Shown here one piece after another: positions 1 through 64,000 of a stretch of 64,000 bases of DNA; within the stretch, counting starts at the first letter, position 1, and each line of letters opens with the position of its first letter. This stretch comes from Rhizobiaceae bacterium (GTDB taxonomy: Bacteria; Pseudomonadota; Alphaproteobacteria; Rhizobiales; Rhizobiaceae). A program made the translations under genes and the position numbers. A model generated the notes under the pieces. That model was not told the origin of the DNA. It ran no database searches and worked only from the letters and a program-made list of their open reading frames with translations. Location: the NCBI GenBank assembly GCA_017643495.1, contig JAEPNK010000002.1, positions 310,001 through 374,000 of the forward strand, read 5' to 3'.

Positions 1-1340
1 TTCGCACGTTTCAGTTTTGCAACAAACCTGGCCTTGCCGGAAATCAGGTCGGCAATACTCTCTGGACCATTTCCAATATGCTCGTAGTCATATCGCAGAT
101 CTGCAGCTTCACCGATCAGCCCGACAGGATAGTTCCCCATCTTGAAACGTTTCAGAATGCGGCTGTTGAGAACAGCTGCTTCAAGCCTGGGGTTGGAACC
201 GATAATCAGCAATGCATCCGAGTCCTCAATTCCTGCAATTGTGGAATTGAACAGATAGCTTTCACGCCCCTTCACCGGATCCAGGGAACTGGCAGGTGCC
301 CGGCAATCCAGGTTCTCGGAGCCAAGTGAATTGACCAGCTTCTTCAGGGCATACAAATCTTCAACCGAAGACAGTGCTCCCCCGATCGCTCCAATCTTCT
401 CGGGCTTGGTCGCCTTTACCTTTCGGGCGATTGCAGAAAATGCCTCATCCCAACTGGCCGGAACCAGTTTGCGGTTCTTGCGAACATATGGACGATCAAG
501 CCGCTGAGAACGCAAGCCGTCCCAGATGAAACGGGACTTGTCGGAAATCCATTCCTCGTTCACCTCTTCGTGGAGGCGGGGCAATATCCGCATTACTTCA
601 CGTCCACGCGCATCCACACGGATATTGGAGCCTACGGCATCCATCACATCGATCGACTCGGTCTTGCGCAACTCCCAAGGGCGTGCAGTGTCTTGATACG
701 GGCGCGACGTAAGTGCTCCCACAGGACAAAGATCAATCACATTCCCCTGCAATTCGGACGTCATGGCCGTTTCAAGATATGTGGTGATTTCTGCGTCTTC
801 CCCTCGCCCAAGCAATCCCAGTTCCGAAATTCCGGCAACTTCCGTCGTAAAGCGCACACAGCGCGTACAATGGATACAGCGGGTCATCTTGGTTCGTACC
901 AAGGGTCCTATATACTTGTCCTCCACTGCACGCTTGTTTTCAGCAAAACGGTTTTTGTCGACACCATAGGCCATGGCCTGGTCCTGCAAATCACACTCAC
1001 CGCCCTGGTCACATATCGGACAATCCAAAGGATGATTGATAAGCAGAAATTCCATCACCCCTTCTCGTGCTTTTTTCACCATTGGCGATTTGGTCAAGAC
1101 TTCGGGTGGCTCACCATTGGGGCCGGGCCTACAATCGCGAACGCCAAGCGCACAGGATGCCTGGGGCTTGGGCGGCCCGCCTTTTACTTCGACAAGGCAC
1201 ATACGGCAATTGCCGGCAATGGACAGTCTTTCATGGAAGCAGAAACGGGGTATTTCTGCGCCAGCCTCCTCACACGCCTGCAGCAACGTGTAATGATCCG
1301 GCACCTCGACCTCTTTTCCGTCAATGATCAGTTTAGTCAT
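1..1340 (-). CDS. nuoG: NADH-quinone oxidoreductase subunit G, 3' end cut by window edge
   Basis: Large Fe-S subunit of the NADH-oxidising arm of complex I, carrying electrons from the flavin site towards the quinone. The start is the ATG at 1338-1340, giving [20 protein letters not shown]. About 446 residues lie in the window and the frame stays open through base 1, so the C-terminal half is missing. Cluster ligands are visible in order: an N-terminal plant-type [2Fe-2S] set ([15 protein letters not shown] then ASCA), the His/Cys-ligated site [17 protein letters not shown], and the paired motif CIHCTRC with a distal CPVGAL. A molybdopterin-oxidoreductase-like region follows (WDEAF...KIGAIGG). 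It is the last nuo gene seen; nuoH onward should lie beyond the left edge. The preceding gene ends only about 20 bp upstream, so it is co-transcribed. Confidence 0.95.
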
Positions 1341-1361
1341 CTGCAAACCTTTTCACGCAAA

Positions 1362-2060
1362 TCAGCGCGGTTCCTTGCCAAACACTCTTGCATATTCGTC
1401 ACGCCCGCCAACAGCCAGCGCTTTTGCCTGGCCAACCCAGTTGTCGCGTTCAATACGCCCTGAAAAATTCAGGTAGTCGTCTATCCAGTCAATTTCCTTT
1501 TGTGCCCAACCCGCTATCTGGTCAAAGTGGTAGATACCCAAACCGTTCAGCACCCCTTCAAGTTTTGGACCGACACCAGCAATGAGTTTCAGGTCGTCGG
1601 GCTTTCCATCACGTGGTGCGGGAATAACATTTTCAAGCAGATTGGAAACCTCGGGCGTGGAAAATTCGTCCTTTTTACGGTTTTTTTTCTTCTTCGGCGG
1701 ACGCACTGCCTTTGCCCCTGCCACATGTTTGGTGAACTTCCTGACCGCCTTGACCGCTTCCTTGTGACGCTTGTTCACCTTTTCGGATTTTTTGCCCGAA
1801 GCACGCATTGCTTCCATCGTACCCAGCATCATGCCGTACCACAGCCATGGTGCACCAACCGACGAACGGGCCATCATCTGCCCCATGTGCATCCAGTAGG
1901 CAGGATTCGCTGCTTTCACCTGCTCACGGGCAAACTCTTCCATATCCGTCGGGAATGATGGAACCGCATTGTCTGAATAAAGGGCATCCATGTGCGGGAA
2001 AAAATCCCTTGGATCAAAATAGGTCTTGCCCTTGTTTGACGATGTTTTTTTTCTGGCCAT
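1362..2060 (-). CDS. Basic protein with C-terminal HhH-like domain, in nuo operon
   Basis: Protein of 232 residues without a recognised enzyme fold. Residues 1-90 are aromatic- and Met-rich and weakly phasin-like. Residues 90-133 are strongly basic (runs such as PPKKKKNRKK). Residues 155-217 form a helix-hairpin-helix-like domain (DDLKLIAGVGPKLEGVLN ... GRIERDNW), followed by the tail GG..EY.RVFGKEPR. Domain and tail are nearly the same as in the membrane-anchored protein at 3898-4815, and the domain matches the NuoE C-terminus. I chose the ATG at 2060 because AGAGGGAG lies about 7 nt upstream and the start overlaps the previous stop as TGATG, implying coupled translation; a longer frame to 2141 lies inside the upstream gene. 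It sits directly before nuoG. A complex I accessory or assembly role is inferred from position only. Confidence 0.85.
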   Translation of the reverse strand: MARKKTSSNKGKTYFDPRDFFPHMDALYSDNAVPSFPTDMEEFAREQVKAANPAYWMHMGQMMARSSVGAPWLWYGMMLGTMEAMRASGKKSEKVNKRHKEAVKAVRKFTKHVAGAKAVRPPKKKKNRKKDEFSTPEVSNLLENVIPAPRDGKPDDLKLIAGVGPKLEGVLNGLGIYHFDQIAGWAQKEIDWIDDYLNFSGRIERDNWVGQAKALAVGGRDEYARVFGKEPR

Positions 2061-2554
2061 CAAACAACTCCCTCTTGCATTGTCTTTTGCCGGGGTTGTT
2101 GCTGGATTTGCCACAACTTCACACCAGGCAGGTGAGACCATTCAAAGGCGAAGTCGGTATTGCCATGCAGTTCCAGATGGTCGAGGCGCTCCCGTGCTTC
2201 TGTAATCGATGGTTGATGCCCTTCTTCGACATGCCACATGACAAGATGATGACTGTCCAGGGCAGAAAACCAGCGGTTTTTCCCGTTGTAGATGCGTTTG
2301 TGCACGGTGTTCCAGACAAACTGCTCAAGGTCCTCGACCGTTTCCCAGACAGACAACGTCATTTCAGTCAAACGGTCCGGACAGACGGCATTATTGCCTT
2401 CTGAAGTCCGCTGTTCATCTGTCAAGCGCCAAACGAATCCCGGTGAGCGCTCAGCCAACGCGTTTATCCGGCCAACATTTCCCGTAAACCCTTTTGCCTC
2501 TTCACTGGCAGGGTCGATTTTCCATCTGGATATGTTGAGTTCGGCAAGATGCAC
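2060..2554 (-). CDS. DUF3291-family protein in nuo operon
   Basis: Soluble protein of 164 residues matching the DUF3291 pattern: an N-terminal LAELNISRW strand, then WETVEDLEQFVWNTVHKRIY and a W..H..HLVMWHVEEGHQPSITEARERL core. This resembles a dimeric alpha-beta barrel (ABM-like) fold. Members of this fold include monooxygenases and haem-binding proteins, but DUF3291 itself has no assigned reaction that I know of. The start is a GTG overlapping the nuoF stop (TAGTG), and the stop overlaps the next ATG, so it is translationally coupled on both sides. Its place between nuoF and the HhH-like gene suggests co-regulation with complex I; a direct role is unproven. Confidence 0.85.
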   Translation of the reverse strand: MHLAELNISRWKIDPASEEAKGFTGNVGRINALAERSPGFVWRLTDEQRTSEGNNAVCPDRLTEMTLSVWETVEDLEQFVWNTVHKRIYNGKNRWFSALDSHHLVMWHVEEGHQPSITEARERLDHLELHGNTDFAFEWSHLPGVKLWQIQQQPRQKTMQEGVV

Positions 2555-3879
2555 TATTCTGCCGCCTCAAGTTGCTTGTCGGTTACGGCACCATCGCTGG
2601 TGGCACGCATGGAATAACTGTCTATGCGTGCCTCGATTTCATCGCGGAAATGGGTGATCAGCCCCTGGATTGGCCATGCAGCAGCATCCCCAAGCGCGCA
2701 AATCGTGTGTCCTTCCACCTGCTTGGTCACCTCAAGCAGCATGTCGATTTCCTTCTTCTGGGCGCGCCCTTCCGCCATGCGTGTCAGCACACGCCACATC
2801 CAGCCCGTCCCTTCCCGGCATGGTGTGCATTGTCCGCAGGATTCATGCTTGTAGAAATAGGCCAGCCTGGCAATAGCGCGAATAATGTCCGTTTCCCGGT
2901 TCATCACGATGACCGCAGCAGTACCCAGACCGGATTTCAACGCAGAAAGACTGTCAAAATCCATTTTGCAATCAATGATCTGGTCCGATGGTACACAGCG
3001 GACAGATGAACCACCCGGGATAACCGCAAGAAGGTTGTCCCATCCGCCAATAACACCGCCACAATGACGCTCGATCAGTTCGCGGAACGGAATCGACATC
3101 TCTTCTTCAACGGTGCAGGGTCTCTCGACATGGCCGGAAATGCAGAACAGTTTGGTTCCTGCATTCCGTTCTTCACCAAACCCGGCAAACCAGTCCGCAC
3201 CACGACGAAGGATTGTCGGCACGACAGCCACTGATTCTACGTTGTTGACTGTGGTCGGGCAGCCATAAAGGCCCACGTTTGCCGGAAACGGCGGCTTCAA
3301 ACGGGGCTGCCCCTTCTTGCCTTCCAGTGATTCCAGAAGCGCGGTTTCTTCGCCACAGATATAGGCACCGGCACCATGGTGGACGTGAATGTCGTAGTCC
3401 CATCCATGCTTGTTGTTCTTGCCCAGCAGCCCGGCATCATAGCATTCGTCAATGGCTGCCTGCAGGGCTTCACGTTCCCGGATATACTCGCCCCGGACAT
3501 AGATGTAGCAAGTATGTGCATTCATCGCGAAACCGGCGATCAGGCACCCCTCGATCAGCGTATGCGGATCATGGCGCATGATGTCCCGGTCCTTGCAGGT
3601 ACCGGGTTCGGATTCATCAGCATTGATAACAAGATAAGACGGCCTGCCATCTGAGCGCTCGGGCTTTGGCATGAATGACCACTTAAGACCGGTTGGAAAG
3701 CCCGCACCACCACGACCACGAAGTCCGGACGCCTTGACCTGGTCAATGATCCAGTCGGCTCCCTGGTCGATGAACTTTTTCGTATCCGACCAGTGTCCAC
3801 GTTTCATGGCACCCTTGAGCGACTTGTCATAGGTGCCATAAATATTCGTGAAAATCCGGTCCTTGTCTTGCAATGCCAT
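2554..3879 (-). CDS. nuoF: NADH-quinone oxidoreductase subunit F
   Basis: NADH-binding subunit of complex I (441 residues, normal length), holding FMN and the N3 [4Fe-4S] cluster at the tip of the peripheral arm. Visible signatures are the glycine-rich nucleotide site [16 protein letters not shown] near residue 52, the FMN-side motif [13 protein letters not shown], the [19 protein letters not shown] segment, and the cluster ligands [12 protein letters not shown] with the distal Cys in HTICALGD. The start ATG at 3879 is preceded by AGGTAACGAA. The HhH-like membrane protein gene ends about 18 bp upstream, and the DUF3291 gene begins inside its stop codon. The paralogous domain in the formate dehydrogenase subunit at 27083-28783 has the same motifs. 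Confidence 0.97.
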
Positions 3880-3897
3880 TTCGTTACCTGATCGTGT

Positions 3898-4815
3898 TTA
3901 TCGGGGTTTCTTGCCGAATACCTTGATGTATTCCGCCTCTCCCCCCTTGGCGAGTGCCTTGGCTTGTTTGACCCAGTCATCGCGCTCGATGCGTCCCTTG
4001 AATTTCAGCTTGTCATCCACATGGGCAATGTCAGCCTTCTTCCAACTTGCAACCTGCTTGTACTGATAGACGCCAATCTCGTTGAGAACACCTTCCAGTT
4101 TTGGTCCAACACCAGCGATCAGCTTGAGGTCATCCACTTCAGACGGACGTGACGTGAACAACTGGGGACCGGCTGCTTTGGCAGCTGATTTTGCCTTGGT
4201 GGCTTTCTTGGCGCCTGTGGAAGATTTGGAGCTTGCGGCAGCTTTGGCAGGTGTCTTGCCGGCTGAAGCGGTTTTTGTAGCAGACTTCCTTGCCGTAGCC
4301 GAAGATGACTTTGCTGCCGTGGTGCTTTTGGCAGTTGATGTTTTCGCTGACTTGGCTGAAGCGGTCTTCTTCGTGGCAGCAGCTTTCTTGGCTGTGGTTT
4401 TTGCAGTTGTCTTTTTTGCTCCTGATGAACCGGCGCTCGACGTTTTGGCAGATGCACGCTTTGAAGTACTTGCCTTTGCTGAGCTACTGGAAGCCGTGGC
4501 AGCGGATGAACCATCGCTTTTTTCACCTGCATCATCTGACTTGTCTTTGACTGAATCAGATGCGGAAGCCAGTCCTACTGCCGCAGCAGCACTCGAAGCA
4601 CCCGCAGCCATGACGGTATCTGAAACTTCCTTGGCGCCGCAGAAAATCTTGTACAGCAGGTAGGAAACACCCAACAGAACAAGCAGTGCCACGATCAGAA
4701 GCGGGAATGTGCTTAATGAACCACGCAGCACATACCATGCGATTGCCGCTGCAATCACCCCGCATATGATGCACACCGTACGACAGTTTATATTGCTAGA
4801 TACCTGATTACTCAT
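3898..4815 (-). CDS. Membrane-anchored Ala/Lys/Ser-rich protein with C-terminal HhH-like domain, in nuo operon
   Basis: Protein of 305 residues in three parts. Residues 1-60 hold two hydrophobic segments (about 13-31 and 36-56) that should anchor it in the inner membrane. Residues 75-215 are low-complexity Ala/Ser/Lys/Thr, histone-H1-like and probably disordered. Residues 228-290 are the HhH-like domain (VDDLKLIAGVGPKLEGVLN), ending GG..EYIKVFGKKPR. It shares this domain with NuoE, encoded just upstream, and with the protein at 1362-2060. I prefer the ATG at 4815 over the GTG at 4827, because GGAG is well spaced for the ATG and abuts the GTG. Known families do not explain the whole protein. 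One possibility is a tether or assembly factor bringing the NADH module to the membrane; a DNA- or RNA-binding role via the basic linker cannot be excluded. Confidence 0.85.
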   Translation of the reverse strand: MSNQVSSNINCRTVCIICGVIAAAIAWYVLRGSLSTFPLLIVALLVLLGVSYLLYKIFCGAKEVSDTVMAAGASSAAAAVGLASASDSVKDKSDDAGEKSDGSSAATASSSSAKASTSKRASAKTSSAGSSGAKKTTAKTTAKKAAATKKTASAKSAKTSTAKSTTAAKSSSATARKSATKTASAGKTPAKAAASSKSSTGAKKATKAKSAAKAAGPQLFTSRPSEVDDLKLIAGVGPKLEGVLNEIGVYQYKQVASWKKADIAHVDDKLKFKGRIERDDWVKQAKALAKGGEAEYIKVFGKKPR

Positions 4816-4842
4816 TGTTTTCCCCACTCCTGTTTTTTTGGA

Positions 4843-5928
4843 TTACTCTTTTGCCAGCTCTTTTGCCTGTTTCACCCAGTTATCCCGCTCTATGCGCCCT
4901 TTGAAGCGAAGATAACCATCGACCCAGTCCCGTTCGGCCTTTTTCCATTTTGCAATCTGCGCAAACGTGTAAATGCCAAGATCATTCAACACCCCTTCAA
5001 GCTTTGGGCCAACCCCCGAAATTCTCTTGAGGTCATCAGCAGATGCAGGTTTTTGCATTTGCGGTGGCCGGTTCTTGTCATCCAGGCTTGGCGCAGCTGC
5101 TGCCTGGCGTCCTTTCGGGCTATGGGTGCCAGCTTTGGCACGCGCAGCTTTTTCCTTTTGCTGCGCCTCCGCCGACTTGCGCTTGCCAACCGGCGTGTCA
5201 ACGGCCGGTGCCGTAGTCGAGACATGGCTTGCAGGTCTGGCCGGTTTGGTTGCCGAAGACGGCTGCTTCTTGAATTCACTTTTCCCGGCTTTTGATTTGC
5301 GGGCAGTGGACGGCACGATTTCCGTCTGCAGGGTAGTCATGCCACCGGCAGGTGCAGAATAGATGCGGTCGATTTGCGGGCCCGGCTTGATATCATTGCC
5401 ATTGCCGGCTTCAAACGCATCCAGGATCTCTTCCAGTCGTTCTTCTGTCAGGTCTTCATACGTATCTTTTGCAACCATGATCATTGGCGCATTGACACAG
5501 GCTCCCTGGCATTCGACCTCTTCCCATGAAAGGGTCCCTGCCTCGTTCGTTTCAAACTGGCTTTGATTGATGCGCCGCTTGCAAACAGCCATGAGTTTTT
5601 CAGAGCCGCGAAGCATGCAGGGCGTTGTACCACAAACCTGAATGTGGGCACGGCTACCAACCGGCTTCAACATGAACTGGGTATAGAAAGTAGCAACTTC
5701 CAGAACGCGGATATAGGGTATTTCCAGCATTCCGGCGACATGTTCAATAGACGCCTTGGTGACCCAGCCTTCCTGCTCTTGTGCGATCATGAGAAGCGGA
5801 ATAACTGCTGAAGCCTTGCGTTCCTTGGGGTATTTCTTGATCCAGCCTTTGGCAACCGAGCTGTTTTCCCGGTTGAACTTGAAGCTTTCAGGCTGAACGT
5901 TTTCGTCTGCTAGGCGACGGACGGACAT
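4843..5928 (-). CDS. nuoE: NADH-quinone oxidoreductase subunit E with C-terminal extension
   Basis: Thioredoxin-like [2Fe-2S] subunit (N1a cluster) of the NADH module. The conserved core is residues 1-185, with cluster ligands Cys99, Cys104 (VCGTTPC), Cys140 and Cys144 (CQGAC). At 361 residues it is roughly twice the core size. A linker rich in Ser, Lys, Pro and Ala (about 200-297) leads to a HhH-like domain at 298-361 (DDLKRISGVGPKLEGVLN ... GRIERDNW). The same domain ends two other proteins in this operon. Extended NuoE proteins are common in Alphaproteobacteria, so the extension is not a sequencing artefact. The start ATG at 5928 overlaps the stop of the upstream lipoprotein gene (TAATG). 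Confidence 0.95.
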   Translation of the reverse strand: MSVRRLADENVQPESFKFNRENSSVAKGWIKKYPKERKASAVIPLLMIAQEQEGWVTKASIEHVAGMLEIPYIRVLEVATFYTQFMLKPVGSRAHIQVCGTTPCMLRGSEKLMAVCKRRINQSQFETNEAGTLSWEEVECQGACVNAPMIMVAKDTYEDLTEERLEEILDAFEAGNGNDIKPGPQIDRIYSAPAGGMTTLQTEIVPSTARKSKAGKSEFKKQPSSATKPARPASHVSTTAPAVDTPVGKRKSAEAQQKEKAARAKAGTHSPKGRQAAAAPSLDDKNRPPQMQKPASADDLKRISGVGPKLEGVLNDLGIYTFAQIAKWKKAERDWVDGYLRFKGRIERDNWVKQAKELAKE

Positions 5929-6362
5929 TACGGATTCTCCGGGTCAGGAGTCAGAAAACAGGATGAAGAAGCATTGAGAGGTGCTGTTCCCTCTACCCTG
6001 TATCCCTTTTCGGAAATTCTGACGTCTTTTACAATGGTGACGGATTTTGCCGTAACACGGCGACACTGGTTTATCGCTGCGGCGGCTTCAACAACGAACT
6101 TGGTTGTAATACGGCGACCGCGCTGTTTTTCCGGTTCATTCAACCCGCCGAGTGTTTCGGGTGCAAAGAAACGGGCCATCAGTGAACGGTTTTCAATCAT
6201 GTGTGAACAGCGGGCCTGATTTTCCCAGGCACACTGGATATTTCCAGCCGCTGCAAGCTCCAAAGACCGGTATTGGGAATCTGCATCCCCCTGCCCTGCC
6301 CCGGTTGAACTGCATCCGGCCAGCAACAATGCAGCGCCAAAAATATGCAGCAGTTTTCGCAT
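5928..6362 (-). CDS. Small predicted lipoprotein between nuoD and nuoE
   Basis: Precursor of 144 residues with a classical lipoprotein signal: MRKL, a hydrophobic stretch, then the lipobox LLAGC with Cys17 as the lipidation site. The mature part has several Cys (WENQARC, NQCRR, SSSCFL) and no motif I recognise. It overlaps the nuoD stop (TAATG) and the nuoE start (TAATG), so it is locked into the operon's translation. An envelope protein encoded between two cytoplasmic complex I subunits is unexpected. Either it is an unnoticed complex I companion on the periplasmic side, or it only shares expression. Confidence 0.8.
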   Translation of the reverse strand: MRKLLHIFGAALLLAGCSSTGAGQGDADSQYRSLELAAAGNIQCAWENQARCSHMIENRSLMARFFAPETLGGLNEPEKQRGRRITTKFVVEAAAAINQCRRVTAKSVTIVKDVRISEKGYRVEGTAPLNASSSCFLTPDPENP

Positions 6363-7552
6363 TAACGGTCCACCTCGCCAAACACGATATCCAACGACCC
6401 CAACACTGCAGAGACATCAGCAAGCAAGTGTCCCCGGCACATGAAATCCATGGCCTGAAGATGCGCATAACCCGGAGCCCGCAACTTGCAACGATACGGC
6501 TTGTTTGAACCATCCGATACCAAGTACACGCCAAACTCGCCCTTAGGTGCCTCAACCGCACAGTAAGTTTCACCTGCAGGCACATGATAGCCTTCAGTGT
6601 AAAGTTTGAAATGATGGATAATGGCCTCCATCGAACGCTTCATTTCACCCCGTTTAGGCGGGACGACCTTGCCGTCAGAACTCGCGATGGGCCCTTTGCC
6701 GTCTGGCACACGCAGTTTTTTCACGCATTGCTTCATAATGGAAACTGATTGGCGCATTTCTTCCATGCGAATTAGGTAACGGTCATAATTGTCACAATTC
6801 TTGCCAACCGGAATTTCGAATTCCATCTCGTCGTAACATTCGTAAGGCTGGTTACGTCTCAGGTCCCACTCGGCACCGGATCCTCGAACCATGACACCGG
6901 AAAAACCCCATGCCCAGGCATCATCCAGGTTTACAATTCCGATATCCACATTCCGCTGTTTGAAAATGCGGTTGTTGGTAAGCAGCCGGTCAATATCATC
7001 CACCACTTTAAGGAACGGGTCGCACCAGGCTTCAATGTCATCAATCAGGGCATCGGGAAGGTCCTGGTGAACCCCGCCGGGACGGAAATAGGCTGCATGC
7101 ATTCTCGCACCGCATGCCCGTTCATAGAACACCATCAGCTTTTCGCGTTCCTCAAAGCCCCACAAAGGCGGGGTGAGCGCTCCCACATCCATGGCCTGGG
7201 TGGTGACATTCAGAAGGTGTGACAGTATTCGACCGATCTCGGAATAGAGAACACGTATCAATTGCGCACGTCGTGGCACCTCGATATCTGCCAGTTTCTC
7301 CACGGCAAGAGCAAAGGCGTGCTCCTGATTCATCGGCGCCACGTAATCAAGACGGTCGAAATAGGGAACAGCCTGCAGATAGGTTTTGTACTCGATCAGC
7401 TTTTCTGTACCGCGGTGCAACAGGCCAATATGCGGATCGACCCGTTCGACAACCTCGCCGTCCAGTTCAAGAACCAGTCTCAATACGCCGTGCGCTGCGG
7501 GGTGTTGCGGCCCGAAATTGATATTGAAATTTCTTACATTGTGTTCAGTCAC
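6362..7552 (-). CDS. nuoD: NADH-quinone oxidoreductase subunit D
   Basis: 49-kDa subunit of the quinone-reduction module of complex I, related to the large subunit of [NiFe]-hydrogenases. It has 396 residues, usual length. Typical segments are visible: [25 protein letters not shown], with the quinone-site His/Asp region near residue 17; [37 protein letters not shown]; and a C-terminal [11 protein letters not shown] ... DIVFGEVDR. The start is GTG at 7552, overlapping the upstream GFA gene by 4 nt (GTGA), and the stop overlaps the lipoprotein start. NuoC and NuoD are separate genes here, not fused as in Escherichia coli. Confidence 0.97.
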
Positions 7553-7980
7553 TGCCCGCTCTCCCCGGATTCCGAGAACATTGCAAATATTTCCTGCCCC
7601 GTAAGGGTTTTTGTCTGCTGGGAGAATGAATAATTATCGGGTTTTTCGTCGATGAACATTTCCAGCGAAAACGGAAAGCCCGCGCCTTCCCCGAAGAGTT
7701 GCGCATTCACGTGGCACTCACCGGCCCCATCTGCAAGTTGCCATGCAATCAACGTTCCGCACTTGTTGCAAAATACCCGTTCGGCCCATTCAGAAGAACG
7801 GAATGCTGTTGCTCCCTCACCTTCAACGGTAACATTGCTTCCGCAAGCTATGGCCATGTAGGGTCCGGCACTCCACTTGCGACACATTGCACAATGGCAG
7901 GCATCCATGGTCTTGCTGTTGGGGACTGCCGAAACACTTACAGAGCCACACAGGCAGGCACCCTTTATTGTCTCACCCAT
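7549..7980 (-). CDS. GFA/CENP-V-family zinc-binding protein between nuoC and nuoD
   Basis: Protein of 143 residues with the zinc-binding Cys pattern of the GFA (glutathione-dependent formaldehyde-activating)/CENP-V family: GACLCGSV near the N-terminus, [12 protein letters not shown] near residues 27-38, and [12 protein letters not shown] near 70-81. Most members have no proven substrate and the family name should not be read as an activity. The start overlaps the nuoC stop (TGATG) and its stop overlaps the nuoD GTG. This tight insertion between two structural genes of one module suggests a selected link with complex I, for example metal handling. That is inference. Confidence 0.88.
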
Positions 7981-8612
7981 CAGGAACCCGCCTTTTCATC
8001 ACCAGGCAACATGTATTCAACACCCTCCCAGGGGCTTTCATAATCGAAATCCCGGAATTCCTGGCGCAGTTCAACGGGCTCATACACTACCCGTTTGGCC
8101 TTTTCGTCATATCGGACTTCAACATAGCCGGTAAGTGGGAAGTCCTTGCGCAGCGGGTGTCCGTCAAAACCGTAATCGGTCAGAATTCGCCGCAGATCAG
8201 GATGCCCGGTAAACAGGATTCCGTATAAATCATAGGCCTCCCTTTCAAACCAGTCCGCGCCCGGATAAATGCCTGTTACGCTTGGAACCGGCTTGTCTTC
8301 ACTGGTACGCAACTTGATCCGGATACGCTTGTTGTGTTTCGGACTGAGCAAGTGATAGACGACCTCGAAACGTTCCTCGTCGCCCGGATAGTCAACACCA
8401 CAGATATCAATGATTGCAGAAAAGCCTGCCCGGGTATCATCCCGAAGAAAACGCAGCAGGGCAACAACATGCTCCGGCGTGGTAATGACAGTCACCTCCC
8501 CCAACGGCGCATCGACGCTGTTGATGTGATCTCCCATTTCAGCAGACACCAGCCCCATCAGGACAGATTCCGGTGATTGCGGTTTTTCGGTTTCCGTGAC
8601 TTCAGCGCTCAT
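7980..8612 (-). CDS. nuoC: NADH-quinone oxidoreductase subunit C
   Basis: 30-kDa subunit of the complex I peripheral arm (210 residues), a scaffold contacting NuoD and NuoI. The family signature lies near residues 125-160 ([19 protein letters not shown], then [28 protein letters not shown]). The N-terminal half has the usual strand [16 protein letters not shown] ... DICGVDYPG. The nuoB gene ends about 9 bp upstream, and the stop overlaps the following ATG, so it is fully embedded in the operon. Confidence 0.96.
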
Positions 8613-8621
8613 CAGGACTGC

Positions 8622-9197
8622 CTATCGCTCGATTGTTCCGGTCCGCCGGATTTTCTTTTGCAGCAGCATTACGCCATACAACAATGCCTCTGCGGTCGGT
8701 GGGCACCCTGGTACATAAATATCAACAGGCACAACCCGGTCACAGCCACGTACAACAGAGTATGAATAGTGATAATACCCTCCGCCGTTGGCACATGATC
8801 CCATGGAAATCACATAGCGGGGTTCGGGCATCTGGTCGTATACCTTGCGCAACGCAGGTGCCATCTTGTTGGTCAGCGTTCCTGCTACAATCATAACGTC
8901 AGACTGGCGCGGAGACGCTCGGGGAGCAAAGCCGAACCGCTCAGCATCATAACGGGGCATCGACATCTGCATCATTTCAACCGCACAGCAGGCAAGGCCG
9001 AACGTCATCCACATCAATGAGCCTGTGCGCGCCCAGTTAATGAGATCGTCCGTAGAGGTAACGATGAACCCCTTGTCGGCAAGTTCATCATTGATACCGG
9101 TAAAATAGGCATCATCGGAGCCAACCGGCTTACCGGTTCTGGGATCCACGATACCTTTGGGCTGAGGCGCAATCAGGGTAGCGCTTGCATCAGACAT
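8622..9197 (-). CDS. nuoB: NADH-quinone oxidoreductase subunit B
   Basis: PSST subunit (191 residues) that binds the terminal N2 [4Fe-4S] cluster and forms the quinone site with NuoD. Cluster ligands are visible: the tandem cysteines in [12 protein letters not shown], the single Cys in [12 protein letters not shown], and the last in [14 protein letters not shown] chose the ATG at 9197 because GGAG lies 7 nt upstream; the in-frame ATG at 9209 overlaps that GGAG. About 66 bp separate it from nuoA, with no obvious hairpin. Confidence 0.96.
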
Positions 9198-9263
9198 TTG
9201 TTTCTCCATACCGCTTTGGTGTTACAGGACCACCTGCAACCCGGTCAGACAGACGACACTTCA

Positions 9264-9629
9264 TCAATCCCACTCAAGCGCACCTTTTTTCCATTCGTAA
9301 ACAAACCCCACGGTCAGAATTGCGAGGAAAATCATCATGGAAGAAAAACCTACCCACCCAAGATTGCCAAAGCTGACAGCCCACGGGAAAAGAAATGCGA
9401 CTTCCAGATCGAAAATGATGAAGAGGATTGCAACAAGATAAAACCGCACATCAAACTTCATGCGGGAATCATCGAATGCATTGAACCCGCACTCATATGC
9501 CGACAGTTTCTCTGCATCAGGGGCCCGGTATGCCACAAGGAAAGGCGCAACAGCCAAAGCCAGGCCGATAACTATGCACAGTCCAAGAAAAATGATTACC
9601 GGCAGGTATTCCTGAACAACAATTTCCAT
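9264..9629 (-). CDS. nuoA: NADH-quinone oxidoreductase subunit A
   Basis: Small membrane subunit of complex I (121 residues, three transmembrane helices) next to the quinone entry path. Recognisable features are the first helix [20 protein letters not shown], the conserved loop [42 protein letters not shown], and the third helix ending [12 protein letters not shown]. It is the first gene of the operon, with about 220 bp of non-coding DNA before the tRNA genes. Confidence 0.96.
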
Positions 9630-9652
9630 TTTGCAGCCTTTCGGTTCCGTTC

Positions 9653-9680
9653 ATTATGCCGGAATTGTCCAATTATTCAA
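9653..9680 (-). promoter_or_regulatory. Candidate housekeeping promoter for the nuo operon
   Basis: Reading the minus strand, TTGAAT (plus 9675-9680) is followed after 16 nt by CATAAT (plus 9653-9658), about 23 nt before the nuoA ATG. Both hexamers are imperfect. A second AT-rich site (TATATT, around 9717-9722) lies further upstream, so the true start may differ. Confidence 0.35.
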
Positions 9681-9795
9681 TAAACGGGGTAACGCAACCA
9701 CCCCTGTTAAGCAAGTAATATAGCGCCCGAAAGCCTTCACAGAAACCGGGCCTCATTCACATACAGAATAATTTGCCTTTTCGCGATTATCGCGC

Positions 9796-9822
9796 TTGAC
9801 TTGTTGTACCTGAAACCTTAAT
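9796..9822 (+). promoter_or_regulatory. Candidate promoter for the tRNA-Asp/tRNA-Val genes
   Basis: TTGACT at 9796-9801 is a strong -35-like hexamer; CTTAAT at 9817-9822 is a plausible -10 with a 15-nt spacer, about 30 nt before the mature tRNA-Asp 5' end. No other promoter-like pair lies between the two tRNA genes, so they may be co-transcribed. Confidence 0.4.
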
Positions 9823-9852
9823 CCATCCGTCAGTCTGCAGGTTCGCAGATGC

Positions 9853-9929
9853 GCGGGTGTAGCTCAGTTGGTTAGAGTACCGGCCTGTCACGCCGGGGGT
9901 CGCGAGTTCAAGTCTCGTCACTCGCGCCA
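9853..9929 (+). tRNA. tRNA-Asp (anticodon GTC)
   Basis: The cloverleaf folds by eye. The acceptor stem GCGGGTG pairs with CACTCGC (one G-T). The D arm is GCTC-AGTTGGTTA-GAGT, the anticodon stem CCGGC/GCCGG holds loop CTGTCAC with anticodon GTC, and the T arm is GCGAG-TTCAAGT-CTCGT. The discriminator is G and CCA is encoded. No intron or insertion. Confidence 0.97.
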
Positions 9930-9998
9930 CTTATCGAAAAACTGTCTTTATGGGCAGGTTCTCGAAAGTGGCAATGGTTATCAGCATTGCTGATATAA

Positions 9999-10074
9999 GG
10001 GCGTTTAGCTCAGCTGGGAGAGCAACTCGTTTACACCGAGTAGGTCGGCAGTTCGATCCTGTCAACGCCCACCA
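9999..10074 (+). tRNA. tRNA-Val (anticodon TAC)
   Basis: The acceptor stem GGGCGTT pairs with AACGCCC. The anticodon stem ACTCG/CGAGT holds loop TTTACAC with anticodon TAC. The T loop is TTCGATC, the discriminator is A, and CCA is encoded. It lies 69 bp after tRNA-Asp on the same strand. Confidence 0.97.
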
Positions 10075-10153
10075 TTCCCTTCCCGAATTATCCCGGTTCC
10101 GGATCAATAACCGTTGTGCGGGAAGTCGTGGGATTCAAATCACAATTCGGGAA

Positions 10154-11197
10154 TCAGACATCATCGCCATCGAACATCTGGACAATGTTTCCATGTCCAA
10201 CCTTGTCTTCAAACTCGTTTGGATGAATGAAATCAGCACCAAACCATGGATATTCGGATGCATCGAATGCTTCCTTGATCCACGCAATGACTTTTCTGTG
10301 GTGCAATGATTTGGTTGTTTCCCTGTTGTGCACCAGAAAGACATCGCGGCGAATGTGGTAATCATCACAAACGGGAATCAGGCGCTTTGTCAGTGCCCGG
10401 GCATACGTTGGCAGGGGACCGATCCCCGCCCCCCTGGAAATCGCATACGCATGGGCACTGCTCGTATTCATTCGCATGGATACGGGATTATTGCTGAACC
10501 GCGAAATGGTATCGATGTAACGGCTGGCATCCACCTGGTCGGATTTCTGCTCTATCAGGTGAAAGTTGGGCAAATCCTGCAACGTTTCCGGCAAACCGTG
10601 TTCGTTGGCATAGCTGTTCGAGGCAAACAACATGATGTGCAGATAGCCAATACGCGAAACGATAAGGTTTTCGTCCTCCGGATATTCAAGTTGGACAGCA
10701 ATATCTGCACCGTAGTCCGACAGGTTGGCCGGCTTCATCTGGCACTGGAAATCAAGGAAGATATCCGGATGGCCCTGATTGAACTCGACAAGCCTTGGCA
10801 TCAGCCAGAATGTACCAAGCCCTTCGGTTACAACGACAGAGGAAGTTTTCTTTTTCTGCCGCATCTGCTGGTTTATGAAACCGAGAACATTGGATGATTC
10901 TTCAACAAACCCTTCTGCCGAACGCAAAAGCGCCCTGCCCTGGTCGGTAAGCGATGTACCTGAATTGTCACGAAGGAACAGCTCGTGGCCTGTCTGCTGC
11001 TCAAGAATCTGCAACCGTCGGTTTATATACGCATGGCCCTTGGAAAGCGCTTGTGCAGCTTTCCGCGCACTACCATGCCGGGCGACCTCCACAAATATCT
11101 GGATGTCATCAAGCCGGATGCTCGAACTTTTCTCTTCGGGCTCGTGTCTCCGGGTTGAGCCACCCTGACTCTCTTTTCGTTGCACCTCTTTCCCCAT
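10154..11197 (-). CDS. LysR-family transcriptional regulator
   Basis: Regulator of 347 residues. Residues about 27-85 form the LysR winged helix-turn-helix (IRLDDIQIFVEVARHGSARKAAQALSKGHAYINRRLQILEQQTGHELFLRD). An effector-binding domain follows from about residue 115 (SSVVVTEGLGTFWLMPRLVEFNQGHPDIFLDF). Length is slightly above the usual 300 because of a hydrophilic N-terminal lead of about 26 residues. The ATG at 11197 lacks a clear ribosome site, and a GTG at codon 5 is a possible alternative. It is divergent from the tandem-GNAT gene, with 54 bp between them containing a palindrome, so that gene is its most likely target. The effector is unknown. Confidence 0.92.
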   Translation of the reverse strand: MGKEVQRKESQGGSTRRHEPEEKSSSIRLDDIQIFVEVARHGSARKAAQALSKGHAYINRRLQILEQQTGHELFLRDNSGTSLTDQGRALLRSAEGFVEESSNVLGFINQQMRQKKKTSSVVVTEGLGTFWLMPRLVEFNQGHPDIFLDFQCQMKPANLSDYGADIAVQLEYPEDENLIVSRIGYLHIMLFASNSYANEHGLPETLQDLPNFHLIEQKSDQVDASRYIDTISRFSNNPVSMRMNTSSAHAYAISRGAGIGPLPTYARALTKRLIPVCDDYHIRRDVFLVHNRETTKSLHHRKVIAWIKEAFDASEYPWFGADFIHPNEFEDKVGHGNIVQMFDGDDV

Positions 11198-11198
11198 A

Positions 11199-11214
11199 AA
11201 TAGTGGTAACTATT
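11199..11214. promoter_or_regulatory. Palindrome in the LysR/GNAT divergent intergenic region
   Basis: AATAGT-GGTA-ACTATT is a perfect 6-bp inverted repeat with a 4-bp centre. It sits between two divergent genes, directly upstream of the LysR start and 37 bp before the GNAT start. LysR proteins bind dyad sites of this kind in shared promoters, so it is a candidate operator. Confidence 0.4.
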
Positions 11215-11251
11215 ATCTGTAATTAAGAAACCTTTTGAGAAGGTTCCGAAA

Positions 11252-12394
11252 ATGCAGAACAGTGACTATGCAAAATCTCCAAGCTCAAGGTATCTCGACA
11301 ATTTGCCGGTCGAAAAAATTTCCCGTGGCCTGTCTCTGATTTCACCCACTCCGTCAGACATACAACAACTTCTTGATGTAGCTGGTCAAGTTATTCCTAC
11401 TTTGGCGAGTTATGAAGAAGTTCTACGGGTCTATAACCACAATCCCGACAGCATCATGTGCATTGTCCGTAATTACAAGAACCGCAATCTGGACAAGCCG
11501 GGCGCGTTTGTGGCCCAACTTCCACTGAACAGCGACGGAAAAGATGCCCTTCTCGGCGGGCAACTCGATCTGGCATCCCCCCAAGCCTGCTATCTTGCGC
11601 GCCAGCATGAAAAAGTTGCGGCAATATATGTGTGGTTATTGTTCCTTGATTCGTCGACTGCAGGAGGCATCGGCCTGATCGTGCAGCGCATGAACATGCC
11701 GAACTACCAGAATGCGCCAATCTTCTGCAAACCGATAGATCCGCAAGGTGAAACCTTCTTCCGATCCCTGGGGTTTCGGGAGTACGGCCATTCCGGTTCC
11801 GGGGATACACAGAACTTCCTGGTCTATGAGAGGCTGGAGCCTCAATCACATGACTTGTTTAATACACGGGTCGAAGTTGTTCACTCCATTGCAGCATATC
11901 AGGAAGTCATGGCTATCCGGGCTGCTACCTACATCGCCGAGCAGGATTGTCCCTATTCGGAAGAATATGACGGCAATGATTTTGCTGCCAGTCATCTGAT
12001 CGGTTATTGCGGAGACGAGCCCGCAGGATGCATCCGCGTCCGGTTTTTTGCCAATTTTGCGAAGGTCGAACGTTTGGCGGTGATCAAACGGTTCAGGCGG
12101 ACCCGACTGGCGCATGACCTGATAAAGGCGGCAAAACAGATGGCTAGAAAAAAAGGCTACACGCACCTGTATGGTCAGGCAGAACAAAGCATCGTCAAGC
12201 TTTGGACCAGACATGGCTTTGTGCCGCGAACCCAAACACCAACCGTATCCTTTTCCGGCAGGAATTACATTGAGGGCGATCTGTACATGCCCCCTCTCAA
12301 CTCGGCAATTTCTGCTCACTCTCGGCCCGAGGTCATCAATCGGCCGGAGGGCTCTTGGGATCAACCAGGCGTACTGGAGCGTGTTACGGGCTAG
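11252..12394 (+). CDS. Tandem GNAT-fold acetyltransferase-like protein
   Basis: Protein of 380 residues that reads as two GNAT-like halves. The second half (about 205-355) is clear: a V..I..Y.EV..IRAATY start, EPAGCIRVRFF, then the acetyl-CoA-loop region VERLAVIKRFRRTRLAHDLI and YGQAEQSIVKLWTRHGFVPR. The first half (about 40-205) has a degenerate GNAT shape ending ETFFRSLGFREYGHSGSG. The ATG at 11252 follows AGAAGG with about 8 nt spacing. The second half also resembles the fold of acyl-homoserine-lactone synthases, which belong to the same superfamily. I see no basis for calling it a signal synthase. Its substrate is unknown; probable control by the divergent LysR regulator is inferred. Confidence 0.8.
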   Translation: MQNSDYAKSPSSRYLDNLPVEKISRGLSLISPTPSDIQQLLDVAGQVIPTLASYEEVLRVYNHNPDSIMCIVRNYKNRNLDKPGAFVAQLPLNSDGKDALLGGQLDLASPQACYLARQHEKVAAIYVWLLFLDSSTAGGIGLIVQRMNMPNYQNAPIFCKPIDPQGETFFRSLGFREYGHSGSGDTQNFLVYERLEPQSHDLFNTRVEVVHSIAAYQEVMAIRAATYIAEQDCPYSEEYDGNDFAASHLIGYCGDEPAGCIRVRFFANFAKVERLAVIKRFRRTRLAHDLIKAAKQMARKKGYTHLYGQAEQSIVKLWTRHGFVPRTQTPTVSFSGRNYIEGDLYMPPLNSAISAHSRPEVINRPEGSWDQPGVLERVTG

Positions 12395-12462
12395 GATTTG
12401 TTTGCCGTGGGGACTTCTGTCAGCGCAACTGGGAGCGTGTTATTGACAGATAAACTGCGGTC

Positions 12463-12496
12463 GGTAGCCGTTCCTTTGTGTGGGGGGACGGCTACC
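12463..12496. terminator. Hairpin between convergent GNAT and TRAP permease genes
   Basis: GGTAGCCGT (12463-12471) and ACGGCTACC (12488-12496) form a perfect 9-bp stem with a 16-nt loop. It lies 69 bp after the GNAT stop. Neither strand shows a clear T-run after the stem, so it is terminator-like, not a textbook intrinsic terminator. Confidence 0.4.
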
Positions 12497-12584
12497 ACCT
12501 CCCCAGCCACGAAAGCCACAGCGCAACTATTGCAGCTATAGAAACATCCCGGCCAACCCGTAATACAATGAATTACAGGCAAAC

Positions 12585-12606
12585 CAGCCTCTAGAAATAG
12601 AGGCTG
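12585..12606. terminator. Hairpin spanning the TRAP permease stop codon
   Basis: CAGCCTCTA (12585-12593) pairs perfectly with TAGAGGCTG (12598-12606) around a GAAA tetraloop (TTTC on the minus strand). The permease stop codon (12591-12593) is inside the stem. It may protect the mRNA 3' end or stop transcription from either direction. Confidence 0.45.
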
Positions 12607-15251
12607 ATGTCCCGGTGTCCCGCATTGCATCCTGCCAGATACAGCCCAAGTTCACGAGGCATGTTTTCCTGCTGACGAAGCCCGAGTGTTCCACGGATAC
12701 TTGCTTCGTATTGCTGAACTTTGGGCAGGAGTTCCTGGCTGGCAGCCTCTGCACGCCATTCAGATTCTTCTTCAAAGCTCTCGATCGCCTTGCTCACGCT
12801 GGCTTTTGCCTTTTCCTTGTCCGGTGACTTCGAGCGCAACTCACGACGGGCTTTGGTCAAATCTTTCTTGACGTCACCAGGCCCGCTGATTTCTCCAAAC
12901 TGCCGCTCGAGTTCCTGCAACACATCAACCATTTCTTCCGGTGTCTTCTGGTCTATCTCGGCAGGAATTTCCCTGAGTTTCTCCCCCAGATCCACAAACT
13001 TGCCTGTGTCTTTCAAGGTGGCGAGTAGCTCAACCGTCGGTGTGTAGGCATTATCAGCTGCCCTGCGATACTGGGTTCTGATCTTGTTTTCTTCTTTCAG
13101 CAACGCAGAAAATGCATCGTGCTTTTCTTCCCATTCAGCCGGAATTTGATTGAGAAGAGCCTCGCGCTCAGCTTCATCTTCCTGAATCCGCTTTTCAAGA
13201 CGCTCACGGGCCGCGGCGTTGTCGTCGCCTCTCAACCGACCAGCACGTTCCTGCAATTCCTTGATTTCCTCCTCAAGACTGCGGGCATCGCGCTCAATAT
13301 CACGCACCTGTGTGTGTAACGGTCTGTACAAGGCAACTTCCTGCTTCCATGCATTCTCCGCATTGAAAACATCATCGAGGAGTTTGAATGAATTGTCAGC
13401 ATCCTCGAATGAATCAGTGAAATCTTCAGACACATCTTCAGGCAAGGCAGACAAATCGATTGACCTGGCCTGATCTATGGCAGCAGTGATCTTGTCCCTG
13501 TTTTGCGTCAACTGCTCCCCAACATATTTCTCAACACAATACTGCAACTGGGGATTGCGCGGAGGTGGCGCTGTTTCAGAAAGAAGCAAAGCCCGGTTTG
13601 GCAGGTAATTGACGAGACTTGGATACATGCCAACAATTACCAGTGCGGCCAACTGAAGCCCGATAAAGGCGATAACCCCCTTGTACATGGCAAGGGTTTT
13701 CACAGTCGCCGGTGCAACTCCCCGAAGATAGAAAAGCGCAAACCCGAATGGCGGTGTAAGAAATGAGGTCTGGATGTTGAGACCGATCATGACCCCGAGC
13801 CAGACTGCAGTCACGTTTGCAGACGGGTCGGCAAGAAGGATCGGAGCAACGATCGGCACAACGACCACTGCGATTTCAATGAAGTCCAAAAAGAACCCGA
13901 GCACAAAAATCACAGCCATGACGATGACGAATTTTGACCAGAACCCTCCCGGCATGCCGTTAAGGAACTCTTTCACCAGTTCTTCACCGCCAAAACCGCG
14001 GAATGCAGCTGTCAGCATCGCCGCACCAAGCAGGATGATGAACACCAGAGAAGTTGTCTTGGCTGTCTCGATCATGACGCTGCGCAATGTGTTCTGGATA
14101 TTGAAAACTCGCCAAGCACTCCAGCCTATCGAGACAAGCAATCCCACAACAGCAATAGCAGCCAGCAACGCACCGAACTCGTCACGATCGTTCGATATCG
14201 CTTTGATGTTCGTGTCGTAATTCGAAACGATCAAAGAAATAGCAACCAGCGATATGATTGCAAGCAGGGCTGGCCAATAGGCACCGCGTTCGCCTTCCTT
14301 GAGACGGTATCCGGCCATGACCAGCGCACCGGCAGCGCCGATGGCACCAGCCTGGTTGACGGTTGCAACACCTGAAATGATTGAACCGAGAACCAGGAAT
14401 ATCAGGGCCAGGGGCGGAATGAGGATTACAAAGACACGCATCCAGAATTCGCGATTGAAAGCACCATCATATCGAACTGCCGGAGCTGCCTTGGGGTTTA
14501 GGAAGGCAAAGATCAGGATATAGGCCATGTACAACAGAACGAGCACAATGCCGGGAACAAACGCACCCAGGAACATTTCACCTGCACTTGTTGAACTGAC
14601 GTCAAACATCGAGGGCATGCTGAGCTCACCCGTCGAATCCTTGAAGAGCGCCTTGCGCGCCGTGCCGGCCTGGTCTGCCGCGCTTGCAAGCTGGTCAGCC
14701 AGAATGATGAGAACGATGGATGGCGGTATAATCTGCCCAAGCGTTCCCGAAGCAGCAATGGTACCCGTAGCCAGTGATGGCGAATAATTGTTTCGCAGCA
14801 TGGCAGGAAGGGAAATAAGCCCCATGGCGACAACCGTTGCGCCCACAATGCCTGTTGTAGCTGCCAGAAGCGCACCAACGAACACCACCGAAATGCCAAG
14901 ACCACCCGGCACAGGACCAAAAAGCTGCGCCATTGTGATAAGCAGGTCTTCAGCAATCTTTGACCGCTGCAACATGATACCCATGAAGATGAAGAGCGGA
15001 ATGGCAATCAGCGTATCCCGTTCGGGTTCCCAATAAGTCCCTCTAAGGTTGCTGACACCGGCGCTTAGCCATTGGCCCGGCCCACCTTGCGCAAAATAGG
15101 CATCAACACTGCCGCCAAAAAGGTAACCGCACAGCGCGGCTGCCGCGATGGTTATGATTGCAGAGCCAGGAAGCGCGAAGGCAACCGGATAGCCTGATCC
15201 GAGCGCAAGCGCCATCACAAGCACGAGCATGAGGAGAAAAACGAGTTCCAT
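12591..15251 (-). CDS. TRAP transporter large permease (DctM family) with long coiled-coil tail
   Basis: Membrane subunit that drives sodium-coupled uptake with a periplasmic binding protein. Residues 1-555 carry the DctM core: hydrophobic helices, the motif IPLFIFMGIMLQRSKIAEDLL, the GTLGQIIPPSIVLIILAD motif near 170, and LNIQTSFLTPPFGFALFYLRG near 491. The core exceeds the usual 430 residues, with an extra membrane-rich section around 300-390. Residues 560-886 are hydrophilic and strongly heptad-like (RDIERDARSLEEEIKELQE, ERLEKRIQEDEAEREALL), so a cytoplasmic or periplasmic coiled coil of about 325 residues is added. It follows the small permease by 21 bp. Long-tailed large permeases exist in marine Alphaproteobacteria; what the tail does is unknown to me. 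Confidence 0.92.
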   Translation of the reverse strand: MELVFLLMLVLVMALALGSGYPVAFALPGSAIITIAAAALCGYLFGGSVDAYFAQGGPGQWLSAGVSNLRGTYWEPERDTLIAIPLFIFMGIMLQRSKIAEDLLITMAQLFGPVPGGLGISVVFVGALLAATTGIVGATVVAMGLISLPAMLRNNYSPSLATGTIAASGTLGQIIPPSIVLIILADQLASAADQAGTARKALFKDSTGELSMPSMFDVSSTSAGEMFLGAFVPGIVLVLLYMAYILIFAFLNPKAAPAVRYDGAFNREFWMRVFVILIPPLALIFLVLGSIISGVATVNQAGAIGAAGALVMAGYRLKEGERGAYWPALLAIISLVAISLIVSNYDTNIKAISNDRDEFGALLAAIAVVGLLVSIGWSAWRVFNIQNTLRSVMIETAKTTSLVFIILLGAAMLTAAFRGFGGEELVKEFLNGMPGGFWSKFVIVMAVIFVLGFFLDFIEIAVVVVPIVAPILLADPSANVTAVWLGVMIGLNIQTSFLTPPFGFALFYLRGVAPATVKTLAMYKGVIAFIGLQLAALVIVGMYPSLVNYLPNRALLLSETAPPPRNPQLQYCVEKYVGEQLTQNRDKITAAIDQARSIDLSALPEDVSEDFTDSFEDADNSFKLLDDVFNAENAWKQEVALYRPLHTQVRDIERDARSLEEEIKELQERAGRLRGDDNAAARERLEKRIQEDEAEREALLNQIPAEWEEKHDAFSALLKEENKIRTQYRRAADNAYTPTVELLATLKDTGKFVDLGEKLREIPAEIDQKTPEEMVDVLQELERQFGEISGPGDVKKDLTKARRELRSKSPDKEKAKASVSKAIESFEEESEWRAEAASQELLPKVQQYEASIRGTLGLRQQENMPRELGLYLAGCNAGHRDISLYF

Positions 15252-15272
15252 CTTGTTATTATCGCTTTCTTC

Positions 15273-16277
15273 TTAGTGGGCGCCGGGCGCATCAGGAATG
15301 CGCTTTCCAGGTTCGCCACGATAATCCGCTATCGCATCCATCAGGTATGCAACAAACTGGATCATCATCGAAATCGCAAACACAGCCAGGAAACCTGCCA
15401 TCATGTATTTGACATACATGCCAAAACTGGATTGGGTGACTTCGAAATTGAAAATCGGAGCATTGATGATCGAGAACTGCCCGCTCATTCCCACGATGAG
15501 TATTGTCCAGCAAAGGGTAAGCCCGAGAAAAATCGAACCAACCGCATTCACAAAACCTTTTGTTTTCTGGGTAAAGCCGGCATAGAAAACATCCACCCGC
15601 ACATGGCCTTCTTCCAGCAGTGTGAAAGCGCTGGCGAAAAGAAACAATGCGCCATACCAGAAGCGAACCAGATCAGCCATCAATGCCTGTTCATAGGAAA
15701 AGATGAAGCGGCTGAAAACGATCAGCAGTTCGGCCAGAACAATCAACAATGCCAGCCAGGTAAAACCGAGTGTTCGTGTGAAAAAGCCGAGTATGATCCC
15801 TGCCAGCATGAGCGGCATGTGGAAATAGATGCCACGGAATTCGGGCTTTCCCAATTCTCTGGTCAGGTCTTCACCGACAAACATGGGAAGAAAATTCTCG
15901 ATGCGAAGAAACGAAACAATCGCATCTCCTACACCAACAATCAAAACAACCCAGAAAGCACACCGAATGAAGACGGTATTGATATCCGTTATTCGGTTAC
16001 TGTCTTCACGAAGGCTGCGATCTGTTGACCGGGTAACCATCAGGAAAATAACCACTAGGAGAAGCGGATAAAACGCAACCTGTAACCAGGCCAGCGCACC
16101 TCCTGTCCCCTCAAAGACAGCATTGGCCCCCGGCATTCCTCCACCGAAAGTCAGAAAATTGTTGATTATGTATACCAGCATGATGCCCAGCATCATCCAG
16201 CCAAAAAGACGAACTAGTGTCGTAGTTTTTTTGGATACCGGAACTGGTTCACCAGACTCAACTTCTTGAGTGCTCAC
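15273..16277 (-). CDS. TRAP transporter small permease (DctQ family), enlarged
   Basis: Small membrane subunit linking the binding protein and large permease of a TRAP importer. At 334 residues it is well above the usual 160-230. Several hydrophobic segments are visible (LFGWMMLGIMLVYIINNFL, FYPLLLVVIFLMV, LMLAGIILGFFTRTLGFTWLALLIVLAELLIVF). The DctQ signature lies around 205-290: LVRFWYGALFLFASAFTLLEEGHVRVDVFYAGFTQKTKGFVNAVGSIFLGLTLCW. The N-terminal 150 residues are extra membrane sequence. It is encoded between the binding-protein gene (95 bp upstream, with a hairpin between) and the large permease. Confidence 0.9.
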   Translation of the reverse strand: MSTQEVESGEPVPVSKKTTTLVRLFGWMMLGIMLVYIINNFLTFGGGMPGANAVFEGTGGALAWLQVAFYPLLLVVIFLMVTRSTDRSLREDSNRITDINTVFIRCAFWVVLIVGVGDAIVSFLRIENFLPMFVGEDLTRELGKPEFRGIYFHMPLMLAGIILGFFTRTLGFTWLALLIVLAELLIVFSRFIFSYEQALMADLVRFWYGALFLFASAFTLLEEGHVRVDVFYAGFTQKTKGFVNAVGSIFLGLTLCWTILIVGMSGQFSIINAPIFNFEVTQSSFGMYVKYMMAGFLAVFAISMMIQFVAYLMDAIADYRGEPGKRIPDAPGAH

Positions 16278-16332
16278 CCCTTACCTCCCAGTTCAAGGCT
16301 ATGGTCTGCCCGAGTATTGTTCTTATAGTTGA

Positions 16333-16358
16333 CGGGGCGCCTGTTTCCAGACGCCCCG
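16333..16358 (-). promoter_or_regulatory. Intercistronic hairpin between TRAP binding protein and permease genes
   Basis: CGGGGCG (16333-16339) pairs with CGCCCCG (16352-16358), and inner CTG/CAG pairs continue the stem around a TTTC loop. It lies 18 nt after the binding-protein stop with no T-run, so it probably stabilises or attenuates the mRNA. That would allow more binding protein than permease. Confidence 0.55.
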
Positions 16359-16376
16359 CAATATTGTTAAACCGGA

Positions 16377-17465
16377 TTATTCGATACCAAGAACTCGGTT
16401 ACGCTTGATCGAATATGAGATGTCAGACAGTTGTCCCCAACGCGCAAGTTCTTCGCGTTTGGCAACCACACTGTCGTAAATCTTCTTCGACAATGGCGAA
16501 TGGTCGCCCGCTTCTTCAAGCACTTCCTGTGCAGCTTCACCGAAGCTGTCATAAACATCGTCATTGAACTCACGCAGTTCAACACCGTGATCATTCATGA
16601 GACGCTGCAGGTATTCACCATTATTGGCATTGGTTTCAGCCATGGTGCGTGCATTTTCCTCATTACACGCTGCTTCGATAATGGCTTGGTCAGTTTTGCT
16701 GAGAGAACCCCAGAATTCTGCGTTCAACCCCATCGCAAGCTGCGCACCAGGCTCATGCATGCCAGGGAAGTAGTAGTACTTCGCTGCTTCATAGAACTTC
16801 ATGAAGAAGTCGTTGTAAGGACCAACCCACTCAGTGGCGTCAATGGCACCAGAAACGAGGTTTTCGTAAATTTGCCCTCCTGGAAGCGACACTGGTGAAG
16901 CACCAAGCTTGGCCATAACGTCACCGCCCTGGCCAGGAATACGCATTTTCAGACCTTTCAGGTCGTCAGCAGAGTTGATTTCCTTGTTGAACCAACCGCC
17001 CATCTGAACGCCGGTGTTTCCGCAGGCAAAGTTCTTCAGGCCAAATTCGCCAGCAAGCTCATCCCAGAGCTCCTGTCCGCCGCCGTATTTGATCCATGCG
17101 TCCATTTCTGTGTAAGTGAAGCCAAACGGAATAGCCGTGAATGCGGCCCAGCCCGGATGTCTACCTTTCCAGTAATAATCGGCACCAATGTAAGCCTGGG
17201 CATTGCCGGATGCCACTTCGTCAAACGAGTCAAACGCACCAACACGCTCGCCTGCAGCGAAGTATTGTACATTGAGACGACCTTCGGTCAGTTCTGCAAT
17301 TCGTGCTGCCAAGCGCTGTGCAGGCAAGCCTAGTCCGGGGAAATCCCGTGGCCAGGTTGACACGATGACCATGTCAGTCGTGCTCTGCGCAACTGCCGGA
17401 GCAGCCAACGTGGCTGATGCGGCGCCTGCGACTGCAGCACCGGACAAAAATTTACGTCTATCCAT
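16377..17465 (-). CDS. TRAP transporter substrate-binding protein, TakP-like
   Basis: Periplasmic solute-binding protein (362 residues) for the TRAP importer encoded after it. The N-terminus MDRRKFLSGAAVAGAASA...PAVAQ is a twin-arginine (Tat) signal with an Ala-X-Ala cleavage site near residue 26. The body follows the DctP/TakP fold. Family motifs are LKGLKMRIPGQGGDVMAKLG (the Arg that salt-bridges a carboxylate), LPGGQIYENLVSGAIDATEWVGPYND, and YYYFPGMHEPGAQL. These resemble TakP, which binds 2-oxo acids such as pyruvate with a sodium ion. The neighbouring pyruvate phosphate dikinase gene fits pyruvate or a similar keto/hydroxy acid as substrate. The ligand is inferred, not shown. Confidence 0.92.
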   Translation of the reverse strand: MDRRKFLSGAAVAGAASATLAAPAVAQSTTDMVIVSTWPRDFPGLGLPAQRLAARIAELTEGRLNVQYFAAGERVGAFDSFDEVASGNAQAYIGADYYWKGRHPGWAAFTAIPFGFTYTEMDAWIKYGGGQELWDELAGEFGLKNFACGNTGVQMGGWFNKEINSADDLKGLKMRIPGQGGDVMAKLGASPVSLPGGQIYENLVSGAIDATEWVGPYNDFFMKFYEAAKYYYFPGMHEPGAQLAMGLNAEFWGSLSKTDQAIIEAACNEENARTMAETNANNGEYLQRLMNDHGVELREFNDDVYDSFGEAAQEVLEEAGDHSPLSKKIYDSVVAKREELARWGQLSDISYSIKRNRVLGIE

Positions 17466-17599
17466 ATTGTTCTCCCATTTATGTCTGCGCCCAAACTTGT
17501 ACCGAATGTGGCGACAGTGCGTGGGACTAAAGCAGAAACCAACTCAAGAGCCAAGGGCAAAAACCGCGTTCTTTCAAGTTAAACTCGAAAAACTGGTAG

Positions 17600-20269
17600 C
17601 TATCCACGGTCTTTGAGAATGGCAGCTTGCGCTGCGGCAAGCCTGGCTATGGGCACCCGGAACGGCGAACAGGATACATAGTCCAGACCTATGGATTCAC
17701 AGAAGGATATCGAATCCGGATCACCACCATGTTCCCCGCAAATCCCGAGTTTGATGTTGTCTCGCGACGCCCTGCCCTTCTGGGAGGCAATTCTCACAAG
17801 CTCTCCTACCCCATCCACATCCAGCGAAACAAACGGGTCCCGCTTTATAATTCCCTTGCCCTCGTAAGTCGTCAGAAACTTGGCTGCATCATCCCGTGAT
17901 ATTCCGAAAGCAGTCTGTGTGAGGTCATTTGTTCCAAACGAAAAAAACTCTGCGGATCGGGCAATTGAATCGGCCCGCAAGGCAGCGCGCGGCAACTCGA
18001 TCATGGTTCCCACAGTGTAGGAGAGGGTTTGTCCTTTTTCCTCGAATACAGCTTCGGCAACCGCATCAATACGGGATTTTACAAACTCGAATTCCTCAAG
18101 CATGGCGACCAGAGGGACCATGATTTCAGGTTCAACCGGCTCGCCGGTTTTCTCGGCAGCAAGAAGCGCAGCTTCAAGTATTGCCCGGGCCTGCATCTCG
18201 GCGATTTCCGGATACGAGATCGCAAGACGACAACCACGGTGGCCAAGCATCGGGTTTACTTCCTGAAGTGAGTGATTGCGTTCCCGAAGCTTTTCGGCGG
18301 AAACGTTCATGGCATTTGCGACTTCCTCGATATCCTTGTCCGTATGCGGCAGGAATTCATGAAGCGGCGGGTCGAGAAGCCGGATCGTAACCGGAAGCCC
18401 TGCCATGATTTCGAAAAGCTCGACAAAGTCAGAACGCTGCATGGGCAGCAGTTTTTCAAGGGCCTGACGACGGCCTGCTTCGCTGTCGGCAAGAATCATT
18501 TCACGCGCTGCAATGATCCGGTCGCCTTCAAAGAACATGTGTTCGGTGCGTGACAGCCCGATGCCTTCTGCGCCGAAAGAACGTGCAGACTTTGCATCTA
18601 TCGGTGTTTCCGCATTGGTGCGCACTTTCATCCTGCGCAGTTCATCAGCCCATTCCATCAAGGCACCAAATGAGCCGGACAGTTCAGGCCTTTGCATTGC
18701 CACCTGCCCCAGCAACACCTCTCCGGTGGAGCCGTCAATCGTAATCACATCACCCTTGCTGAAAGTTTGTCCGGGAACCCGCAATTCCTGTGTCGCATAG
18801 TCAATACGGATACCACCTGCACCCGATACACACGGCTTTCCCATGCCGCGGGCAACAACCGCAGCATGACTCGTCATGCCACCGCGCGCTGTCAAAATCC
18901 CTTCGGCTGCATGCATGCCGTGAATGTCTTCGGGGCTGGTCTCGATACGCACCAGAATATTGGGCAGGCCTTCAGCTTTCATGCGCTCAGCCTCATCTGC
19001 ACTGAACACGATTTGGCCAGTTGCAGCCCCTGGCGAAGCTGGCAGACCTTTGGCAAGCACTGTTTTTTCCGCAGCCGGGTCAATGGTTGGGTGCAACAAT
19101 TGGTCAAGGGAAGCCGGCTCCACCCGCAGGACCGCCTCTTCTTTGGAAATCAGCCCTTCATTGGCCATCTCCACGGCCATCCGCAATGCGGCCTTGGCAG
19201 TGCGTTTGCCTGAACGCGTTTGAAGCATCCAGAGTTTGCCTTTCTCGATCGTGAATTCGAGATCCTGCATGTCCCTGTAGTGGGCTTCCAGCTTGTCACC
19301 AACCGCAACAAACTCGGCAAACGCTTCCGGCATGATGCTTTCCAGAGAAGGCGCGTCAGACCCTGCAGCGATACGGGATTCTTCTGTAAGGTCTTGTGGC
19401 GTACGAATTCCGGCCACCACGTCCTCACCCTGTGCATTGACGAGAAACTCGCCATACAACTTGTTTTCGCCGGTCGATGGGTTTCTGGTAAAGGCAACGC
19501 CTGTCGCCGAAGTCTCCCCCATATTGCCGAAAACCATGGCCTGAACATTCACCGCCGTACCCCATTCCTGCGGAATATTGTGCAGCTTGCGGTAGGTAAT
19601 CGCGCGGTTGTTCATCCAGGAAGCAAAAACTGCTCCGACAGCACCCCACAATTGCTCGTTCACGTCCTGGGGAAACGGTTTTTCAAGCACCTCTTCCACC
19701 CGGGCAAGATACCGGCCAACGACAGTCTTCCAGTCATCCGCAGTCAGTTCGGTATCCTGTTCATACCCGTTTTCGTCCTTGGTAGCCTCGAGGATTTCCT
19801 CGAACTCGTAATGGTCTACACCAAGAACCACATCCGAATACATCTGGATGAAACGTCGGTAACTGTCATATGCAAAACGCGCATCGTTTGCCTCTTCGGC
19901 AAGCGCTTCAACAGTCTGGTCATTAAGACCCAGGTTGAGAACGGTATCCATCATGCCCGGCATCGAGGCCCTGCCACCCGAACGTACAGAGACGAGCAGA
20001 GGCAATGTCGGGTCACCAAACTTCCGGGAGGTACTGGCTTCTATTTGTTCAAGCGCAGCTTCCACTTCGGAGCGGAGGCTTTCAGGATAGGTCTCACCAT
20101 TCTGGTAATAATAGTTGCAAACTTCCGTTGTGATCGTGAAACCGGGAGGTACTGGCAAGCCGAGAGAACTCATTTCGGCAAGGTTTGCCCCCTTCCCGCC
20201 AAGCAGTTCACGCATGTCGGAAGTACCTTCCGCGGAACCATCTCCGAAGGTGTAGACCCATTTATCCAT
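17600..20269 (-). CDS. ppdK: Pyruvate, phosphate dikinase
   Basis: Cytoplasmic enzyme interconverting pyruvate + ATP + Pi and PEP + AMP + PPi; in bacteria growing on organic acids it supplies PEP for gluconeogenesis. It has 889 residues, full length. Domains in order: the ATP-grasp nucleotide-binding domain (KWVYTFGDGSAEG..., LLGGKGANLAEM, VSVRSGGRASMPGMMDTVLNLGLND); the phosphohistidine swivel domain (GGMTSHAAVVARGMGKPCVSG, catalytic His near 457); and the PEP/pyruvate TIM barrel with GIGLSRTEHMFF, MLGHRGCRL and LGICGEHGGDP. It lies between the sucD terminator and the TRAP genes in the same direction, about 135 bp from each neighbour. Confidence 0.97.
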   Translation of the reverse strand: MDKWVYTFGDGSAEGTSDMRELLGGKGANLAEMSSLGLPVPPGFTITTEVCNYYYQNGETYPESLRSEVEAALEQIEASTSRKFGDPTLPLLVSVRSGGRASMPGMMDTVLNLGLNDQTVEALAEEANDARFAYDSYRRFIQMYSDVVLGVDHYEFEEILEATKDENGYEQDTELTADDWKTVVGRYLARVEEVLEKPFPQDVNEQLWGAVGAVFASWMNNRAITYRKLHNIPQEWGTAVNVQAMVFGNMGETSATGVAFTRNPSTGENKLYGEFLVNAQGEDVVAGIRTPQDLTEESRIAAGSDAPSLESIMPEAFAEFVAVGDKLEAHYRDMQDLEFTIEKGKLWMLQTRSGKRTAKAALRMAVEMANEGLISKEEAVLRVEPASLDQLLHPTIDPAAEKTVLAKGLPASPGAATGQIVFSADEAERMKAEGLPNILVRIETSPEDIHGMHAAEGILTARGGMTSHAAVVARGMGKPCVSGAGGIRIDYATQELRVPGQTFSKGDVITIDGSTGEVLLGQVAMQRPELSGSFGALMEWADELRRMKVRTNAETPIDAKSARSFGAEGIGLSRTEHMFFEGDRIIAAREMILADSEAGRRQALEKLLPMQRSDFVELFEIMAGLPVTIRLLDPPLHEFLPHTDKDIEEVANAMNVSAEKLRERNHSLQEVNPMLGHRGCRLAISYPEIAEMQARAILEAALLAAEKTGEPVEPEIMVPLVAMLEEFEFVKSRIDAVAEAVFEEKGQTLSYTVGTMIELPRAALRADSIARSAEFFSFGTNDLTQTAFGISRDDAAKFLTTYEGKGIIKRDPFVSLDVDGVGELVRIASQKGRASRDNIKLGICGEHGGDPDSISFCESIGLDYVSCSPFRVPIARLAAAQAAILKDRG

Positions 20270-20362
20270 AACGACTATCTCCGGTCAGATATTGGAGTTT
20301 GTTGTAAACAGCCGGGCCATACAAGAAGCGGCATGGCACATCGGACACTGATGTAGTTTGAA

Positions 20363-20385
20363 GGCCCCGCAACATCTGCAGGGCC
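20363..20385 (-). terminator. Terminator-like hairpin after sucD
   Basis: On the minus strand GGCCCTGCA pairs with TGCGGGGCC (one G-T) around GATGT, followed by TTCAAAC. It starts about 22 nt after the sucD stop and separates sucCD from ppdK. The short T-tract makes it a moderate terminator at best. Confidence 0.55.
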
Positions 20386-20406
20386 CAGGACCGGATAACC
20401 GGTCGA

Positions 20407-21309
20407 TCAGCCCTTGATGGCGTCCAGAAGGGTTTCACCAAGCTTGGCTGGCGATGGCGAGACACGAATACCCGCCGCTTCCATCGCTGCGATCTTGTCT
20501 TCGGCTCCGCCCTTGCCTCCTGAAATCACCGCACCGGCATGCCCCATCGTGCGACCTGGAGGCGCTGTACGACCGGCGATGAAGCCGGCCATCGGCTTGG
20601 AACGGCCTTTTTTGCGTTCGTCAGCAATGAACTGCGCGGCATCTTCTTCAGCCGATCCGCCAATCTCACCGATCATGATGATGGATTCGGTTTCATCATC
20701 CGCAAGGAACATTTCAAGCATGTCGATAAACTCGGTACCCTTGACCGGGTCACCACCAATCCCGACAGCAGTGGTCTGCCCCAGACCTGCATTGGATGTC
20801 TGGAAAACAGCCTCATAAGTGAGTGTACCTGAACGGGACACGACACCAACGGAGCCCTTCTTGAAGATCGAGCCTGGCATGATGCCGATCTTGCACTGTT
20901 CGGGCGTCAGAATGCCCGGGCAGTTAGGACCAATCAGGCGTGAATTGGATTTGTCGAGCTTTGCCTTCACTTTGACCATGTCAAGGACAGGAACCCCTTC
21001 GGTAATACAGATGATCAGGGGTATTTCTGCTTCGATTGCCTCGATAATCGCTCCCGCCGCACCTGCGGGTGGAACATATACAACAGAAGCATTGGCGCCC
21101 GTTCTTTCCTTGCCTTCGGCTACCGAGGCAAAAATCGGCAATTCCTCGCCGTTCGAGCCGGTCCAGTTCTCACCACCCTTTTTCGGATGCGTCCCGCCAA
21201 CCATTTGCGTTCCGTAATAGGCTAGTGCCTGTTCCGTATGGAATGAACCGGTCTTGCCTGTCAGGCCTTGAACGAGAACTTTGGTATTTCGGTCGATCAG
21301 AATGGACAT
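20407..21309 (-). CDS. sucD: Succinyl-CoA synthetase subunit alpha
   Basis: Catalytic alpha subunit (300 residues) of the TCA-cycle enzyme that makes ATP or GTP from succinyl-CoA. It has the CoA-binding Rossmann N-terminus ([21 protein letters not shown]), [30 protein letters not shown], and the phosphohistidine loop [15 protein letters not shown] chose the ATG at 21309; the longer frame to 21363 adds a non-family lead and lacks a ribosome site, whereas GGAAG precedes 21309. It is separated from sucC by a secreted-protein gene. Malate-CoA ligase (mtkB) is the close homologue to exclude; the sequence reads as SucD. Confidence 0.95.
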
Positions 21310-21399
21310 TGATAAACTTCCGTCATGTATTTGGTGAGGAGTTGAACGTTGACAGCTTTGCAAATCTATACGTTGACTGCCGTGCTGGTGAACTTGTTT

Positions 21400-21999
21400 T
21401 CAGACTTTCTCTTTTGAAAGAATTGTTACGTTTAGAAGAGTTGCCTTGCCTTCCGGTGTGGCTTTCGCAAATACGAAAACCTTGAAATCATTATTGCCGC
21501 CAGCCCAGGTGGTAGTCAGCAATCCGCCGTCAGGCACCTCGGAACTGGCTGGTTTCTTGCCGATAAGGGAATTCATCCGCCCGAGCACCACATCCCACTC
21601 ATCTGCGCCATCGAGAACAAGGGTGCATGCCGTAGCCTCTCCGTCGGCAAACTCCGGAAAGTTCTGCTTGAATTGCGCACTCGGCTCAGATTGCACCACG
21701 CCAAGGCGGTATAGCCGCTTGGCCAGATTGACGTCCCAGCCGGCAAGATAATCCGGGTCATCAAGTGAGGTGAATTGCCTGACATCACTCTTGCCCATGC
21801 GGTTCCAGGCAAATCTGGTTGCAAGAGCTTCAATCTTGCGGACAACAGGCACTTGCGCATAGCAAATCCTGTTGAAGATAAGCACAGGGTCCGTTTCACT
21901 TGTCGGCACATCAGTAGCCGCCTGCTGACCGAATGCCGGAAAAACCGACACTGCCGTCACAAGCAGGAATGGAACCATATGTCTGGCAACTGCCTTCAA
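21400..21999 (-). CDS. Secreted protein of unknown function between sucC and sucD
   Basis: Precursor of 199 residues with a Sec-type signal peptide ([19 protein letters not shown], likely cleavage after AFG near residue 24). The mature part has no motif I recognise. It has two Cys ([15 protein letters not shown]), possibly one disulphide, and a C-terminal strand-rich half ending [13 protein letters not shown]. The start appears to be TTG at 21999 with AGGA 7 nt upstream; an ATG at 21978 is an alternative that would shorten the signal. Only 3 bp separate it from the sucC stop and about 90 bp from sucD, so it lies in the operon. A periplasmic protein between two subunits of one cytosolic enzyme is odd. 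Confidence 0.8.
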
Positions 22000-22002
22000 G
22001 GC

Positions 22003-23196
22003 TTATCCTTTTACCGCTTTCACGATTTTCTGGGCAGCGTCGTCAAGATCATCTGCCGAGATCACATCAAGATCTGAACCGTCGATCATGGCCTTGCCTT
22101 CTTCCACCTTCGTACCTTCAAGGCGAACAACAAGCGGGACTTTCAAGCCAACTTCCTTGACCGCAGTCAGGACACCTTCGGCAATAACGTCACAACGCAT
22201 GATCCCGCCAAAGATATTCACAAGAATGCCTTTCACCTGGGGGTCGGAGGTTATGATCTTGAATGCAGCCGTTACCTTTTCAACGGTAGCGCCCCCGCCA
22301 ACGTCAAGAAAGTTTGCAGGCTCGGCACCGTAAAGCTTGATGATGTCCATGGTTGCCATCGCAAGACCGGCACCATTGACCATGCAGCCAATGTCTCCAT
22401 CAAGGGCGATATAGGCAAGATCGTATTTGGAGGCCTCGATTTCTTTCTCGTCCTCTTCAGTCAGGTCGCGAAGTTCCTCCAGTTCGGAATGGCGGAACTC
22501 TGCATTGCCATCGAATGACATCTTGGCATCCAGAACCCGAAGATGACCATTCTCCATCACAATCAGCGGGTTAACCTCAAGCAGGCTCATGTCCTTTTCG
22601 ACAAATGCCTTATAGAGAGCAGGAAACAGGCTTTCAGCATCTTTGGCAGCAGCATCTTCAAGCTTGAGAGCCGAAACGAGTTTTGCAACATCCCCGTCCG
22701 TGCAACCTGCCACCGGGTCGATATCGATTGTATGGATCTTGTCCGGAGTTTCTTCTGCAACCGCCTCGATATCCATACCACCTTCTGTGGAGGCAACGAA
22801 GGAAACCATTCCGGTTTCGCGATTTACGAGGACAGACAGGTAGAGCTCGCGATCAATATCGGCACCATCTTCGAGGTAGAGACGGTTTACCTGTTTCCCT
22901 GCCGGACCGGTTTGCTTGGTTACAAGCGTATTGCCCAGCATTTCCTTCACATGGGAACGCACTTCGTCAGGCGAAAATGCAAGACGAACACCGCCTTTTG
23001 CATCCTCAGGCAGTTCCTTGAACTTGCCCTTGCCGCGACCGCCGGCATGAATCTGGCTTTTTACCACGTATAGCGGGCCAGGCAGGGCCTCAATTGCAGC
23101 GTCCACATCACCAGCGTCCATGATCGGGACGCCTTTGGCAACGGGTGCACCATATTCCTTCAAAAGTGCCTTGGCCTGATATTCGTGAATGTTCAT
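22003..23196 (-). CDS. sucC: Succinyl-CoA synthetase subunit beta (ADP-forming)
   Basis: Nucleotide-binding beta subunit (397 residues, standard length) with an ATP-grasp fold. Family landmarks: [19 protein letters not shown] at the N-terminus, [16 protein letters not shown] near 46, [17 protein letters not shown] (Mg-ATP site), [19 protein letters not shown], and [15 protein letters not shown] in the C-terminal domain. It is the first gene of the sucC-(secreted protein)-sucD unit, with about 130 bp upstream. In many rhizobia sucCD is joined to mdh and sucAB; here those are absent from the window. Confidence 0.96.
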
Positions 23197-23329
23197 GAGG
23201 TCTCACCTGTGGAAGCGCAGTTGACAATATGCCAAGCTTTTAGGCGGACCTTCGTTCAAGTGCAACAGGCTCATTGAAGGAAATTCCCAACGAATCCCCC
23301 CTAAACCACATGTCTTTGGCCAATCCGGG

Positions 23330-26122
23330 CTATTCTGCGGCCTCTTGTCCCGAAAGAGCCATTACCTTCGCCGCGCAATATTTGAACTCGGGTATTTTGC
23401 CGAACGGGTCCAATTGAGGGTTGGTCAGCCGGTTTGCAGGTGCCTCATTGAAGCAGAAGGGGATGAAGACCATGTCGTCGGCGACATCACGGTCCTTGCG
23501 CAAAACAGCCTGAATTGTACCGCGCCGGGTCGTTACCTCGATCATTTGCCCGGGTTCCAGCCCCATTTTTGCAATCTGGCGGCCATTCATGGCAGCAATG
23601 CCTTCAGGCTCGATTTCATCCAACACGCGCGAGCGTCTCGTCATTGCACCGGTGTGCCAGTGCTCCAACAGTCTTCCGGTAGTCAAAACCAGGGGATATT
23701 CCTCATCCGGAATTTCATCAGGTGGCAGGAGTTCGGCCGGAACGATTTTGCCCCTACCATCTGCTGTGGGAAACCCGTCCCTGAAAATCACTTCATTGCC
23801 GAAGCCACCTGGCTCGTCGACCGGATAACAAACAACATCCTCCTCGTTCAGCCTCTCCCATGTGATGTGATTGAGAGACTTCATCACGGATGCCATTTCC
23901 GTATAAACGTCCCCAATGCCCTCATACTGCCAATCCAGCCCGATACGGTTTGCCAGTTCGACAATCAGTTCCCAGTCCTGACGCGCATCACCGGGAGGAT
24001 TGATTGCCGGACGTCCGATCTGCACCTGCCTGTTGGTATTGGTGAATGTTCCCAGTTTTTCTGCATGCGCTGAGGCCGGAAGAATGACATCTGCATGCCA
24101 ACAGGTTTCTGTCAGAAAGATATCCTGCACCACCAGATGGTCCAGCTTGGCCAGCGCTGCACGGGCATGCTGTTGGTCCGGGTCAGACATTGCCGGATTT
24201 TCCCCCATGATATACATGCCGGTAATTTGGTCATCATGGATTGCATCCATGATTTCAACAACGGTCAGCCCTTTCTTGGGATCCAGTGTACGCCCCCAGA
24301 CGTCTTCCATCTGCAAGCGAACATCCTCTTTCTCTACATGCCGGTAGTCGGGATACATCATCGGGATCAAACCGGCATCAGAGGCACCCTGAACATTGTT
24401 CTGTCCGCGCAACGGGTGCAGTCCTGTACCTTCTCGCCCGATATGACCCGTAATAAGCGCAAGCGCTATCAGACAGCGGGCATTGTCAGTTCCGTGCGTG
24501 TGCTGGGAAACACCCATGCCCCAGAAAATGATCGAACGTTCGGAAGTGGCATAGGTTCTGGCCACATCCCTCAAAACATCAGCTTCAATCCCGCAGACAT
24601 CGGCCATCGCCTCGGGAGAAAAGTCCTTCACTTTCTCGGCCAGGCTATCAAACCCTGAAGCATTTGCCTGAATGTACTGCTCGTCATACAGCTTTTCATC
24701 GATGATCACGTGGATTAGTGCATTCAGCATCGCAACATCCGTGCCCGGTTTGAACCGGAGCGAATGTGAGGCATGACGCATCAGGTCCTGCCCGCGCGGA
24801 TCCATGATGATCAGTTTGCGCCCTTCCTTGGCTGCCTGCTTGAAATAGGTTGCGGCAACAGGATGGTTTTGTGCCGGACGGGCACCGATTACAATCATGC
24901 AATCGGATTTCATTGCATCAGTAAACGGCGCAGAAACAGCTCCGGAACCAACACCTTCGAGAAGTGCGGCAACTGACGAGGCGTGGCAAAGGCGCGTACA
25001 GTGATCGACATTATTGGTTCCAAAGCCTTGCCTGATCAGCTTTTGGAAAAGATAAGCCTCCTCGTTTGAGCCTTTCGCGGAACCAAATCCTGCAAGCGCC
25101 TCACCGCCACGCTCACGGTGGATCCGGTTTAGTCCCGATGCGGCCAAATCCAGCGCTTCTTCCCAGGTCGCTTCACGAAACACATCCTCTGTTCTCAAGA
25201 AACGCATGTCTATGTCGCCAGCCTTTGGCGCATCATTCCGTCTGATGAGCGGCTTCGTCAGCCGCTCCTCACTCATCGCATAGTCGTAACCAAAGCGACC
25301 CTTGACGCAAAGACGGTTTTCATTGGCAGGCCCGTTGCGGCCATCCACCTGAACAATACGGTTATCTTTCACCGCTACCGATGTCTGACAACCCACACCG
25401 CAAAACGGGCAAACGGAATCAACAACCTTGTCGAACTCGCTGATAACCCGTGTCTTGCTTTCGTCGTCCATCAGGGTTTTTTCATACAGCGCCCCGGTCG
25501 GGCAAGCCTGTACACATTCCCCGCAGGTCACGCAGGTAGAAGCCCCCATTGGGTCTGCCAGATCAAAAACGGGAACCGCATGGGAACCGCGCTCTCCCAT
25601 GCCGATCACGTCATTGACCTGCACTTCCCGGCAAGCCCTCACACACGCATTACAGGCAATGCAGGCATCCATGTTGACTGCAATTGCCGGATTCGAAATG
25701 TCAAATCCCGAATCCATGTGACTGAACTTGCTGTCAAAACGAGGAGAACCAGCAATGGCCATCTCATCCGTCCAACGCCAGAAGTCCGAATCGTGATCAG
25801 GCCCTTCATCGCGTGGCCGCATGTCGGAAGCGAGCATCTCGAAAACCATTTTCCTAGATTTCTCAGCCCGCTCCGTCTGGCTTTTAACAACCATGTTTTC
25901 AGATGGCTTGCGAATACATGAGGCAGCGAGAACACGCTCCCCTTCAATCTCCACCATGCAAGCCCGGCAATTGCCGTCAGAGCGGTATCCCGGCTTGTCG
26001 AGATGGCAGAGGTGGGGAATGCGCGTTCCTTCCCGCTTGGCAACTTCCCAGATTGTTTCACCATCCCGGGCGATGACTTCCTTGTCGTCAAGGGTGAACC
26101 TGATTTCGCTGCTCATGGCCAT
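23330..26122 (-). CDS. fdsA: NAD-dependent formate dehydrogenase, alpha (molybdo/tungstopterin) subunit
   Basis: Catalytic subunit (930 residues) oxidising formate to CO2 and passing electrons through Fe-S clusters to the flavin subunit encoded upstream. Order of parts: a plant-type [2Fe-2S] domain (CHLDKPGYRSDGNCRACMVEIEG), a His/Cys-ligated region, and a ferredoxin-like pair of [4Fe-4S] clusters (CIACNACVRAC, CVTCGECVQACPTGAL). A third [4Fe-4S] motif (CPFCGVGCQTS) precedes the metal-pterin domain, with the metal-ligand region VDHCTRLCHASSV. The C-terminal pterin-binding domain is LVLTTGRLLEHWHTGAMTRRS. Close in layout to FdsA and Methylobacterium Fdh1A. Which metal is used cannot be read. 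No adjacent fdhD/fdsC or fdsD follows. Confidence 0.94.
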   Translation of the reverse strand: MAMSSEIRFTLDDKEVIARDGETIWEVAKREGTRIPHLCHLDKPGYRSDGNCRACMVEIEGERVLAASCIRKPSENMVVKSQTERAEKSRKMVFEMLASDMRPRDEGPDHDSDFWRWTDEMAIAGSPRFDSKFSHMDSGFDISNPAIAVNMDACIACNACVRACREVQVNDVIGMGERGSHAVPVFDLADPMGASTCVTCGECVQACPTGALYEKTLMDDESKTRVISEFDKVVDSVCPFCGVGCQTSVAVKDNRIVQVDGRNGPANENRLCVKGRFGYDYAMSEERLTKPLIRRNDAPKAGDIDMRFLRTEDVFREATWEEALDLAASGLNRIHRERGGEALAGFGSAKGSNEEAYLFQKLIRQGFGTNNVDHCTRLCHASSVAALLEGVGSGAVSAPFTDAMKSDCMIVIGARPAQNHPVAATYFKQAAKEGRKLIIMDPRGQDLMRHASHSLRFKPGTDVAMLNALIHVIIDEKLYDEQYIQANASGFDSLAEKVKDFSPEAMADVCGIEADVLRDVARTYATSERSIIFWGMGVSQHTHGTDNARCLIALALITGHIGREGTGLHPLRGQNNVQGASDAGLIPMMYPDYRHVEKEDVRLQMEDVWGRTLDPKKGLTVVEIMDAIHDDQITGMYIMGENPAMSDPDQQHARAALAKLDHLVVQDIFLTETCWHADVILPASAHAEKLGTFTNTNRQVQIGRPAINPPGDARQDWELIVELANRIGLDWQYEGIGDVYTEMASVMKSLNHITWERLNEEDVVCYPVDEPGGFGNEVIFRDGFPTADGRGKIVPAELLPPDEIPDEEYPLVLTTGRLLEHWHTGAMTRRSRVLDEIEPEGIAAMNGRQIAKMGLEPGQMIEVTTRRGTIQAVLRKDRDVADDMVFIPFCFNEAPANRLTNPQLDPFGKIPEFKYCAAKVMALSGQEAAE

Positions 26123-26154
26123 GTTATCCGTATCTGGTTGAAACCGTGACCGGG

Positions 26155-26451
26155 TTAGCCGCTATATCCGTCCACAATCATGAAACGGGCATAACCGGCA
26201 CCTTCCCTCTTTTCCTTGGCGGCCTGGTATTCGGCGGATGCGTACCATGCCTTGGCTGCGTCCATGTCGGGAAACTCGACAATCACGATACGCTTGCCTT
26301 CATCCTCGTGGTTTTCAAGACCAACAAGCTCACCACCGCGGGCAATGTATTTCCCGCCAAATTTTTCAGTCGCCGGGCCAGCTGCCGCGGCATATTCTTT
26401 CCATTTTTCCAGGTCCGTGACTTCAACACGACCAACCATGTAAGCTGCCAT
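26155..26451 (-). CDS. DUF1330 protein inside the formate dehydrogenase operon
   Basis: Small soluble protein of 98 residues matching DUF1330, a dimeric alpha-beta barrel (ABM-like) family: MAAYMVGRVEVTDLEKWKEY..., GGKYIARGGE, RIVIVEFPDMDAAKAWYASAEYQ. No reaction is established for the family. The start overlaps the LysE-family stop (TAATG), and fdsA begins 32 bp after its stop, so it is an integral part of the operon. Confidence 0.9.
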   Translation of the reverse strand: MAAYMVGRVEVTDLEKWKEYAAAAGPATEKFGGKYIARGGELVGLENHEDEGKRIVIVEFPDMDAAKAWYASAEYQAAKEKREGAGYARFMIVDGYSG

Positions 26452-27083
26452 TACTTTAACTCCTTCAATCCATCATAAACCAGTTTACCACCCAGCGCGC
26501 CAAAGCTCGCCGAGAACAGCAACTCTATCCCTCGTGCAAACCGTTGATAAGTGCGCGAAGCCAGTCCGGTTGAAAACAGAACTGCATATCCACCATAAAT
26601 TAGAAACCCGGAAAGAGAGCCCAACGGCCCAAACGCCAACACCTCAACAGGTTCAAGTCCTGCGCCGAACAGAAAAGTTGCCACTGCGGCCCACATCATC
26701 ACAGCCTTGGGGTTTGTCAGCAAAACCATGAATCCGCGCAACCATGCCTGGCGGTCGGACAAGGAGACATTCGCTGCCCTGATTGTCCCGGGACGGTTTC
26801 GAATGGCACCATTCAGTCCCTTGATGGCAAGCCACAGCAGGTAGGAACCACCGATAATCCGCATTGCAGTCAGTGAATAAGGGAAAAGCTCCAACACCGT
26901 AGCGAGCCCGTATGCCGTGGCAAGAGACCAGACGAGCATGCCACTGGCGATGCCACCGACGACGAAAAGGCCGGCACGCCGCCCTTGCGCTAGGGATACG
27001 GATGCAACGGCAACCAGATTTGGTCCCGGCGAAGCCTGGGCTGCCATCACTCCCAGCAGGGTAAGCAGATAAGCATCCAGCAT
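26451..27083 (-). CDS. LysE/RhtB-family exporter inside the formate dehydrogenase operon
   Basis: Inner-membrane protein of 210 residues with about six hydrophobic segments and the family N-terminal signature GVMAAQASPGPNLVAVASVSLAQGRRAG, followed by GGIASGMLVWSLATAYGLA. The family exports amino acids and related small molecules. The ATG at 27083 overlaps the stop of the fused flavin subunit (TGATG), and its own stop overlaps DUF1330. A role with formate dehydrogenase is not obvious. Substrate export linked to C1 or amino acid metabolism is one idea; simple co-transcription is another. Confidence 0.92.
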   Translation of the reverse strand: MLDAYLLTLLGVMAAQASPGPNLVAVASVSLAQGRRAGLFVVGGIASGMLVWSLATAYGLATVLELFPYSLTAMRIIGGSYLLWLAIKGLNGAIRNRPGTIRAANVSLSDRQAWLRGFMVLLTNPKAVMMWAAVATFLFGAGLEPVEVLAFGPLGSLSGFLIYGGYAVLFSTGLASRTYQRFARGIELLFSASFGALGGKLVYDGLKELK

Positions 27084-28783
27084 CACAAATCCTCTCTGAA
27101 ATATTCAAGCAGATGATTTACGGGGTTGGGTGCCGCCTGCCCCAGCCCGCAGATGGAAGCATCGCGCATAACTGTTTCCAGATCCCGCAATGCTTCTTCA
27201 TCAAACCTTGATTTTCCCGAAAGCATGGCAACCATTTTTTCGGTTCCACCTCGACACGGCGTACATTGGCCACAGGATTCGTGTTTGAAAAACTTCAGCG
27301 TGTTAAGCACAGCATCCCTGATATTGTCCTTGTCGGAAAGGACAACAATTGCATGCGATCCCACAAAGGAACCGAGTTCAGCAAGTGGCCCTCCAAAATC
27401 AAGTGGCAAGTCATCCATGCTTGCAGGCAGAACACCGCCTGATGCTCCTCCCGGATAATAGGCCTTGAAAGTGTGGCCCCCTTCCATTCCGCCGCAATAA
27501 TCGTCGATCAGTTCACGTATGGTAACCCCGGCTGGCGCAACGACCACACCCGGTTTTCGAACACGGCCAGAAACAGACCACGATCTCGGACCTGGATGCT
27601 CCGGCTTGCCCTGTTTTGCAAACCACTCCGGACCATTCTGGATAATCGATGGAATCCAGTGAAGTGTTTCCACATTGTGGTTGAGTGTCGGTTTGCCGAA
27701 CAATCCCACTTCCGCAATATAGGGCGGACGGTGCCGGGGCACGCCACGCTTTCCCTCAATCGATTCAATCATCGCGGATTCTTCTCCGCAGATATAGGCT
27801 CCGGCGCCACGGCGAAGCTCTATGACCCCCTTCTCACACAACCCTTCAGCCTCGATTGCCGCTATCTCCCGGCGAAGGATTTCCAGCACGGCAGGATATT
27901 CATCCCGCATGTAGAGATAAATGCGTTCTGCCTCGACATAGTGCGCGGCGATCAATGCCCCCTCGAGCATGGCATGGGGATTTCTCTCCAGATAATTTCG
28001 GTCCTTGAACGTGCCCGGCTCGCCTTCGTCACCATTGATTGTCATCAAACGCGGCCCCGGATAAGACTTCACAAATCCCCATTTCTTGTTGCTCGGAAAA
28101 CCAGCTCCGCCCAATCCGCGCAGGCCCGATTCATCCAGCAGTTTTGTGACCGCATCAAAATCAATCTCTGTGCGGGCCCGCTCCAACGCTGCGTACCCGC
28201 CATTCGAACGGTAGGTTTCCAGATTTTCATAATCGGGAATAACGGGAGAAATTTCTGCGTTGCGGGTTGCGCCTTCGGCAATTGCCAACAGTTCGGTAAC
28301 CGTTGCCTTGCCGATCTCTCGGTCTCCAACCCTTGCAGCTGGGGCAACATCACAACCACCCATGCAGGGTGCACGCATTACGCGGACTTTTTCCACGTCA
28401 CAGCCAGCTTCAAGTTCCCCGATCAGGGTCTCGGCTCCAGCCATCATGCAGGAAAGGGAATCACATACCCTGATTGTCACTGGTGCAGGTTTTTTCTCGC
28501 CTTCCTTCACAATATCGAAGTGATCATAAAATGAGGCAACTTCGTAGACTTCAGCCATCGACAACCGCGTTGTTTCGGCGAGCGCACGCAAATGCCTGGC
28601 TTCAAGGCAGCCATGGGCATCCTGGATTTTGTGCAGGTATTCGATCAACAAGTCCCGCTGACGGGGCGCATCTCCCAACAACGCATCAACCTCGGCAAGG
28701 GCAACCTCGTCCAGCTGCCTGCCCTTTGTTTGATGGGACTTGCGTCCGCTGCCCCGTTTTTCCATCGAGAATTGCTTGTTCAT
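27083..28783 (-). CDS. fdsB: NAD-dependent formate dehydrogenase, fused gamma-beta (NuoE-NuoF-like) subunit
   Basis: Protein of 566 residues joining two usually separate subunits. Residues about 35-165 are a NuoE/FdsG-like thioredoxin-fold [2Fe-2S] domain (RDLLIEYLHKIQDAHGCL, VCDSLSCMMAG, APCMGGCDVAPA). Residues about 190-566 are NuoF/FdsB-like, binding NAD, FMN and a [4Fe-4S] cluster ([69 protein letters not shown]). The fusion resembles the beta subunit of heterodimeric Methylobacterium Fdh1. It is the first gene of the operon and feeds the alpha subunit at 23330-26122; the two are separated by the LysE and DUF1330 genes. Confidence 0.94.
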   Translation of the reverse strand: MNKQFSMEKRGSGRKSHQTKGRQLDEVALAEVDALLGDAPRQRDLLIEYLHKIQDAHGCLEARHLRALAETTRLSMAEVYEVASFYDHFDIVKEGEKKPAPVTIRVCDSLSCMMAGAETLIGELEAGCDVEKVRVMRAPCMGGCDVAPAARVGDREIGKATVTELLAIAEGATRNAEISPVIPDYENLETYRSNGGYAALERARTEIDFDAVTKLLDESGLRGLGGAGFPSNKKWGFVKSYPGPRLMTINGDEGEPGTFKDRNYLERNPHAMLEGALIAAHYVEAERIYLYMRDEYPAVLEILRREIAAIEAEGLCEKGVIELRRGAGAYICGEESAMIESIEGKRGVPRHRPPYIAEVGLFGKPTLNHNVETLHWIPSIIQNGPEWFAKQGKPEHPGPRSWSVSGRVRKPGVVVAPAGVTIRELIDDYCGGMEGGHTFKAYYPGGASGGVLPASMDDLPLDFGGPLAELGSFVGSHAIVVLSDKDNIRDAVLNTLKFFKHESCGQCTPCRGGTEKMVAMLSGKSRFDEEALRDLETVMRDASICGLGQAAPNPVNHLLEYFREDL

Positions 28784-28861
28784 GGTTTAATCTTGCCAGA
28801 AATTGCTGCCATTTGTCTCCCTGCAATAAGCAGGAAAGAGGATGAGAATTTCACGTCAGCG

Positions 28862-30550
28862 TCAGAACAGGCCCTGCACAAACCCCTTTTCATCCAGCAT
28901 GATTGCCTCAGCCGAAGGAACCTTCGGGAGACCCGGCATTGTCATGATCTCACCGCAGATCACGACGATGAACCCTGCACCGGCAGACAACCTTACTTCG
29001 CGTACCGGCAACGAATGGCCGACGGGAGCGCCCCTCAGGTTCGGGTCGGTTGAAAACGAGTATTGCGTTTTCGCCATGCAGACCGGCAGGTTGCCATATC
29101 CTGCATCTTCCCATTGACGGAGTTGGTCACGGATTCTTTTGTCTGCAAGAACCTCGTCAGCACGATAGATGCGTTTCGCGATCGTTTCGATCTTTTCGAA
29201 AAGAGGCATATTGTCAGAATAGAGCGGAGCATATTGGGCGCTCCCGCCATCAATCATCTGTATGACCTTGTTGGCGAGGGTTTCGATACCTTTTGAGCCT
29301 TCCGCCCAGTGCTTGCATAGCACCGCTTCTGCACCTTGCGTGGCTACATATTCCTTGACTGACTCGATTTCAGCATCCGTATCGCTGATGAAATGGTTGA
29401 TCGCAACAATTGCAGGAACGCCAAACTGCTTGATATTCTCGATATGTCGACCGAGGTTTGCGCATCCCTGTTTGACTGCATCCACGTTTTCCTGGCCAAG
29501 GTCGGATTTTGCCACACCGCCATTCATCTTCATGGCACGAACAGTGGCAACGATCACAACCGCTTCTGGTGCAATACCCGCTTTGCGGCACTTGATGTTC
29601 AGGAACTTTTCGGCCCCCAGATCAGCGCCAAAGCCTGCCTCTGTGACAACGTAATCGGCAAGCTTGAGTGCCGTTTTTGTAGCCACAACCGAATTGCAAC
29701 CATGCGCTATGTTGGCAAACGGGCCGCCATGAACAAAGGCCGGATTGTTTTCCAGTGTCTGTACAAGATTGGGCTGCATTGCCTGCTGCAAAAGAACCGT
29801 CATTGCGCCATCCGCCTTGATGTCGCGGCAATAAACAGGTGAACGATCACGGCGATAGGCGACAATGATGTCCCCAAGCCGTTTCTTGAGGTCATCAAGA
29901 TCTGTCGCAAGACAAAGGATTGCCATCACCTCGGAGGCAACCGTGATATCAAATCCTGCTTCACGCGGGAAACCGTTCGCAATTCCGCCAAGGGAAGCTG
30001 TGATCTGCCGAAGCGCGCGATCATTCATGTCCATGACCCGACGCCAGACAATTCGCCGGATGTCGATTTCCAGCTCGTTGCCCCAATAAATATGATTGTC
30101 AATCATGGCAGAGAGCAGATTGTGGGCCGAGGTAATCGCATGAAAGTCACCTGTAAAATGCAGGTTCATTTCTTCCATGGGGACAACCTGGGCATAACCG
30201 CCACCAGCAGCACCACCTTTCATCCCGAAACAGGGCCCGAGTGATGCTTCCCGGATACAAACAGCAGCCTTTTTGCCGCTTTCTTTCAAAACAGCATTCA
30301 AACCGTCACCCAAACCGACCGTAGTCGTGGTCTTTCCCTCACCTGCCGGTGTCGGATTGATTGCGGTTACAAGGATAAGCTTGCCATCCTTGTTGCCCTG
30401 TACTGATTTGATGAAACTCTCCGATACCTTTGCCTTGTCGTGACCAAACGGCAGCAGATCAGATGACGGAATGCCCAGCTTTTCGCCAATCTCCTGGATC
30501 GGACGCTTGTCAGCTTCACGTGCTATTTCGATGTCGGACTTGACGCTCAT
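28862..30550 (-). CDS. fhs: Formate-tetrahydrofolate ligase
   Basis: ATP-dependent enzyme making 10-formyl-THF from formate and THF, the entry of formate into folate one-carbon metabolism. It has 562 residues, normal length. The N-terminus has [28 protein letters not shown] (P-loop), then [25 protein letters not shown] (family signature), [19 protein letters not shown], and [16 protein letters not shown]. It is encoded upstream of and parallel to the formate dehydrogenase genes with a gap of about 80 bp, so formate can be either assimilated or oxidised from one locus. GGAG precedes the ATG by about 9 nt. Confidence 0.97.
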
Positions 30551-30790
30551 GGCTTTAACTCCACGGTTAGGTATCAGTACAGAATTATGGAAAAAACTGA
30601 TCCGGAAATTGCTGCTTGCGACTTATTTAAATGCGAAAGCGGCTGATACACGCGTCAACCTGTTTTCCAGTACCGGGAACCCTGTCCGGTTCATCTTTGT
30701 CTAGCATATGAGTCTGAGTGTTCAAGTGTGTTTCAGCCACCCACCATTCCAAATGAGACATCAGAGCATATGATTTCAGACAATAAAAAA

Positions 30791-30813
30791 CCTGCTACGA
30801 CGTGCGTAGCAGG
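30791..30813 (-). terminator. Intrinsic terminator after hupB
   Basis: On the minus strand, CCTGCTACG and CGTAGCAGG form a 9-bp perfect stem with a 5-nt loop, followed immediately by TTTTTTATT. It lies 27 bp after the hupB stop and is a textbook rho-independent terminator. Confidence 0.9.
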
Positions 30814-30839
30814 CTTTGAATGAACTGTTGTAGACGGGT

Positions 30840-31115
30840 TTAGCCGTTTACAGCATCTTTCAGGGCCTTGCCTGCCTTGAATTTTGGAGACTTGGAAGCG
30901 GCAACCTGAACGGTTTCGCCGGTACGTGGATTGCGTGCAGTCGTAGCCTTGCGGTCAGCAACGGAAAAATTGCCGAATCCGAGGATGCGAACTTCGTCAC
31001 CTGCCGCAAGCTGTTCGGTCACTGTACCGAGAACCGCTTCAACCGCATCATTTGCCTGGGCTTTGCTCATGTCACATTTTTCAGCAACTGCCGAGATGAG
31101 TTCGTTCTTGTTCAT
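30840..31115 (-). CDS. hupB: DNA-binding protein HU
   Basis: Nucleoid protein of 91 residues that bends DNA without strict sequence specificity. The sequence follows the HU/IHF family: MNKNELISAVAEKCDMSKAQANDAVEAVLGTV, GDEVRILGFGNFSVADRKATTARNPRTGE (the beta-arm with its tip Arg-Asn-Pro), KSPKFKAGKALKDAVN. HU is favoured over IHF by the arm sequence and its place after lon, the common arrangement in Alphaproteobacteria. AAAGGA precedes the ATG. It has its own terminator, and the lon terminator separates it from lon. Confidence 0.96.
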   Translation of the reverse strand: MNKNELISAVAEKCDMSKAQANDAVEAVLGTVTEQLAAGDEVRILGFGNFSVADRKATTARNPRTGETVQVAASKSPKFKAGKALKDAVNG

Positions 31116-31297
31116 GATGTAATCCTTTTTGTCTTATATGTTCGACTCGTTGAGCCGTTGCGGGAGTGTCATCCCAATCTGCTAGAAAAACAACATAAAA
31201 GGCAGGAAAATGGCTGATTTCAGGCATTTTCAACCAATATTTTCTGTTTTCAGAGACAAAATCTGCTGGCAATCAAAATTTTTCTCATGGAAAGAAA

Positions 31298-31321
31298 AAG
31301 GCCCGAAATGATTCGGGCCTT
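31298..31321 (-). terminator. Intrinsic terminator after lon
   Basis: AAGGCCCGAA pairs with TTCGGGCCTT (10-bp perfect stem) around a 4-nt loop. On the minus strand the stem is followed by a T-rich run (TTTTCTTT). It lies 34 bp after the lon stop. Confidence 0.85.
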
Positions 31322-31354
31322 CTTCAATTCATTCAGATGCAGGGCTGATAACAA

Positions 31355-33787
31355 TCAGTGTGCAACAGAACCGGTCTCGCCAGGCACAGGTGCCATCATC
31401 TCGCGACGGGCACGTTCAGCATCTTCCGGTGTCCACTCGATTGCAGTCGGCTTAGACACAAGTGCATGATCAAGAACTTCGTCAATTACACTGACCGGAA
31501 CAATCTCCAGCTCATTTTTGACATTGTCCGGAATGTCCGCGAGGTCTTTGGCGTTTTCCTCGGGAATCAGCACTTTTTTGATTCCGCCACGTAGCGCAGC
31601 AAGAAGTTTCTCCTTCAAACCGCCAATCGGCAATACACGTCCGCGTAGCGTGATTTCACCCGTCATCGCGACATCCGCCTTGACCGGTATTCCTGTCATG
31701 ATCGAAACCATGGATGTGGCCATTGCGACACCAGCTGACGGACCATCCTTTGGAGTTGCCCCTTCCGGAACGTGAACATGGACGTCCACCCGGTCAAAGG
31801 TTGGCGGCTCGATACCAAAGTCCACGGCACGTGACCGTACATAGGAAGCAGCCGCAGAGATGGATTCCTTCATCACATCCTTGAGGTTGCCGGTAACTGT
31901 CATCTTGCCCTTGCCAGGCATTGAAATGCCCTCAATGGTCAGCAGTTCACCACCAACTTCGGTCCAGGCAAGACCGGTAACCACACCGATCCGGTCTTCC
32001 TTCTCGGCTTCGCCATGACGGAACTTCGGCACACCCAGGAAATCCTCGACATTTTTTGGAGTGACTTTTACCGACTTGCGCTCTTCCTTCATGATTGAGG
32101 TAACCGCCTTGCGGGCAAGTTTGGTCAGCTCGCGCTCAAGGTTCCGCACACCGGCTTCCCGAGTGTATTTCTGGATAACCAGCCGGATAGCTTCATCATT
32201 GACCGAAAACTCCTTCGCCTGGAGCGCATGGTCCTTGATGGCCTTCGGCAACAGGTGCCGCTTGGCAATCTCAAGCTTCTCATCCTCGGTATAACCGGCG
32301 ATGCGTATGATTTCCATGCGGTCCATCAAAGGGCCGGGAATGTTCAACGTATTCGCGGTGGTCACGAACATGACACTGGACAAGTCATAATCGACTTCAA
32401 GGTAGTGATCGGAGAACGTGTTGTTCTGTTCCGGATCAAGCACCTCAAGCAAGGCGGAAGAAGGATCTCCGCGGAAATCCATCCCCATCTTGTCGATTTC
32501 GTCCAACAGGAAAAGCGGATTGGCTTTCTTGGCCTTTTTCATGGACTGGATGATCTTGCCGGGCATTGACCCGATATAGGTACGGCGGTGACCACGAATT
32601 TCGGACTCGTCACGAACGCCGCCCAAGGCCATACGCACAAACTCCCTGCCGGTTGCCTTGGCAATGGATTTACCAAGCGAAGTCTTGCCGACGCCAGGAG
32701 GGCCAACAAGACACAGGATCGGACCTTTCAGCTTCTTGGCGCGGGACTGGACTGCCAGATATTCGATAATCCGTTCCTTGACCTTCTCAAGCCCGTAATG
32801 ATCAACGTCAAGCACTTCTTCAGCCTTGTGAAGATCAGTCTTGATGGCTGAGCGCTTGCCCCATGGAATACCAAGTAGCCAGTCAAGATAGTTTCTGACG
32901 ACCGTCGCTTCAGCAGACATCGGGCTCATCTGCTTAAGCTTCTTGAACTCGGCTTCGGCCTTCTCTTTGGCTTCTTTTGAGAGCTTGGTTTTCTTGATGC
33001 GCTCTTCGATTTCCTGAAGTTCATCCTTGCCGTCTTCGCCCTCACCCAACTCTTTCTGAATGGCCTTCATTTGCTCATTCAGGTAATATTCGCGCTGGGT
33101 TTTCTCCATCTGCCGCTTGACCCGGCCCCGGATGCGCTTCTCGACCTGCAGGACGGAAACTTCGCTTTCCATCATGCCAATGACATGCTCAAGCCGCTCC
33201 TTGACACTGAAAATGCCAAGGATTTCCTGCTTCTCGGATATCTTGATTGCCAGATGGGAGGCGATCGTGTCCGCCAGTTTCGAATAGTCTTCAATCTGGG
33301 TCACGGAAGAAACAACTTCCGGCGACACTTTCTTGTTCAGTTTAACGTAATTCTCGAAATCGTTGACGACCGAACGGGCAAGGGCTTCAATCTCGACCGG
33401 ATCATCATCACCATCCTCAACTATTTCGGCAACTGCCTCAAAATATTCCGAACGGTCCGAAAACTTGCGGACGCGAGCACGGGCAACACCTTCGACAAGA
33501 ACCTTGACTGTACCATCCGGCAATTTCAGCATTTGCAGAACAGAAGCAACCGTACCAATATCGTAAAGGCTTTCAGGACTTGGATCGTCATCGCCTGCAT
33601 TCTTTTGCGTAAACAGCAAAATCTGGCGGTCAGTGTTCATTACCTCTTCGAGAGCAGCGATTGATTTGGCACGGCCAACGAAAAGCGGCACAATCATGTG
33701 CGGGAAGACAACGATGTCGCGCAATGGCAACAACGGCAGTACATCACCGGTACCAAACTCGATTTCATGGTTATTGTCAGAACTCAT
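31355..33787 (-). CDS. lon: ATP-dependent protease Lon
   Basis: Cytosolic AAA+ serine protease of 810 residues that removes misfolded and regulatory proteins. The N-terminal substrate-binding domain begins LPLLPLRDIVVFPHMIVPLFVGR. A helical region with KIQKELGE-type spacing follows (MKAIQKELGEGEDGKDEL), then the ATPase module: Walker A GPPGVGKTSLGKS, Walker B PLFLLDEIDKM. The protease domain has the catalytic dyad Ser in KDGPSAGVAM and Lys in PIGGLKEKLLAA. It is flanked by clpX upstream and hupB downstream. A heat-shock-like promoter lies in the 454-bp leader region. Confidence 0.97.
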   Translation of the reverse strand: MSSDNNHEIEFGTGDVLPLLPLRDIVVFPHMIVPLFVGRAKSIAALEEVMNTDRQILLFTQKNAGDDDPSPESLYDIGTVASVLQMLKLPDGTVKVLVEGVARARVRKFSDRSEYFEAVAEIVEDGDDDPVEIEALARSVVNDFENYVKLNKKVSPEVVSSVTQIEDYSKLADTIASHLAIKISEKQEILGIFSVKERLEHVIGMMESEVSVLQVEKRIRGRVKRQMEKTQREYYLNEQMKAIQKELGEGEDGKDELQEIEERIKKTKLSKEAKEKAEAEFKKLKQMSPMSAEATVVRNYLDWLLGIPWGKRSAIKTDLHKAEEVLDVDHYGLEKVKERIIEYLAVQSRAKKLKGPILCLVGPPGVGKTSLGKSIAKATGREFVRMALGGVRDESEIRGHRRTYIGSMPGKIIQSMKKAKKANPLFLLDEIDKMGMDFRGDPSSALLEVLDPEQNNTFSDHYLEVDYDLSSVMFVTTANTLNIPGPLMDRMEIIRIAGYTEDEKLEIAKRHLLPKAIKDHALQAKEFSVNDEAIRLVIQKYTREAGVRNLERELTKLARKAVTSIMKEERKSVKVTPKNVEDFLGVPKFRHGEAEKEDRIGVVTGLAWTEVGGELLTIEGISMPGKGKMTVTGNLKDVMKESISAAASYVRSRAVDFGIEPPTFDRVDVHVHVPEGATPKDGPSAGVAMATSMVSIMTGIPVKADVAMTGEITLRGRVLPIGGLKEKLLAALRGGIKKVLIPEENAKDLADIPDNVKNELEIVPVSVIDEVLDHALVSKPTAIEWTPEDAERARREMMAPVPGETGSVAH

Positions 33788-33944
33788 GGCTTTTCCTTTT
33801 CAACGCGGCCAATCGGGGTCGCGAATCTGCATTTTAGCTGTCACAATAGTTCAGGAACACAGTTTTTGGGAGTTTTGCCCGGGTAGACAAACCCGGACCG
33901 GAACCATTCATCGTTCCGAAAACTGGACAGCCAACGTTACCGGA

Positions 33945-33974
33945 TAACTGGGGTCTTCGGCTGTCAGGTTCAAG
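33945..33974 (-). promoter_or_regulatory. Heat-shock (sigma-32/RpoH-type) promoter for lon
   Basis: On the minus strand CTTGAA (plus 33969-33974) is followed after 15 nt by CCCCAGTTA (plus 33945-33953), against the sigma-32 consensus CTTGAA-N13-15-CCCCATNTA. Only one consensus position differs. It lies about 155 bp before the lon ATG. Heat-shock control of lon is well known in proteobacteria. Confidence 0.7.
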
Positions 33975-34176
33975 TCGCCAAAACGTTGACAGGCAAATTG
34001 GCTTCAACCGGACATTCCAAATGCACCACTCCCGTTGGCACCCTGGTGTTCCTGCCTTCATGCATCTCAAGATTGTAACCTGTCTGGCTGCCCTGAAACT
34101 GTACTGAACAACCACCAACTCATGTAGGTAGAGTATTTGGTTGAACAGACCAAGGGATCAGACAGAGGGGGGAAGA

Positions 34177-34207
34177 GCTTTCGGCAGGAATAATACGCGC
34201 CGAAAGC
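34177..34207 (-). terminator. Hairpin after clpX
   Basis: GCTTTCGGC (34177-34185) pairs perfectly with GCCGAAAGC (34199-34207) around a 13-nt loop, about 35 bp after the clpX stop. The minus-strand flank is pyrimidine-rich (TCTTCCCCCC) but not a T-run, so termination may be partial. Confidence 0.5.
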
Positions 34208-34241
34208 GAAATGTTTTACATGTATGACGAAGCGTCAGGGA

Positions 34242-35516
34242 TCAGGCGCTTGCTTCCTGATCTTCTTTCTTGTCCGAATAGATGTAGAGTGGGCGGGCAT
34301 TGCCTTCCACAACCTCTTCAGAGATCACCACCTCTTCGACACCTTCCAGCGCAGGCAGTTCAAACATGGTATCCAGCAGGATACCTTCAAGAATTGAACG
34401 CAGGCCACGGGCACCGGTCTTTCTGACAATTGCCCTTCTCGCAACAGCCTTGAGCGCATCCTCATGGAAAGAAAGCTGCACATCTTCCAGTTCGAACAAG
34501 CGCTGATACTGTTTTACCAGTGCATTTTTAGGTTCGGTCAGAATTTGTACAAGTGCATCCTCATCCAGATCCTCAAGGGTCGCCAAAACAGGAACCCGGC
34601 CAATGAATTCCGGAATAAGGCCGAATTTCTGGAGATCTTCAGGCTCGACACCTCTGAGAAGCTCTCCAGTCTTGCGGTCTTCAGGTGCCTCAACATGGGC
34701 AGCAAATCCAATGGACGTTTTCTGCCCCCGGTCTGAGATGATTTTTTCCAGTCCGGCAAATGCGCCACCACACACGAACAGCATGTTGGTCGTATCGACT
34801 TGCAGAAATTCCTGTTGGGGATGCTTTCTGCCGCCTTGGGGAGGTACGGAAGCCACCGTGCCTTCCATTATCTTGAGTAGCGCCTGCTGCACACCCTCAC
34901 CGGAAACATCCCGCGTGATAGACGGATTGTCAGACTTGCGCGAAATCTTGTCGACCTCGTCAATATAAACGATACCGCGCTGGGCACGTTCGACATTGTA
35001 ATCGGAAGCCTGAAGCAGTTTGAGAATGATGTTCTCAACATCCTCACCCACATAACCTGCCTCGGTCAGCGTTGTCGCATCCGCCATTGTAAACGGCACA
35101 TCAAGAATGCGCGCGAGCGTCTGGGCAAGCAAGGTCTTGCCACAGCCTGTAGGGCCAATCAGCATGATGTTGGATTTGGCAAGCTCAACATCCTGGTTCT
35201 TGGTTGCGTGATTCAGACGCTTGTAGTGGTTATGGACAGCCACGGAGAGAACCCGCTTGGCATGCGCCTGGCCAATAACGTAATCGTCAAGAACTTCCAG
35301 GATTTCCTGTGGCGTCGGAATACCTTCGCCTGACTTCACCATTGAGGACTTGTTTTCCTCGCGAATGATGTCCATGCAAAGTTCCACGCACTCATCGCAG
35401 ATGAAAACAGTTGGTCCGGCAATCAGCTTGCGAACCTCATGCTGGCTCTTGCCGCAAAAGGAACAATAGAGGGTGTTTTTCGAATCACCGCCGCCGGAAT
35501 TTGAAATCTTGCTCAT
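34242..35516 (-). CDS. clpX: ATP-dependent Clp protease, ATP-binding subunit ClpX
   Basis: AAA+ unfoldase of 424 residues that feeds substrates to ClpP. The N-terminal zinc-binding domain has four Cys ([13 protein letters not shown] ... [10 protein letters not shown]). The ATPase core has Walker [14 protein letters not shown], Walker [12 protein letters not shown], the sensor region [13 protein letters not shown], and the ClpP-docking IGF loop, here [11 protein letters not shown]. The C-terminus is hydrophilic. clpP lies upstream on the same strand with 246 bp between, so clpX may also have its own promoter. In Alphaproteobacteria ClpXP degrades the cell-cycle regulator CtrA, whose kinase CckA is encoded nearby. 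Confidence 0.97.
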
Positions 35517-35762
35517 CTACAATCCTTACTCAGGGTCAACAGGTCGCTGCTTGTTCCTGGTCTTGCCGGCTTTCATGCCACACATCCCGAACGGAAAGCC
35601 ATGGCATGCAAGCTTTTCTCATTTTGCAGTCTCGGGAATAAGGGGATCCCATTACCCCGAAACCGCCAACCTACACTATAGAAACCAAAACACTCACATA
35701 AAATTAACAAAAAGGAGCGTTTTCCCTGCAGACTGGTTAACATCTGCAGCTTGTGTAAAACA

Positions 35763-36389
35763 TTATGAATCGTCTTCTGCAGATTCCCGCTGCTCGATCA
35801 CCTTGTCAATTATGCCGAATTCCTTCGTCTCTTCAGCAGTCATAAAATGATCGCGATCCAGGGTTTTCTCGATTGTTTCGTAATCCTGCCCCGTATGCTT
35901 CACATAAACCTCGTTAAGACGACGTTTCATCTTCATTATGTCTTCAGCATGGCGCTGGATGTCCGATGCCTGTCCCTGGAAGCCACCTGAAGGCTGGTGA
36001 ACCATGATACGGGCATTTGGAAGGGCAAAGCGCATGTCCTTGTTGCCCGCACACAACAGAAGCGACCCCATGGAAGCTGCCTGCCCCATGCAGAGGGTGG
36101 ATACAGGAGGCTTGATAAACTGCATGGTATCGTAAATTCCCATGCCGGCAGTCACAACCCCGCCCGGTGAATTGATATAGAGATTGATTTCCTTTTTCGG
36201 GTTTTCCGCTTCCAGGAACAACAGCTGGGCACAAATCAGCGTAGCCATGTTGTCTTCAATTGGCCCCGTGATGAAGATAACCCGCTCTTTGAGCAGCCTT
36301 GAAAAGATATCATAGGCGCGCTCTCCACGTGCGGACTGCTCCACAACCATGGGAACCAGGTTCATGTAGGTATCAATCGGATCTTTCAT
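35763..36389 (-). CDS. clpP: ATP-dependent Clp protease, proteolytic subunit ClpP
   Basis: Serine protease of 208 residues forming the two-ring chamber of ClpXP/ClpAP. The catalytic triad is visible: Ser in [16 protein letters not shown], His in [18 protein letters not shown], and Asp in the TLDRDHFM region. The N-terminus ([38 protein letters not shown]) is typical. It is the first gene of the clpP-clpX-lon-hupB series. A small hairpin (CTGCAGA/TCTGCAG, 35726-35749) lies just after its stop. Confidence 0.97.
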
Positions 36390-36722
36390 TGCGGGTAAAA
36401 CCTTCCGGAAATGCTGTCGAATCTAAAATCTGCAAAGAAACTATGGCATGAGCCTGCAAGAGAAAAGAGCCTGTTTGAGCCATCTTCCGGCAGGGTTAAG
36501 CGAAATCACGCGGCAAGTATCTGAAAGTGTATTTTTCCTGATCTGAGAATTGGGCAAGGCTCTAAATATGTGTCCGGCCTTCATCCTGCAAGGCTTTGCC
36601 AGCAGATAGTAGCTGGTTGGCATACAAAGACCGGCATTGTCTCTGACTTAGATATCTGTCATACATGCATTCTTGAGCAATCACTCAAGAACTTATTTCT
36701 AGGTCCAAAGGGAGACAATCCT
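36390..36722. other. 333-bp divergent intergenic region between clpP and the GST gene
   Basis: No gene supported: the plus frame can be extended back to 36570, but that lead lacks family similarity. I see no clear heat-shock promoter for clpP. On the GST side there is a short hairpin (CCAGC/GCTGG near 36600-36618) and the strong palindrome at 36671-36690. Confidence 0.5.
36671..36690. promoter_or_regulatory. Palindrome upstream of the GST gene
   Basis: TCTTGAG (36671-36677) and CTCAAGA (36684-36690) form a perfect 7-bp inverted repeat with a 6-bp centre, ending 32 bp before the GST start. Size and place fit a repressor operator or a leader hairpin; the protein that would bind is unknown. Confidence 0.4.
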
Positions 36723-37394
36723 GTGCTGAAATTTTATTATAGCCCCGCCCCCAACCCGATGAAGGTTGCCCTTCTGCTAGAAGAAACCGGGACGGAATAT
36801 GAAGCCGTGCCGGTGGACACCAGAAAAGGTGAGCAACACGATCCGGAATTCCTGAAAATCAACCCTAACGCTAAACTTCCGGCAATCGTTGATGGCGACA
36901 CCCGTGTCTTCGACAGCAATGCCATCATGTTTTACCTGGCAGAAAAAACGGGTCGTTTCATGCCTGCAGACAAGCACCGCGGGGACATGCTTTCATGGCT
37001 GATGTTCATTGCAACCGGTCTGGGCCCCTATTCCGGTCAGGCGGTACATTTCAAACATTTTGCGCCGGAAAAACTGTCATATGCAATTGACCGTTACCAG
37101 TTCGAGGCAGAACGGCATTACGGCATCCTCAATGATCACCTTTCCGCAAACCAGTATATGGTCGGTGGAGAATACAGCTTTGTGGACATGACTCTGTGGG
37201 GCTGGGTGCGCGCTGCACCTTTCGTTGTTGGCGAAGAGGTCTGGGAGAAGTTCCCGAATGTAAAGCGCCTCAAGGATGAAATAAGTGCCCGCCCCGCTGC
37301 TATTCGGGCCGAAGCCATCAAGGAGCAACACACCTTCAAGTCGGAAATGGATGAAGAAGCGCGTGGCCACATGTTCCCGCACACCAAGAAATGA
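36723..37394 (+). CDS. Glutathione S-transferase family protein
   Basis: Cytosolic protein of 223 residues. The N-terminal thioredoxin-like domain (LKFYYSPAPNPMKVALLLEETG) has the glutathione-contact segment KLPAIVDGDTRVFDSNAIMFYLAEK, including the Ser-Asn variant of the usual ES/DS motif. A helical C-terminal domain follows (YSFVDMTLWGWVRAAPFVVG, an N-capping box-like segment). The start is GTG at 36723, with GGGAGA about 7 nt upstream; the frame is open back to 36570, but family similarity begins here. It resembles the bacterial YfcG/Nu-like or beta classes; substrate unknown. A strong terminator follows. Confidence 0.9.
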   Translation: MLKFYYSPAPNPMKVALLLEETGTEYEAVPVDTRKGEQHDPEFLKINPNAKLPAIVDGDTRVFDSNAIMFYLAEKTGRFMPADKHRGDMLSWLMFIATGLGPYSGQAVHFKHFAPEKLSYAIDRYQFEAERHYGILNDHLSANQYMVGGEYSFVDMTLWGWVRAAPFVVGEEVWEKFPNVKRLKDEISARPAAIRAEAIKEQHTFKSEMDEEARGHMFPHTKK

Positions 37395-37445
37395 ATCCTG
37401 AATCAACAACTTGCTGAGAAGTGTTGAATCAAAACGTGCAATGAG

Positions 37446-37481
37446 CCGCACAGCATGCAAAGTTGCGCGCTGTGCGGTTTT
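37446..37481 (+). terminator. Intrinsic terminator after the GST gene
   Basis: CCGCACAGC (37446-37454) pairs with GCTGTGCGG (37469-37477), with inner GCAA/TTGC pairs, followed by TTTTCGTTTC. It lies about 52 bp after the GST stop and before the ammonia-lyase-like gene. Confidence 0.8.
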
Positions 37482-37527
37482 CGTTTCATTTCACTTCAGG
37501 CGAATGCCGGTTTGACAGGAGGTATTC

Positions 37528-38670
37528 ATGGATTCCATCGACAGGTTTATTGGCCATTGCAGGTTAACTGACCACGTATTGCGCAATCCGGAACGAGGCC
37601 CATACCCTGAAGAACTGGAAAAGGATTTTCCGCAAAAGCTTTTCACCGACGCCCAAAATGCCATTTCAACCTGGGAGGGTTACAGCCCCACCAGCCTGCA
37701 CTCTCTTTCCCCCTTGGCAGAAAGGCTGGAAATAGCAGACCTGTTGTTCAAGGATGAAAGCACCCGCTTTGGTCTCGGCAGCTTCAAGGCGCTTGGCGGA
37801 GCTTATGCAGTGCAAAAGCTTCTTGATGGCAAATCTGCCGGTGAGATCACGGTAGCAACGGCAACTGACGGCAATCACGGTCGTTCGGTTGCCTGGGGCG
37901 CCAGGCGCGCCGGTTGTGACTGTGTAATCTATATTCACAGGGAAGTCAGTGAAGGCCGGGAAAAAGCCATGGCTGATCTTGGTGCCAGGGTTGTCCGGGT
38001 CGACGGAGACTATGATGAGAGCGTCCGCCAATGTGCTGAGGATGCAGCGGCGAACGACTGGGAGATCATATCCGACACCTCATGGGAAGGGTATGAAAAT
38101 ACGCCGAAACTTGTAATGGCCGGTTATACCATGATGGTCCGGGAAATTCTGGATGAAAGCAGTCAGCCACCTACCCATGTCATTATACAGGCAGGAGTGG
38201 GAGGATTGGCAGGAGCCATCACGGCCGCTTTATGGCAGGCACTTGGGCAAAAACTACCTCATATCAGCATCGTGGAATCCGAATACTCTGCATGCCTCAT
38301 GGCAAGTGCGCGGGCGGGAAATGCATCAAGCGTGGAAATTTCCAGTGAAACCATGATGGCAGGCCTTTCCTGTGGCGAAACCTCGAGAATTGCCTGGCGC
38401 ATACTTGAACGCTCAGCCAACTTGTTCACGAGCATCCCCGACACCGCTGTGGCTGAGGGCATGAGACTGCTGGCAAGTGGTGAAGCCGGTCCGGAAATCG
38501 AGGCCGGAGAATGCGCCCTGCCTGGAGTTATTGCGATTTCGGCCATCGCCGCAAACCCGAATTACCGGAAACTGGCACAAATTGACAAAAACTCGCGTGT
38601 GCTCGTTTTCGGATGTGAAGGTGCCACCGACCCTGAAATCTACAATAAAATCCTAGCTGGCGAAGCTTGA
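37528..38670 (+). CDS. Diaminopropionate ammonia-lyase-like PLP enzyme
   Basis: Fold-type II PLP enzyme of 380 residues, related to threonine synthase and tryptophan synthase beta. The Schiff-base Lys lies in FGLGSFKALGGAYAVQKLL. The substrate/phosphate region is ATATDGNHGRSVAWGARRAGC, and the PLP-phosphate glycine loop is IIQAGVGGLAGAITAAL. This set, with FKALGGAYA and TDGNHGRSVAW, is characteristic of diaminopropionate ammonia-lyase (DpaL/YgeX), which turns 2,3-diaminopropionate (and often D- or L-serine/threonine) into pyruvate or 2-oxobutyrate plus ammonia. Usual length is about 400. AGGAGG lies about 7 nt before the ATG. Some proteins of this group have other eliminase activities. Confidence 0.85.
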   Translation: MDSIDRFIGHCRLTDHVLRNPERGPYPEELEKDFPQKLFTDAQNAISTWEGYSPTSLHSLSPLAERLEIADLLFKDESTRFGLGSFKALGGAYAVQKLLDGKSAGEITVATATDGNHGRSVAWGARRAGCDCVIYIHREVSEGREKAMADLGARVVRVDGDYDESVRQCAEDAAANDWEIISDTSWEGYENTPKLVMAGYTMMVREILDESSQPPTHVIIQAGVGGLAGAITAALWQALGQKLPHISIVESEYSACLMASARAGNASSVEISSETMMAGLSCGETSRIAWRILERSANLFTSIPDTAVAEGMRLLASGEAGPEIEAGECALPGVIAISAIAANPNYRKLAQIDKNSRVLVFGCEGATDPEIYNKILAGEA

Positions 38671-38728
38671 GGCAGCTGACTGCTGTCACATTGGCAGCGA
38701 ACGGCGTCCGCAAGTCAAGCTCGCACGT

Positions 38729-41335
38729 CTAAGCGCTCAGCATTTCCTTGACAGTTTCCGCCAATTGCTTCAGCGAAAACGGCTTTGGCAAAAAACCGAA
38801 TTTTTCGCGGTCTTCTTCAGGCAGGTTTTTAGCAAATGCCTCTTCTGCATAGCCTGAAACGAATATGAATTTCAGATCAGGGTGTGACTTCTTGATCTCG
38901 CCAAACAGGGTTGGGCCATCCATTTCTGGCATCACAACGTCAGAGACTACAAGGTCAATCTCGTCACCATAATCTTCCATAACCTCCAAAGCCTCGACAC
39001 CACTTGCAGCTTCGTGGACTTCATACCCTCGCGAAATCAGCGCGCGGGCACCAAATGCGCGAACAGCATCCTCATCCTCGACAAGTAGAATTGTAGCATT
39101 TCCGGTGAGATCCTTGGCAGGTTCTGCCTTTTTGTCTGCTTCCCCGGCCGCAAGTTCTTCATCGGCCTTTTCTTCCACCACATGCCTTGGGAGAAATACG
39201 CGGAACGTTGTCCCCTCACCGAGCGCTGTTTCGGGATATATGTAACCACCAGTCTGCTTGATGATGCCATAGACCATTGAAAGCCCGAGACCGGTCCCCT
39301 TGCCCACTTCCTTTGTCGAGAAAAACGGCTCGAATATCTTGTCGAGAATTTCCGGGCTCATCCCGGTGCCTTCATCCTCGATTTCCAGCATTACATAGTC
39401 ACCCGGAACAAACTCGGGTTGCGAATGGTTCTTCCGTATTTCGTCTGCATCCACGTTTGTGGTGCGAATCTCAAGTTTGCCGTTGTCGGACATGGCATCG
39501 CGAGCGTTGACAACGAGATTGACGATTACCTGCTCAAGCTGCGAGACATCCGCCTTTACCGGCCATATGTCCCGGCCGTGCTTTATACTCAGTTCGATCT
39601 GGTCTCCAGCCAGCCTGTCAAGCAGCATGCGAAGATCGAACAATACATCGGAAAGGTGCAAAACCTGTGGGCGCAAGGTCTGGCGCCTGGAGAATGCCAG
39701 CAATTGGCGCACCAGACTCGCCGCCCGGTTCGCGCTCTGTTTGATGTTCATGATGTCCTGGAAGGACGGATCAGACGGTTTGTGATTGTTCAACAGCAGG
39801 TCCGAAAATCCGATAATGGCAGTCAGCACATTGTTGAAATCATGCGCAATACCCCCGGCAAGCTGACCAACCGCCTGCATTTTCTGCCCTTTGGCAAACT
39901 GGTCCTCTAGGGCCCGCTGCTCGGTTGTCTCCATTGCATAGATGATGACACGCTCTTCGTTCTCTCTGGCGGGCGCTCCGTCTTCAGAAGCTTCATCAGT
40001 GTCGGCTACCGGACTTACAAACAACCTTACATACCGTTCCTGCTGGCCGTGTATCGGAAGATCGACAGGTTGTATTTCACCCTGCCCGGAAAGTGCCTTG
40101 TCAAAAAGGTCTTCAAGTTGCTGGCGATCGTCATCGGGCACCATGCACTTGTATTGCATGCCCGGAACCGGGCCTTCGTCGGCAATAACGGTTTCAAAGA
40201 TACGCTGGAAGGACGCATTCGTCCGGATGATGCGGCCATCCTTGCTGACGCCTGCAATCGCAACCGGCGTAGAATTGAAGAAGCGTGTGAAACGGATTTC
40301 AGCATCGCTGGTTCCGTCTCCCTCACCTGCAACAGCGGCCCTGTTGATAACAAGTGTCCGCGTCGCTCCGGGAGCACCATCACTTGAATATGGCAGCCGG
40401 TGATAAAGACGGACAGGCAGAAGCTTGCCATCGGACTTCATCATGTCCAGATCAATGACAGTGGTGGTTTCGGTTGAACTGCTTTTCTTTATCGATTCGA
40501 AAAGGGCAATGTTGTCTGCAGAGATAATGTCCTGCATCTTCATTGAGCCGGGCTCGAACCGGGTCAGGTCAATTCCAAGCCAGTCTGCAAGTGTGGCATT
40601 AACATATACCAGGGCGCCGGATTCTTCGCTTGCTACAAATCCCGCTGGTGCGTGGTCAAGATAGTGAATGGCATCCTGAAGTTGCTGAAAAGCATTTTCC
40701 TGCGCTACCCGGTCTCGTGTTATATCAGAAATCTGCCATGCAATCAGGGGCTTGCCGCCAACACTTGAATCAACTTTACGGGCACCCAGCCGGAACCAAC
40801 GTGCGCCTTCCTCACCATTTTTCAAGCCTGAGGAAAGTCTCACTTCTTCGCTTTTGGATGATCCGTCCTTGGCAGCATTGGCCATTTTGTAAACGACATC
40901 GGATGCTTCGGGACGCCGAGAGAACAGGGATTCAATACTGCTGACCTCGTCTTCACCGGAAATCCCCAGCAACCGGGTATAGGCTTTGTTAGCGTAAACA
41001 ATCCGGTTTTCATAATCAGCAACCACCAGACCTGTATCCATGTCTGCCAGTAATGTACTGGAGAACGCATCACCATTCTTGCTGGAGGTCAGGCGGACAA
41101 ATCCAAGCAGCAGCGAAAACAGGAAAAAAATGCCTACACTGGCAAAGACACCCAAAATCGCGAGGAAAATGGGTTCACCCAGACGTTCGGTACCAAAATA
41201 TCCCAACAGGGCAACACCAACCACCAGGAAGATACCGAACACAAGAAACCGAAGAGTACCGGCAGGCTGAGCGAGTTCGTCTATTACTGGCTGGGGTTCC
41301 GTATTCTTGTTCACCTTGGCCTCGTTCCTGCTCAT
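38729..41335 (-). CDS. cckA: Cell-cycle hybrid histidine kinase CckA
   Basis: Membrane hybrid kinase-phosphatase of 868 residues that controls phosphorylation of CtrA and CpdR through a histidine phosphotransferase in Alphaproteobacteria. Two N-terminal transmembrane helices ([36 protein letters not shown]) are followed by several PAS-like domains (about 90-470). The dimerisation/phosphoacceptor motif is [20 protein letters not shown]. The ATPase has [16 protein letters not shown] and [14 protein letters not shown]. The C-terminal receiver domain has its Asp in [13 protein letters not shown] and a distal Lys in LPKPFS. The layout is that of CckA, longer than many because of the PAS section. 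Convergent with the ammonia-lyase-like gene, divergent from the FliO-like gene. Confidence 0.94.
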
Positions 41336-41583
41336 CCATCCCCGTCACGATTGTTTGTGAACGATCTGCTTGCCAGAGCCAGCCACTCCCGAACAACCGG
41401 AAACGCCCTGAAAGTGCGGGAATATTGTCTTATGACCTTGTTTCTGATATTTATTTAGCATCGTGGGTCGGTTAAGGAAATGCACTTGATGCCTTTCCTC
41501 TGCATTTCGATGCAACTTTTCCCGGATATTTTTCAAGTACAGGACAGGAATGTCCTCGGTGTATAGCGTACGGGGTATTGAGT

Positions 41584-42507
41584 ATGGAGTGGTTGCAATC
41601 TCTGCTGGGCGGTGAAAACAGTTCTGCTGTCCAACTGGTTCTCATCACAGTCGGACTGGTAATATTGCTGGTCGCTGTGTTCTGGCTTTTCCGGAAAATA
41701 ACCGGTGCCGCGGCCCCAAAAGCCGGAAGGAATCGTGTTCCCAGACTTTCAGTCACCGATTCGACCCGCGTTGATGAAAACCGTTATCTCGTACTTGTTC
41801 GTCGCGATAATATTGAGCACCTGGTGATGATTGGTGGCCCCAGTGATATCGTAATCGAGACCAATATTTCACGCTTGGGCGCAACTGCAAAACCAGCAGC
41901 AAACACCTCAATACAACCAGAAAAGCAGCATCCGAAAAACGATGGTTTGCCGGCTGCAACCGAGGAGCCCAAACAACCACAGGCAGAACCGGCGAAAACC
42001 GGGGCCATACCCACACCAGCAGCCGCGACTGCCGCTGTTGCTGCAGGGGGAGTTGTTGCCGCCGACAACGCAACAGCAACGCAGCCAGTTGAAGAGCCCG
42101 CACAACCTGCAGCCCCCACAACTGCAGAGACTCCTGCTGTGGAAACCGACCGTGAAGCCCCCCTTCCCGAGATATCCGAAACCATAGATGTTGAAATGAA
42201 GCCCGAACCTTCGGCAACCATTGGCAAGGCAAGCATCGACGATGATGGTACGGAAAATCTCGAGGCCGCCATTTCCGAACAGCTTGATGATGCTCTCGCA
42301 GGTGAAGAAATTTCTCTTGATGACATCGACATCGATGTAGACTTGTCGATTGATGAGGAAGCCGTTGCTTCACAGGAGGAAAACTCCCCTTCAACTGGCG
42401 AAGTGGATTCTGGCGTTGAACCTGCTGAAAAGCGTGACGATGTCGACAAGGATGACATGCAGCGTCTGCTTGATGAACTGGCAGGCATCAAGCAACCGGC
42501 ACAATAA
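41584..42507 (+). CDS. FliO-like membrane protein with acidic tail
   Basis: Protein of 307 residues. One N-terminal transmembrane helix (LVLITVGLVILLVAVFWLFRKI) precedes a FliO-like domain of about 70 residues (RVPRLSVTDSTRVDENRYLVLVRRDNIEHLVMIGGPSDIVIETNI). Then comes a long Ala/Pro/Thr-rich, later very acidic tail (about 100-300; EEISLDDIDIDVDLSIDEEAV). FliO assists assembly of the flagellar export gate, and its family has this short SH3-like domain after one helix. No other flagellar gene is near. The ATG at 41584 (GGGG about 10 nt upstream) is preferred to the TTG at 41578. Adjacent cckA and dksA suggest a cell-cycle or regulatory context. Confidence 0.75.
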   Translation: MEWLQSLLGGENSSAVQLVLITVGLVILLVAVFWLFRKITGAAAPKAGRNRVPRLSVTDSTRVDENRYLVLVRRDNIEHLVMIGGPSDIVIETNISRLGATAKPAANTSIQPEKQHPKNDGLPAATEEPKQPQAEPAKTGAIPTPAAATAAVAAGGVVAADNATATQPVEEPAQPAAPTTAETPAVETDREAPLPEISETIDVEMKPEPSATIGKASIDDDGTENLEAAISEQLDDALAGEEISLDDIDIDVDLSIDEEAVASQEENSPSTGEVDSGVEPAEKRDDVDKDDMQRLLDELAGIKQPAQ

Positions 42508-42537
42508 AACGCTCACGGCTTTCCAGTTCCTGATACA

Positions 42538-42565
42538 AAAAATCCGCCTGAGAAGGCGGATTTTT
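42538..42565. terminator. Bidirectional terminator between fliO-like gene and dksA
   Basis: AAAAATCCGCC (42538-42548) pairs with GGCGGATTTTT (42555-42565) around TGAGAA. A/T runs flank the GC stem on both sides, so it can terminate both convergent genes. Confidence 0.9.
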
Positions 42566-42608
42566 CATTTGTATAGCAAAGTGGACGTCTCAGGCAGTCG
42601 TGTCAGCC

Positions 42609-43022
42609 TCAATCATCCCTGTATACTTTTTCTCTTCTCTCATGACGCTCTTGGGCTTCAATGGACAAGGTCGCAATCGGCCTTGCATCCAGACGCTTCA
42701 GCCCGATCGGCTCACCGGTTTCTTCGCAATATCCGTAGGACCCGTCTTCAATACGCTTGAGTGCGTCATCGATTTTGCGAACAAGTTTCCGCTGCCGGTC
42801 CCGGGCACGAAGTTCTATCGACCGGTCCGTTTCAGATGAAGCCCTGTCGGCCACATCAGGGAGCTTGTCGCTTTCCCCCTGCAATACTGCAATGGTCGAC
42901 TTGGATTCGCGTAGAATATCGGCTTTCCATGCCTCGAGTTTTTGCCGGAAATACGCCCGGTGCATCTCGCTCATGAAAGGTTCGCTCTCATCAGGACGAT
43001 AATCGCTGTCGAGCTTGATCAT
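42609..43022 (-). CDS. dksA: RNA polymerase-binding transcription factor DksA
   Basis: Protein of about 137 residues that binds the RNA polymerase secondary channel and, with ppGpp, adjusts transcription in starvation. The coiled-coil part is PFMSEMHRAYFRQKLEAWKADILRESKSTIAVLQ, with the tip Asp/Ala-like region DVADRASSETDRSIELRARDRQRKLVRKIDDALKRIEDGSYGYCEETGEPIGLKRLDARPIATLSIEAQERHE. The zinc finger keeps one Cys (YGYCEETGEP) but the second pair is replaced, as in low-cysteine DksA variants. The ATG at 43022 is preceded by AGGAGG about 13 nt upstream; TTG at 43028 has better spacing and is an alternative. Confidence 0.95.
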   Translation of the reverse strand: MIKLDSDYRPDESEPFMSEMHRAYFRQKLEAWKADILRESKSTIAVLQGESDKLPDVADRASSETDRSIELRARDRQRKLVRKIDDALKRIEDGSYGYCEETGEPIGLKRLDARPIATLSIEAQERHERREKVYRDD

Positions 43023-43222
43023 ACTCAAGATAACCCTCCTATCGTCTGGTGGCATTTACCCTTTAATCCACCAAATCAATTATGTGCGGTGTATAGACTG
43101 GAGCATCACAACTCTCAAGGCGAAATGACGTGTTGCACTCAAAAGTGTACAGTTTTTCCAACATCATCCCGAATTGATTATCCGCGCCTTTTGCGGGATG
43201 TGGCACTATTGGCTTGAAACTC

Positions 43223-43244
43223 CCCTGAAACCGTGATTTCAGGG
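43223..43244 (+). promoter_or_regulatory. Leader hairpin before the SixA-like gene
   Basis: CCCTGAAA (43223-43230) and TTTCAGGG (43237-43244) form a perfect 8-bp stem with a 6-nt loop, ending 26 nt before the ATG and just upstream of the GGAGGA ribosome site. It could be an mRNA element or an operator. Confidence 0.4.
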
Positions 43245-43270
43245 TTACTTACCTTGGAGGACAACAACAG

Positions 43271-43780
43271 ATGCCAAGACTTTTTGTGATGCGCCACGCA
43301 AAATCCTCCTGGGCTGTGCCCGGCGCACGCGATTTTGATCGTGAACTCAATGATCGCGGGTGGTTTGATCTCGAAAAAATAAGCAAGGAAATCAAAACAC
43401 GAGAGTATTTCCCGGAAGAAATCCTGTGCTCCCCGTCCGAAAGAACCCGCCAGACGCTGCAAGGCATTCAGGAGGTATTGCCTGAATCAGTAAAGGTCAG
43501 TTACCCCAACCAGCTCTATTCCAGCGGCTTGAGCGAATATCTGGAACTGATCCAGGATATTGAAGGTGACCACCCCCTGATGATCATCGGGCACAATCCC
43601 ATGTGTGGCGCCCTTGCTGCTGCCCTACCCAAACCCGACAGTGATTATCCGGTAGACGAAATAGCCTACAAATACCCCACGGCAACAATAGCTGTCATAG
43701 ATTTTGACTGCACTTCATGGGCCGACATAGAAAAAGGCAAAGGCAATCTGCAAAACTGCGTAATGCCCAAGAGTCTGTGA
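43271..43780 (+). CDS. SixA-like histidine phosphatase
   Basis: Protein of 169 residues of the phosphoglycerate-mutase-like histidine phosphatase superfamily. The catalytic RHG-type motif is at the very N-terminus (RLFVMRHAKSSW), the second Arg in LCSPSERTRQT, and the C-terminal His in LMIIGHNPMCGAL. Short SixA proteins dephosphorylate phosphohistidines; SixA of Escherichia coli acts on the nitrogen PTS. The target here is unknown. GGAGGA precedes the ATG by about 9 nt. It is divergent from dksA. Confidence 0.92.
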   Translation: MPRLFVMRHAKSSWAVPGARDFDRELNDRGWFDLEKISKEIKTREYFPEEILCSPSERTRQTLQGIQEVLPESVKVSYPNQLYSSGLSEYLELIQDIEGDHPLMIIGHNPMCGALAAALPKPDSDYPVDEIAYKYPTATIAVIDFDCTSWADIEKGKGNLQNCVMPKSL

Positions 43781-43891
43781 AGACGTACAAATCTGAAAAA
43801 ATACCTCTCTTCCCCCTTTCCCGGGATTCATGGTGAACACTTGATTAACCATTTTCGGTGAAGCTTCCGGAAACCATCTAGGATATTCGTC

Positions 43892-44416
43892 ATGAGTAAA
43901 CTTTCCCTGATTGCCAGCGCTGCCGTCTTCGCTCTTTCAGCGAGCACAGCAAATGCTTCGGACAGCCGTTTTTTCCGCAATATTGTGGGCCAGTGGTCCG
44001 GTCCGGGTGAAATCGTTGCCGGGAAATTCAAGGGCACAAAGTTTGTGTGTACATTTGACGGATCGAAGCCCGGAAAACAGGATGGCATGAAGATTGACGG
44101 CAATTGTCGTGTCGGTGTTTTCTCGCAACCAATGAATGCCATAATCACCAAGAAGGGCGGCGCGTATTCAGGCAAGTTTCTGGATGGCCAAAAAGGTGAA
44201 GGTATGGACGTGACAGGTGCGCGTTATACCAACAACCGACTAGTCGCCAGCATGATCCGCCATAATCTCGACGGAATAACCGTTGTGAACCTTGATGACC
44301 CGAACCGTATGAATGTTACAATTTCTGTAAAACACGGGAAGAACGTAATCCCGGTTATCGGCATGAATCTGGTTCGGAAGACAGACAAGATCGTTACCGG
44401 CTCTATTACCCAGTAA
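43892..44416 (+). CDS. Secreted protein of unknown function
   Basis: Precursor of 174 residues with a clear Sec signal (MSKLSLIASAAVFALSASTANA, cleavage after ANA-S near 23). The mature 150 residues begin DSRFFRNIVGQWSGPGEIVAGKFKGTKFVCTFDG and look beta-rich, with Cys at VCTFDG and GNCRVG forming a possible disulphide. Such a lipocalin-like small barrel is a guess from the repeated short strands. Its last 11 bp overlap the 3' end of folK on the other strand. Confidence 0.85.
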   Translation: MSKLSLIASAAVFALSASTANASDSRFFRNIVGQWSGPGEIVAGKFKGTKFVCTFDGSKPGKQDGMKIDGNCRVGVFSQPMNAIITKKGGAYSGKFLDGQKGEGMDVTGARYTNNRLVASMIRHNLDGITVVNLDDPNRMNVTISVKHGKNVIPVIGMNLVRKTDKIVTGSITQ

Positions 44417-44927
44417 CCCCTTTTCGCCACCACCCTTCGTCAAGAACGACAGTTTCAAGTTCCTGGTCGCCAAGACTTGCAGTCCAGTCTTTTGCCGGCC
44501 TGCCCCTGACCATCAGGTCGGGCGCGATGTCTGCTAGCGGTTGCATCACAAACAGCCGTTCATGCATGCGGGGATGCGGGATCGTTAACTGGTCATGATC
44601 CACTTCGTAGTCGCCAAACGTCAAAATATCGGCATCAATCGTCCTCGGCCCCCAACGAACCGACCGGGTACGATGCAATTCGCGCTCCCCTGCCAGGCAA
44701 AGCTCGAGCAGTGAACGCGGATCAAGGCCGCTCGACACTTCAACACAACAATTGAGAAACCAGGCCTGGTCTTCAATCCCCCAGGGCGGTGTCTTGTAAA
44801 CCGGCGAAACCTGTTCAACAGCAACACAATCGTGTGCGTCCAGCATCCTGAGCATTCGGGACATGGAAAGCAGGACATCCCCAACGTTCCCCCCCAACCC
44901 CAGATAAGCGGTCGCAGGTAACTGCAT
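44406..44927 (-). CDS. folK: 2-amino-4-hydroxy-6-hydroxymethyldihydropteridine diphosphokinase
   Basis: Folate-pathway enzyme (about 173 residues) that transfers pyrophosphate from ATP to 6-hydroxymethyl-dihydropterin. Motifs: AYLGLGGNVGD at the N-terminus, SPVYKTPPWGIEDQAWFLNCCVEV, and the signature RTRSVRWGPRTIDADILTFGD, followed by LTIPHPRMHERLFVMQPLADIAPD. The ATG at 44927 is 5 bp after the folB stop and is preceded by a ribosome site in the folB 3' end; the longer frame to 45020 lies inside folB. Last gene of folP-folB-folK. Confidence 0.95.
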   Translation of the reverse strand: MQLPATAYLGLGGNVGDVLLSMSRMLRMLDAHDCVAVEQVSPVYKTPPWGIEDQAWFLNCCVEVSSGLDPRSLLELCLAGERELHRTRSVRWGPRTIDADILTFGDYEVDHDQLTIPHPRMHERLFVMQPLADIAPDLMVRGRPAKDWTASLGDQELETVVLDEGWWRKGVTG

Positions 44928-44931
44928 TGCT

Positions 44932-45300
44932 TCAGGAGGGCTCGTGGACAATTGTAACCTCCACATGATCCAGCACGCCCTGTACCGGTGCATTTGGCTT
45001 GCGGATGGTAATTTCGGCACGGGTAATCATGGAAAACTCGCAACACAGGGCCTTAGCAGTTTCCAGTGCCAGTGCCTCGATCAGGAAACGACGCTTTCCG
45101 GTAATAATTTGCTGAATGACCTGAAATGCAACACCATAATCAACCGTGCCTGAAATCTCGTCCTGCTGGAGTGCATCGCCAGCATCAACATCCAGAACCG
45201 CATCCACAAAGAACCGCTGGCCGAGCGTTTCTTCTTCATTGTAAACGCCGTGCCGGGCAAAAAAGGCACAGTTTTTCAGCGTGATCTTATATTGCGACAT
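44932..45300 (-). CDS. folB: Dihydroneopterin aldolase
   Basis: Enzyme of 122 residues converting dihydroneopterin to 6-hydroxymethyl-dihydropterin and glycolaldehyde, the step before FolK. Family features: ITLKNCAFFARHGVYNEEETLGQRFFVDAVLDVD (catalytic region with Glu and Tyr), TVDYGVAFQVIQQII, LIEALALETAKALC, and RAEITIRKPNAPVQG near the C-terminus. The ATG abuts the folP stop with no gap. Confidence 0.95.
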   Translation of the reverse strand: MSQYKITLKNCAFFARHGVYNEEETLGQRFFVDAVLDVDAGDALQQDEISGTVDYGVAFQVIQQIITGKRRFLIEALALETAKALCCEFSMITRAEITIRKPNAPVQGVLDHVEVTIVHEPS

Positions 45301-46146
45301 TTAACCGGCTCCCCTTGTCAACACAGCGTCGGCAATTGCCAGTGCATCCACATTGGCTGCCACATCATGAACCCGGAAGATCGCTCCCCCTTTCATCCGC
45401 GCGACAACGCTTGTCGCGGCCGTGCCAATATCACGGTTTGCATCATCCCGCCCCGTATAATGGCCGATGAAGCGTTTTCTGGAAGTCCCGATCAACAAGG
45501 GAAAACCTAATTCATGAAGCTCGTCGAGACGCGCCAGCAACTCTGCATTTTCCACAGGGTCCTTGGCAAATCCGAAGCCGGGATCAAGAACAATGGCCTC
45601 TTCGCGAACACCTGCCCTCTTGAGAACGTCCAGCGACTTCCCCAGAAATGCCATCTGGTCTTTCACTACATCATTTTCCTTCTGCCGCTCGCGTCCGGTA
45701 TGCATGGCGCATATGCCCGCTCCGGTAGCGCTGGCAGCTTCTGCTATGTCCGGATCTTTCTGGAAACCCCAGACATCATTGATGACATGCGCGCCTGCCT
45801 CAATCGCCATGCGGGCTGTAGAAGCCCTGTATGTATCAATCGATACCAGTGGAACATCACGTTTCAGCAATGCTTCAATGACAGGCAAAACCCTCGACTG
45901 CTCTTCTTCCGCCGTAATTGGATCCGATCCCGGACGTGTTGATTCACCACCAACATCGACAATCGCAGCGCCCTGCTCGACCATTTTTTCGGCCTGCTTC
46001 ACCGCATTATCAATGGCAGTGAACCTGCCTCCGTCAGAAAACGAATCCGGTGTAACATTGAGAATACCCATTACGCAGGCCCGGACTCCAAGCTCCAGTG
46101 TTTTGCCATGTGCAAGTTGCCAGTTGTGTACCTGAAAAGGGTTCAT
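45301..46146 (-). CDS. folP: Dihydropteroate synthase
   Basis: Enzyme of 281 residues joining para-aminobenzoate to the pterin; the sulfonamide target. A TIM barrel with the family signatures: VMGILNVTPDSFSDGGRF, VDVGGESTRPGSDPI, INDVWGF, AIVLDPGFGFAKDPVENAELLARLDEL, PLLIGTSRKRFIGH. The start ATG is at 46146. First gene of the folP-folB-folK unit, and divergent from an MFS gene. I see no sign of a resistance-type second copy. Confidence 0.96.
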   Translation of the reverse strand: MNPFQVHNWQLAHGKTLELGVRACVMGILNVTPDSFSDGGRFTAIDNAVKQAEKMVEQGAAIVDVGGESTRPGSDPITAEEEQSRVLPVIEALLKRDVPLVSIDTYRASTARMAIEAGAHVINDVWGFQKDPDIAEAASATGAGICAMHTGRERQKENDVVKDQMAFLGKSLDVLKRAGVREEAIVLDPGFGFAKDPVENAELLARLDELHELGFPLLIGTSRKRFIGHYTGRDDANRDIGTAATSVVARMKGGAIFRVHDVAANVDALAIADAVLTRGAG

Positions 46147-46320
46147 TGGGGGAATCCGTCAAGTGTTGAGACGTGTCATCCGACAGCGGGAAAGAAAACA
46201 TGACCCTAGACTTTTTCCTGTCAGGTTTGAAGGGTCGTCAGCACCCTTTTCATTGTTCTCAATACTAGCAACAGTCAACGTTTTTACCTTGGCAATTTTG
46301 ATTTGTGGCACAGGGAAACT

Positions 46321-47550
46321 GTGCTATCGGAAGAAATGAGTATCTCCTCCGCATCTCCCCCTGTTAGTGAGTTCAAAGCATGGCAAACGCCAACCGTATT
46401 GCTGATGGCAATGGCGGTGAGCATGCAGATCGCATTTGCCGCATGGATGATCGTCACAAACAATTTTGCCCATGAGGTTCTTGATTTCACAGGCAGGGAA
46501 ATCGGCATCCAACAATCAGTCAGGGAAATTCCGGGCTTTCTGTCATTTGCTGCCGTATTTCTTCTCCTTTTTGGAAGAGAGCAGACTTGGGCCTATATTT
46601 CGCTCTTGTTTCTTGGCGGAGCTGCCGCCGTTACCGGCTGGTTTCCAAGCTTCACCGGTTTCCTCATCACCACATTCATTTCGTCAATCGGCTTCCATTA
46701 TTACGAAACCATGCACCAGTCGCTTTCACTGCAATGGCTGCCCAAAGCGACAGCTCCTGCCACAATGGGAAAGATTCTTGCCGTGGGTTCGGTCGCACAA
46801 CTGTGTGTATTCGGATTTGTTTTCATTGCCGGGGCCTGGTTTGCAATGTCGTACAACGGCATATTCATGGTCACTGGCCTGGTCACCTGTTTTGCCACGA
46901 TGATCATGTGGGCTGCATTTCCCGTCTTTAGTGGAAAGGTCGTGCAGAACAAAAGGCTGATCCTTCGGAAACGTTACTGGCTGTATTACGCCCTTACATT
47001 CATGGGGGGCGCTCGCCGACAGATATTCATGGTCTTTGCTGCCTTCATGATGGTCGAACGCTTCGGCTTTGAGATTCATGAAGTGGCCGCGCTGGCAATC
47101 GCAAACGGCCTGATGACAATGTTTCTGGCTCCTCTTATCGGCAAGTGGATAGTACGCTTTGGTGAACGAACCATGCTGACAGTGGAATATATCGGCCTGA
47201 TCGTTGTTTTCACCGCATACGCCTATGTACCCACATGGGAACTCGCAGTAGGGCTTTATCTGCTTGATCACGCCTTCTTTGCGATAGCCATTTCCATGAA
47301 AACCTATTTCCAGAAAATCGCAGATCCAGCAGATATAGCGCCAACAGCCGGGGTTGCGTTCACAATCAACCACATTGCAGCCGTATTCATCCCGGTATTG
47401 TTCGGCATGATCTGGTTGATCAACCCTGCTGCGGTGTTTCTTGCCGGTGCCGGAATGGCTTTTGTCTCGCTGGTACTGGCCAGAATGGTCCCCACAAGAC
47501 CCGATGCAGGTAACGAATTTGTTTGGAGTGCTCGGCAACGAATAACTTGA
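46321..47550 (+). CDS. MFS transporter
   Basis: Inner-membrane carrier of about 410 residues with roughly 12 hydrophobic segments (TVLLMAMAVSMQIAFAAWMIV, FLSFAAVFLLLFG, TYAYVPTWELAVGLYLLDH region and others). The cytoplasmic loop GGARRQIFMVFAAFMMVERFG and the motif APLIGKWIVRFGERTML match the major facilitator layout; substrate unknown. I favour GTG at 46321, because AGGGA lies 5 nt upstream; ATG at 46336 is the alternative, and the TTG further up (46303) lacks support. Confidence 0.88.
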   Translation: MLSEEMSISSASPPVSEFKAWQTPTVLLMAMAVSMQIAFAAWMIVTNNFAHEVLDFTGREIGIQQSVREIPGFLSFAAVFLLLFGREQTWAYISLLFLGGAAAVTGWFPSFTGFLITTFISSIGFHYYETMHQSLSLQWLPKATAPATMGKILAVGSVAQLCVFGFVFIAGAWFAMSYNGIFMVTGLVTCFATMIMWAAFPVFSGKVVQNKRLILRKRYWLYYALTFMGGARRQIFMVFAAFMMVERFGFEIHEVAALAIANGLMTMFLAPLIGKWIVRFGERTMLTVEYIGLIVVFTAYAYVPTWELAVGLYLLDHAFFAIAISMKTYFQKIADPADIAPTAGVAFTINHIAAVFIPVLFGMIWLINPAAVFLAGAGMAFVSLVLARMVPTRPDAGNEFVWSARQRIT

Positions 47551-47583
47551 CCGGATGGCACTACTGTCATCTACTGGTGCAAA

Positions 47584-48210
47584 GTGAAAGACAAGCGGCG
47601 CATGATGAGGTTTCTTGCTAGGTATATCGGCCTTTCTGGTCTGGCATTGATCGCCGGTTGCACCTCCGTTGGTGAACGCACCCTCGTAAGCGTTGATTAC
47701 TATACCATCAGCGGACAAACATTCAGTGAAGTCGACAAACAGATTTCCATTCATGGCCCGGAAGTAACCGGTGTTGGAAAAGCCCTGGCTTCAACCGGGC
47801 TGCAAATGTTGCGCCGGGTGCGGTATTCACTGGTGCCGAACGGTTGCGCAGTAAGCAGCGCCCGCATCAATGTGAAGGCACGCGTGACACTTCCCCGTCA
47901 CAAGAACGCAAAAAAACTCAAGAACGAACTTGCAGTGGCTTGGAACAGTCTTGAAGAGTATGCCCGTGTCCACGAAGCCGTTCACCTTGCAATTGCCGAT
48001 CAGTACGCCCTGAGAATGGAACGTGAAATCTCAGGTCTGCCTGTTGAGGAAAATTGCGTCGAAATGCGTGAATCTGTACGGAAGCGGTTCGATAAGCTCT
48101 ACGAAGAGCATTATCAGGAGCAACTCGCCTTTGACGAAAGCGAGAAAGAACGCATTCGCAAGATTGCTTCGCAATCAAGACGCCCGTCCGCTGTAATTCC
48201 CAGAAGCTGA
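47584..48210 (+). CDS. DUF922-family putative zinc protease lipoprotein
   Basis: Precursor of 208 residues. The N-terminus has a lipobox-type signal (IGLSGLALIAGCTS, Cys near 25). The mature domain has VDYYTISGQTFSEVDKQI..., a region with V.PNGCAVSSARINVKARVTLP, and the metal-binding motif HEAVHLAIADQYA (HExxH). This fits DUF922, annotated as a predicted secreted zinc-dependent protease; activity is unproven in most members. The start is GTG at 47584, with no strong ribosome site; ATG at 47602 is an alternative. It lies 33 bp after the MFS gene, so it is probably co-transcribed. Confidence 0.85.
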   Translation: MKDKRRMMRFLARYIGLSGLALIAGCTSVGERTLVSVDYYTISGQTFSEVDKQISIHGPEVTGVGKALASTGLQMLRRVRYSLVPNGCAVSSARINVKARVTLPRHKNAKKLKNELAVAWNSLEEYARVHEAVHLAIADQYALRMEREISGLPVEENCVEMRESVRKRFDKLYEEHYQEQLAFDESEKERIRKIASQSRRPSAVIPRS

Positions 48211-48263
48211 GGACCGGATCACGAAATTCCCTGGTTATATTCACAACCACACAGGATACTTTA

Positions 48264-48680
48264 ATGAACACTCAATCAGTTAATTATGCAGCATTCAGCT
48301 TGCGGATTTCGTTATTCATTTTGATGAGCGTATGGGCGTTAATGAAGATTGTCGCGCCTGCCTCCTATGCCGGAAACGGGGATCAACCGGGCATCTTCCA
48401 GACATTTTATGGCGCTGATTTTGGAAATTCGTTTGTCCTCATCCTTGGTATCGGACAAGTCATTCTGCTACTGGCATTTGCCACTGGGATGTTCAAGACG
48501 GTTACATCGGGGGCAGTTTTGGCAATGAACTCAGTCTCCCTGGCTGTTTCAATGCCCTATATTCTGAATCCTTTTGTTAAACCGAACCTGCTGTTCCTCG
48601 CATCCGTGCCCGTTCTGGGCGCATCATTAGCCCACTTCTTGTTGCGCAGATACGATACAGTGTTTTCGCTGGGGCGCTAA
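48264..48680 (+). CDS. Small DoxX-like membrane protein
   Basis: Protein of 138 residues with four hydrophobic segments (FSLRISLFILMSVWALMKIV, FVLILGIGQVILLLAFATGMF, GAVLAMNSVSLAVSMPYIL, LLFLASVPVLGASLAHFLL). The arrangement resembles DoxX/DUF4870-type four-helix membrane proteins without a diagnostic motif. AGGA lies 8 nt before the ATG. Function unknown. Confidence 0.75.
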   Translation: MNTQSVNYAAFSLRISLFILMSVWALMKIVAPASYAGNGDQPGIFQTFYGADFGNSFVLILGIGQVILLLAFATGMFKTVTSGAVLAMNSVSLAVSMPYILNPFVKPNLLFLASVPVLGASLAHFLLRRYDTVFSLGR

Positions 48681-48750
48681 CACTGCCCTAGGCTGGCATT
48701 GTCAATTGTCGGCTTACCAGAATACCGCACCAACCGATAGAATGGATCGG

Positions 48751-49071
48751 TCAAGCCTGTTTTTCGGGCACTCGCACCACAAGACCGTCGAGCGCGTCAG
48801 AAACTGAAATCTGGCATGACAGGCGAGAACCGGGCTGTACTTCCCATGCAAAATCCAGCATGTCCTCTTCCATTGCCTCTGGCCCACCCACTGTTTCCTG
48901 CCATGCGTCGTCTACATACACATGACATGTTGCGCAGGCACAGGCTCCACCACATTCGGCCTCTATTCCCGGCACCGAATTCTTGATCGCATTTTCCATC
49001 ACGGTGGTACCGTTTGAAGCTTCAACTTCAAACCGCTGATCATCATGGGTGACGAAAGTAATTTTGGCCAT
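48751..49071 (-). CDS. fdx: [2Fe-2S] ferredoxin (adrenodoxin type)
   Basis: Electron carrier of 106 residues. The cluster ligands are in [16 protein letters not shown] plus the distal Cys in [15 protein letters not shown]. The first three fit CX5CX2C and the fourth lies about 35 residues later, as in adrenodoxin/FdxB types. The ATG at 49071 ([12 protein letters not shown]) starts the conserved fold; the longer frame to 49104 is not conserved-looking. Physiological partner unknown; ferredoxins of this class serve Fe-S assembly or P450/oxygenase systems, and neither is adjacent. Confidence 0.93.
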
Positions 49072-49206
49072 GTACTGTGCCCTGCTCCGGTAAACTGAAT
49101 TCAATCAGCCGGATTTAACACTTGAGGGCCTTTAGTCAAGGACAGAAACGACGCACTGGGCATTGTTGGCAGCGTTGCTGCATACCACCATTTTTAGAGG
49201 TTTGCC

Positions 49207-49566
49207 TCAGGCAGTGCCAAGGTCGACTATGTAACGCTTGATTTTGTCCATCTCATCGGCAACCTGCTGCCGGTCATATCGGGCAGTATCTTCCGTGACT
49301 TCAATGATGTCAGCAAGCTTCAATGCACCAATGCTGCGGGCAGCACCCTTGATGGTATGCGCAGTCCGGCACAACTCGTCCTCCGTACTGGCATTGTCCA
49401 GCAAAGCCATGAACTGGGGGATCTGGCATGCAAACATTTTCAGAACCTCGATTTCGAGTGTACGATCGCCCATCGTCATGCTCGAAAGATGAACCAGGTT
49501 GATGGGTTTCTCTGTTCCGCTCGCTCTGCATGCGAGAGCCACATCGGCTTTAAGCGCCATGGACAT
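49207..49566 (-). CDS. Orphan histidine phosphotransfer (HPt) protein
   Basis: About 119 residues with a single HPt domain: the phosphoacceptor His is in CRTAHTIKGAARSIGALKLADII, the pattern of HPt helices. The N-terminal 35 residues lack a known motif. I placed the start at ATG 49566 (GGGAG upstream). It is divergent from the giant coiled-coil gene, with 255 bp between. It is not ChpT-like, because ChpT has a degenerate ATPase domain. A relay with a hybrid kinase encoded elsewhere is likely; CckA is only 8 kb away, but a link is speculation. Confidence 0.88.
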   Translation of the reverse strand: MSMALKADVALACRASGTEKPINLVHLSSMTMGDRTLEIEVLKMFACQIPQFMALLDNASTEDELCRTAHTIKGAARSIGALKLADIIEVTEDTARYDRQQVADEMDKIKRYIVDLGTA

Positions 49567-49821
49567 CTGATTTTTTACTCCCGTCGTTTGGATCAGTATG
49601 AACTTGCCGAGCGAATAAAAAGTTAAAATGTTTAGAAGAAGGCGCAACCGGGGCATTTTTCGTATGTCCGGGGAAATTGCGGAAATTCAGGCGTTAACCT
49701 TATTTTAATATATACGGGAGAGCGGCGGCCCGAATGTTGTGACTCATTATCATGTGTGTCAAAATCGGACGCTGCGAGGAAAGCCTTACAGTGTACCGGT
49801 ATAGTAAGCGAGGCGGGTTAC

Positions 49822-52800
49822 ATGGCTAGTAAAGCCAAAACGAACAAGGGTACGGCCGTTGATGCCGTTGATGACGCTCTGTCTATAGAGTTTGCTGATC
49901 AGGACGACTTGAATGTCGCTGATCTCGATCTTGATGACATCGAAGCCCAACTGGAAAATGCAGCCAGCGAACTCCGCAATGAAGCTCAACGTGAAATCGA
50001 GAGCACTTCCGGCAATTCTGCTACTGGAAGCAACGCTTCCGAGCCTGTAAGTGCAACCGATTTTGATGCCGGACCACCCGAACACCCGCCGGTACCGGCC
50101 AATGACGCCTATGAAAGCGAACTCAGCAAACTGATCTACGCGATGCAGCAAAAGCCGCGTAGCCACATTTTTCTTGGCACCGCAATCGTTTCGTTGGTCT
50201 GGTTGGCTGGATGCGCTGTCTACGCTTATACAAACATCCTTTCATCGGACAACACCAGCCTTACCGGGGCATCCCTTTTCGACAATGTTCCCTTGATGAC
50301 AGTTGTTGCTGTGGCGATCATTCCCCTTCTCCCGCTTTGGGCATTCGCATCCCTGACAAAGCGGGCGTTCGAAATGCGCCATGCTGCCAACTCGATGATG
50401 GCTGCAGCCGTAAAACTGCTTCAACCGGAGAAAATCTCGACCGATTCAATTGCAACCGTTGGCCACGCCATTCGCAGGGAGGTTGCGGCAATCGGTGACG
50501 GCATGAACCAGGCTATAGCGCGCGCCAGCGAACTCGAATTCATGGTTCAAAAAGAGGTGATGAACCTCGAACGCTCGTATGGTGACAGTGAAATGCGATT
50601 GCGGCGCCTGGTTGAGGAAATCAGCACTGAGCGCGACGAAATCGTTACCCACGCCGACAAGCTTCGGGGTGTTATCAACGCTTCAAGCACAAGCCTCGCA
50701 TCTGAACTTGAACTTGCGACAGGCAAGATTGAAGACAGCATCCTTTCATCTTCCAGCAATCTCAGGAATACGCTTGAGACCGAGGGCCTTGCCGTTACAA
50801 CACGGTTCTCCGATGCCGGTGAAAGCATTGTCGCAATGCTTACTGAAACGGGGGAGACGGTCAGCACCAATCTGAGCGAAAGCACATCCCTGTTTGAGAA
50901 AACCATGGCGGAGCGGACCGCCTCCATGAAGGAGGTGATTTCAACGACCGGTAGCACGATTGCCAGCCTGCTTGAAACGCGCTCCGCACAGATCAATACC
51001 GCAACTGGCGAAGTCGAGAAAAGGCTCGATGCCGGTCACCGTGCCTTTGAGATAACTTTCGGCAAAAAATCGGAAGAGCTCAACCTCCTGCTCGCCGGCA
51101 GTGGCCAGAAGGTTGCAGACCTCATTGAGCAGCAAAGCGACAATTACGCCAGAAAGGGCGAAGAGCTTTCCCGTTCAATTGAAGAAAGCAGAAAAGCCTT
51201 TGATGAGGATGTAAATGAGAAGATCGGTGAAATCCGCTCTTCCATAAGCACTGTAAGCAAGGATGTATCGCAATCCCTTTCCAGCGGCATGCATGATCTC
51301 GGCTCACAGGGCCGCGAACTTGTCGAGGCAATCGAGGCAGGACGACACAGCTTCCGCACCGATGTGGATACAAAGATTGGCCAGATTGGCACTGTCATGG
51401 CAACCGCCGGCAACACCGTGAATGCGGTGCTGGAGGCCAGTTCCAAAAACCTTTCGGAACGCAGTAGCGCTATCGTTTCCGAGATTGAAGCCAGCCAGGC
51501 AGCATTCAATGCCGAACTCGACGGCAAGACATCTGAAATATCATTGATGATGAGCCAGTCCACAGACCGGATATCTTCTGCACTCGAAACAGGTGCCGAA
51601 GATCTCGAGAAGACCGGTGACAAGATCATCGACCAGACAGCGGAGCGACTGTCTGCCCGTGCAGCAGATTTTGCAGGAGAACTGGGCGGCATCATCGACA
51701 ATATGCAATCCGGTCTCGATGAAAAACTCTCTGGCGTGGAAAGCAGCATCAGGGATAATGGCAACAGCCTTGTAAACGCGCTGGGCATGCGCACGGAAGC
51801 GCTGGACAAAGTGCTTCAGGAGCGTACTGGCGCAATTGGCAGCACAATTGCTGAACGCCTTTCAGGGTTCGGTCGCTCGTTGACAGGACAGGTCGACGAA
51901 GCCATTGCCAAGCTGCAAGAACAGATTGACAAGCTTGAGGAAAATACAAAATCGGTTGAGGACGTCATTGCCAGCCGCACCGACAAAGCGGAGAGCACGC
52001 TGAAAAGCCAGACGATTGCCTTCGTCAAAGCCGCCGAGGAAGCGGTTGCGAAAAACCGCGAAAGCTCGGATGCAATTTCCGCTGAACTGGCCAGTGTCAC
52101 GGCAACGCTTGATGACCATCTGCAACTCGGCAGCAAGGCAATTACCGACACGTTCGACTCCAGACAGTCAAGGCTTGTTGATGAACTGGACGCTCGCAAT
52201 GAAGCCCTTTCCGGGAAACTGGAAAGCCTGCTTGAACAACTGGCAGGCAAGTTTGACACCCGTGGTGCAGAACTCACAGCCGGCCTGGACGAAAAGAGCC
52301 GGATCCTGGCTGCAAGCCTTGACGAAAGAACGGAACACTTCTCTCAACTTGCCGCTGCAAAAATGTCAGAAATCGAAACCCGTTTCTCCGGAACGGCAGA
52401 AGGACTGGAAGCGGCGATCACTACCTCCACCGAATCCCTGTCGGAAGCCTTGCAGGAGAAAACAACCAACCTTGCTTCCAAACTGAATCAGGGCGCACAT
52501 CGCATTGCTTCCACCCTTGAAGAGAAAACCACCGATGCCACATCGCGCATGGAAAAAAGCGTGGCAGACCTCGAAGGCGCGTTGCAACGCAACAACGCAA
52601 ACATTGAGCAACAGTTTGCCGCCGGCAGCAAGATACTCGAGGATCGTCTTGAAACAGGCAAGGACGGTCTGCTTGGCGCTATATCACAGACGATTTCCGA
52701 GGCAGGCTCAGCCATTGACGGCAAGGCCGAGAAAATTTCACAGCTGCTTGAACAAAGGGCAAGCCTGATCAACGCCAACCTTGGACGCGAACTTGTTGCG

Positions 52801-54498
52801 ACACAGCGGTCACTCGAAGAAAAAACGAATGACTTCAACAAGATGATCGCTGACAGGGCTGACGAACTCAACTCGATCCTTACAAGCCGCACGGCGCAGA
52901 TGACCGGTGATTTTGATGAACGTACAGCACGTCTCAATTCCATCCTCACCGAGCGTTCGGCTGAGCTTGCATCAATCATCGAAAACGATGCCAAACCGAT
53001 CATGAGCTCTCTTGAGCAAACCAGCTCTCTGGTAAGTGAACGGCTTTCAGGATTGTCCAAGATGGTTGCCGAGGAGACAAACCACCTGTTTGGGAATCTG
53101 GGGCAGTCAAGTGAGTTGCTCGGGCAACTGATCAACGAAGCATCAACAAACCTGACACTGATGCAGAACACACTTGATCAGCAAACCACCAAATTTGCCG
53201 AAACCACAAATATTACAAAGGCAAACCTCGACAAGACAGGTGCTATCGCTACCGAGATGAGCGAGCAGCTTGAGGATAAAATCTCTACCCTGCTTGGCAA
53301 TTTGAACCATGTGGCACAACGCTTTGAAGCACAGGGTATCGCGCTTCAGGATTCGACCAAACTCATTGATGCCGCCCAAAGCAATCTTGAGGCTACACTG
53401 GAGAACAAGCAGGAAGCATTGCAAGAGCTTTCTTCCGGTCTCCTTTCCCGCAGCGATGAAATCGATTCAAGTGTTTCACGCTTCGGTCAGATGATTACGG
53501 CCATGGTTGACGATCTGGCAGACAAATCCAGGGGCGTCGGGTCCAATGTTGCCGATGAAGTCGGCAAGGCAATCAACGAAGCGACCTCACGCTTTTCAAG
53601 CTCTGTTGAAGAAATGCGCACTGCTGCAAACAGCATCCGCAACGAGTTGGAAAACACACGTGAGCAAATGCGTCGTGGCATCCTTGAACTGCCCGACGAA
53701 ACCGAAAAGAGCGCAAATGCCATGCGCCGTGTGGTAAATGACCAGATTTCTGCGCTTCGCGATCTTTCCGATCTGGTAGAAAAATCAGGCAGAATGATTG
53801 ACGTCGCTCCTGCTGTTGAAACGGCTCGTAACACCGCACATGCGGTTGGTGGCGGGCAACCAGATGTTTCACCACAACGCACTTATCAGCAAGCCGCCCC
53901 GCAACAGCAGCCAAGACAGCGCGTTGAAGACCCTTCGATTGGCGATTTTCGTGATACACTGAGGCTACGCCGCGGACAGTCATCGGCACAACAGTTTTCC
54001 AACCGGGAAACCGCCAGCCAACAGCAACCTCAGCGCAACAGGGAACCGGTGCAGGCATCTGGCCAACAAAGCGGTGGTTGGGTAAGTGATCTGCTACGCC
54101 GGGCTTCCCAGAATGAGCAGGACCCTTCCGATACGCGTTCTCCAAACCAGGTTGTCGATTCACTCAACTCCCTGTCTCTGGATATCGCCAGTGCAATCGA
54201 TCATGAAACCTCAGTCGATCTATGGGAACGGTATCAGCGTGGTGAGCGCAATGTGTTCACACGCCGCCTGTACACCCTGCAGGGCCAGCAAACGTTCGAT
54301 GAAATAAGCCGGAAATATTCGCGTGACCGGGATTTCCGCTCAGCCGTCGACCGTTATATCGAGGATTTCGAACGCCTACTGACAGATGTTGCGCGCAACG
54401 ATCCAAATGACGGAACGACACAGGAATACCTGACTTCCGACCAAGGCAAGGTATACACGATGCTTGCACATGCATCCGGCAGGTTTGGCACCAACTGA
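49822..54498 (+). CDS. Giant membrane-anchored apolipoprotein-like coiled-coil protein, GPR/RgsE-like
   Basis: Protein of about 1558 residues. Residues 1-110 are acidic and disordered. Two transmembrane helices follow at about 116-138 and 154-178. From about 200 to 1340 there is almost continuous amphipathic helix of the apolipoprotein/ATP-synthase-b type, with many short repeats of the form ERL/KIxx...S.. (DERTARLNSILTERSAELASIIE-like). A Gln-rich linker (about 1350-1430) leads to a conserved-looking globular tail (NQVVDSLNSLSLDIASAID ... QGKVYTMLAHASGRFG). This architecture matches the growth-pole ring protein GPR/RgsE of Hyphomicrobiales, required for polar growth, though GPR is longer (about 2100). 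GTG at 49756 is an alternative start; ATG 49822 with GAGG upstream is preferred. Confidence 0.75.
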   Translation: MASKAKTNKGTAVDAVDDALSIEFADQDDLNVADLDLDDIEAQLENAASELRNEAQREIESTSGNSATGSNASEPVSATDFDAGPPEHPPVPANDAYESELSKLIYAMQQKPRSHIFLGTAIVSLVWLAGCAVYAYTNILSSDNTSLTGASLFDNVPLMTVVAVAIIPLLPLWAFASLTKRAFEMRHAANSMMAAAVKLLQPEKISTDSIATVGHAIRREVAAIGDGMNQAIARASELEFMVQKEVMNLERSYGDSEMRLRRLVEEISTERDEIVTHADKLRGVINASSTSLASELELATGKIEDSILSSSSNLRNTLETEGLAVTTRFSDAGESIVAMLTETGETVSTNLSESTSLFEKTMAERTASMKEVISTTGSTIASLLETRSAQINTATGEVEKRLDAGHRAFEITFGKKSEELNLLLAGSGQKVADLIEQQSDNYARKGEELSRSIEESRKAFDEDVNEKIGEIRSSISTVSKDVSQSLSSGMHDLGSQGRELVEAIEAGRHSFRTDVDTKIGQIGTVMATAGNTVNAVLEASSKNLSERSSAIVSEIEASQAAFNAELDGKTSEISLMMSQSTDRISSALETGAEDLEKTGDKIIDQTAERLSARAADFAGELGGIIDNMQSGLDEKLSGVESSIRDNGNSLVNALGMRTEALDKVLQERTGAIGSTIAERLSGFGRSLTGQVDEAIAKLQEQIDKLEENTKSVEDVIASRTDKAESTLKSQTIAFVKAAEEAVAKNRESSDAISAELASVTATLDDHLQLGSKAITDTFDSRQSRLVDELDARNEALSGKLESLLEQLAGKFDTRGAELTAGLDEKSRILAASLDERTEHFSQLAAAKMSEIETRFSGTAEGLEAAITTSTESLSEALQEKTTNLASKLNQGAHRIASTLEEKTTDATSRMEKSVADLEGALQRNNANIEQQFAAGSKILEDRLETGKDGLLGAISQTISEAGSAIDGKAEKISQLLEQRASLINANLGRELVATQRSLEEKTNDFNKMIADRADELNSILTSRTAQMTGDFDERTARLNSILTERSAELASIIENDAKPIMSSLEQTSSLVSERLSGLSKMVAEETNHLFGNLGQSSELLGQLINEASTNLTLMQNTLDQQTTKFAETTNITKANLDKTGAIATEMSEQLEDKISTLLGNLNHVAQRFEAQGIALQDSTKLIDAAQSNLEATLENKQEALQELSSGLLSRSDEIDSSVSRFGQMITAMVDDLADKSRGVGSNVADEVGKAINEATSRFSSSVEEMRTAANSIRNELENTREQMRRGILELPDETEKSANAMRRVVNDQISALRDLSDLVEKSGRMIDVAPAVETARNTAHAVGGGQPDVSPQRTYQQAAPQQQPRQRVEDPSIGDFRDTLRLRRGQSSAQQFSNRETASQQQPQRNREPVQASGQQSGGWVSDLLRRASQNEQDPSDTRSPNQVVDSLNSLSLDIASAIDHETSVDLWERYQRGERNVFTRRLYTLQGQQTFDEISRKYSRDRDFRSAVDRYIEDFERLLTDVARNDPNDGTTQEYLTSDQGKVYTMLAHASGRFGTN

Positions 54499-54516
54499 CT
54501 TTGTTACAGAAACAAT

Positions 54517-54543
54517 GAATGCCGGCAGATACTGCCCGCATTC
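54517..54543. terminator. Hairpin between convergent giant-protein and threonine dehydratase genes
   Basis: GAATGC/GCATTC outer and GGCAG/CTGCC inner stems form an 11-bp hairpin with a C-C mismatch and an ATA loop. It lies 18 bp after the plus-strand stop. Neither side has a strong T-run. Confidence 0.5.
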
Positions 54544-54587
54544 AGAAAAACCAGATAGAATTCAGTCCGTTACAACGATATCCGGAA

Positions 54588-55565
54588 TCAGTTTGTCGTC
54601 AGGGCCCTTTGCAGGATATCCGGATCTATGTTGCCTCCGGATATGGTGATAACGGCAGTTTCACCTTCCCACTGGCTGCAAAACTTCAAAAGTGATGCAA
54701 GAGCAACGGCCCCACCCGGCTCAGCAACCAGTTTCAGTTCCTCAAATGCAAAGCGTACTGCATCGAGCGCCTCCCGGTCTGAAACCACCAGTCCGCTGTG
54801 GAGCAGTTTCCGGTTTATCTCAAAACCGATTTTTCCCGGCATTGTCGTGATGATTGAGTCGCAGACAGAGCCCGTTGTTTTTGCATTTCTCTTGAGTTCT
54901 CCGGCCTCAAGCGAACGGCGGTAATCATCGAAACCTTCCGGCTCAGAACAATGAATCTGTGTTTTCGGAAAATGATGGGAAAGTGCCAACGCTACACCGC
55001 TGGTCAATCCACCTCCGCCAGTGCACACAATTGCACGGTCCGGTTCCACTTCCAGTTTTTCAAGATCCTGGGCAATTTCACGACCAACCGTTCCCTGCCC
55101 GGCAACAACCTTCGGATTGTCATAGGGGTGGACAAATGTCATGCCGGTTTCTTCACCAAACTTTCTGGCAATTACGTCGCGATCATCTTTCTCCCGGTCA
55201 AACTCGACTACAGTCGCGCCATGAGACCGGGTCCGCGCCATCTTTATCTTCGGCGCATCGGAAGGCATCAAAATCGTTGCACTGCAACCAAACAGCTTCG
55301 CGGCACATGCTACGCCTTGGGCATGATTACCGGAGGAAATAGCGTACACCCCATTGTCACGCGCTTCCTGGCTCATGGTTGAGATCGCATTATAAGCCCC
55401 GCGAAACTTGAATGAACCGGTACGTTGCAAATTTTCCGGCTTGATGAACACACGCATTTTAGTACGTTCATCCAGAACAGGGTAGTTTAGAAGCGGCGTT
55501 CTGACTGCCTTGCCGGCAATCCTCTTTGCGGCAGCTTCAACATCTGAATATTGGGGTATGTCCAT
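54588..55565 (-). CDS. Threonine/serine dehydratase (threonine ammonia-lyase)
   Basis: PLP enzyme of 325 residues producing 2-oxobutyrate (or pyruvate from serine) and ammonia. The Schiff-base Lys is in RTGSFKFRGAYNAI, the substrate loop SSGNHAQGVACAAKLFG, and the phosphate loop CTGGGGLTSGVALAL. There is no C-terminal regulatory ACT-type domain, so it is the short catabolic (TdcB-like) class, or a serine racemase relative. The ATG at 55565 begins the family similarity; the frame to 55607 lacks a ribosome site. It is divergent from the SDR gene. Confidence 0.92.
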   Translation of the reverse strand: MDIPQYSDVEAAAKRIAGKAVRTPLLNYPVLDERTKMRVFIKPENLQRTGSFKFRGAYNAISTMSQEARDNGVYAISSGNHAQGVACAAKLFGCSATILMPSDAPKIKMARTRSHGATVVEFDREKDDRDVIARKFGEETGMTFVHPYDNPKVVAGQGTVGREIAQDLEKLEVEPDRAIVCTGGGGLTSGVALALSHHFPKTQIHCSEPEGFDDYRRSLEAGELKRNAKTTGSVCDSIITTMPGKIGFEINRKLLHSGLVVSDREALDAVRFAFEELKLVAEPGGAVALASLLKFCSQWEGETAVITISGGNIDPDILQRALTTN

Positions 55566-55676
55566 GGTTGGTTTCCGTATGTTCTGATGGAACAAGAGTA
55601 TTTCCATTAACGCGTATGGTAAACTTTAGCCAAGGAGGGTAATTGTTATCGTTACAAAAATCCTGGGGAGTATCAC

Positions 55677-56456
55677 ATGGATCTCGGTATCGCAGACAAA
55701 TGGGCAATCGTATGCGCATCGAGCAAGGGACTTGGAAAAGGTTGTGCAAAGCACCTGGCAGAAGCAGGTTGCCGGGTCATCGTAAACGGACGTGACCCCG
55801 AAAGCACCAAACGCACAGCGGAAGAAATTTCTACAAACAGCAAGCATGAAGCAGTTGCAGTCCTTGCTGACGTATCCACACCAGATGGTCAGGCTGCACT
55901 CCTTGAAGCATGCCCGCAGCCCGACATTCTCGTCAACAATAATGGCGGGCCGCCGAGACGTGATTTCCGTGAACTGAGCCGTGAAGACATGCTCAAGGGC
56001 GTGACACAGAACATGGTCACTCCGATTGAATTGATACAGGCAACCATAGACGGCATGGCCGAGCGCGGGTTTGGCCGGATCGTGAACATTACCTCACTAT
56101 CCGTATATGCGGCAGTTGAGGGATTGGATCTCTCATCGGGGGCCAGGGCCGGCCTTACCTCATTCCTTGCCGGTGTCGCACGTTCAGTGACAGACAGAAA
56201 CGTGACTATAAACCAGATATTGCCGGGAAAAATGGCGACAGACCGGTTACGGGCCGGGATCGAACGGACAGCCCAAACCCGGAATATCAGCATAGAGGAA
56301 GCCGCAAAGCTGGAAATGGCGAACATTCCGGCAAAACGCTTCGGTACTGCAGACGAATTCGGGGCCTTGTGCGCCTTTCTTTGTTCACAGCATGCCGGTT
56401 ACATCACCGGTCGCAATTTTCAGGTCGATGGCGGTCTCAACCAGAGTGCTTTCTGA
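55677..56456 (+). CDS. SDR-family oxidoreductase with atypical active site
   Basis: Short-chain dehydrogenase/reductase of 259 residues. The Rossmann cofactor motif is AIVCASSKGLGKGCA (Thr-Gly replaced by Ser-Ser), the second motif VNNNGGPPRRDF (NNGGPP instead of NNAG). The active Ser lies in NITSLSVYA. In place of the Tyr-x3-Lys catalytic pair it has LSSGARAGLTSF, aligning as Ser-x3-Arg. C-terminal features are normal (IAKRFGTADEFGALCAFLCSQHAGYITGRNFQVDGG). This NNGGPP/Ser-x3-Arg type recurs in a subgroup often misnamed FabG; its chemistry is not clear to me. It is upstream of maeB with a 50-bp gap. Confidence 0.92.
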   Translation: MDLGIADKWAIVCASSKGLGKGCAKHLAEAGCRVIVNGRDPESTKRTAEEISTNSKHEAVAVLADVSTPDGQAALLEACPQPDILVNNNGGPPRRDFRELSREDMLKGVTQNMVTPIELIQATIDGMAERGFGRIVNITSLSVYAAVEGLDLSSGARAGLTSFLAGVARSVTDRNVTINQILPGKMATDRLRAGIERTAQTRNISIEEAAKLEMANIPAKRFGTADEFGALCAFLCSQHAGYITGRNFQVDGGLNQSAF

Positions 56457-56506
56457 CCCTTTCAAACATTTCTCCACAAATCCATCAATCAAGTTTCGGA
56501 AATCCC

Positions 56507-58813
56507 ATGTCTGACAAACCAAAGCCATACAAAGCTGCAAACGAGCTTGAAGAAGCCGCCCTTTTTTACCACGCAAACCCGAAGCGCGGAAAACTCGAGA
56601 TCACACCGACCAAACCTTTGGGAAACCAGCGTGATCTTTCCCTTGCCTATTCTCCCGGTGTTGCCGCTCCCTGTCTGGCGATCGAGGCTGACCCCGCCCT
56701 CGCTGCTGACTACACAAGCAAGTCCAATCTTGTGGCCGTGGTGTCGAATGGTACAGCTGTACTCGGCCTTGGCAATATCGGTGCGTTGGCATCCAAACCC
56801 GTCATGGAAGGCAAAGCCTGCCTCTTCAAGAAATTCGCTGACGTGGATGTTTTCGACGTTGAAGTGAATGAAACAGATGTCGACAAATTTTGTAACGTTG
56901 TTGCGGCCCTTGAACCCACTTTCGGCGGTATCAACCTTGAAGATATCAGTGCGCCCGAATGCTTTCTGATTGAGGAAAAACTGCGGGAAACCATGCAAAT
57001 TCCGGTTTTCCATGATGACCAGCATGGAACGGCAATCATCGTTGCAGCAGGCGTAAAGAACGGCCTGGAAATTGCCGGCAAGAAACTGGAGGATGTGAAG
57101 ATTGTCGCCTCTGGTGCTGGCGCCGCCTCAATCGCCTGTCTCAATCTCCTTGTTTCGATGGGAGCCAGCAAGGACAATATTTGGGTTACCGATTCCAAGG
57201 GCGTACTATGGGATGGGCGTAACGAGAACATGGATGCCTACAAACAGGCATATGCCCGCAAGACCGACAAGCGGGAACTGGCTGAGCTCATGCCTGGCGC
57301 TGACGTCTTTATCGGGCTGTCCACTGCAAATATCCTGAAGCCTGAAATGCTTGAGGAAATGGCCGAAAAACCCATTATCATGGCACTGGCCAACCCCAAT
57401 CCTGAAATACTTCCGGAAGTCGCCCGAAAAGCCCGGGCTGACGCAATGGTATGCACAGGACGATCCGACTACCCCAATCAGGTAAACAATGTTCTGTGCT
57501 TCCCGTTCATTTTCCGTGGCGCGCTTGACGTGAGCGCGACCGCCATCAACGAGGAAATGAAGATTGCGGCTGTCGATGCAATCGCAAAGCTGACCCGTGA
57601 GGAGCCCTCGGAAGCCGCAGCTGGTGCCTATAGTGGTGAAACACCAACATTTGGCCCCGACTACCTGATCCCCTCTCCTTTTGATCCACGGTTGATCCTG
57701 CGTATTGCACCCGCTGTGGCCAAGGCTGCGATGGATAGCGGTGTTGCAACCCGTCCCATTGAAGACTTTGACGCCTACAAGGACCTGTTGAACCGCTTCG
57801 TGTTCCGCTCCGGCCTCATCATGAAGCCGGTCATCGAGATGGCAACCAACTCGAAAAAACGGGTTATCTTCTCTGATGGTGAGGATGAGCGCGTCCTGCG
57901 AGCTGCAGAAATCGCGCTGGAGGAAAAGGTTTGCCAACCCATCCTGATCGGCCGTCCTGACGTCATTTCAACCCGGTTGAAACGGTATGGCCTGAGCATC
58001 AAGCCGGGCGACGATTTCGAGATAATCAATCCGCTCAAGGATGACCGTTACCGGGATTACGTCGAAACCCTTCTGGAAAAGGCCGGACGCAACGGCATAA
58101 CGCCGGAAGCTGCAAGGACGATTGTACGGACCAGCACCACTGCAATCGCAGCTATTGCGATTGTACGGGGCGATGCAGATGCAATGATTTGCGGCCTTGA
58201 AGGACGCTTCTTCCGGCACAAGGAATATATCGAGCAGATAATTGGCCGGGTTGAGGGAATAAAATCACTGCACGCAATGAGCCTTCTCATCGGTCAGACA
58301 GACGCGATGTTCATGACGGACACCTATATTTCGGAAGAGCCCGACGCAGAGGAAGTTGCCGAGATAACCCGGCTTGCAGCCAAGGAAATTGAGCGTTTTG
58401 GAATTGTACCCAAAGCGGCCCTTTTGTCTGCGTCTGACTTCGGTTCCCGTCCGATGCCCACCTCGAGAACAATGCGAAAAGCCGCCGAAATACTCTTCCA
58501 GACAGACCCTGAACTGGAAGTCGATGGTGAAATGCATGGTGATACCGCACTTGATGAAATTGTTCGCCAGCGCGTCTACCCGCGCAGCAAGTTGAAAGGT
58601 GCTGCAAACCTTCTGGTATTCCCGAACCTTGATTCGGCCAATATCACGATGAACGTCCTGAAGGCTGCAACAGAAGCCCTGCATGTCGGACCGATTATTC
58701 TGGGAACTGCCCGCCCTGCACACATCCTGCCGCCGGCCGTAACGTCACGGGGCGTTTTCAACATGACGGCACTTTCTGTGGTTCAGGCCATGCAACTTGC
58801 CGGAGAAGCATGA
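56507..58813 (+). CDS. maeB: NADP-dependent malic enzyme with phosphotransacetylase-like domain
   Basis: Enzyme of 768 residues that decarboxylates malate to pyruvate with NADP. The N-terminal 430 residues are the malic enzyme (LAYSPGVAAPCLAIEADP, AVLGLGNIGALASKPVMEGK, FHDDQHGTAIIVAAGVKNG, VASGAGAASIACLNLL). The C-terminal 330 residues resemble phosphate acetyltransferase (IFSDGEDERVLRAAEIALEEKVCQPILIGRP, FMTDTYISEEPDAEEVAEI), a tail that is usually regulatory. ATG 56507 is chosen because the frame back to 56369 lies in the SDR gene. With PPDK it offers a route from C4 acids to PEP. Confidence 0.96.
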   Translation: MSDKPKPYKAANELEEAALFYHANPKRGKLEITPTKPLGNQRDLSLAYSPGVAAPCLAIEADPALAADYTSKSNLVAVVSNGTAVLGLGNIGALASKPVMEGKACLFKKFADVDVFDVEVNETDVDKFCNVVAALEPTFGGINLEDISAPECFLIEEKLRETMQIPVFHDDQHGTAIIVAAGVKNGLEIAGKKLEDVKIVASGAGAASIACLNLLVSMGASKDNIWVTDSKGVLWDGRNENMDAYKQAYARKTDKRELAELMPGADVFIGLSTANILKPEMLEEMAEKPIIMALANPNPEILPEVARKARADAMVCTGRSDYPNQVNNVLCFPFIFRGALDVSATAINEEMKIAAVDAIAKLTREEPSEAAAGAYSGETPTFGPDYLIPSPFDPRLILRIAPAVAKAAMDSGVATRPIEDFDAYKDLLNRFVFRSGLIMKPVIEMATNSKKRVIFSDGEDERVLRAAEIALEEKVCQPILIGRPDVISTRLKRYGLSIKPGDDFEIINPLKDDRYRDYVETLLEKAGRNGITPEAARTIVRTSTTAIAAIAIVRGDADAMICGLEGRFFRHKEYIEQIIGRVEGIKSLHAMSLLIGQTDAMFMTDTYISEEPDAEEVAEITRLAAKEIERFGIVPKAALLSASDFGSRPMPTSRTMRKAAEILFQTDPELEVDGEMHGDTALDEIVRQRVYPRSKLKGAANLLVFPNLDSANITMNVLKAATEALHVGPIILGTARPAHILPPAVTSRGVFNMTALSVVQAMQLAGEA

Positions 58814-58888
58814 CGGAAAACTACCCGTCAACATACAACAGCGCCTTGGGGTTGCCTTCATCGCATGTTCAGCTAAATCATGTTTTAA

Positions 58889-58909
58889 CCCGAACCCGAT
58901 AGGTTCGGG
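58889..58909 (+). terminator. Hairpin after maeB
   Basis: CCCGAACC (58889-58896) pairs perfectly with GGTTCGGG (58902-58909) around CGATA, about 75 bp after the stop. There is no T-run after it on the plus strand; a weak terminator or an mRNA-end element. Confidence 0.4.
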
Positions 58910-58962
58910 AAGGCGCATTGTGCTATCTGCCCTGCGTCACTGCAATTGCATAAGTGTGCATG

Positions 58963-60108
58963 ATGAAAACAGCAATCAACGGATTTAACGGGAAGCTCCT
59001 GCCCAAGGCAGTGGTCATGCTTTGCATTGGTCTTGCATCCCTGTTCCTCACCATTGCTGATTCACAAGCCCAGTCACGAATTTGTCGTCAACTGGAACGG
59101 GAAATGTCATCTGTAAGCGCACCGCGCGGCACTTCCAGCCAGTATCGCAAGTATGACAATGCCATTCGCGAACAATCGGTCCAGATCAACCGCACCAGAA
59201 AGCTCGCCCAACGCAATCGTTGTAGCGCCAGGGGCTTTTTCCGTAACCGCAGTTCACAATGCGAACGCATCATGAGCAGCCTGGGGCGCATGGAAGCAAA
59301 CCTCGACTCTTTGAAAGCCCAAAGGGAAAGACATGCACCCCAACAATATGGCTCCAATCGTGACCGCCGGAGAATTCAGGTTCTGATGGAGCGTCACGGG
59401 TGTTACGGCAATCAGGGATATGAGCCACGTGAAGCCCGCCAAGAACCCAGAAGGTCGCGCCGCAGAACACTGCTTGAACAGATTTTCGGAGTGCGCACCT
59501 ACGATGAAAGAGGCAGCCAGGTCTATCTGGACTCCGAGCCATATGAATACGGACGTTTCGGAGGAACTTTCAGGACCCTGTGTGTACGCGAGTCAGACGG
59601 GTATTACTTCCCGATAAGCTTTTCCACACGAAGCGAGTTCTTTGACCGGGACCAGGAAACCTGTCAGGCCATGTGTCCGGGAACCACAGTAAACCTGTAT
59701 TTTCACCGCATGCCTGGTGAAGACAGCGAGCAAATGATCGAGCTGGGTACGGAGCAGCCCTATTCAACCAAGCCTTTCGCTTTCCAGTACAGAAAAAAAC
59801 TGGATACCGAAAACAATTGCCGTTTCGCCACGGCAGAGATCCCTTCGGATATCGATTACAATGCAAACAGCAATGAGCCTGCAAACCAGAAACCGGTCTC
59901 GCGCATTGCGATACCAGTCTTCCGAAAGGACCCACTGCTTTCACCGGATGATTACGATAACCAGATCGCCGATCTTGGCGCTGACAAGGTTCTCAATTAC
60001 CTGAAAGCCGCACGCAACCCGACCCCGCAATCAGGTGAAATTGTCGCCAGTGACGGAGCCCGCAAAAATGTCAGGATAGTCGGGCCAGCGTTCTTTCCCG
60101 TCCAATAA
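58963..60108 (+). CDS. DUF2865 secreted protein
   Basis: Precursor of about 381 residues, with a hydrophobic signal segment ([26 protein letters not shown], cleavage after AQA or SQA near 34). It is rich in Arg, with a helix [11 protein letters not shown] and a long Arg/Gln-rich middle. The DUF2865 core lies near 195-280: [51 protein letters not shown]. Cys at CQAMC and elsewhere suggest disulphides. DUF2865 is common in Hyphomicrobiales, with unknown role. Start: ATG 58960 or 58963; the GTG at 58954 is less likely. Its 3' end overlaps gltX by 38 bp on the opposite strand. Confidence 0.85.
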
Positions 60109-61429
60109 GCGGCAACAACCGGTCAAGTTCCGGTCCATGCTCCTGTCCTGTCAGTGCTTTCCTCAATGGCATGAACAAGGCCTTGCCCTTGCGATCAGAA
60201 TTCGATTTCAGGGCGGAAATCCATTCGCCCCAGCTTTCACGGGTCAACTCACCTTCCGGCAACATCTCGCGCGCAGTCTCGATGAACGCTGCATCCTCCG
60301 GATCAATACGTGGCTCCGCCTCTTCAACGATTGACCAGATTGCCTTTGCTTCGTTGACTTTCTCGATATTGTCCCGGGCAACGAGCCAGAAAGTTTCACC
60401 GCCGCCAACACCAAGCGCTTCCAGCCGGTCCTTTACACTCTCATAGTCGAGTTCATGAACAATCCGCCTGTTGAGGCTGTCCAGTTCTGACGGATCAAAC
60501 TTTGCAGCAGATTTGGTAACCGAATCTATTTTGAACCGGGAAGCCAAAACATCCATGCTCGGAAGTGCTTCAACGGGACCGGACGTTCCCGTCAAGACAG
60601 CCAGACAAGCCACCGACATGCCCTCATAGCCTTGTTCAGCAAGAGAATGAATTGAAAGGGAGCCAAGGCGCTTCGACAGCCCCTCGCCGCTTTCTGTAGT
60701 CAACAGGTTGTGGTGTCCGAAAGTCGGCGGGGTCGCACCCAACGCCTTGAATATGGCGATCTGCGCACCCGTATTTGTTACATGATCGTCACCACGCAAG
60801 ACGTGTGTAATCCCGAAATCGATATCATCCACAACACTGGGCAAGGTATAGAGCCAGCTTCCGTCAGCACGGATCAATACCGGATCAGACATCGACGCAA
60901 GATCAACAGTTTGACGTCCCCGGATAACGTCATCCCAGGTTACTTCTGTCCTTGCAGTCTCAAAAGGATTGTCAGCATAATTGGGAAGCAGAAAACGCCA
61001 ATGGGGCTTGAGCCCTTCGGTTTCAAGTTCCTTGCGCTGTTCATCATCCAGTCGCAGTGCAGAACGGTCATAAATGGGCGGCAAGCCACGTGCGGCCAAC
61101 CGTTTCCTCTGGCGGTCCAGTTGATCCGGCGTCTCATAGCAGGGATAGAGGAGACCGGCTTCTTTCAGTCGGTTGGTCGCTTCCTCGTGCTCTTTCACGC
61201 GGTCAGACTGGCGTTGCACTTCATGCGGCTTTATCCCGAGCCAGTCGAGATCACGCGCTATACCCTGTGCGTATTCTTCCCGGGAACGCTCCCTGTCTGT
61301 ATCGTCATAGCGCAATACGAACTTGCCATCATTCTGGAGGGCATAAAGCCAGTTGATAAGTGCCGGACGGGCATTGCCGATATGGATATTGCCGGTTGGG
61401 GACGGCGCGAAGCGAACTTTGACAGTCAT
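60071..61429 (-). CDS. gltX: Glutamate-tRNA ligase
   Basis: Class I aminoacyl-tRNA synthetase of 452 residues charging tRNA-Glu (or tRNA-Gln in the indirect route). The HIGH-like motif is [18 protein letters not shown], and the KMSKS-like motif is [16 protein letters not shown]. The body has the [20 protein letters not shown] region. Length is slightly short. Many Alphaproteobacteria have two GltX copies; the GLSKR.G motif fits the second type, so it may be the non-discriminating or tRNA-Gln-preferring copy. GGAAAAA precedes the ATG. It is convergent and overlapping with the DUF2865 gene. Confidence 0.95.
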
Positions 61430-61453
61430 GAGTTTTTTCCGGTCAGTTTGCCA

Positions 61454-62677
61454 TTATTGGGTTTCAGCAGCCTGCCTGCTTTTCAGTTGCCGCGATACAA
61501 ACAACATGATGCCGCTTGCTGCAAGGCAATAGACACCCATAAAGGCGATTTGCAGCGGATAATCAACGCCGATATCGATGAGGTAACCGGTAAGCCCCGG
61601 CCCCAGTGCCGTACCGAATACCATCATGGAGATGATAAGCGACCGTACAGAGCCCAGATGTTTTACCCCGTAAACTTCCGGCCAAAGAGCTCCGAACAGC
61701 GTGGAAGAAAAACCATAGGAAATACCTAGCAGTCCCATGAATACGAACATTGAGTAATCTGCGGTAAAGAATGCCAGTACAAGGCACGCAGAGGCAAGTG
61801 GCAAAAGGAAGAACGGCAACAAGGCAACCGCCGAGAACCGGTCGATCAGAAATCCGCTGACAAGGGCAAAACAGAACGTCATTACAGCCATCACCGTAAA
61901 GGCAAAGGCAAAGCTTTCCGGTGCCCAGTTGCGCAATTCGACAAGGTGTATCTGGTGGAAAAAGATTGTTGTACCGATAAAGCTTGGTGCCAGCACTCCA
62001 AGGATCAACAGCCAGAACAACCTGTCCCGAACCACTTCACTCCGCGTCCAGTTGCGCGCTGAGGTTTTGGGCCCTTCGGGGCCATCCATCCCGGGAACAC
62101 GTTCGACCCGCATCAACAGGTAAATAACCGGCAATGCGAACAGCAGCAGGAAGCCGGCAGAAAGAAACCAAGTCTCGCGCCAGCCAAATGTGAGCAACAA
62201 TGAAATGAAGGCAACAGGTAATATGGCTTCACCGGCCTGATGTCCGATCACAGCCACGGAGACCGCACGTCCGCGTTGTGAAGAATACCACCTGCCCATG
62301 GCAGTGAGGGACGTATGCGTCATCATCCCTTGCCCGAACAGGCGGAGAAAATACAGGACGACAACCAACAGAATGATCGAACCCGACAACCCCATGGCAA
62401 TGCAGGCAAGAGCAAGTGCCGGGACGATCAGCAAAACGGTTTTCGATACGCTGGCAAAATCAACCAGCCGCCCGACATAGGGCAAACTCAAAGCGCTTCC
62501 CAGAGTGGCAAGCATGTAAAGCAGGCCGAACTCTCCGTGACTGAGTTCATAATCCTCACGAATGCCTCCTGCTGACAGGGAAATGAAAAACGTCTGCCCG
62601 AAAGACGAAAAAAATGTCAGCAGAAAGCCACCAGCAAGCCAGCGGGCATTCTCACGAAGAAAGCCGGAATAGGTCAT
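61454..62677 (-). CDS. MFS transporter
   Basis: Inner-membrane carrier of about 407 residues with roughly 12 hydrophobic segments (WLAGGFLLTFFSSFGQTFFISL, LLYMLATLGSALSLPYVGRLVDF, VLYFLRLFGQGMMTHTSLTAMGRWYSSQRGRAVSVA). The last segment includes the MFS motif A-like GRWYSSQRGRAVS. Substrate unknown; the arrangement resembles monocarboxylate or nitrate-type MFS carriers but no call is justified. I chose ATG 62677, because the open frame to 62791 overlaps the 3' end of nadE; the start is uncertain. The gap to gltX is 24 bp, so the two may be co-transcribed. Confidence 0.85.
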   Translation of the reverse strand: MTYSGFLRENARWLAGGFLLTFFSSFGQTFFISLSAGGIREDYELSHGEFGLLYMLATLGSALSLPYVGRLVDFASVSKTVLLIVPALALACIAMGLSGSIILLVVVLYFLRLFGQGMMTHTSLTAMGRWYSSQRGRAVSVAVIGHQAGEAILPVAFISLLLTFGWRETWFLSAGFLLLFALPVIYLLMRVERVPGMDGPEGPKTSARNWTRSEVVRDRLFWLLILGVLAPSFIGTTIFFHQIHLVELRNWAPESFAFAFTVMAVMTFCFALVSGFLIDRFSAVALLPFFLLPLASACLVLAFFTADYSMFVFMGLLGISYGFSSTLFGALWPEVYGVKHLGSVRSLIISMMVFGTALGPGLTGYLIDIGVDYPLQIAFMGVYCLAASGIMLFVSRQLKSRQAAETQ

Positions 62678-62741
62678 GAGCCAGGTTGCCTTCGCCGGAA
62701 GATGTCTGTCCTGCCCTTCAACGGTTGCTTGATAAAGTGCA

Positions 62742-64000
62742 TCAATTGTTCCTGTACCGGTTCGTGATCGGGTACCGCCGGTCCCGCCCAAACTGTTTCG
62801 GGGTGATTTTCACTCCCGGTGCAGACTGTCTTCGCTTGTATTCAGCGATGTAAAGCAAATGCTCGATCCGTTTGACAGTATCCCGGTCATGTCCTTTCTC
62901 AACAATTTCGGACACAGCCATTTCCTTCTCAATCAGACATTCGAGAATATCGTCAAGCACAGGATACGGAGGCAGGGAATCCTGGTCTGTCTGGTCCGGT
63001 CTGAGTTCTGCCGAAGGTGCCTTGTCTATGATGTTGCGCGGTATGACTTCCCCGCCCGGCCCCAGGCAATCCGGCGGCACATGGCTGTTTCGCCACCCCG
63101 AGAGATCGTAAACCTGCATCTTGTACAGGTCCTTGATTGGGTTGTACCCACCATTCATGTCGCCATAAAGCGTAGCGTACCCCACCGACATTTCAGACTT
63201 GTTGCCGGTGGTGACCACCATTGATCCAAACTTGTTTGATACCGCCATGAGAATGGTACCACGTGTTCGCGATTGCAGGTTTTCTTCGGTGACACCTTCG
63301 TTCGTACCGGAAAACAGCTCCGACAGCGCACTTGTGAATCCCTTGACCGGTTGCTCTATCGGAACAGTTTCATACCGCACGCCAAGCGCCTTTGCGCAGG
63401 CAGCCGCATCATCCAGACTTTCCTGTGACGTGTAATCATAAGGCATCATGATGCAACGCACCCGCTCTTCCCCAAGCGCGTCCACGGCAATGGCAGCACA
63501 GATGGCCGAATCGATGCCACCGGAAAGTCCGAGAACAACATTCGCAAAACCGTTCTTGTTCACATAGTCACGCAATCCCATGACACAGGCACGCCAGTTT
63601 GCTTCCCGCTTGTCCGGCAAATTGGCTTTGACACCATCTTCGCAATACCAACCGTCTGTTCCGCGTTGCCATGTGGTAACAATTACGGCTTCCTCGAACT
63701 GGTTCATCTGAACTGCAAGATGATGATCGGCATTGATGACAAAAGAACCGCCGTCGAAAACCAGTTCATCCTGTCCACCAAGCTGGTTGAGATAGGCAAT
63801 CGGCAAGCCGCTTTCGATCACCTGTTTCAAAACCACCTGCTGCCGAACGTCCATCTTGTCGCTGTAGTAGGGTGAGCCATTGGGAACAAGAAGAAGCTCT
63901 GCTCCACTTTCGGCAAGCGTTTCGCAAACGCCAAGCTCCCCCCATATATCTTCACAGATGGGTACTCCGATCCGGACTCCCCTGACATTGACCGGACCAG
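62742..64000 (-). CDS. nadE: Glutamine-dependent NAD synthetase, 5' end cut by window edge
   Basis: Last step of NAD synthesis: nicotinic acid adenine dinucleotide to NAD with glutamine and ATP. About 419 C-terminal residues lie in the window, and the reading frame continues through 64000. The N-terminal glutaminase (nitrilase-like) part is partial, with its catalytic Cys in VPICEDIWGELG and then ELLLVPNGSPYYSDK. The synthetase domain starts near the NVVLGLSGGIDSAICAAIAVDALG P-loop, followed by TGNKSEMSVGYATLYGDMNGGYNP. The C-terminus is KITPKQFGRDRRYPITNRYRNN. It is upstream of the MFS gene. Confidence 0.95.
   Translation of the reverse strand, partial: GPVNVRGVRIGVPICEDIWGELGVCETLAESGAELLLVPNGSPYYSDKMDVRQQVVLKQVIESGLPIAYLNQLGGQDELVFDGGSFVINADHHLAVQMNQFEEAVIVTTWQRGTDGWYCEDGVKANLPDKREANWRACVMGLRDYVNKNGFANVVLGLSGGIDSAICAAIAVDALGEERVRCIMMPYDYTSQESLDDAAACAKALGVRYETVPIEQPVKGFTSALSELFSGTNEGVTEENLQSRTRGTILMAVSNKFGSMVVTTGNKSEMSVGYATLYGDMNGGYNPIKDLYKMQVYDLSGWRNSHVPPDCLGPGGEVIPRNIIDKAPSAELRPDQTDQDSLPPYPVLDDILECLIEKEMAVSEIVEKGHDRDTVKRIEHLLYIAEYKRRQSAPGVKITPKQFGRDRRYPITNRYRNN

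Follow-up and report, generated by a model that had tools for sequence, protein, structure and literature searches.

In the nuo operon of a member of the Rhizobiaceae, the product of gene X, encoded between nuoE and nuoF, belongs with protein-O of the RC-LH1 complex, judged by its operon slot, the hairpin at its N-terminus, the spacing of its cysteines, its linker and the domain at its C-terminus. This kinship is new here and was absent from the first-pass annotation of the same DNA. The occurrence of X in a bacterium whose genome gave no reaction centre gene match suggests that the ordinary job of the subunit lies elsewhere. As an overall reading, to which we assign a probability of roughly 40%, X would be a member of the protein-O family, and the helix-hairpin-helix (HhH) domains that it shares with NuoE and with a further operon product, Y, would act as a nucleic-acid tether near the nucleoid or the ribosomes.

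Operon layout and the shared C-terminal domain

The window, i.e., the whole stretch of 64,000 nucleotides analysed, carries the following features at its nuo locus:

3..1346, minus strand: nuoG, first part, an open frame that runs off the window and was named by reading of the sequence
1362..2060, minus strand: gene Y (232 aa), basic protein, nuoF/nuoG interval
1365..1622, minus strand: HhH C-terminal domain and tail of Y, residues 147-232
2060..2554, minus strand: DUF3291 protein (PF11695, E 3.7e-40), nuoF/gene Y interval
2554..3879, minus strand: nuoF (441 aa)
3898..4815, minus strand: gene X (305 aa), assigned to the protein-O family by the features discussed below, in the slot nuoE-X-nuoF
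3901..4155, minus strand: HhH C-terminal domain and tail of X, residues 221-305
4156..4623, minus strand: low-complexity Ala/Lys/Ser/Thr linker of X, net charge +13 over the 60 aa preceding the domain
4624..4815, minus strand: predicted two-helix transmembrane hairpin of X, residues 1-64, with Cys11, Cys15 and Cys59
4843..5928, minus strand: nuoE (361 aa), [2Fe-2S] thioredoxin-like subunit, Ala/Lys/Pro-rich linker of about 100 aa and C-terminal HhH domain without tail
4846..5061, minus strand: HhH C-terminal domain of NuoE, residues 290-361
5928..6362, minus strand: small lipoprotein gene, nuoD/nuoE interval, with a similar gene in three genus mates

Spacing between the genes is short, with 27 bp between nuoE and X, 18 bp between X and nuoF, overlaps of one base each at nuoF/DUF3291 and DUF3291/Y, and 15 bp separating Y from the nuoG frame as listed. 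nuoE, X and Y, for which the first-pass annotation names no strand, are all encoded on the minus strand; read on the plus strand, the X and Y coordinates run into stops.

A common C-terminal domain of HhH type on NuoE, X and Y, as claimed in the first-pass annotation, was confirmed by pairwise BLASTP (E 2e-29 to 3e-35): X and Y are 64% identical over 83 aa (E 3e-35), Y and NuoE 69% over 71 aa (E 2e-29), and X and NuoE 46% over 157 aa, linker included (E 1e-33). Over the domain itself, the identity to Y amounts to 61% for X and 64% for NuoE. The tail GG..EY..VFGK.PR is likewise common to X and Y; it is missing from NuoE of the window and present on NuoE of several relatives. Across 38 rows, 8 columns of the domain are invariant and 12 more nearly invariant, and many of the conserved columns, including tryptophans and arginines, lie outside the hairpin of the domain.

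Pfam contains no family that matches the domain on NuoE, X or Y above its cut-off, with HHH and HHH_5 both remaining below theirs; in the same genome, HHH_5 is passed by the copy on L21 (28.3 bits) and by that on a membrane protein (30.2 bits; cut-off 27). The domains of NuoE, X and Y also give hits below cut-off to the NCBIfam models of L21, S2 and PhaH. A Foldseek search with the HhH domain returned no match at E<=0.001. By profile search, the PDB chains 9wqv_a and 8yy9_O are matched strongly, the nearest other solved sequences are those of eL32, topoisomerase V and RadA, and NusA is a weak match (E 0.37).

NuoE of the window exceeds the curated cut-off of NF009040 (PRK12373), the model for NuoE with a C-terminal extension (521.5 vs. 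514 bits), the match ending at position 386 of 400, consistent with the absent tail. In comparison, the 239-aa NuoE of Paracoccus denitrificans complex I (8QBY) matches only residues 4-201 of the window protein. The further claim that the domain occurs on both NuoE and ribosomal protein L21 was borne out, with NuoE passing NF009040 and L21 of the genome the cut-off of its own model. Within the window genome, the domain is also C-terminal on S2, L21 and a membrane protein, and an ABC ATPase of a relative ends in it as well. Both S2 and L21 score above the cut-offs of the models for their C-terminally extended forms (NF008966 and NF008916, respectively); they carry the same domain, but on other N-terminal proteins and outside the nuo operon.

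Gene X and protein-O

In the available text of PMC12079452, protein-O is described as an RC-LH1 subunit of Dinoroseobacter shibae, found in 2025 and of unknown function, for which the authors suggest a role in RC-LH1 assembly. There, its gene is placed between nuoE and nuoF, and the protein comprises a two-helix hairpin with a Cys10-Cys59 disulfide, a long loop and a C-terminal domain (PMC12079452). X shares with this protein (PDB 8YY9, 8YZ2, 9JPB) the nuoE/nuoF slot, a hairpin of two helices at the N-terminus that has cysteines close to either end, a long linker and a homologous C-terminal domain. X matches 8yy9_O with E 7.4e-23 (profile 5.5e-39) and 9wqv_a, a chain deposited as '41 kd complex i subunit', with E 3.7e-22; in the alignment, Cys11 and Cys59 of X fall in the columns of the protein-O cysteines. 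Unlike protein-O, X ends in a VFGKKPR tail, its disulfide is only putative, and in the tree its domain has NuoE of the window's own family as closest neighbour.

The membrane topology of X is a prediction, the hairpin having a hydropathy of 2.49 and AF2 placing helices at 8-32 and 36-63 (pLDDT 70.9). Foldseek with the hairpin gave no match at E<=0.001. Against a hairpin model built without the window, X scores 21.6 bits, and two unrelated membrane proteins score 22.5 and 22.6 bits. Since the hairpin-only score does not exceed that of unrelated proteins, the homology of X and protein-O rests on slot, cysteines and domain jointly. A hairpin model including the window yielded only 2 unrelated matches at E<=1e-4 in 346 genomes; hairpin matches in G688 and G635 were rejected as a cytosine/purine permease and MotA. 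Of 84 non-NuoE domain proteins, a number that counts in fragments and second proteins, only 28 retain the spacing C-x3-C-x36-48-C.

X might be regarded as a photosynthesis subunit, protein-O proper, that resides in the nuo operon by chance, with the window copy as a relic of a phototrophic past. This reading draws on the RC-LH1 membership of protein-O in D. shibae, as given in the available text of PMC12079452, and on protein-O-like loci (best 80 of 559 stretches), among which 25 of 49 genomes searched contain reaction centre genes, all 25 with a domain protein between nuoE and nuoF. However, in the same similarity-picked set (best 80 of 559 stretches) such a domain protein gene is also found in 21 of 24 non-phototrophs, and in a panel of 120 Rhodobacteraceae genomes the X hairpin occurs in 34/47 with and 48/73 without a reaction centre (Fisher p=0.55). 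Because the hairpin-only profile is weak near 22 bits, this count was also read at stricter cut-offs; at 1e-8, the values are 24/47 and 35/73 (p=0.85). Furthermore, unlike the host of protein-O, the window genome, 99.99% complete, has no match to the reaction centre family PF00124 (0/1), and an open X gene is kept in two genus mates. We therefore consider a relic very improbable; with no association in the 120 genomes and no reaction centre match in the window genome, protein-O is probably not photosynthesis-specific. Among the open-licence papers listed by literature searches, none links protein-O to non-phototrophs in its title or abstract opening.

Distribution and possible exchange of the domain

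A lack of conservation of these genes in nuo operons of related species was named in the annotation as part of what would speak against a complex I link; outside the window genome, linkage of domain proteins to nuo operons was seen in two families. In Rhodobacteraceae-type loci, picked by similarity to the query (73 loci with both nuoE and nuoF seen, from the best 80 of 559 stretches), the nuoE/nuoF slot holds a domain protein in 67/73. In the window's own family, the nuoF/nuoG slot does so in 31 of 57 panel loci, and a domain protein between nuoE and nuoF was found in 0/57. X is present in the nuoE/nuoF slot of two genus mates, G588 and G736; its near-home distribution is patchy, the nuo locus of genus mate L037 being without it. 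The N-terminal part of Y matches no Pfam family above cut-off, and the Y-slot protein of one genus mate combines an unlike N-terminus with the same domain and tail.

The proposal of a duplication inside the operon found weak support and only in part. In the best tree, built from 16 and 12 randomly chosen genomes of the two families together with 17 named rows, the window's three domains do not group as a single clade, but their forming one clade is not rejected (AU p=0.149); a single clade of all X-slot domains is rejected (AU p=2e-5). As the X-slot domains are not one clade, exchange or homogenisation of the domain between genes is suggested rather than one copying event. In Rhodobacteraceae, domain identity of NuoE and X is 0.698 within genomes vs. 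0.673 between genomes (0/5000 permutations, n=58), and NuoE-Y in the window's family gives no within-genome signal (949/5000 permutations, n=24). The identity counts and the tree exclude domain stretches that span fewer than about 60 residues as well as any second domain protein of a locus (11 rows).

Alternatively, the domain might be a tail that moves or fuses easily and does little on most of its carriers, having spread within lineages by neutral fusion and exchange. The highly diverse carriers (S2, L21, NuoE, an ABC ATPase, membrane proteins), the unlike N-terminus in the Y slot of a genus mate, the scattered X-slot domains and the missing X in L037 would agree with such a history. The invariant and nearly invariant columns speak against it, as does the retention of the domain by NuoE in 46/57 loci of the window's family and 64/73 Rhodobacteraceae-type loci (best 80 of 559 stretches). 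We regard a largely functionless tail as improbable.

Possible roles of the domain: nucleic-acid tether or protein docking

For the Caulobacter phasin PhaH (NF045508), whose C-terminal HhH domain is homologous to that of NuoE, X and Y, non-specific DNA binding of the C-terminus, dependent on the HhH domain, is stated in the available text of a review (PMC13052382). The PhaH model covers linker and domain of NuoE, X and Y (E 7.5e-19 to 9.5e-20), with whole-protein scores of 68.8-71.7 bits, far under the cut-off of 250. Y was rejected as a phasin, only the C-terminal part of the model being matched, and no phasin family of Pfam or NCBIfam other than PhaH was matched. At E<=1e-30, none of 142 genomes of the class was matched by the PhaH model, and Caulobacter was the only match among control genomes.

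A role of the domain as nucleic-acid tether is favoured with moderate confidence. X would be anchored in the membrane by its two-helix hairpin and carry the HhH domain on a long flexible cytosolic linker; NuoE would display its copy on the NADH module of complex I, and Y would bear another behind a third N-terminus. The domain would most likely bind nucleic acid weakly and non-specifically, as reported for its relative on PhaH, and would thereby keep complex I and other large carriers (S2/L21, ABC transporters and, in phototrophs, RC-LH1) near the nucleoid or ribosomes; a physical link of X or Y with complex I is presumed here. The basic linkers of the window (+13, +13 and +7) and the ribosomal carriers S2 and L21 count toward this side. 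The charge data of the domain argue against a nucleic-acid tether. Its mean net charge is -1.5 (non-NuoE) and -2.2 (NuoE) in Rhodobacteraceae and -1.7 and +1.8 in the window's family, i.e., not consistently basic, with -2 for Y of the window; linker means for the same groups in order are -2.4, +0.5, +1.7 and +1.8.

HhH repeats of NusA bind protein, and the conserved residues beyond the hairpin would also fit a protein partner. The domains might bind each other or one protein partner, without nucleic acid, and so gather subunits of complex I at the membrane while it is assembled, or connect complex I with other complexes. Such a scaffold, which we regard as a serious if doubtful alternative, would accommodate the several domain copies per operon in two families, the lack of consistent basicity, the conservation beyond the hairpin and the slightly raised within-genome NuoE-X identity in Rhodobacteraceae. 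That effect is small, however, and may stem from kinship, from gene conversion between adjacent genes or from a shared composition; no such effect is seen for NuoE-Y in the window's family, and PhaH, the one carrier for which we found a stated activity, is reported to bind DNA (PMC13052382, available text). Rather unlikely, in our view, is a combination in which X/protein-O is a membrane-anchored partner that shares a docking domain with NuoE and gathers complex I, and in phototrophs RC-LH1, at one site, the nucleoid or ribosomes; if true, protein-O would serve as an organiser of respiration that is also incorporated into the reaction centre of phototrophs.

The domain is one small module that connects complex I with ribosomal proteins, with a transporter ATPase and with storage granules. 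The protein-O family is as common in non-phototrophs of the 120-genome panel as in phototrophs, its slot lies in the operon of complex I, and NuoE carries its C-terminal domain too; it probably does its work in connection with the respiratory chain or with the organisation of the cell in general, and its role is testable in easily grown non-photosynthetic bacteria.

The nuo operon and its three domain-bearing proteins

The three proteins reported by the first-pass annotation in this complex I operon are present as described, and all are encoded on the minus strand:

4843-5928, minus strand: NuoE, with a C-terminal helix-hairpin-helix (HhH) domain
3898-4815, minus strand: X, a protein-O family member between nuoE and nuoF, with the same domain
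1362-2060, minus strand: Y, a basic protein between nuoF and nuoG, with the same domain

According to pairwise BLASTP and alignment, the homology of the shared domain is beyond doubt. In the direction of transcription, the gene order is nuoD, lipoprotein, nuoE, X, nuoF, DUF3291, Y, nuoG; from nuoE to nuoG, intergenic gaps are short or bases overlap, and, judged from this packing, a single transcript is likely. Consensus scans of positions 1000-10200 returned 4 promoter-like sites (shuffled mean 7.1), with a single one on the coding strand within the gene block (2417-2390). Terminator-like sites numbered 19 (shuffled mean 10.1); between nuoE and nuoG, the coding strand has two of them, both within nuoF (3652-3637 and 3069-3057). 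A GFA-like (glutathione-dependent formaldehyde-activating) gene adjoins nuoD at 7549-7980, and similar genes precede nuoD in a number of relatives.

X, the protein-O family and photosynthesis

X matches chain O of the RC-LH1 (photosynthetic reaction centre) complex structure of Dinoroseobacter shibae and chain a of 9WQV, which was deposited as "41 kd complex I subunit". In the passages of the D. shibae report considered here (PMC12079452), the N-terminus of protein-O is described as a helix-turn-helix with a Cys10-Cys59 disulfide, the C-terminal domain, resembling those of NuoE and others, is absent from the map, and the gene is located between nuoE and nuoF, its function being reported as unknown. 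X occupies the same position as its D. shibae counterpart, and its Cys11, Cys15 and Cys59 fall in protein-O family columns. Two genus mates (G588, G736) possess X in the same slot with the same cysteines, and a third (G010) has a nuo locus without X.

The best 80 protein-O-like loci from a scan of named genomes (559 stretches) are, by title, nearly all from Rhodobacteraceae or its genera, with a few titled only Alphaproteobacteria or Rhodobacterales. Because these loci were picked by similarity, the following fractions are not frequencies: a domain protein lies between nuoE and nuoF in 67 of the 73 loci in which both genes were seen, two such proteins in 8/73 (L116, L117, L119, L125, L134, L142, L172, L173; the second mostly with a different N-terminus), NuoE itself carries the domain in 64/73, and none of the 70 loci with nuoF and nuoG seen has a domain protein between these two. 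By manual count, 20 of the 80 loci also have a DUF3291 gene downstream of nuoF, as does the window, where it lies at 2060-2554 between nuoF and Y.

A role confined to photosynthesis would be suggested by the D. shibae complex, and reaction centre genes are present in 25/49 genomes with protein-O-like loci; the source genome of the window lacks a match to the reaction centre model PF00124. Among 120 genomes evenly drawn from the family to which Phaeobacter sp. J2-8 belongs, the N-terminal two-helix transmembrane part of X, searched as a profile, was found in 82 (E<=0.01) and PF00124 in 47, with no association between them at E<=0.01 (34/47 with PF00124 vs 48/73 without, p=0.55), 1e-5 (30/47 vs 40/73, p=0.35) or 1e-8 (24/47 vs 35/73, p=0.85), kinship being ignored throughout; weak matches may be false and true members may escape, with the same outcome at all three cut-offs. 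The protein-O family is, thus, probably not tied to photosynthesis. In a similarity-picked set, NuoE lacks the domain in 6/25 phototrophs vs 1/24 non-phototrophs; the phototroph loci are L095-L098, L107 and L156, four of the six being Rhodovulum.

In a class panel of 240 genomes, the two-helix profile, of which window X is row 1, matched at 1e-5 the window genome and two genomes of one further family, which is that of Phaeobacter sp. J2-8, because the match coordinates in one of the two, G379, are identical to those of G163 in that family's panel. A search of 346 genomes from the window's own family gave 5 matches at 1e-4, of which two are false and the others belong to the window and to two genus mates. 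On the basis of these panels, X appears rare outside Rhodobacteraceae; its horizontal gain by the window's genus is plausible.

Carriers, fold and history of the domain

The domain spans ~72 residues, optionally followed by a 14-residue tail (GG..EY..VFGK.PR). Its 38-row alignment has 8 invariant and 12 near-invariant columns and yields an all-helical predicted structure (pLDDT 83.5), with a G-[VI]-G-P hairpin of the classic HhH form. Seven copies (E<=0.01) are present in the source genome, hosted by NuoE, X, Y and:

C11:126933: ribosomal S2, C-terminal domain (L004)
C10:324429: ribosomal L21, C-terminal domain (L007)
C10:1902106-1902633: membrane-anchored protein with two copies, adjoining an OmpA-family gene (L005/L006)

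On NuoE, X and Y, any HhH match in Pfam stays below threshold, and the HHH_5 cut-off is passed by the domain of L21 and of a membrane protein in the source genome. NCBIfam models containing the domain are those of NuoE (NF009040), L21 (NF008915/NF008916), S2 (NF008966) and the Caulobacter phasin PhaH (NF045508). By profile search, the closest solved sequences are 9wqv_a (E 2.4e-39) and 8yy9_O (5.5e-39), followed by eL32 (2.3e-4), topoisomerase V (0.003) and RadA (0.02). Foldseek returned no match at E<=0.001; among the 50 of 78 weak matches listed, a trypanosome mitoribosome assembly chain ranks first, and RadA, DNA polymerases, the RNA polymerase alpha C-terminal domain and NusA are included.

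At least one copy occurs in 57/61 genomes of the window's family (source genome counted), and 21/240 class-panel genomes have the domain at E<=1e-8. G010, a genus mate, encodes a peptide-type ABC transporter ATPase (L031 1-1758) whose C-terminus consists of a linker followed by the domain and a NuoE-type tail; L028 resembles it by manual reading. Among 57 further nuo loci of the family, NuoE carries the domain in 46, a domain protein lies between nuoF and nuoG in 31, and none lies between nuoE and nuoF. A pattern search found a hydrophobic N-terminal motif in 20 of these 31 proteins, the model of which window Y matches weakly (best stretch 6.3 bits). The Y-slot protein of G588 has an N-terminus unlike that of window Y, with the same domain and tail.

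In a weakly resolved, midpoint-rooted domain tree (82 columns, 73 rows), the Y domains of window and G588 cluster (99/88), and the window's copies on NuoE and X group with NuoE domains from its family (91/78). The NuoE and X copies of G588 and G736 group with Rhodobacteraceae rows (98/85), a set that also contains the NuoE domains of L037 and L039 from the window's family. Duplication inside the operon had been proposed as the origin of the three domains; forcing those of the window into one clade lowers the log-likelihood by 29.8 (p=0.149), which is compatible with this proposal, but a single clade of all 19 X-slot domains is rejected (p=2e-5), and simple duplication is not the best account. 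Single-clade tests gave p=0.094 for Rhodobacteraceae X alone and p=0.071 for NuoE alone. NuoE-X identity in Rhodobacteraceae is 0.698 within vs 0.673 between genomes (0/5000 permutations, n=58), and NuoE-Y pairs of the window's family show no within-genome excess (949/5000, n=24); within a genome, the identity of the NuoE domain to the X domain is 85-90% in G588 and G736 and 62% in the window. Taken together, the tree, clade tests and identities suggest that the domain has been exchanged or homogenised within lineages.

A putative role of the domain

A stated activity was found for one carrier only: in the part of a review considered (PMC13052382), the C-terminus of PhaH is described as binding DNA non-specifically, dependent on its HhH domain. 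S2 and L21 as carriers would fit a nucleic-acid role, and the linkers in the window are basic; in both Rhodobacteraceae and the window's family, however, neither the domain nor the linkers show a consistently basic charge, which speaks against a nucleic-acid tether. On balance of these observations, a photosynthesis-only role ranks last and a protein scaffold role second, while the domain may, by a small margin, foremost serve as a nucleic-acid tether.
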